Part shown: piece by piece, positions 1 through 23,341 of the stretch | Numbering within the stretch: position 1 is the first letter of the stretch | How the letters are laid out: each line of letters starts with the position of its first letter | IMG/VR virus record: IMGVR_UViG_3300025276_000221 | Coordinates: 1 to 23,341 of that record | Length of the DNA: 23,341 nt | Direction: 5' to 3' (one strand) | Source of the DNA: a virus | Position numbers and translations under genes: made by a program | Notes under the pieces: model-generated | What the model was told of the DNA's origin: nothing | The model's database searches: none | Seen by the model: the letters and a program-made list of their open reading frames with translations, nothing else

Positions 1-299
1 AGGTAGCACAAGCTAAACAAGATGGACAAAACAGCATACTTCTTAGCAAGGCTGAGTGGGAATTAGCTGGTCAGCAGCAACAGACAGGTACGTGGAAGGA
101 CGAATTCATTACGTTGGTAGTGTTCGCCCCATTCATTACTTCGTTACTGGGAGCTGTCTTGGCAGTGTTTGGTAAGCCTGAGTTGTCAATAGCAGCTACT
201 GGTATGATGACTCAGATCAGTGGTATGAACATTGAATATGGCAATCTGTTGTATATTACAGCACTAGCCGGATTAGGTTTACGCGCTATTAAGGGGTAG
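1..299 (+). CDS. Probable holin, C-terminal part (start lies outside the window)
   Basis: The reading frame is open from the left edge (codons begin at position 3) and ends in TAG at 297-299, so the true start is upstream. The visible 98 residues begin with a polar, glutamine-rich stretch, then a TWKDEF motif, a hydrophobic segment of about 20 residues (FITLVVFAPFIT onward), a short polar loop and a second hydrophobic segment near the C-terminus (NLLYITALAGLG). A polar N-terminus followed by W-K-D-E and hydrophobic helices is what I know from phage and GTA holins of the three-helix type, which make inner-membrane lesions that release the endolysin. The M15 endolysin gene 540 bases downstream supports a lysis role. 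The holin call is an inference from motif and context; another small membrane protein is possible. Confidence 0.6.
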   Translation, partial: VAQAKQDGQNSILLSKAEWELAGQQQQTGTWKDEFITLVVFAPFITSLLGAVLAVFGKPELSIAATGMMTQISGMNIEYGNLLYITALAGLGLRAIKG

Positions 300-303
300 T
301 GTT

Positions 304-507
304 ATGAAAGACTATGAGGCAGGTATAAAGAAGATTGCTTTTTATGAGCAGTTGCTAGTAAAAGCTGGGGCACTGCCTAAAAAGTTGTCCTTAAAGTACG
401 GAGTTCCCTACCTATCACTGCCTGCCAGTATTCAGGAACGGGCAGATAATATGTATATGAGGATAAGTGACTTGTTGGAAGATCTAGAAGAATATTATGA
501 GGTATAA
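304..507 (+). CDS. Unknown small protein in lysis region
   Basis: A 67-residue protein starting at ATG 304, four bases after the holin stop, with only a weak purine-rich site (GGGG before the stop) for ribosome binding, so it may be translated by coupling to the holin gene. It is predicted helical with no membrane segment: a charged N-terminus, a basic middle (PKKLSLKYG), then a strongly acidic C-terminal helix (SDLLEDLEEYYEV). I recognise no family. Its place between holin and endolysin suggests a lysis accessory gene, but nothing in its sequence looks like a spanin (no lipobox, no signal anchor). Confidence 0.6.
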   Translation: MKDYEAGIKKIAFYEQLLVKAGALPKKLSLKYGVPYLSLPASIQERADNMYMRISDLLEDLEEYYEV

Positions 508-577
508 TGCTGGAAATAAAATGCCGCAGGTCTTTTTGATTGATTTGTTAAACGGATACTAACTACGGAGTGACGGT

Positions 578-772
578 ATGCAGGACTATGAAATAACAGA
601 TTTTGAGCTTAACAGAAAGAAGACAATCGTTAAGGCGCAGGGGGTTGCGGAAGCAATGTTTGAATACCTACCTTGGCCTAAGCTAGATGTGAATATATAT
701 TTTAACTTTGATGGCCACCATGAAGTGATAGACCAATACACAGACTTTAAATACAGAGTGAAGGCCGTTTAA
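578..772 (+). CDS. Unknown small protein
   Basis: A 64-residue protein starting at ATG 578 behind a CGGAG site at 566-570. It has no signal peptide or membrane segment. The sequence looks like a small alpha/beta fold: an acidic start, a helix (KTIVKAQGVAEAMFEYL) and a strand-rich aromatic middle (VNIYFNFDGHHEVI). No family recognised. It follows a 70-base gap in which I see no gene, and is followed by a 65-base spacer before the endolysin. Confidence 0.6.
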   Translation: MQDYEITDFELNRKKTIVKAQGVAEAMFEYLPWPKLDVNIYFNFDGHHEVIDQYTDFKYRVKAV

Positions 773-837
773 CAAAGAGTTACTGAGTGAGCAGAGCGAA
801 TCTCTGTAAACGAAGTGTTATTAAACAGGAGAATAAG

Positions 838-1215
838 ATGAAAGTATCAAAGAACTTCCAAGACACTGAGTTTGCTTGCAAAGGTAAAGCTCAGGGCAAG
901 GTATGTTGTGACAGCGAGATGAAGCTTAACCAAGAACTGATCGAAGTCTTGCAAGACATTCGTAATGTTTACGGAAGGTCTGTCAAGATCACTTCATCAT
1001 ATCGCTGCCCAATCCATAACAAGCGTGTAGGTGGAGTATGGACCTCGCAACACTTGTTAGGAACAGCAGCAGATATTCAAGTTTCAGGCATAGTACCCTA
1101 CTTGGTAGCACAGTATTTTGATGACAAGTACCCCGACAAATATGGGATAGGTACTTACAACACATTCACCCATGTCGATGTCAGATCTTACAAGGCACGT
1201 TGGGATAATCGTTAG
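838..1215 (+). CDS. Endolysin, peptidase M15 family (M15_3-like)
   Basis: A 125-residue zinc peptidase predicted to cut the peptide cross-links of peptidoglycan during lysis. The zinc site is visible: H72 and D79 in the SxHxxGxAADI motif and H112 in the THVDVR motif. The preceding SSYRCPIHNKRVGG stretch (residues 53-66) and the C-terminal KARW are also typical of the phage M15_3 (VanY-like) enzymes, which are commonly 120-150 residues long. An in-frame GTG at 787 would add 17 residues, but ATG 838 follows an AGGAGAA site by the normal spacing and begins the conserved domain, so I use 838. There is no signal peptide, so release through a holin is expected, which fits the first gene of the window. 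Confidence 0.92.
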   Translation: MKVSKNFQDTEFACKGKAQGKVCCDSEMKLNQELIEVLQDIRNVYGRSVKITSSYRCPIHNKRVGGVWTSQHLLGTAADIQVSGIVPYLVAQYFDDKYPDKYGIGTYNTFTHVDVRSYKARWDNR

Positions 1216-1224
1216 GAGAGTAAC

Positions 1225-1452
1225 ATGGAACTATATAATGACAACGAACCAACTCATGTGACTATATACAGTGAGTATGAAGATACCAGAGAGCTGAGTA
1301 ATGTAGTACAGATAGAGTTGGACAATGGCATTATAGTTCTAGTTACACTAACCAGTGTAATGACACTTGCTGCATCACTGTACAGTATTACCTTTGATCA
1401 TAACTATACCAGTGAAGACAATAAAATGCCTGAAGGAGAGACATTACAGTGA
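1225..1452 (+). CDS. Unknown small protein
   Basis: A 75-residue acidic protein starting at ATG 1225, nine bases after the endolysin stop, with GGAGAG at 1214-1219 as ribosome site. The middle (VVQIELDNGIIVLVTLTSVMTLAASLYSI) is strand-rich and hydrophobic, perhaps a beta-barrel core rather than a membrane helix because it holds charged residues. No family recognised. Its stop codon overlaps the GTG start of the next gene by four bases, so the two are probably translationally coupled. Confidence 0.6.
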   Translation: MELYNDNEPTHVTIYSEYEDTRELSNVVQIELDNGIIVLVTLTSVMTLAASLYSITFDHNYTSEDNKMPEGETLQ

Positions 1453-1625
1453 GTACTTGGCCTGAAGTAAGTACACAAGAGGCACTAGATGCAATATACA
1501 CAGACACTTTGATGTTGCTAGACGAAGAGTGGGAACCTGATTACGATTCAACAGAGGCCCACTTAGATATGATTCAAAGGATTGCAGATAATTTGGGTAT
1601 AACCCTAACAGACACGAGGGGTTAG
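1449..1625 (+). CDS. Unknown acidic small protein (GTG start)
   Basis: A 58-residue protein that starts with GTG 1449, overlapping the previous stop as GTGA. A GGAGAG site at 1435-1440 lies 8 bases upstream, which supports this non-ATG start. The protein is acidic and helical, with WEPDYDSTEAHLDMI in the middle and ADNLGITL near the end. No domain recognised. Its TAG stop touches the start region of the next gene. I accept it because it fills an otherwise empty 170-base stretch in a densely packed operon and has a good ribosome site. Confidence 0.6.
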   Translation: MSTWPEVSTQEALDAIYTDTLMLLDEEWEPDYDSTEAHLDMIQRIADNLGITLTDTRG

Positions 1626-1627
1626 TG

Positions 1628-2272
1628 ATGAATAAAATAGACCTAAATGTAGATATTTGCATAGCCTACATAGAGGCTAAGAATGCATCTTACTTGGCTA
1701 AGGAAGGCTTGATCGTCTACTTCGCCTCACCAACAGGTCGTGAGCAGGACAAGGATTGGCAGAAGATGACCTTGACCGAGACTAGGCGTATCATATCAGC
1801 CAAATACTCTATCAGAGAAGTCACTGATGCTGACATAGTACAGGCATTCCAAGAACTTGACCGAGTGTATGAGTTTGGAATGACCTCTCACTATGGTACA
1901 GCCGAGGGCATATTCAACTACTCTGAACAGGGTGGTATCAATATGTTATCAGCAGTGTGCATGTCAGCGACTGATGTGCTTATGGCTACAGACTACACAG
2001 CAATTACTAGTGGTTTGGTCATAGGCATAGTTAGGGATGTGATGGTTAAGCTAGGCCGATCTTGTGAGATGACAGAAACAAAAGCAGCCGTACTAAAGTA
2101 CTTTACAGGCGTTGGGTATGTCTATCGCAGTGGTTCAAAGAGGCCACTAGTTAGAGGATCTAAACAAAACACTTTAATGATGTCTGGAACTAAACCTAAA
2201 GATGTTGTATCCTACGAAACGTGCATATACATTAATGATATAGTTGACGAAATACACAGGAGAGTAAAATGA
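1628..2272 (+). CDS. Unknown protein, 214 residues
   Basis: Starts at ATG 1628, six bases after a GAGGGG site; a GTG at 1625 in frame would overlap the previous stop and is the less likely start. The protein looks soluble and mixed alpha/beta. Residues about 95-165 (MLSAVCMSATDVLMATDYTAI and the following LVIGIVRDVMVKLG) are helical and hydrophobic, and the C-terminal third holds a basic stretch (YRSGSKRPLVRGSKQ). I recognise no family or catalytic motif. It ends in an ATGA overlap with the next gene, and lies at the start of a run of unknown genes that leads into the primase, so a role in takeover of the host or early replication is possible but only inferred from position. Confidence 0.65.
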   Translation: MNKIDLNVDICIAYIEAKNASYLAKEGLIVYFASPTGREQDKDWQKMTLTETRRIISAKYSIREVTDADIVQAFQELDRVYEFGMTSHYGTAEGIFNYSEQGGINMLSAVCMSATDVLMATDYTAITSGLVIGIVRDVMVKLGRSCEMTETKAAVLKYFTGVGYVYRSGSKRPLVRGSKQNTLMMSGTKPKDVVSYETCIYINDIVDEIHRRVK

Positions 2273-2613
2273 GCGAGACAGCATCAGATCTACGCAGTAA
2301 CATGAATGGTATGTTCGCCACTAAAGAAACAGCTAACAAGGGTTTTGAATATGCCATGTCAATACTTCAGGCCGATGGAGTATCTGGTGCAGCAGCAACA
2401 ACAGCACTGTTAGTTTATAGTAATTCCTTGCTAGATCATTTGGCTAGGGCTACAGAAAAGTATGATTATACGCTGAAACTAGCACTTGATTGTCTTATTA
2501 GTACTGTTGAGCAATCGACAGATCTTGACACTGTGTACTGTGATGATTTTAACAAGGGCATAGACATGGATGACATTAAAGAACTTAGAGAAAATTTGGA
2601 GAGTTACTCATGA
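2269..2613 (+). CDS. Unknown helical protein
   Basis: A 114-residue, predicted mostly helical and acidic protein, starting at ATG 2269 in a 4-base ATGA overlap with the preceding stop. An alanine-rich segment (SGAAATTALLVYSNSLLDHLA, about residues 39-59) is amphipathic rather than a clear membrane helix. No domain recognised. It ends in a second ATGA overlap with the first of two paralogous genes, so genes 1628-2861 are likely translated as one coupled unit. Confidence 0.62.
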   Translation: MSETASDLRSNMNGMFATKETANKGFEYAMSILQADGVSGAAATTALLVYSNSLLDHLARATEKYDYTLKLALDCLISTVEQSTDLDTVYCDDFNKGIDMDDIKELRENLESYS

Positions 2614-2861
2614 GTACAGCAAGTGTAAGAGAAGTATCACCACAAAGTTTTGTACCAATAACGCTAACCATTGAACTAACTACCCAATTAGAGATTGATG
2701 CACTGCATTGGTTTGCAAACACTTCTCTTAATGGCTTGGTTGCTATGAACGGGGCAAGGCATACTAAGACTAATAAGGACTTTTTACAAACTGTTAGCAT
2801 TACTGCTTCTAAACTTATTAGACACCCTTTATCAGGATACGCATACGAAGGAGGAAAATAA
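2610..2861 (+). CDS. Unknown protein, first of a tandem paralogous pair
   Basis: An 83-residue protein starting at ATG 2610 (ATGA overlap with the previous stop, GGAG ribosome site at 2598-2601). It shares clear similarity over its whole length with the next gene: both have P-x-TLTIELT-x-Q at about residues 16-28, then DALxW, then GLxAMxxAR, and both end in KL(I/V)xxxLSxYAYxGK. At the DNA level a 19-base stretch (CTAACCATTGAACTAACTA) is identical in both. This is best read as a tandem gene duplication followed by divergence. The strand-then-helix layout suggests a small alpha/beta fold. Function unknown. Confidence 0.68.
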   Translation: MSTASVREVSPQSFVPITLTIELTTQLEIDALHWFANTSLNGLVAMNGARHTKTNKDFLQTVSITASKLIRHPLSGYAYEGGK

Positions 2862-2863
2862 TC

Positions 2864-3106
2864 ATGAGCAAATCACACCTACAAGAAGGGGCAAAAGGCT
2901 TTACACCAGTAACACTAACCATTGAACTAACTAAACAAGGAGATGTTGATGCACTGTATTGGCTTACTAGCACGACTAAAGTTGGGTTAAGTGCTATGAA
3001 AGAAGCAAGAAGTAGTAGTACAGGATATAGTTGTGAAAATATCCAAAACACTGCTTATAAACTTGTTGGATACCACTTATCACCATACGCATACCAAGGA
3101 AAATAG
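2864..3106 (+). CDS. Unknown protein, second of a tandem paralogous pair
   Basis: An 80-residue protein starting at ATG 2864, two bases after the stop of its paralogue, with GGAGGAAA as ribosome site. It keeps the TLTIELT-x-Q, DALYWL, GLSAMKEAR and LSPYAYQGK segments of the neighbour at nearly the same positions, while the region between (SSSTGYSCENIQNTAYKLV) has diverged. The shared core implies the same fold; divergence in the middle may mean different partners. Function unknown. It is followed after two bases by the primase gene. Confidence 0.68.
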   Translation: MSKSHLQEGAKGFTPVTLTIELTKQGDVDALYWLTSTTKVGLSAMKEARSSSTGYSCENIQNTAYKLVGYHLSPYAYQGK

Positions 3107-3108
3107 TC

Positions 3109-3933
3109 ATGACAGCAGCATGTGTTGAGAAACGCGCATGCTTAGATTGTGGTGGCTCAGATAGCTTGCAAGTCTACTTAAATGTCGATGAAGCACTAGG
3201 TCTGGAATGGTACACATCATTCTGTCACAGTGCTTGCTGGGAACAAAAAGGAGATCCCTACAAAGGTGGCGAAGGACCAACCGTACACGTTAAATCAGAG
3301 GCCGAGAAAATGGCCGAGGTACGAGATGTCCAATCCTGTAAGCTGTTTCAGCCAAAAGGAGGTTACCGGGGAATACCCACTAAGTTTTATACTCAGTGGG
3401 GTATTAGGTTACTGCTATCCGAATTTGATGGTAGGACTCCTTATGCAATTGGATTTCCATACTCAGACTATGGAGAACTAGTTGGCTGGAAAATACGACC
3501 ACTACATAAGAAAGACTTCTTTGCCCTTGGACGAACAGCTAATGTTGATGTCTTTGGGCTTAAAAGGGCTTTACAAATTGGTGGTGATACCCTATGGATT
3601 ACAGAGGGTGAGTTCGATGCTATAGCGTTAGATTATTGCTTAAGCCTAGCTGGTGACAAGGGTAGATACCCAGTAGTGTCATTGACAGCAGGCGGTGGAA
3701 GCATATACAAGAACCTATCATATATCGAAGACAGAGTACCAGCCAAGTTCAAGAATATTGTATTAGTTCTGGACGATGATGAAGTAGGCAAGCTTGCCGA
3801 AGAGACCGCACTAAGTATGTGGGATAATATATATATTGTTAGCAAACCAGTGGGTAGTAAGGACGCTAACGATGCAGTAGAGAACGGTGAAGCCAAATTA
3901 ATGGGAACACTGGCTCTTAACTTTAAGGATTAG
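3109..3933 (+). CDS. DNA primase, zinc-finger plus Toprim, without a helicase domain
   Basis: A 274-residue protein predicted to make RNA primers for lagging-strand synthesis. An N-terminal zinc ribbon is visible as C11-x2-C14 and C39-H40-x2-C43. The Toprim catalytic core follows: E166 in ITEGEFDA, the DxDxxG metal site at D222-D224-G227 (VLVLDDDEVGK), and KDANDA at about 251-256, which resembles the KDANDxL element of T7 gene 4 protein. T7 gp4 (566 residues) fuses this to a hexameric helicase; here the protein ends after the Toprim and the next genes are an acidic 57-residue protein and the DNA polymerase, so the helicase must lie elsewhere, be host-derived or be absent. The start at ATG 3109 lies two bases after the previous stop with AAGGAAA upstream. 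Confidence 0.88.
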   Translation: MTAACVEKRACLDCGGSDSLQVYLNVDEALGLEWYTSFCHSACWEQKGDPYKGGEGPTVHVKSEAEKMAEVRDVQSCKLFQPKGGYRGIPTKFYTQWGIRLLLSEFDGRTPYAIGFPYSDYGELVGWKIRPLHKKDFFALGRTANVDVFGLKRALQIGGDTLWITEGEFDAIALDYCLSLAGDKGRYPVVSLTAGGGSIYKNLSYIEDRVPAKFKNIVLVLDDDEVGKLAEETALSMWDNIYIVSKPVGSKDANDAVENGEAKLMGTLALNFKD

Positions 3934-3937
3934 CACG

Positions 3938-4111
3938 ATGAGTGATAATGATGAAGCACTGAATAGGTTCGGTGCAGAAGAGGAAGTTGAAGTAGTCGCT
4001 GATGTGGACTTCTTTGAGAGTAATGAAGAAAACTATTGGAATGAGCAAGTGTCTTATATGTGTGATGGCCTATATATCGAGGGCATCCAAGTAGCAGACG
4101 AATTATTTTAG
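3938..4111 (+). CDS. Unknown very acidic small protein
   Basis: A 57-residue protein between primase and DNA polymerase, starting at ATG 3938 with AAGGA at 3925-3929. It is strongly acidic (FGAEEEVEVVADVDFFES) and ends in aromatic-acidic sequence (VADELF). Acidic tails ending in phenylalanine occur in phage ssDNA-binding proteins, where they dock on the polymerase and helicase, but this protein lacks a DNA-binding fold, so I only note the resemblance. It could be a small adaptor of the replisome or a host inhibitor; neither is shown. Confidence 0.6.
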   Translation: MSDNDEALNRFGAEEEVEVVADVDFFESNEENYWNEQVSYMCDGLYIEGIQVADELF

Positions 4112-4119
4112 GAGCTAAC

Positions 4120-6060
4120 ATGGACAAGAGAATTTATTGTGCTGACGTAGAGGGTGATAATCTCTTGTCAGACCTAACAAAACTATACTGTGCTAGCTGG
4201 CAGGAGACTGACGAGACTGGCAAGGAAATCGCTGAACCATTTACGCTAACAGACATGAAAGAGATCGCAGCAATGTATGCAGATCCCAATAACATTCTTA
4301 TTATGCACAATGGAGCAGCTTACGATGGTCCAGCAGTAGAGAAGATACTAAAAATTAAGGTTAAGGCTGAAATTATCGACACCTTATACCTGTCTTGGTA
4401 TCTGTATCCCAAGGAGACTAAGCATGGCTTGGCTTATTGGGGAGAGGCACTAGGTATTGCCAAGCCAGAAATTGATGACTGGACTAACCTAGACCTAGAA
4501 GATTATGTACACAGGTGCGAGGAGGACGTAAGAATCCAGACAGCACTGTGGAAGCAGATGTGGAAGCATTTGGTATTACTGTACAGCACTAGTCATAATG
4601 TATGGAGACTTGTAAGACACTTGAGCTTCAAGGCTAAGGTATTGCAAATGCAGGAGAAGTCACGTTGGAAGCTAAAAGTGGCACACACTGAAGCAGCATT
4701 TACCATGTTCGAGCAAAAGTTTAATGAGGCTAAAGATGCACTAGAGCTTCGTATGCCTGAGAATCCCAAGTACAAGACAAAGAGTAGGCCAGCCAAACCT
4801 TTCAAGGTCAATGGAGATATGTCAGCCCACGGTGTTAAGTGGAAAGACTTCTGCCTAGAGCATGGTGTAGACTTCGACAGTAGGGATGAGCACAAGTACG
4901 TTGCTAGTTATGAGGAGCCAAATGCTGGTTCACATACTCAACTCAAATCATGGTTAAACAAACTTGGTTGGGTTCCTGAGAGCTTCAAATACGTCCGTGA
5001 CAAGGAGACCAATGAACAGCGAGTAATCGCACAGGTCAAGATACAGCAGGATGGTAACGATGGTTTAAAGGGTGATCTATGCCCATCAATCGTAAGGTTG
5101 ATTGCTAAAGAGCCAGCACTCAAGTATCTAGAGGAGATGTCAATTGTCAAACACAGAATGTCAGTCGTTAACGGGTTCCTCAAGAACTGCGATGATGAGG
5201 GCTACATCTATGCAGCCAATCAGGGTCTTACCAATACCCTACGTCTTAAGCACAAAGTATGTGTCAACATTCCGTCAACCAGAAAGCCTTACGGGAAGCT
5301 TATCAGGGGGCTACTTACTATTCGCAGCAAGAACTTTGAGCTTTGCGGTAGCGACATGTCATCACTTGAAGACAGGACTAAGCAACACTATATGTGGAAA
5401 CACGATCCCGAATACGTAACAGATATGATGCAACCGGGCTTCGATCCTCACTGTGACATGGCAATAGCAGCTAGTCTTATGACAAAAGCTGAAGTTGACT
5501 TTTACAAAGACTTTGACAAGGAGAACTGTAATGATCAGGAGTATGCTAAACATAGTAAGCTCGCATCCATCCGACACGCAGGAAAAGGAACCAACTATGC
5601 AGCTACTTATGGTGCTAGTCCTCCTACTATTGCTCGTGCTGCTGGTGTGGACGAGTCAATTGGTGAGGTACTGCATGAAGCCTATTGGTCTCGTAACTGG
5701 TCGCTTATTGCGATTGCTGAAGAGTGCATAGTCAAGAACTCACGAGGCATGAAGTGGTTATGGAACCCTGTTGCTGAGATGTGGTTCTACCTAAAAGCTG
5801 AGAAGGATCGGTTTAGCACACTTAATCAAGGTACTGGCACGTATGCATTTGATCGCTGGGTATATTACATACTAGAACAGCGTCCTCAGATCACTGCCCA
5901 GTTTCATGATGAGGGTGTTTTTGAGCTTAAGAAAGGCAACCGAGATGCCATGACCGACATACTTAAGAAAGCAATTGATCAGGTTAATGATGAGCTAAAG
6001 CTTAACAGGAAACTTGATTGTGACGTAGATTTTGGAGATAGTTATGCTGAAATTCACTAG
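4120..6060 (+). CDS. DNA polymerase, family A, with 3'-5' exonuclease domain
   Basis: A 646-residue replicative polymerase, near T7 gp5 (704) in size and layout. Proofreading domain: Exo I D9/E11 (ADVEGD), Exo II D69 (HNGAAYDGP) and Exo III D136 (CEEDV). The position four residues before D136, usually tyrosine in this motif, is R132. Polymerase motif A has D412 (GSDMSSLEDR), the O-helix motif B has R485, K489, Y493 and Y497 (RHAGKGTNYAATYG), and motif C has H596-D597-E598. Y493 occupies the position of E. coli Pol I F762 and T7 Y526. T7 gp5 uses host thioredoxin as clamp; I did not identify a clear thioredoxin-binding loop. Start at ATG 4120 behind GGAG at 4111-4114. Its last 17 bases overlap a lipoprotein gene. 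Confidence 0.96.
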   Translation: MDKRIYCADVEGDNLLSDLTKLYCASWQETDETGKEIAEPFTLTDMKEIAAMYADPNNILIMHNGAAYDGPAVEKILKIKVKAEIIDTLYLSWYLYPKETKHGLAYWGEALGIAKPEIDDWTNLDLEDYVHRCEEDVRIQTALWKQMWKHLVLLYSTSHNVWRLVRHLSFKAKVLQMQEKSRWKLKVAHTEAAFTMFEQKFNEAKDALELRMPENPKYKTKSRPAKPFKVNGDMSAHGVKWKDFCLEHGVDFDSRDEHKYVASYEEPNAGSHTQLKSWLNKLGWVPESFKYVRDKETNEQRVIAQVKIQQDGNDGLKGDLCPSIVRLIAKEPALKYLEEMSIVKHRMSVVNGFLKNCDDEGYIYAANQGLTNTLRLKHKVCVNIPSTRKPYGKLIRGLLTIRSKNFELCGSDMSSLEDRTKQHYMWKHDPEYVTDMMQPGFDPHCDMAIAASLMTKAEVDFYKDFDKENCNDQEYAKHSKLASIRHAGKGTNYAATYGASPPTIARAAGVDESIGEVLHEAYWSRNWSLIAIAEECIVKNSRGMKWLWNPVAEMWFYLKAEKDRFSTLNQGTGTYAFDRWVYYILEQRPQITAQFHDEGVFELKKGNRDAMTDILKKAIDQVNDELKLNRKLDCDVDFGDSYAEIH

Positions 6061-6259
6061 TATTGTGCTAGTGTTATTTCTTTCTGGATGTGCTATCGGA
6101 CCTTTTGAGATTTATCATAAGGACGGTAGCCTACCCAAAGGAAGAATAAACATCAGTGATGAGTGTAAGGTCCGAGGTAGGGCTAACATGGGCAAAAGTA
6201 ATGCAAGAGTAACTTGCAAATGGTACTTAGATTCCATGTTTAATCTTAGAGACAAGTAA
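6044..6259 (+). CDS. Small lipoprotein (lipobox at residues 13-16)
   Basis: A 71-residue protein starting at ATG 6044 inside the last codons of the DNA polymerase gene, with GGAGAT at 6034-6039; an in-frame TTG at 6032 is less likely. The N-terminus is a textbook lipoprotein signal: MLK, a hydrophobic run, then LSGC with C16 as the predicted lipidated cysteine. The mature part is short, polar, and has two further cysteines (DECKV and VTCKW), which may form a disulfide. Candidate roles are an outer-membrane spanin of the Rz1 type, or a superinfection-exclusion lipoprotein like those of T5 or T1-like phages. It lies away from the lysis genes and is not proline-rich, so exclusion seems at least as likely. 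This is inference. Confidence 0.75.
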   Translation: MLKFTSIVLVLFLSGCAIGPFEIYHKDGSLPKGRINISDECKVRGRANMGKSNARVTCKWYLDSMFNLRDK

Positions 6260-6269
6260 GGGGGCAGAG

Positions 6270-6554
6270 ATGCTATCAATGATTTTAATGGTGTTCTTAG
6301 CATCTCTAGCAGGAGTCTTTCTATTAGGCTTAAACAGCAGAGTAATGCGTGACGAGAAAGTAGCTGCTGCTGCTGCCATAAGTTGGTTTATAACCATATC
6401 GCAGTTTGCATTAACATGGGCCGTATTGAATGCACAACTAAGTCCAGTAGCATATATATTAAGCGCAGGTGCAGGTGGAAGTATTGGCATAACTATTAGC
6501 CATTACTTCTATATTTGGGCAGATAAAAATGAGTTCCTTGGAGGAAAGAAATGA
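6270..6554 (+). CDS. Three-helix membrane protein, unknown function
   Basis: A 94-residue protein with three hydrophobic segments at about residues 2-21, 31-53 and 57-83, separated by a charged loop (NSRVMRDEK) and a short turn. The third segment is glycine/alanine-rich (LSAGAGGSIGITISHYF). The C-terminus (WADKNEFLGGKK) is charged. Size and topology fit a holin or antiholin, but also small membrane proteins that alter the host envelope. It sits directly after the lipoprotein gene and its stop overlaps the next gene by four bases. A GGGGGC site at 6259-6264 supports ATG 6270. I do not recognise a named family. Confidence 0.7.
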   Translation: MLSMILMVFLASLAGVFLLGLNSRVMRDEKVAAAAAISWFITISQFALTWAVLNAQLSPVAYILSAGAGGSIGITISHYFYIWADKNEFLGGKK

Positions 6555-7237
6555 GTAAGATGAGAGTATATTTAGGTTACAGTAGTGATGGTGGTGGTCA
6601 AGCACCGGGCATGACTTTTGGTAAAGAGTATGACGTTATTGATGAGGTGCTTGACGATGACGATGGACACCCTAGATTTGTAGATCTGTTTAAATGGCAA
6701 GAGGTCTCAGAAAACTTGGTCGAGAACTCTACAGCAGAACTTTGTAAGAAAGAGTGGTCTGATTATTCTGGTGAGAAATATGCCATGAATGAAGATGGAT
6801 ACACTATCAAGGTTAATGATGGTCCTTCGTTTGCAGAAGCAGTTGCTACCAAGGCTCCTGCTATGGTTGACCTAGAAGACATCCCAGTAGCAGAAGGCTG
6901 TGAAGCCAACATTATTCTAGCTGGTATGAGACTAAGCAACAACTCAGATGATCGCAAGAATACACCAATATTCTCAGGAGTACTAAACTACTTCCCGCTA
7001 GCACTTGCAGCAGTTGCTCAGTTATCTAAGAAAGGTAATGACAAGCACAACCCCGGCCAACCTTTGCATTGGTCCAGAGATAAATCGACAGATCACAAGG
7101 ATTGCATAGCGCGTCACTTGATAGATGCTGGTACGATTGATCCAGATAGCGAGATGCTTCATGATGTAGGTCTAGCATGGAGAGCACTTGCTAACTTAGA
7201 AACGGCTTTGGAGAAATTGAATGCGACTGATCAATAA
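6551..7237 (+). CDS. Protein with C-terminal dATP/dGTP pyrophosphohydrolase-like (DUF5664, MazZ-type) domain
   Basis: A 228-residue protein in two parts. Residues 1-60 look like a small beta-barrel domain (MRVYLGYSS... GKEYDVIDEV... LFKWQEV). From R135 the sequence matches the DUF5664 pattern as I know it: RKNTPIFSGVLNYFPLALAAVA, KKGNDKHNPGQ (160-170), then W174, R176, K178, DHKD (181-184), RHL and a final AWRALANLE. That family includes MazZ, which hydrolyses dGTP/dATP to the monophosphate and pyrophosphate in phages that use diaminopurine, and it also occurs in phages without that modification. No PurZ or DatZ homologue is in this window. The role here is therefore most safely dNTP pool adjustment. 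It starts in an ATGA overlap with the membrane protein gene. Confidence 0.8.
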   Translation: MSKMRVYLGYSSDGGGQAPGMTFGKEYDVIDEVLDDDDGHPRFVDLFKWQEVSENLVENSTAELCKKEWSDYSGEKYAMNEDGYTIKVNDGPSFAEAVATKAPAMVDLEDIPVAEGCEANIILAGMRLSNNSDDRKNTPIFSGVLNYFPLALAAVAQLSKKGNDKHNPGQPLHWSRDKSTDHKDCIARHLIDAGTIDPDSEMLHDVGLAWRALANLETALEKLNATDQ

Positions 7238-7400
7238 AGATGTTGTATCTTCAGAAAAGTTCCTGACATCACCACTTGCAGGATACAAAATTACTGCCGT
7301 TGAGTTGGGTCAGCGAGATATTTTGAAGATGCTAAAAATGAGCAATGAAGACAGGCAAGTTTGGCTAGAGAGAATATCTATGAGGTTTGGAGAAGTCTAA
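7221..7400 (+). CDS. Unknown small protein overlapping its neighbours
   Basis: A 59-residue basic protein starting at ATG 7221, inside the end of the previous gene, with GGAGA at 7210-7214 six bases upstream. The end is helical (MLKMSNEDRQVWLERISMRF). No family recognised. Its TAA stop shares bases with the ATG of the following gene (TAATG), so three consecutive genes here are coupled by overlaps. I accept it because it closes the gap between two other genes exactly and has a good ribosome site, but it has no sequence signature of its own. Confidence 0.58.
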   Translation: MRLINKDVVSSEKFLTSPLAGYKITAVELGQRDILKMLKMSNEDRQVWLERISMRFGEV

Positions 7401-7759
7401 TGGGACAAGTAGCACCACATGAGAACTGTGAAGTACGTTTAGTCCTAGCAGGATCTAAACCACTTGCAGCAATAGAAATGGAAAAGGATCATTCCTCATA
7501 CGCACTAGCTCGTTGTATGGCTAGTACTGGTGCACTAATACTACACCAACTTGAGGGAGAGGTCGTAATAGTCAAGCCAAACAATCGTGAGCTTCTTGGT
7601 GAGTATATTTACTTGCTAGAGAATGGAGTTCAGGAGTATGGCGTAATAGAGTACAACCGATTGATGGGTAGAATCTTTGGATATACTGAAGAGGATATTG
7701 AAGCATTCATTAAGGAGGACATTAGTTGCGATTGTGGCAAATGTACTGGAAGGTCATAG
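7400..7759 (+). CDS. Unknown protein with C-terminal CxCxxC motif
   Basis: A 119-residue protein. An upstream TTG at 7361 is in frame, but ATG 7400 overlaps the previous stop (TAATG) and follows GGAG at 7389-7392, so I use 7400. The N-terminal half looks like a beta-rich domain (CEVRLVLAGSKPLAAIEM). The C-terminal half is helical with FGYTEEDIEAFI and ends in CDCGKC, a possible metal-binding or redox cluster right at the end. I recognise no characterised family. It is the last gene before the 323-base gene-free stretch. Confidence 0.65.
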   Translation: MGQVAPHENCEVRLVLAGSKPLAAIEMEKDHSSYALARCMASTGALILHQLEGEVVIVKPNNRELLGEYIYLLENGVQEYGVIEYNRLMGRIFGYTEEDIEAFIKEDISCDCGKCTGRS

Positions 7760-7773
7760 GATACTACTTACCC

Positions 7774-7795
7774 TTGCAAGCACTATTAAGTTAGT
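7774..7795 (+). promoter_or_regulatory. Candidate phage promoter or operator, copy 1
   Basis: TTGCAA at 7774-7779 is followed three bases later by CTATTAAGTTAGT at 7783-7795. The same 13 bases occur at 13605-13617, again just after a TTGCAA. Both copies lie in the two longest gene-free gaps that precede major blocks, here the SSB-exonuclease block. With a T7-type RNA polymerase in the window, a repeated intergenic motif of this sort may be its promoter, although it resembles the T7 consensus only in the CACTAT core of this copy. Confidence 0.35.
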
Positions 7796-7963
7796 CAACT
7801 TGCTCGTGGCCTATGTCGGAATAAAAGGACGTTAAAAGCGTCAGAGTGGTAAACGCAAGAGAGTACGCAATGACGTTACTTGAGCAGTCTCCCTGTAGAC
7901 TATAAAACCAAGGGGCTTGCGACCTAACGCTACTATGGATGACTTCGATTGGAAGAAGGCCAA

Positions 7964-8009
7964 GGGTATGCATGCCCAAGGCACAGGTTCGACTCCTGTG
8001 ATTCCACCA
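7964..8009 (+). other. tRNA 3'-end-like sequence (T-arm and CCA); possible att core, tRNA/tmRNA end or tRNA remnant
   Basis: ACAGG-TTCGACT-CCTGT at 7983-7999 is a perfect 5-bp T stem with a canonical 7-base T loop. It is followed by GATTCC, A and CCA (8000-8009), as at the 3' end of a tRNA or tmRNA, and preceded by a 5-base AAGGC that fits a variable loop. The hairpin GGGTA/TGCCC at 7964-7977 sits where an anticodon arm would be, but its loop is only four bases, and I could not fold a D arm and 5' acceptor strand next to it. Only GGAAT at 7818-7822 can pair with ATTCC. I therefore call it tRNA-end-like, not a functional tRNA. Confidence 0.45.
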
Positions 8010-8082
8010 TTATGATAGCAACGAGTTAGTAGCTCTACGCTGTCTCTTAAAACCCAAAACATTAATCAAGAGAATTATTATC

Positions 8083-8805
8083 ATGGCACAAGCAGAAAAG
8101 AAAGAGAACAATATCGTAACTGTAAAAGACGTTATCTACGTGTACAGCTCAGTATCTGTTCCAAAGTCTCAGAAGAATGATGACAACAAGCCACCTATTT
8201 CGGCTCCAAGCTCACCTACATTCAATCTAGAGTTTCATTCGTATGAAGTCAAAATCATTATTTCTGAAGAGAAGTACAAGAAGCTTAAGAAAGTATACAA
8301 AGGTGCTAAGAACTTTGCTAATGCAGATGAGCTATCTGGTGAAGAAGTATTAGAGAAGTTTGAAGGCGTTAACGAAGCTGATGTAACTGAAGACATGGTA
8401 GTCATTAAGTTTTCACAGACTGCATTAGTTGGTAAAGCTGACAAGCAAGGAGTTCGTAAAGAGTCTCGCCCTGTTAGCCAAATTGGTATCAAAGGTCGTG
8501 TACAGGACATGAATGGTCTTACTATTGATCAAGATACAAGTCTTGGTAATGGTACTAAAGGTCACTTCCAGTTCCGTCCAGTTAAGAGTGAGTTTGGTCT
8601 TTACCTATACCCACAGCTTATTTGCATAACTGACTTAGTTGAGTATGCTGGTGGAGCAATTGAGGATGACTTCGATTCATTAGGTCTAGAAGATCTTGAT
8701 GAGACTGATATGGTTGTTGAAGCAGAAGCTGCTACTACCCAAGAAGATGTTCAGCCTGATGAAGAGTACACTGCTGCTGACGAAGAAATCGACACAATGT
8801 TCTAA
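8083..8805 (+). CDS. Single-stranded DNA-binding protein, T7 gp2.5-like
   Basis: A 240-residue protein, close to the 232 residues of T7 gp2.5. Residues about 45-190 are strand-rich with interspersed lysines and aromatics, as expected of an OB-fold that coats ssDNA (FNLEFHSYEVKIII, then KGHFQFRPVKSEFGLYLYPQL). The last 45 residues are densely acidic and the protein ends in DTMF. An acidic tail with a terminal aromatic residue is the hallmark by which gp2.5 contacts the DNA polymerase and the primase-helicase. It is first in a block with exonuclease, endonuclease VII and phosphoesterase, which fits. Start ATG 8083 behind AAGAGAA. The identification rests on tail, size and context rather than on a catalytic motif. 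Confidence 0.78.
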   Translation: MAQAEKKENNIVTVKDVIYVYSSVSVPKSQKNDDNKPPISAPSSPTFNLEFHSYEVKIIISEEKYKKLKKVYKGAKNFANADELSGEEVLEKFEGVNEADVTEDMVVIKFSQTALVGKADKQGVRKESRPVSQIGIKGRVQDMNGLTIDQDTSLGNGTKGHFQFRPVKSEFGLYLYPQLICITDLVEYAGGAIEDDFDSLGLEDLDETDMVVEAEAATTQEDVQPDEEYTAADEEIDTMF

Positions 8806-8812
8806 GAACCTT

Positions 8813-8840
8813 GCCAGTCCTTAACCGGGCTGGCTCTATT
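8813..8840 (+). terminator. Possible weak intrinsic terminator after the SSB gene
   Basis: GCCAGTCC (8813-8820) pairs with GGGCTGGC (8827-8834) in an 8-bp stem with one G-U pair and a 6-base loop, followed by TCTATTT. The U tract is broken, so termination would be partial. Placed between SSB and the exonuclease, it could lower expression of the downstream nucleases relative to SSB. Confidence 0.5.
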
Positions 8841-8851
8841 TGGAGAGCATT

Positions 8852-9763
8852 ATGAGTTTAGAGGACTTAGGACTTATTGATTACGAGGTGGTGGACAAGA
8901 CTTTGTTGCTAGATGGCGACATAATCATATACCAACCATGCTGTGTATTCAATGAAGACGATGATCAAAGCAGGAAGCTTATTGCTAAGAACATCAATAC
9001 TAAGATAGATCGCTTAATGGAAGCAGCAGATTGTAATACTTACATCATGTTTGTTACCACTAAGTTTAACTTTAGAGATCAACTGGTCGATGATTACAAA
9101 GCCAACCGTCAAGACGTAGAAAGACCTGTCAATCTGGCATGGGCAAAGCGTTGGTCTGTTGACAATCTTAACACGCACTTTCATAAAGGTATGGAGGCAG
9201 ATGACTTACTAGGCACACACCAAACTGATAATACAGTTATATGGAGTCTGGACAAGGATCTACGCCAAATCCCGGGCAGTCATCTTGATGATGCTACTCA
9301 GAAGGTTGTAGAAATAACCGAACTAGGGAGCTTAGAAGATCGTGGAAAGAAAATATACTTTGATGGTACACTTGGACTATATTTCCAGTTACTTACAGGA
9401 GATAGCACTGATCACATTGTGGGCTGTGGCTTAAGAGAGCTAACAGTATACAAATCAGGAGCTAAGAAAGGACAAGAGTACTATAAAAGAAAAGGTGTAG
9501 GCCCTAAGAAAGCCCTATCACTACTTGCAGGTTTGAGCTTGGAGACTGCACTATACGTTGTGGTCCAAGAGTACAAAAAGATTCATGGGTGGGAGAAGTG
9601 GCAGGTCGAACTAGAGACTCAAGCCAACCTATTATTCATGGTAAGAGAGCAGTATGGAGAAATCATACAGCGTTGGACTTACGACAACAGAGAAGAGTAC
9701 TTCGATCTTGTCAAAGGTGTAATATTATATGACTACGATAAAGAGGCAGTTGAAGACTGCTGA
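8852..9763 (+). CDS. 5'-3' exonuclease (FEN/T7 gp6-like)
   Basis: A 303-residue nuclease predicted to remove RNA primers and process 5' ends during replication and recombination. The metal-binding acidic motifs of the flap nuclease superfamily are visible: D21 and D23 in LLLDGD, FRDQLVDDYKANR, E115-A-D117-D118 in MEADDLL, SLDKDL around residue 133, and D184/D187 in LTGDSTDHI. A helix-hairpin-helix-like GVGPKKAL follows. The length matches T7 gp6 (about 300). An in-frame TTG at 8840 is rejected in favour of ATG 8852, which follows GGAGAG at 8842-8847. Its end overlaps the endonuclease VII gene by 35 bases. Confidence 0.92.
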   Translation: MSLEDLGLIDYEVVDKTLLLDGDIIIYQPCCVFNEDDDQSRKLIAKNINTKIDRLMEAADCNTYIMFVTTKFNFRDQLVDDYKANRQDVERPVNLAWAKRWSVDNLNTHFHKGMEADDLLGTHQTDNTVIWSLDKDLRQIPGSHLDDATQKVVEITELGSLEDRGKKIYFDGTLGLYFQLLTGDSTDHIVGCGLRELTVYKSGAKKGQEYYKRKGVGPKKALSLLAGLSLETALYVVVQEYKKIHGWEKWQVELETQANLLFMVREQYGEIIQRWTYDNREEYFDLVKGVILYDYDKEAVEDC

Positions 9764-10109
9764 TGATGTCGCAACATACCGCAAGCAGAAAGCAGCGATG
9801 CAGAAGTACAAGTGCCCGATTTGTCGAGGCCCACTTCAAGTCAATGTAACTGCTCTAGATCACTCTCATAAGAACGGGCACTGTCGCTCAGTTTTATGTC
9901 GATCATGCAATGTAGGCGAAGGGAAGGTAATGGCTGGAATGTTATTCAGGACAACCAAAACCAATCTTGCGTATAGAGAACCTATACAGTGGCTGAGAAA
10001 CTTGGCTGATTACTTGGAATACCATCAAAATAATCCGTCAGGTATTATACACCCGACATTCGACTTAAAAACTGGCAAGCAGAAGCCTGTCAAACGGAGA
10101 AAGAAATGA
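9729..10109 (+). CDS. Endonuclease VII (Holliday junction resolvase)
   Basis: A 126-residue HNH-type nuclease that resolves branched DNA, cleaning up replication intermediates before packaging. Zinc ligands are C29-x2-C32 and C57-x2-C60. Between them lies the catalytic D44-H45-S-H47 motif, and N61 follows the last cysteine. These match D40, H41, the four cysteines and N62 of T4 endonuclease VII in order and spacing. T4 gp49 is 157 residues; this one is shorter and has a basic tail (KQKPVKRRKK). ATG 9729 has AAAGG at 9715-9719 upstream and overlaps the exonuclease gene by 35 bases; the 3' end overlaps the next gene as ATGA. Confidence 0.93.
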   Translation: MTTIKRQLKTADDVATYRKQKAAMQKYKCPICRGPLQVNVTALDHSHKNGHCRSVLCRSCNVGEGKVMAGMLFRTTKTNLAYREPIQWLRNLADYLEYHQNNPSGIIHPTFDLKTGKQKPVKRRKK

Positions 10110-10873
10110 ACACTAACAATGACATAGTTGTAATTGCAGATACTCAGGTTGATAGCGATTCACCTTTAGCTCATCTAAGGGCGTTATCTAAATATATCTG
10201 GGAACATAAGCCAAAGCACATTGTGCACATTGGAGACCATTGGGATTTCCCTAGCTTGTCATCTTATAAAGCAGACACAGAACGTGTAGGCGATGACACT
10301 CAAGCAGATTATGATGGAGGCTTCAAAGCTTTCGATGTAATCATGGAAGAAACCATTAAAGGTAATCGTAAGGGTAAGAAGAAAGCATACAAGCCTAACA
10401 AGGTATTCATTATGGGTAACCATGAGGATCGTCTTAGTAGGCTTATCACAGAGCAACCTAGATTCAAGAACACATTCCCTCTCAAGAAAGATATTGAGAA
10501 GCGTGGATGGACTGTTTACGATTTCCTAGTACCTTGCTTTATTGATGATATTTGCTTCATTCACTTTATGCCTAACCCAATGTCAGGCCGACCAGTAGGT
10601 GGATCTGTTGAGAACAAGCTTAATAAGTTTCCTCACAGCTTCGTACATGGTCATCAACAGCAGTTTCAGTTTGGACGTAGACAGAACATGCAAGGCACTC
10701 CTCATTTTGGAGTCTGTGCAGGATCTTTCTACATGCATGATGAAGACTATCGAGGTGCTAATAACACTGAGATACGTGGATTCGCGCATCTGAAAAGCTA
10801 TGTGAACCGATATGATCAAGCCGATCATGACGTAGAGTTTGTTTCGCTAGAGCGATTGCTTGCTCAGTACTAG
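10106..10873 (+). CDS. Calcineurin-like metallophosphoesterase
   Basis: A 255-residue predicted metal-dependent phosphoesterase. Motifs in order: D12-T-Q14 (usually D-x-H), G43-D44-H-W-D47, G104-N105-H106-E107, and G182-H183-Q-Q185 (usually G-H-x-H). The core dimetal ligands D44, N105 and H106 are kept, while the first and last histidines are glutamine. Phage homologues occur beside endonuclease VII and RNA polymerase in phiKMV-like genomes, where their substrate is not established as far as I know. The Q-for-H changes may alter metal use. Start ATG 10106 overlaps the endonuclease stop. A strong terminator follows within ten bases, so this is the last gene of its transcription unit. Confidence 0.85.
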   Translation: MNTNNDIVVIADTQVDSDSPLAHLRALSKYIWEHKPKHIVHIGDHWDFPSLSSYKADTERVGDDTQADYDGGFKAFDVIMEETIKGNRKGKKKAYKPNKVFIMGNHEDRLSRLITEQPRFKNTFPLKKDIEKRGWTVYDFLVPCFIDDICFIHFMPNPMSGRPVGGSVENKLNKFPHSFVHGHQQQFQFGRRQNMQGTPHFGVCAGSFYMHDEDYRGANNTEIRGFAHLKSYVNRYDQADHDVEFVSLERLLAQY

Positions 10874-10880
10874 AACTACA

Positions 10881-10912
10881 GCCAGTTACATTTATTTGTA
10901 GCTGGCTTTTTT
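10881..10912 (+). terminator. Intrinsic terminator
   Basis: GCCAGTTACA (10881-10890) pairs fully with TGTAGCTGGC (10897-10906), a 10-bp stem with one G-U pair and a 6-base TTTATT loop, followed directly by six T residues (10907-10912). This is a textbook Rho-independent terminator, starting 8 bases after the phosphoesterase stop. It separates the DNA-processing block from the RNA polymerase block. Confidence 0.9.
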
Positions 10913-10932
10913 ATTTAATTTAAGGAGTTGCC

Positions 10933-11181
10933 GTGGACAATTTTGATTTTGAATTGATGGTAGATACAATAAGTGGTATAGTTAATAGGCGTTGTACACT
11001 TGGTATTGGGATGAATCAAGGTAGGTTTGTGCTTAATGCTGGATGTTTTATACATGGACATGGTGAAGTAAGTGTATCATCAGAAATGGGAGACTTGCAA
11101 ATGTCTAAATACCCCGAAATTATGTTACAAACGAAACTAGAGATGTTGGCTGAAAGTTTAAAAGCTTTTATTGAAGATTAA
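10933..11181 (+). CDS. Unknown small protein (GTG start)
   Basis: An 82-residue protein starting with GTG 10933, five bases after AAGGAG at 10922-10927. It looks like a small beta-rich domain (CTLGIGMNQGRFVLNAGCFI, then HGEVSVSSEMG) with a C-terminal helix (LETKLEM-like, ending AESLKAFIED). No family recognised. As first gene after the terminator it probably begins the transcription unit that includes the RNA polymerase. Confidence 0.62.
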   Translation: MDNFDFELMVDTISGIVNRRCTLGIGMNQGRFVLNAGCFIHGHGEVSVSSEMGDLQMSKYPEIMLQTKLEMLAESLKAFIED

Positions 11182-11191
11182 AGGAGACCTA

Positions 11192-11344
11192 ATGATAGAC
11201 TTGGAAACAATTTTTCCAGACGGTAAATGGAACGAGGTAGTACTTTACAAAGGTGAAGTGTACCAATATATATGGACTCCGGGGAGAAAGACCTATTCAG
11301 GATGCCACATTTGGACTAAGATTAACGTGAGAGAAGTTAAATAA
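11192..11344 (+). CDS. Unknown small protein
   Basis: A 50-residue protein starting at ATG 11192 behind a strong AAAGGAG (11180-11186). It is rich in aromatic residues (WNEVVLYKGEVYQYIW, later CHIWTKI), suggesting a compact all-beta or SH3-like fold. No family recognised. It is accepted because of the ribosome site and its fit between two genes; too short for a firm claim. Confidence 0.58.
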   Translation: MIDLETIFPDGKWNEVVLYKGEVYQYIWTPGRKTYSGCHIWTKINVREVK

Positions 11345-11358
11345 CAGGGAGGACGTAG

Positions 11359-11586
11359 ATGTTCTATTGTGGAAGCAACATGACTAAAGCAAAAGCTCAT
11401 CAGATTGCTTGGTACGCAGGCATGAGAAGATCAAACAAGCTATCATGGAAAGCTAAGGAATATTTACTGAGGTTTAGTAATGAAGCCGAGTTTGGAGACT
11501 TTTTGGACAGTGATCACCTTGACTTCGTACTTGGTGGAACCAAGCTTGACTTGCTAGATGCAGTAATATACTTAGGAGTTCAATAA
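11359..11586 (+). CDS. Unknown helical small protein directly before the RNA polymerase
   Basis: A 75-residue protein starting at ATG 11359 after GGGAGG at 11348-11353. It is predicted mostly helical: basic first half (KAKAHQIAWYAGMRRSNKLSWKAKEYL) and acidic second half (EAEFGDFLDSDHLDFVLG, LDLLDAVIYLG). No helix-turn-helix is obvious. Because the RNA polymerase gene that follows is short at its N-terminus, I considered whether this could supply a missing polymerase part; I see no similarity to support that. Function unknown. Confidence 0.62.
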   Translation: MFYCGSNMTKAKAHQIAWYAGMRRSNKLSWKAKEYLLRFSNEAEFGDFLDSDHLDFVLGGTKLDLLDAVIYLGVQ

Positions 11587-11598
11587 ACAGGAGGCAAT

Positions 11599-13443
11599 AT
11601 GATCGAATTAGATGGAGGCGTTATATTGCCTTTACCAGCTAAGGCTGGAGGAATAACAAGACCTGTCAACATGAATGGAAATAGATGGAAAATAGAGAAG
11701 CCTGAGACATGGACAAGAGCATACATGCATTGCCTGTACTCGCTTCCTATACACTTTGACTTACCATTACACTCAGTTGTACCAAGGTTAGCTAAGAAGA
11801 TGCTAGAGGCCAGTGAGCCATTCCTAGTGGCTCTTAGATTCATGGGAGAGATGGAGTTACAAGGTTATGTTGAGTTCAAAAGAGGGTATGATGAGAGAGT
11901 AGTCGTACCGACACAAAAGTTTTTGGACCTTGAACTGGATTGCGAGAGAGCACCTGACTCAGTAGTGGTCTATCCAGTAAGCTCAGAAGAAATAATAGAG
12001 AGTACTCCAGTAAGAGGTGGAGTAAGTGGTGATACTAACAAGGATGCAACAGCGATTGCAGCAGACATGGCTAGTGAAGAATTCGAGATAAACGAGTTCA
12101 TGCTAGACATTGTTAAGAAATACCCACCCACTTTTGACAAGACTAGTTCAGCTTTTATGTACAAGAGGAGCCTAGATTCGGCTGAAAAGTTCCTAGGGAA
12201 ATCCTTCAAGTTCCCTTACTTTGCTGATAGTCGTGGAAGATTGTACGTAGTTACCACCTGTGGATTTACTCCTCAAGGTGCTGACCATGAGAAATCAATA
12301 ATCGTGCCAACCTATAGAGAACCCCTTACAGATCAAGGGTTTAGTGCTCTTATAGAAGCTGCTAATGGGTACTCTGAACAGGACTGGTCAATAGATACAA
12401 TGATGAACCATGCTATGTGTACGGACATGTACGTAGACGAATGGATGACTGCTGATAAGCCTTATTGCTATCTGGCGTGTGCTAAATTAGTGCTTGAATA
12501 TATGTGTGATAGGGATAAACCCTTACCAGCATTTATACCACTTGATGGTCGCTGTTCAGGTCTTCAACATTGGAGTGCAGTAGTACGCTCAGATGCCATA
12601 GTTAAGCATCTTGGTATGCATGAAGAAGAAGCTGAGATGGACATCTACGAGAAGGTTGCATTTGATTGGAGGGCTATCTTGCCTGAGTCGATGCAGCAAT
12701 ATGCTACTCGCAAGGCTGCTAAGGTCCCGGTGATGACTTGGGGCTACAATGCCACGATGATGACCTCAATGGAATGGATCAGAAAGCTGTTTGGAGCTAA
12801 ACAGGTATGGGATAAGGAAGAGAAAGTCTGGAACACAGTAGGAGAGGGGCTAAAATGGAAGGTGGCTGGCGAGTTAGGTATGAACCTATACAGACAGTTG
12901 CAGGAAACTTTAGGGCCGCTACAGGCTGCTGTGAGCTGGGTAAGCGATGCTGCTACTTTGATGGCTAAGGATGGCAACGTACAGATTAAGTGGCCTGCAC
13001 CAGATGGCTTCACCTGTATGCAAAGGAAGGTTAAGGGTGCGAGAAGGCAGCTTGTATGTAGGTTGTCCAGTGGAGAAGAATTCTTCTTAGAGATAATGGA
13101 TTTCTCAGTAGAAACACCCAACACTGACAAGCACAGATCAGCAATCGCACCAAATGTAATACACAGTTTGGATGCAACTCACTTGAGGATGGTAGCTAGG
13201 AGATTGAAGGAACTGGGCTTGCCCATGATATTCATTCATGACTCGTTTGCCACTCATGCGAACCACCGAACAGTGCTCTACGATATTATTGTAGAGGAAT
13301 TTATAAAACTATATAGCCGGGAGTATTTGGCCGAGTTAAAAGTCTATTGGGAAGAAGAGTACGGTGTTGGGCTAGACTCACCTCCTACACTTGGAGACTG
13401 GAAACCTGAGCAATTACAAGGACTTACGAGATTCTTTCTTTAA
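11599..13443 (+). CDS. DNA-dependent RNA polymerase, single-subunit T7 type, short form
   Basis: A 614-residue polymerase that transcribes phage genes from its own promoters. Catalytic landmarks align with T7 RNA polymerase: FADSRGRLY at 208-216 (T7 DWRGRVY region), D316 in DGRCSGLQH (T7 D537), R371, K375 and Y383 in the fingers (T7 R627, K631, Y639, with the same spacing), and H547-D548 in FIHDSFATH (T7 H811-D812). T7 RNAP has 883 residues. Here only 315 residues precede the first catalytic aspartate instead of 536, so much of the N-terminal promoter-opening domain is missing or reduced. ATG 11599 follows AGGAGG (11589-11594), and the gene directly upstream is a different frame and unrelated, so the start seems correct. 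It ends in FFL. Confidence 0.95.
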   Translation: MIELDGGVILPLPAKAGGITRPVNMNGNRWKIEKPETWTRAYMHCLYSLPIHFDLPLHSVVPRLAKKMLEASEPFLVALRFMGEMELQGYVEFKRGYDERVVVPTQKFLDLELDCERAPDSVVVYPVSSEEIIESTPVRGGVSGDTNKDATAIAADMASEEFEINEFMLDIVKKYPPTFDKTSSAFMYKRSLDSAEKFLGKSFKFPYFADSRGRLYVVTTCGFTPQGADHEKSIIVPTYREPLTDQGFSALIEAANGYSEQDWSIDTMMNHAMCTDMYVDEWMTADKPYCYLACAKLVLEYMCDRDKPLPAFIPLDGRCSGLQHWSAVVRSDAIVKHLGMHEEEAEMDIYEKVAFDWRAILPESMQQYATRKAAKVPVMTWGYNATMMTSMEWIRKLFGAKQVWDKEEKVWNTVGEGLKWKVAGELGMNLYRQLQETLGPLQAAVSWVSDAATLMAKDGNVQIKWPAPDGFTCMQRKVKGARRQLVCRLSSGEEFFLEIMDFSVETPNTDKHRSAIAPNVIHSLDATHLRMVARRLKELGLPMIFIHDSFATHANHRTVLYDIIVEEFIKLYSREYLAELKVYWEEEYGVGLDSPPTLGDWKPEQLQGLTRFFL

Positions 13444-13450
13444 AGTCCGT

Positions 13451-13470
13451 TAAACCAGTGCTATAGGAAG
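13451..13470 (+). promoter_or_regulatory. Candidate T7-type promoter upstream of terminase genes
   Basis: CAGTGCTATAGGAAG at 13456-13470 resembles the start-site half of T7-family promoters (T7 CACTATAGGGAG, SP6 CACTATAGAAG). With initiation at G13466 the transcript would begin GGAAGAG, in the style of T7 transcripts, and enter an 11-bp hairpin at once. The upstream specificity half does not match T7, which is expected for a divergent polymerase. Single copy of this exact form in the window. Confidence 0.4.
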
Positions 13471-13526
13471 AGACTACTACTTGCGCTACCACTTCGACAT
13501 TCTTAGAAGGAGTAATAGTAGTCTCT
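13469..13526 (+). repeat. 11-bp perfect inverted repeat (mRNA leader hairpin)
   Basis: AGAGACTACTA (13469-13479) is the exact reverse complement of TAGTAGTCTCT (13516-13526), with a 36-base loop that holds a smaller CTTC/GAAG hairpin (13492-13509). No U tract follows, so it is not an intrinsic terminator. It starts three bases after the proposed start site at 13466, as expected of a 5' stabilising hairpin; an RNase III processing site is another possibility. Confidence 0.7.
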
Positions 13527-13536
13527 GACCGCCAAT

Positions 13537-13565
13537 GAGGAAAGGGGGATCTAGGGGGTATGGAG
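13537..13565 (+). other. Polypurine tract with two G5 runs upstream of the small terminase
   Basis: Purine-rich sequence with GGGGG at 13544-13548 and 13554-13558, a GAGGAAA before and TATGGAG after. It is non-coding and about 65-90 bases before the small terminase start. It may be a terminase recognition (pac/cos) element, since such sites often lie in or near the small terminase gene, or just part of the leader. Two G5 runs are not enough for a standard four-tract quadruplex. Confidence 0.35.
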
Positions 13566-13571
13566 CTTAGT

Positions 13572-13590
13572 AGTACCTTTTAAAGATACT
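13572..13590. repeat. 19-base near-palindrome
   Basis: AGTACCTTT-T-AAAGATACT is a palindrome around a central T with a single mismatch (C13576 against A13586). It sits just before the TTGCAA/CTATTAAGTTAGT motif. Such sites may bind a dimeric regulator or form a hairpin; nothing in the window identifies a binding protein. Confidence 0.45.
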
Positions 13591-13594
13591 TGCG

Positions 13595-13617
13595 TTGCAA
13601 AACCCTATTAAGTTAGT
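13595..13617 (+). promoter_or_regulatory. Candidate phage promoter or operator, copy 2
   Basis: TTGCAA at 13595-13600, four bases, then CTATTAAGTTAGT at 13605-13617, identical over 13 bases to 7783-7795. It ends two bases before the AGGAG ribosome site of the small terminase gene, so it is either a very late promoter with a minimal leader or an RNA element in the leader. Confidence 0.35.
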
Positions 13618-13629
13618 AAGGAGAACCTA

Positions 13630-14082
13630 ATGACTGAAATAACAACTGAATTTGAAGCGATAGCTCAAGCGATGCTTACTACTAAGGGTGATCTTGGTAA
13701 GGCATCTCGCTCGAAGACTATTGGTTGCAACGCCATGCAACTAAGAGAAGTGGTACGACAGAACCCTGAAATACGAAGACGCTATCACGAACTGTTAGCC
13801 GAGTCTATCATGGAGAAGTCAGTACACATAGCAGAACGTGTGGCAGAAGTAGCAGACCTTAAGGAGCAAACCTTGGGTGGACCTATGGAGATTGTCAACG
13901 AAGCTGGCGAAAAAGAAATTATTGATATGCCTGCTGATATTAAGTCGTACATAGAGGTCTCGAAAGAACTCTCACGACTCATAGCAGAGGGCAAGAATCA
14001 AAACATGTCAGCTAAGGCTGTAGTGGTATTAACAAGTAAGGAAGACGCTCAGGAGTTACTTGAGGGCTTTCTAAACTCATAA
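13630..14082 (+). CDS. Terminase small subunit (probable)
   Basis: A 150-residue, mainly helical protein immediately before the large terminase, starting at ATG 13630 behind AAGGAGAA. The N-terminal part (TKGDLGKASRSKTIGCNAMQLREVV) is compatible with a helix-turn-helix DNA-binding domain, and the next part (IRRRYHELLAESIMEKSVHIAERVAEVADL) with the long helices of the oligomerisation domain. Small terminases recognise the packaging site and hand the DNA to the large subunit. Sequence similarity among them is low, so the call rests on size, layout and position. The stop is 10 bases before the large subunit start. Confidence 0.78.
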   Translation: MTEITTEFEAIAQAMLTTKGDLGKASRSKTIGCNAMQLREVVRQNPEIRRRYHELLAESIMEKSVHIAERVAEVADLKEQTLGGPMEIVNEAGEKEIIDMPADIKSYIEVSKELSRLIAEGKNQNMSAKAVVVLTSKEDAQELLEGFLNS

Positions 14083-14092
14083 GGAGAATCTC

Positions 14093-15700
14093 ATGAGCTA
14101 CGTATCTAATATGGATGATCATGAGGTTGATATACTCCGTGGGCATCTACTAGGAAATTTTGAAGACTTTAGCAGGTTCTGTTTCAAGATCTTAACAGGA
14201 CAGAACCTGATGCATGTTGATTACTACGTTATACTGTTCGAGGCTATTCAAACTTTGATAGACCAAGAATGTACTCGTATGATCATCAATATACCACCAA
14301 GAGCAGGTAAGACGCTTATTGTAAGCCAGTTCTTACCGCTATTCGCTTGGTGCAGAAACCCTTCAGGTCAGACCATTTTGACAGGGTTTAACTCAGATGT
14401 ACTTGCGGAATGTTCAGGTTACATTAGGACTATCATGTCCGATGATGACTTTCGCAGAGTCTTTCCAGACGTTGTTATAGATAACAACAAGAAGTCTGTT
14501 GAACGACTAGGTACTATGAGTGCAGGAGTGCTCCACGCCATCCCAACCACTGGTAAGATGACTGGTAAAGGTGCTGGAGCACTCGCGGAAGGGTTCGCAG
14601 GGTTTATGTCTATAGATGATGTAATCAAACCTGATGATGCAAACTCTCCCGGCGAGCGAAACAAAATTAATGCAAGATACGGTAACACATTGCTGTCTAG
14701 ATTAGCTTCTGAGACAACTCCCTTAGTCATCATTATGCAGAGATTGCATGCTGATGACCTTTGTGGTTTTCTTATGAAGGGCGGTAGTAATGACACATTT
14801 AAGTGGCTAAGTATTCCCGGAGTAGTTACTCCTGATACTGGCTCACAGGAATGGTACGACAAGCAGATAGCAGACTATGGCTACACTCACGTTGATCCTA
14901 TCTTGTACGAACTACCTGAAGGTGATCACAGGACTTATGAGGTAAAGCACTTTGAAGGCGAGGACCAACTGGTCTCCTCTTTCTGGCCTATCCGTAAGAA
15001 TATTGACACGCTTCTTGGTATGTGGAATAAAGATCCCTACACATTCTATTCCCAGTATATGGGTATGCCTACCTCTAAAGGTAAGGTAGCTTTGACAGCA
15101 GACTCACTAAGGTCATACGTGACACTTGAAGAGTTTGGTAGATTCGCATACACGTTCATTACAGCCGATACTGCTGCAACAACCCAGACCTACTCAGATT
15201 ATTCTGTGGCATGTCACTGGGGCGTTACCAGAGGATCAGCAGACACTAGGAAGCTGGTGCTACTCGACATAGAGTTAGGTAAGTGGACTGTACCAGACCT
15301 TATCGTAGTGATGAGAGAGTTCTGGAAGCTGAAGAATATTGAGGATCGTAACAACCTAACAATGAAACCTAAGTACTTTTATATGGAGGACAAGAGTTCT
15401 GGCCTGTATCTTAACCAGCAATTCTTGAAAGACAAATCTGTAAGAGTCAAGCCAGTGCCACGAGATGGTACAGCTAACAATGATAAGTTCTCTCGCTTCC
15501 TAAACACTGTACCCTACTTTGATGCTGGCCGCATTATTTTGCCAAGGCACCATGAACATATCGACCACTTCAGGTTAGAGCTGCTTGGACAGACAGAGTT
15601 AGGGCCATCAACAGGTCATGACGATTGTGCTGACAATGTAGCTGACGCAGCAGGTATTGCCTTTGCAGGTAATGCTATGAACTATGAAGCTTGGTCTTAG
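14093..15700 (+). CDS. Terminase large subunit (packaging ATPase and nuclease)
   Basis: A 535-residue packaging motor. ATPase: Walker A as P69-R-A-G-K73-T74 (PPRAGKT, the PRxGKT variant common in phages), Walker B around I174-D175-D176 (FMSIDDVIKPDDA; the usual second acidic residue is glutamate, here aspartate), and TTPLVIIMQRLH at about 208-219 as the coupling region. Nuclease: D359 in ITADTA, E/D-rich middle with YMEDKSSG, and D510/D511/D514 in GHDDCADN. Length is in the normal range. ATG 14093 follows AAGGAGAA. In T7 and phiKMV the terminase genes sit at the far end after the structural genes; here they directly follow the RNA polymerase and are followed by tail genes. Confidence 0.95.
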   Translation: MSYVSNMDDHEVDILRGHLLGNFEDFSRFCFKILTGQNLMHVDYYVILFEAIQTLIDQECTRMIINIPPRAGKTLIVSQFLPLFAWCRNPSGQTILTGFNSDVLAECSGYIRTIMSDDDFRRVFPDVVIDNNKKSVERLGTMSAGVLHAIPTTGKMTGKGAGALAEGFAGFMSIDDVIKPDDANSPGERNKINARYGNTLLSRLASETTPLVIIMQRLHADDLCGFLMKGGSNDTFKWLSIPGVVTPDTGSQEWYDKQIADYGYTHVDPILYELPEGDHRTYEVKHFEGEDQLVSSFWPIRKNIDTLLGMWNKDPYTFYSQYMGMPTSKGKVALTADSLRSYVTLEEFGRFAYTFITADTAATTQTYSDYSVACHWGVTRGSADTRKLVLLDIELGKWTVPDLIVVMREFWKLKNIEDRNNLTMKPKYFYMEDKSSGLYLNQQFLKDKSVRVKPVPRDGTANNDKFSRFLNTVPYFDAGRIILPRHHEHIDHFRLELLGQTELGPSTGHDDCADNVADAAGIAFAGNAMNYEAWS

Positions 15701-15709
15701 GAGAACCTA

Positions 15710-16027
15710 ATGTCACAAAACATATACATAGACATGTATAATTGCCCAGTAGCTATCATAACATCCGATGTCGAGAAGAAGTTAATCGGTATGGATAAGT
15801 ACACACTGGGAGAGGCAGGCTATGATGAAGAGAACAATTCCTTCTACATGGTCTTGCCAAAGAAGTGGGATGAGTTTACTGTGTTCCACGAGTGTCATCA
15901 CATGGCACGTTTTATAAACGACTATCACGGTGTTAAGACTAGCACCGAGGAGCACGAAGCAGACGCTTACTTGATGGAAGCCTTGGCTAGAAAGATCAAG
16001 GTAGAAATCTACAAACGAAAACTATAA
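15710..16027 (+). CDS. Small HExxH putative zinc metallopeptidase
   Basis: A 105-residue protein with a perfect zinc-peptidase motif H60-E61-C-H-H64 and a downstream TEEHEADAYLMEAL (79-92) that could supply the third ligand (E83) and scaffold, as in gluzincin-type or ImmA-like folds. The N-terminal half has strand-rich sequence (IYIDMYNCPVAIIT, SFYMVLP). I cannot name the family. It follows the large terminase by nine bases with AGGAGAA as ribosome site. Possible roles include cleavage of a structural protein or of a host regulator. No signal peptide is present, so a cytoplasmic or virion role is expected. Confidence 0.75.
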   Translation: MSQNIYIDMYNCPVAIITSDVEKKLIGMDKYTLGEAGYDEENNSFYMVLPKKWDEFTVFHECHHMARFINDYHGVKTSTEEHEADAYLMEALARKIKVEIYKRKL

Positions 16028-16037
16028 GGAGAATACC

Positions 16038-16220
16038 ATGAGCCTGAAAACTAGGCTAGATAGTCGTAGCCTAACAAATGATAGGTTCATGATTAAGGAT
16101 GCAGAAGGCAATGTTATAGCGGAGGTGGTTCTTAAGGGATCATCTTCAGCTAACCTAGAAATAACAACTAAACAGGGACTGCACATTCTTAAACCAAATG
16201 GATGGAGTTCATTAAAATAG
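16038..16220 (+). CDS. Unknown small beta-rich protein
   Basis: A 60-residue protein starting at ATG 16038 behind AAGGAGAA. It appears all-beta: FMIKDAEGNVIAEVVL, then ANLEITTKQGLHIL, ending KPNGWSSLK. The N-terminal TRLDSRSLTNDRF resembles small proteins I have seen near packaging or tail genes of marine podoviruses, but I cannot assign a function. Its end overlaps an in-frame extension of the following gene; the real start of that gene is more likely 16229. Confidence 0.62.
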   Translation: MSLKTRLDSRSLTNDRFMIKDAEGNVIAEVVLKGSSSANLEITTKQGLHILKPNGWSSLK

Positions 16221-16228
16221 GAGGCAAA

Positions 16229-19200
16229 ATGCCTACAATTACTGATAGCTGGACAAAGATAACAACTACGGGTGGTGCAGGCGTTGCCGTACAAAAGAGT
16301 GGCCTAGCTGTGCTACAACTAGTTTATTCTGTGGGTGAGCCAACTAATCAACAAAGGTTTGCTGTTAGGCACTACCAAACAGAAGATTTTACAGGTGCCA
16401 ATTCTGACGAATACGTCTGGGCAAAAGTTGCAGATGGAAAATCCTTGCACGTTGTTGTTGAAGAAATACTAGGTAACGGAGAGGGGCTTTCCGAAAGCCA
16501 GTCAGATGTGCTTTCTCACTTTACATACGACCAAGAATCTAGAATACTTATTTCAGATAGGGCTATAGAGACCACACTTAATTCCCTGTACTTAGGAAAT
16601 CAACACAAGATGTCTTCAGGTTCGGAGAACATATACTTCACAAACCTGAACAGTAATATCAACTTCTTCCCTATGTGGGGAGGACTCAAGGACCAGAGCA
16701 TAACAGCCAATCAAGGTTCGTCTGGTTTCATACCACCTAGTGGACGAGTGTACTCAGACTTCTTCTCACTGCCATTAGGTGGTCAACCGGACCCTCTTAA
16801 CTCTACAGGCTACTCCGGTGAGAACTATTTCGATGTTAACATATCGGGCCTAGGGATTACTACAGTGGCAGCAGAGAGCGTTGCCGAAGATGTTCGACTA
16901 GAGTACCGGATTAACATAAACAACCGACAGGTGTACATGCAAGAGCTACCACGCGCATCAGCTCGTTCTTCAGCAGGAACTTTGATAAACCCCGGTGATG
17001 TAATAGAATGGTTCTTCGATCACCCCGTTGACGTACACGCAGGAACGACTTTAGTGGCAGAGATCATTAAAGTTGGGCCTGATGATGTAGACCTAGGTAT
17101 ATTCCAAGTGCAGAGAGGCGATGTTCCAGACCCCAGCACAGGTCTGTACCGTTATCAGGCCACCGTCCATAACAGGCTATATGAAGACAAAGACATAGAG
17201 TTAATAAGCCCATACCTAAAGTATCAGGCTATGGACTTCTGTACAGACTCTACTGGTGTGTCTATACTGCTACGTGATCTGTCCTTGCCAACAGGTGAGC
17301 AGATGCTTGTACCTCACAACATAAACACAGTAGAGGCAGTAGCCGTAGGTACAACCATACAGCTCAAAGTTAAGGACGGCGCTAAGGTTCTCGTTGAGAG
17401 TCTGCCCGTTGCTGGAGCCAGCATCAATGGCACACTGGTTAACTCCGTACTGAACAACGCAGTGACAGAGCTTAACAGCCTGTTTACTAACGGCCTGAGC
17501 TTTGCCTCACAGGGCAACCCAGTACAGAGCTTCGTGCTTAGTGGCGACAACCTAGTCCTCGGACTGGCAGACTCCACGTCTTACTCGGTTGACATAACAA
17601 CTCTGGGCGTAGACACAAACAACTTCGTATCCAGCGGTGCAGTTGTAGGTACAGACTTAGTCTTAACTATGAGTGACGCTACGACTGTAACTATCAATGC
17701 GACCAACATGATCAACGGGTCTACGACCTCAGCCACCAGTAACGGCTGGACGTTCTCCTATGGTCAGTACGCAGGCGACCCTGTCAACAACACTCAGAGC
17801 AATCTGGCGTTAGGCATTGCAGCAGAAGCACCTTTCAGCTTCGGCCCAACACTGGCAAGCGGATCTGAGATGAAGTGGAACCACAACTCTACTGTAGCTC
17901 ACAACCTCGGTATCTGGGATGGACTGGAAGCTAAGGCTGGCACGTTCAACTCTCGTAGCAATGCCAACTGGGCATTCGCGTTCAAGTACTCTGGCGGATA
18001 CATAGCAGGCCCTTTGACTACTCTGACTAACACTACACAGTCAAACAAGTACGTGCCTAGTGCTGGAGCAGAGCTAGTAATACGGTTCCTACAGGACGGA
18101 CACGTAGTACTTGTGGATCTGAGTGGCACTACCGAAGTAGAGATCGCTAAGACTACCAACTCTAGGGTTGAGACTACTTTCTTCATGCAGCTAGGCTGTG
18201 ATCAGAACTTCGTCTTCCCTAACGCTATCATCACTGAAAGCGACAACCTCTGGGATATTGTTCACGATCTGGACAACTCACAGGGCAGCTCGTTGCTCAC
18301 CGGAATAGAGAAGGACACTGTAATCAAAAGTGGCGTTTCTATCGTGATGGGCGAGAAGATTATGTTCATGCTTGACGAAGACGGCAGGGCTGTGATGTTC
18401 GGCACTGCGTACACTGGAGGAGCTTCTTCTGGAATCACAGATGCTAGAAACAACCTAGCCAACACGTTCATGTACCAAACCAATGAGGCGCTAGTCTTTA
18501 CTATTGGTGGAGCCAATGATTGGAACATGAGCACTGGCGCGAGCGGCTACTTCTTTGCAGCCAACCTCGACCAGTACCGTAACGGTGGTGGATCAGGCAC
18601 TATACAGGGCCTGTTCTCTCTGCGCTTCAACAACGATGGCAAGCTGACTATCTATGACGAGGACGCTGGACACAAGGTAGCAACGGCTAAGGTAGACCCT
18701 GAAGTCGGCAGCTCTGTCCACTTCTTCCTAGGTTACAAGGACACCTTGACTACTTACGGAGATATCCCCACTATAACTAAGCAGTCTCTGTCTTCGAGCA
18801 ACCAGCCTGAGCTGACGTTCGCACCAGACGTGTCCAACCAGTCGTTCAGTGTGGCCGAGGGTGATGCATTCACCTTGCAGGTAGCACTAGATGCAGGCTC
18901 TGACATAGTGAACCAGTACGGCGAAGTAGACGCTCCCTCGTGGGCCGTCCTCAACCAGACTACTGGGCAGTTAATCGGTACAGCTCCAGCCTTCACAGGC
19001 TCCAGCGATGCGTACGTGGTTAACTGTAAGGCAGCTAACGCTATCGGCGGTATCACTAACTTTACAGTGACTATCAATGTATCCGAGGTTGCGTACACTA
19101 ACTCGAAGTCTCTTAGCTTCAACGGCACCAGCACATGGCTACAAGCCAACCCTAGCACCATGACCGCGTTCTCACGCGCAACCAATGGTGACGGCAACGC

Positions 19201-19843
19201 TTGGACTATCGCTATGTGGATGAAGCCAAGCACGTCTACGAGCACGAACACGTTGTTTGTGTTTGGCGAACCTAGCGGAGCTACCTCTGGTACGGTCACT
19301 GTGCAGCAGCACGGCGGCAGTAACATATTAGTTACGTACGGTAGTTACACTGACAAGGTTATAGTACTAGCAACTGGCTGTTTGACAGTCGGGGCTTGGA
19401 ACCACCTTGTAGTCACCTTCGATGGCGGAACTACTGGCGCAGTAGCAGCAGACCTTGCTGACTACTACAGCAGATTCTCCATAGCAGTAGACGGAGCTGT
19501 CGTATCTCAGATTGGAACACACGCCAACAACGGGTACGATGGATCAATAGACGGTACCAACACAAGCGATCAGGTACTACGAATAGGTCGGGACAGTAAC
19601 ATACACAATAACTACCTCGATGGCATAATCAATCAGGTAGGTATCTGGGACACCGATCAGTCAGCCAACATAGCTACTATCTACAACGGTGGAGCTACAC
19701 AGGCCCTGAGTGATCTAGCAGTACCTCCTGTACACTACTACGAGATTGAAACGTCCGTAACCACTATACCTGACCTTATTGGGTCAACGGCATTTACTGG
19801 CTACAACTTCACAGTCTCTGACCTAGTGACGGATACACCTTAA
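16229..19843 (+). CDS. Large tail adhesin with Ig-like and LamG-like C-terminal domains
   Basis: A 1204-residue structural protein, probably a receptor-binding tail fibre or spike. ATG 16229 follows AGGAGG at 16219-16224; an in-frame ATG at 16202 would overlap the previous gene and lacks such a site. Domains by eye: an N-terminal part (1-260) likely for attachment to the tail; serine/threonine-rich beta-repeats at about 400-500 (two copies of a FVxSG...LxxxDxT unit); two similar beta-sandwich-like units around 540-680 and 720-850, both with (I/L)RFxxDG; an Ig-like putative domain at about 860-950 (ending TNFTVTIN); and a LamG/concanavalin-like domain at about 955-1180 (LSFNGTSTWL, WTIAMWMKP, NHLVVTFDG, LDGIINQVGIW). 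Such lectin-like ends bind surface glycans. The middle is richer in G+C than the neighbours. Confidence 0.85.
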   Translation: MPTITDSWTKITTTGGAGVAVQKSGLAVLQLVYSVGEPTNQQRFAVRHYQTEDFTGANSDEYVWAKVADGKSLHVVVEEILGNGEGLSESQSDVLSHFTYDQESRILISDRAIETTLNSLYLGNQHKMSSGSENIYFTNLNSNINFFPMWGGLKDQSITANQGSSGFIPPSGRVYSDFFSLPLGGQPDPLNSTGYSGENYFDVNISGLGITTVAAESVAEDVRLEYRININNRQVYMQELPRASARSSAGTLINPGDVIEWFFDHPVDVHAGTTLVAEIIKVGPDDVDLGIFQVQRGDVPDPSTGLYRYQATVHNRLYEDKDIELISPYLKYQAMDFCTDSTGVSILLRDLSLPTGEQMLVPHNINTVEAVAVGTTIQLKVKDGAKVLVESLPVAGASINGTLVNSVLNNAVTELNSLFTNGLSFASQGNPVQSFVLSGDNLVLGLADSTSYSVDITTLGVDTNNFVSSGAVVGTDLVLTMSDATTVTINATNMINGSTTSATSNGWTFSYGQYAGDPVNNTQSNLALGIAAEAPFSFGPTLASGSEMKWNHNSTVAHNLGIWDGLEAKAGTFNSRSNANWAFAFKYSGGYIAGPLTTLTNTTQSNKYVPSAGAELVIRFLQDGHVVLVDLSGTTEVEIAKTTNSRVETTFFMQLGCDQNFVFPNAIITESDNLWDIVHDLDNSQGSSLLTGIEKDTVIKSGVSIVMGEKIMFMLDEDGRAVMFGTAYTGGASSGITDARNNLANTFMYQTNEALVFTIGGANDWNMSTGASGYFFAANLDQYRNGGGSGTIQGLFSLRFNNDGKLTIYDEDAGHKVATAKVDPEVGSSVHFFLGYKDTLTTYGDIPTITKQSLSSSNQPELTFAPDVSNQSFSVAEGDAFTLQVALDAGSDIVNQYGEVDAPSWAVLNQTTGQLIGTAPAFTGSSDAYVVNCKAANAIGGITNFTVTINVSEVAYTNSKSLSFNGTSTWLQANPSTMTAFSRATNGDGNAWTIAMWMKPSTSTSTNTLFVFGEPSGATSGTVTVQQHGGSNILVTYGSYTDKVIVLATGCLTVGAWNHLVVTFDGGTTGAVAADLADYYSRFSIAVDGAVVSQIGTHANNGYDGSIDGTNTSDQVLRIGRDSNIHNNYLDGIINQVGIWDTDQSANIATIYNGGATQALSDLAVPPVHYYEIETSVTTIPDLIGSTAFTGYNFTVSDLVTDTP

Positions 19844-19849
19844 CCAAGT

Positions 19850-19886
19850 CCCCGCTTATGCGGGGCAACAATATTACAGTGCTGTA
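19850..19886 (+). terminator. Hairpins after the adhesin gene, possible inefficient terminator
   Basis: CCCCGC/GCGGGG (19850-19865) with a TTAT loop forms a very stable 6-bp hairpin six bases after the stop. It is not followed by a T run, so it may stabilise the 3' end or pause polymerase rather than terminate. A second palindrome, TTACAGTGCTGTAA (19873-19886), follows. It shares CAGTGCT-x-TA with the proposed promoter at 13456. Confidence 0.45.
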
Positions 19887-19947
19887 ACCTCTACCATCCT
19901 AGCGATGTGTACGTTGCAGCCATTTTAATTAACACAAGGAGACCAAG

Positions 19948-20286
19948 ATGTCTTGTTCAGATATTCCAAAGTACGACTTAGAACTTTACCAAGGTGATGA
20001 CAAGACATTCACATTCCGATATAAGCTAGATGGCGTGGCAGCTCTTTTGACTGACCACGTTATTAAGTTGGAGTGTACTGAAGCGTCATTGGCTAAGACA
20101 GCAATCATAGCTGACCAAACAACTAATCCGGGAGAATACAAATTCGTATTCGTTCCTGCTGATACACAAACACTAGAAGCGTTCCGACCAAAGTATGAAG
20201 TAGTGTTCTGGCCCACAGGTTTGGCTGGACTTAAAACTACCAAGTACACAGGAGCACTCAAAATTACACAAGAGGTAGTAGCATGA
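19948..20286 (+). CDS. Small tail or baseplate-associated protein (beta-sandwich)
   Basis: A 112-residue protein starting at ATG 19948 behind AAGGAGA. Pattern: YDLELYQGDDKTFTFRYK, VIKLECTEASL, GEYKFVFVPADT, YEVVFWPTG, KYTGALKITQEV. This alternation of strands resembles the N-terminal domain of siphophage upper baseplate proteins (BppU-type) and small proteins often found directly before phage fibre genes. A virion role as adaptor for the collagen-like fibre is inferred from the ATGA overlap with that gene. Confidence 0.68.
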   Translation: MSCSDIPKYDLELYQGDDKTFTFRYKLDGVAALLTDHVIKLECTEASLAKTAIIADQTTNPGEYKFVFVPADTQTLEAFRPKYEVVFWPTGLAGLKTTKYTGALKITQEVVA

Positions 20287-22817
20287 TTTCTGATTCAACT
20301 GCCAAGTCAACCGAAATCGTTGCAGTGGAGACACTTAGCAACATTACTAATGAAGTACTGAGTACTGAAGTAGTAGAAGTATTTGTGGATGGCGATGCTG
20401 TAGTTGAAGTGTTGGAGTCTACTGCAACCATAGAAGTAGGAGCAGATGTTGTAACTGTAATTGAAGTACAAGAAACTGCTGCTACTGAGGTAATAGAATT
20501 TTATGAGAAAGGCAACACTGGTGCTAAAGGAGACACTGGTGCTGCTGGACTAGATGGTGCAACTGGGCCACAAGGATTAAAAGGCAACACTGGAGCCACT
20601 GGAGCTAACTCTACTGTTCCCGGACCAAGAGGCCCGATAGGTACTACTGGAGCCACTGGTGCTGCTGGAGCTGACTCTACTGTGGCAGGACCGCAGGGAA
20701 TAAAAGGCGACAAAGGTTACACAGGAGACACTGGCTTGACTGGTGCAGACTCTGTTGTAGCTGGCCCTCAAGGTGAGCAAGGTATTAAAGGTACAACTGG
20801 CGATGCTGGAACCAACGGAACTAATGGCTCAACTGGTGCTACTGGTCCCCAAGGTCTCAAGGGTAACACTGGTACAACTGGTGAAGCTGGAGCTGACGGA
20901 ATAAACGGTGTAGGTATTCAAGGTGAGCAAGGCATCAAAGGTACGACTGGTGATGCTGGTACTAACGGAACAGATGGCGCAACAGGTGCTACTGGTGACA
21001 CAGGTGCTCAAGGCATCAAAGGTACAACTGGCGATGCTGGTACAGATGGTGAGCAAGGAATTGCTGGAACCAATGGAGACAATGGATTAAATGGCAACAC
21101 TGGTGCTACTGGTGCTCAAGGTTCAATAGGTATTACTGGTCCTCAAGGTATCCAAGGCATACAAGGTGTCGTTGGTCAAGATGGAGATTCAGTATACTTA
21201 CAAGGTGCTGTTGCAAACTTCGCAAGCTTACCATTAGGTGCTGATGAAGGTGACCTATGGATTACAAGTGATGATGGCGATGGTTATGTATCTGATGGAG
21301 CTAATGGATGGACTAACGTAGGTGCTATCCGTGGACCAACAGGTGCTACTGGTAGCGATGGTTCCCAAGGCACACAAGGTATCCAAGGCGATCAAGGTAT
21401 TGCTGGTACTGACGGTGACGAGGGTTTGCAAGGTACTACTGGAGACACTGGTGCTCAAGGTATAAAAGGTAACACAGGTTCAACAGGATCTACTGGTGCC
21501 ACTGGTGATCAAGGTACACAAGGTATTCAAGGCGACCAAGGTATCCAAGGTGATACTGGAGAGCTGGGTTACTCTGCCTATGATGTAGCGGTAGCAGCAG
21601 GCTTTATCGGCCCTGAAGCAACTTGGCTGGAAAGTCTGGTTGGTGATACTGGTGCTGACTCAACTGTAGCTGGACCGACTGGGCCGACTGGACCACAAGG
21701 CACTGCCGGGACTACTGGTGCAGATGGCACAAATGGAACTAACGGTACTGATGGTGCTGCTGGTGATCAGGGCATCCAAGGTATACAAGGTATCCAAGGA
21801 GATACTGGAGCTGACGGTGACGATGGCGCAACAGGTGGTCAAGGTGACCAAGGTATCCAAGGCGACCAAGGTATTCAAGGTACTCAAGGTGACACTGGAT
21901 CGACTGGTGCAAGTGGCGCAGACGGTTCTCCCGACACTGCTGCTGAGATACTTACCAAGCTAAAGACAGTTGATGGTTCTGGTTCAGGATTGAATGCTGA
22001 CAAACTTGATGGACACAACCTTACTACGTCATCTACAGCTAGTACAGTAGTAGAGCGTGATGGTTCTGGAGACATCAATGCTAGGCTGTTTAGGTCTGAG
22101 TATGATGCTACCAATGCAGACATTAACTATGTGATGACTCAGATAGATACTGCAAACAACAACTACATACGTCCTAGTACTATTGCACAACTTAGGACCG
22201 CAGTATTTGCTGCTCAGAACACTTTTTCTACTGGGCTTATTAACTCAGAATGGTATAGGTCTACTGGAGATAGGGGCTGGTACAACAACACTTATGGTGG
22301 TGGTATCTACATGACTGACACCAGTTTTGTAAAAGTCTATGGCGGTAAACACTTTAGAGTCTACAACAACATCTATGCATCAGGAGATTGGGTTGGGTAC
22401 TATTCCGATGAACGTCTTAAGGATGTATCAAGCTATCTAGACCCTGCTGAGAGTTTAGCTAATGTATGTAAGTGGAAGAAAGTTAGATACACTGCAAACA
22501 AGCTGGGCGTTGAGTTAGGCGGCTGGGATGGCGATAAAGTTGAGATAGGTTTACTTGCACAAGAGATTGGTGAAGACTACCCAGAGCTTATGACAAGAGC
22601 ACCTTTCGATATTGAAGTCGAAGAAGATGGAACTATGTATTCAAAGTCCGGTGAAGAATATCAAACCTTAGACTATGATAGGATAGTTGCTGTTCAAGCA
22701 TCTGCTATAGAACACTTAGCAAATCAAATGGAAGCACTGACCAGTAGGTTAGTTGAATTGGAGAAACCGTGGTATGTCAAATTATGGAAAAGACTTCATA
22801 AGACTTACACCAGCTAG
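20283..22817 (+). CDS. Collagen-like tail fibre with C-terminal S74 intramolecular chaperone
   Basis: An 844-residue trimeric fibre protein. Residues 1-76 are strand-rich with many valine and glutamate residues and probably anchor the fibre. Residues 77-548 are collagen-type G-x-y repeats (GNTGAKGDTGAAG and many GIQGxQG), broken by a 50-residue insert near 300-350 and by an S-A-Y-D-V-A-V-A-A-G-F insert near 430-455 of a type common in phage collagen fibres. The distal receptor-binding part is about 550-707. The end is a peptidase S74 chaperone: S708-D-E-R-L-K713, with the Ser/Lys pair five residues apart, predicts autocleavage before S708, releasing a 137-residue trimerisation domain that ends in a coiled coil. 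The start overlaps the previous stop (ATGA). Confidence 0.94.
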   Translation: MISDSTAKSTEIVAVETLSNITNEVLSTEVVEVFVDGDAVVEVLESTATIEVGADVVTVIEVQETAATEVIEFYEKGNTGAKGDTGAAGLDGATGPQGLKGNTGATGANSTVPGPRGPIGTTGATGAAGADSTVAGPQGIKGDKGYTGDTGLTGADSVVAGPQGEQGIKGTTGDAGTNGTNGSTGATGPQGLKGNTGTTGEAGADGINGVGIQGEQGIKGTTGDAGTNGTDGATGATGDTGAQGIKGTTGDAGTDGEQGIAGTNGDNGLNGNTGATGAQGSIGITGPQGIQGIQGVVGQDGDSVYLQGAVANFASLPLGADEGDLWITSDDGDGYVSDGANGWTNVGAIRGPTGATGSDGSQGTQGIQGDQGIAGTDGDEGLQGTTGDTGAQGIKGNTGSTGSTGATGDQGTQGIQGDQGIQGDTGELGYSAYDVAVAAGFIGPEATWLESLVGDTGADSTVAGPTGPTGPQGTAGTTGADGTNGTNGTDGAAGDQGIQGIQGIQGDTGADGDDGATGGQGDQGIQGDQGIQGTQGDTGSTGASGADGSPDTAAEILTKLKTVDGSGSGLNADKLDGHNLTTSSTASTVVERDGSGDINARLFRSEYDATNADINYVMTQIDTANNNYIRPSTIAQLRTAVFAAQNTFSTGLINSEWYRSTGDRGWYNNTYGGGIYMTDTSFVKVYGGKHFRVYNNIYASGDWVGYYSDERLKDVSSYLDPAESLANVCKWKKVRYTANKLGVELGGWDGDKVEIGLLAQEIGEDYPELMTRAPFDIEVEEDGTMYSKSGEEYQTLDYDRIVAVQASAIEHLANQMEALTSRLVELEKPWYVKLWKRLHKTYTS
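20511..21926 (+). repeat. Tandem repeats encoding collagen G-x-y triplets
   Basis: Imperfect 9-base and longer repeat units such as GGTATCCAAGG and ACTGGTGCTACTGG recur through the region, encoding uninterrupted glycine every third residue apart from two non-collagen inserts (about 21180-21330 and 21561-21640). Repeats of this kind change length by slippage or recombination, so fibre length may vary between relatives. Confidence 0.9.
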
Positions 22818-23193
22818 CCTTGCCGATCATCACGACTTGATCTTAAGCATGCTTGCAGAAGGGTGTAAGTATACTAATGAAGAGTTTAATGAACGAGATA
22901 TACTTGGGTGGTTCTTTGAAGGTGAGGTCAAGTTATGGCTCACCTTTGTAGATCAAGACCCCACTCAAGTATCACAAATAACAGTTACTAAGATAGCAGG
23001 CCAAGAACTAAACGTACTAATGTGGTGTGGAACTGCACACGATTGGGATTTAGTTTGGGAGCACATTAACGAAGTAGCGAAAATAGAAGACTGTAAAAAG
23101 ATCTCTATTAGGGGCCGCAGAGGATTCTTAAGAAGGTTTAAGAAGCATGGGGCCAAAGAAAAATATGCAATCATACAGATGGAGGTTAAGTAA
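22774..23193 (+). CDS. Unknown phage protein, GNAT-like in outline
   Basis: A 139-residue protein whose start lies inside the fibre gene: ATG 22774 follows GGAGA at 22760-22764; an in-frame TTG at 22753 is less likely. The alternating pattern (VKLWLTFVDQD, ITVTKIAGQELNVLMW, then WDLVWEHINEVAK, ISIRGRRGFLRRFKKHG, AIIQMEV) resembles small GNAT-fold proteins that are common beside tail genes in podoviruses. The RGRRGF(x)R(x)F motif is the part I trust most. I cannot say whether it acts as an acetyltransferase or is only a structural relative. Its stop overlaps the next ATG. Confidence 0.65.
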   Translation: MSNYGKDFIRLTPASLADHHDLILSMLAEGCKYTNEEFNERDILGWFFEGEVKLWLTFVDQDPTQVSQITVTKIAGQELNVLMWCGTAHDWDLVWEHINEVAKIEDCKKISIRGRRGFLRRFKKHGAKEKYAIIQMEVK

Positions 23194-23341
23194 TGGCCTT
23201 ACAAACTGAGGGAACAATAAAGCTGTCTGATATAAGGACTGAGATGGGAAACACTGCTGGTGATGACCGCTTGAGTGAGTACTATAGGAAGGGCCGCAAC
23301 AGTAAGCCCTGTCCAACTAATGCCAAGAATGATAACATACC
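23193..23341 (+). CDS. Putative tail protein, N-terminal part (runs off the window)
   Basis: Starts at ATG 23193, overlapping the previous TAA, with GGAGG at 23180-23185. Only about 49 residues are visible: ALQTEGTIKLSDIRTEMG, then GDDRLSEYYRKGR. The K-L-S-D-I-R-x-E-M/F-G start and the LSEYYRKG segment recur at the N-terminus of many phage tail or fibre proteins, and position after the fibre block fits. The product cannot be named from this part. Confidence 0.62.
   Translation, partial: MALQTEGTIKLSDIRTEMGNTAGDDRLSEYYRKGRNSKPCPTNAKNDNI

Follow-up and report, generated by a model that had tools for sequence, protein, structure and literature searches.

The segment at positions 7852-8009 of the window, by which we mean the whole 23,341-base linear virus record analysed here, reads as a non-coding RNA module, structured and conserved, within the leader upstream of a phage single-stranded DNA-binding protein (SSB) gene, a conclusion supported by homology and covariation. 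The module joins a pseudoknot domain to a tRNA-like domain. We tentatively favor the explanation, with somewhat less than even confidence, that the tRNA-like domain acts as a signal at which host enzymes would cut the leader RNA and form its ends, a mechanism that we infer.

The module lies in a non-coding gap ahead of a predicted SSB gene

The gap follows genes for a DNA primase/helicase, a DNA polymerase and a dATP/dGTP diphosphohydrolase-like protein, and precedes the gene for a 240-aa protein, after which come a 5'-3' exonuclease, endonuclease VII, a phosphoesterase, a T7-type RNA polymerase and a terminase. The closest isolates to the DNA polymerase include Zobellviridae, for example Pseudomonas phage PA11 and Salinivibrio phage CW02 (46-47% identical). 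No plus-strand open reading frame (ORF) of at least 50 aa was found in 7836-8082. The 240-aa protein had no family match above cut-off; its AlphaFold model (pLDDT 75) matched T7 gp2.5 (1je5, E = 8e-6) and the Enc34 SSB (5odl, E = 2e-5) in Foldseek, and its tail is acidic with F as the last residue. Because the predicted fold matches these two proteins, it is most likely a phage SSB. The T7-like promoter sequence AGTNCTATAGGAAG has two exact copies in the window, and the gap contains no match to the motif better than chance, consistent with the gap being transcribed from upstream. The features are as follows, L033 being a relative described below.

7760-8082, + strand: non-coding gap with the RNA module, 5' of the SSB gene (ORF scan and L033 alignment)
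7852-7932, + strand: conserved pseudoknot domain, covariance model R1 (R1 scores and pair conservation)
7862-7880, + strand: hairpin A, AGTACG / CG(T)TACT (C-G in the window, T-A in L033)
7886-7901, + strand: pseudoknot stem 1, AGTCT / AGACT (AGCCT / AGGCT in L033, a compensatory change)
7891-7915, + strand: pseudoknot stem 2, CCC (7891-7893) with GGG (7913-7915), and an A-rich connecting loop
7919-7930, + strand: hairpin C, GCG-ACCTAA-CGC (GGCA-ACCTAC-TGCC in L033; one compensatory pair, G-C to A-T)
7936-8009, + strand: tRNA-like domain lacking a normal anticodon arm (cloverleaf minimum-energy fold; Rfam tRNA below cut-off)
7943-7958, + strand: D-like arm CTTC-GATTGGAA-GAAG with GG in the loop (sequence reading; present in the minimum-energy fold)
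7959-7982, + strand: third arm GCC-AA-GGGTA-TGCA-TGCCC-AA-GGC with a tetraloop (predicted fold)
7978-7982, + strand: AAGGC, variable-loop-like in the original prediction
7983-7999, + strand: T arm ACAGG-TTCGACT-CCTGT (stem 7983-7987 / 7995-7999, loop 7988-7994)
8000-8009, + strand: 3' strand and CCA end, GATTCCACCA (sequence; tail loosely conserved)
8083-8805, + strand: SSB gene, T7 gp2.5-like (AlphaFold and Foldseek; acidic tail)
13457 (13457-13470): T7-like phage promoter site AGTGCTATAGGAAG, exact copy of AGTNCTATAGGAAG
23278 (23278-23291): T7-like phage promoter site AGTACTATAGGAAG, exact copy of AGTNCTATAGGAAG

The tRNA-like domain departs from tRNA and tmRNA

The original prediction had pointed to the T stem, the TTCGACT loop, AAGGC and the CCA end, all of which we confirmed. 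The combination of a five-pair T arm, a consensus T loop and a correctly spaced CCA occurs once in the window, and the chance of a T arm, loop and ATTCCACCA end was 0.0025 per window in order-1 Markov controls. The CCA tail reads CAGCTTCCCCCA in L033, with two more C in a second carrier, L114.

The minimum-energy fold predicted for 7936-8009 is a four-arm cloverleaf, although its energy is unexceptional (z = -1.2) and that of the whole gap ordinary (z = -0.24). The earlier statement that no convincing 5' half accompanies the T arm needs correction, as the cloverleaf has a D-like arm on the 5' side. The window acceptor has only four Watson-Crick pairs in the cloverleaf (TGGA/TCCA plus mismatches), the best 7-nt 5' partners pair at 5/7 positions in place of a 7-bp acceptor, and the best 5' partner of the 3' strand is no better than shuffled upstream sequence (286/300 controls). 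The distant 5' strand proposed originally, GGAAT, is present at 7818-7822 but lies outside the conserved part, which starts near 7853. In the predicted fold, the third arm closes on the TGCA tetraloop and not on a 7-nt anticodon loop. With no anticodon loop on this arm, which takes the anticodon position, the tRNA-like domain is unlikely to be used in decoding.

ARAGORN found no tRNA or tmRNA in the window, and Rfam gave no window match at the gathering threshold. With the threshold opened, the Rfam tRNA model scored 14.5 bits (E = 5.5; cut-off 29), and the tmRNA model had no window match at the relaxed threshold. A tRNA or tmRNA identity was thus rejected by both programs, also at a relaxed E-value. 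A group I intron, a riboswitch and other Rfam families were likewise discarded, having no match. Among the options first offered, an unusual tRNA or tmRNA came closest, but with the wrong 5' strand and with failed covariance-model tests for both RNAs. The module shares with tRNA (RF00005) a cloverleaf minimum-energy fold, a CCA end, a T arm with its loop and a D-like arm containing GG, and differs from it in the lack of an anticodon loop, the short and weak acceptor and the low score.

The junction of a pseudoknot domain with a tRNA-like 3' domain also recalls tmRNA (RF00023), and the Rfam tmRNA model matched L033 at 12823-12920 (E = 0.001). One alternative is a trans-acting stable RNA, tmRNA-like or an ornate phage RNA, released from the transcript, and relatives have larger structured RNAs beside tRNA-like elements (L012 124-730, z = -6.2). 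However, the L033 match covers the acceptor and T arm only, with the model largely deleted, and its 14.8 bits are far under the cut-off of 47; inspection by eye revealed no tag reading frame between pseudoknots, ARAGORN called no tmRNA, and the pseudoknot of the module lies 5' of the tRNA-like part, unlike in tmRNA. We consider a trans-acting RNA improbable. GOLLD and ROOL are ornate structured phage RNAs near tRNAs (PMC12286853), a likeness that applies mainly to the L012 RNA; unlike them, the window and its relatives gave no Rfam match. The region L012 124-730 (identical to L041 4124-4730), strongly structured and directly after a tRNA-like gene, and L026 2518-3025 are large non-coding regions ahead of seemingly the same early gene. 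Each of the two regions terminates in a GAGCAACC..GCTC hairpin; neither has an Rfam match, and they may represent a new large phage RNA.

The original prediction also considered an attP core matching the 3' end of a host tRNA or tmRNA. The element does look like a textbook tRNA 3' end, and temperate phages have attP sites of the tRNA-3'-end type. However, none of 84,980 species genomes from bacteria and archaea contained the pattern ACAGGTTCGACTCCTGT-N(1-3)-ATTCCACCA (26 fixed bases), nor did phage blastn searches support attP. The search for an integrase beyond the window covered 15 clade records, of which three measure 56-58 kb and several, like the window's record, are fragments; it yielded no tyrosine integrase. 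Moreover, the podovirus gene set is of the virulent type, and a conserved RNA module surrounds the sequence, the conserved unit reaching about 80 bases beyond the 5' edge of the tRNA-like domain. An attP core is consequently very improbable.

Homologs and paired changes define the module

Clade loci were collected through searches with DNA polymerase, exonuclease and SSB. Most members lack the module, and their SSB leaders are mostly short or different. An exact DNA match of the element in viral contigs was also sought, and none was found. L033, whose DNA polymerase is 65% identical, has about 780 non-coding bases ahead of its SSB gene, and window 7853-8014 is homologous to part of this leader (nhmmer E = 2.3e-5; 3.6e-5 with the larger set). 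The window, L033, L114 and L115 share the same order of the pseudoknot domain, the T-armed tRNA-like domain and the SSB gene. L115 is nearly identical to L033 across the module stretch. L114 is a natural mosaic that retains the module between exchanged flanks and lacks L033's second T arm, placing the module borders at roughly L033 12760-12957. The alignment of the window with L033 contains length changes of 1 and 2 bases, which are not multiples of three, indicating that the module is not a conserved reading frame.

All 17 pairs of the pseudoknot domain are kept (17/17) and 3 are changed on both sides, compared with 0 in slid controls, a comparison biased toward the domain structure because the structure was chosen on these same sequences. 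Pseudoknot stem 2 is pairable in all members but invariant, so covariation is uninformative for it. The T stem is ACAGG/CCTGT in the window and AAGGG/CCCTT in L033, which amounts to two compensations around an identical TTCGACT loop; because only two lineages are represented, these changes are suggestive rather than strong support for conserved pairing. The five compensatory pairs, three in the pseudoknot domain and two in the T stem, come from one comparison, that of the window with the L033/L114/L115 lineage.

Model R1 scored 86.5 bits on the window, 105.3 on L033 and 103.1 on L114, high by construction as the model was built from them, and 61.8 bits on L115, a partial copy outside model building that is near-identical to L033. 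Its confident matches were confined to four contigs (the window, L033, L114 and, in part, L115), and the pseudoknot motif was not found in bacterial genomes. Matches in L052, L053 and L130 lie inside coding sequence and were taken as chance. L109 and L111, from an unrelated phage, reached 23.5 bits; they were fetched by pattern, which biases the score, and were not counted as members. Their tandem small pseudoknot-like units (AGGCTCCCAAGCCTATAAA), at L109 3139-3240 (-) and L111 1598-1699 (-) ahead of a coding gene, resemble the window pseudoknot, possibly by chance.

These comparisons bear on the earlier suggestion of a tRNA relic. A decaying tRNA gene without any remaining role would account for the incomplete cloverleaf, the 14.5 bits as tRNA and the lost anticodon loop, and it agrees with the presence of some canonical or near-canonical tRNAs in the clade (L044 2379; L012 51). 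However, simple decay fits poorly with paired changes that keep the T stem and the upstream domain across divergent lineages, and with the same downstream gene across carriers; a conserved pseudoknot domain would be unexpected on a relic. On the two lineages known, we regard a relic as quite improbable.

T-armed elements recur in the clade

In 493 kb of clade loci, the strict T-arm pattern gave nine non-coding matches on the gene strand (including the L114 copy of the L033 element) and 0 on the opposite strand, against an expectation of 0.02 in non-coding sequence. Four further matches fall inside ORF calls, two in L044 and one each in L027 and L131; the L044 match at 2379 is a canonical tRNA-Met, the L027 match lies within a 111-nt tRNA-like element, and the L131 match is coding and due to chance. 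The T-armed elements of the clade lie in gaps ahead of the SSB gene or other early genes, and most have odd or missing anticodon arms. A perfect 7-bp acceptor is found in the second copy of L033, which ends about 30 nt before the SSB start, and in L026, L041, L044 and L027. The middles were read by eye and are less certain than the T arms: the second L033 element has a tetraloop arm, L026 an enlarged one, L012/L041 a 6-nt loop, and L027 and perhaps L035 long inserts.

Several observations concern tRNA genes and tRNA-related enzymes in these phages. L012 51-123 (L041 4051) scores 47 bits as a tRNA with an anticodon loop of apparently 6 (or 8) bases, to which ARAGORN cannot assign a name. Pseudomonas phage PA11 (L135) has an unannotated tRNA-Arg(TCT)-like gene at about 47674-47755 with a 7-bp acceptor, a T arm and a GCCA end, seemingly without a normal D arm. 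No CCA-adding enzyme was found above cut-off in the clade phages. The gene at L035 953-1519, directly 3' of a T-armed element, encodes a protein with a GGYPRDLHFGRTPRDMDV motif like that of CCA-adding/poly(A) nucleotidyltransferases and without a Pfam match, and CW02 gp33 and Phriendly 029 have weak PF01743 matches.

A possible translational operator or processing signal

T4 gp32, the SSB of that phage, represses or paces its own translation at a pseudoknot in its own leader. By analogy, the SSB protein or host factors could bind the pseudoknot and leader of the module and repress or pace SSB translation, with the T arm as a structural part. Such a gp32-like cis operator stays the main rival because the SSB gene is downstream and pseudoknots are predicted in several other SSB leaders. 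The gene directly downstream in the window encodes the gp2.5-like SSB, and several other SSB leaders of the clade gave good H-type pseudoknot scores relative to shuffles (0/30 for L044, L133 and L049, 1/30 for L033 and 2/30 for L043). The L043 and L044 leaders share one pseudoknot by sequence, and other leaders share a different motif. On the other hand, the window pseudoknot, although the best H-type of its leader in a simple scan, is not significant against shuffles (10/30). It is separated from the downstream start codon by about 170-200 nt in the window and by far more in L033, unlike the T4 gene 32 operator, and an operator leaves the additional tRNA-like end unexplained. We know of no report of T7 gp2.5 autoregulating in the manner of gp32. 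On balance, we judge this explanation unlikely.

Other SSB leaders contain elements of their own. The pseudoknot of L043 6482-6606 and L044 13153-13328 is of the H type (CAAGTTGGTAGAYCTTGG..CTACCA) and lies just before the SSB start. The motif GTGAYGAAGTANCNNTAC was found at L033 12611, L035 15663, L037 10299, L044 13190, L114 83, L124 708, L131 9718 and L041 2335, ahead of the SSB gene in 7/8 contigs and mostly with a downstream AAAACCATC-like strand. From its sequence it looks like a conserved cis RNA element; the window has no match to it beyond chance.

Where the module lies, its conservation and the tRNA-like nature of its 3' domain all agree with recognition of the RNA by host enzymes of tRNA processing. 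The module-to-SSB-start distance varies among carriers (73, about 276 and about 361 nt), a spread easier to reconcile with processing than with an operator beside the ribosome site. A comparable arrangement is the tRNA-like structure of MALAT1 (mascRNA, RF01684), whose fold is anticodon-poor, marks the boundary of a longer transcript and is an RNase P substrate in that system. It is however eukaryotic, and L033 scores only 16.9 bits (E = 2) with its model. According to works cited in PMC11143913, RNase P acts on tRNA-like structures and on polycistronic messages. In the processing model, the module would be transcribed together with the middle genes and its tRNA-like domain would mark where the RNA is cut and its ends are formed. 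The T arm and acceptor stack would be the features that host RNase P and 3' tRNA-processing enzymes recognise, and cleavage would separate the SSB message from the upstream RNA. The product would be an SSB message with a defined 5' end or, alternatively, a small, stable RNA made up of the pseudoknot and the tRNA-like domain. Counting against processing are the poor window acceptor, the ordinary fold energy, the variable distance to the SSB start and the absence of the module from most clade members, as well as the better acceptor partner in L033, GGGGCTG (12823), which overlaps the second stem of the pseudoknot.

Implications

It is conceivable, if rather doubtful, that the module belongs to a new phage RNA class in a lineage of Zobellviridae-related podoviruses, combining a pseudoknot with an anticodon-less tRNA-like domain and serving as movable intergenic punctuation for RNA processing or regulation, with several independent versions in this one clade. 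Non-decoding tRNA-like structures are familiar from RNA viruses and from a few long RNAs, and far less so from DNA phages. Matches of phage gaps to tRNA 3' ends need not mean attP sites or relics. If such modules are cut by host tRNA enzymes, these phages would shape their messages through tRNA mimicry.
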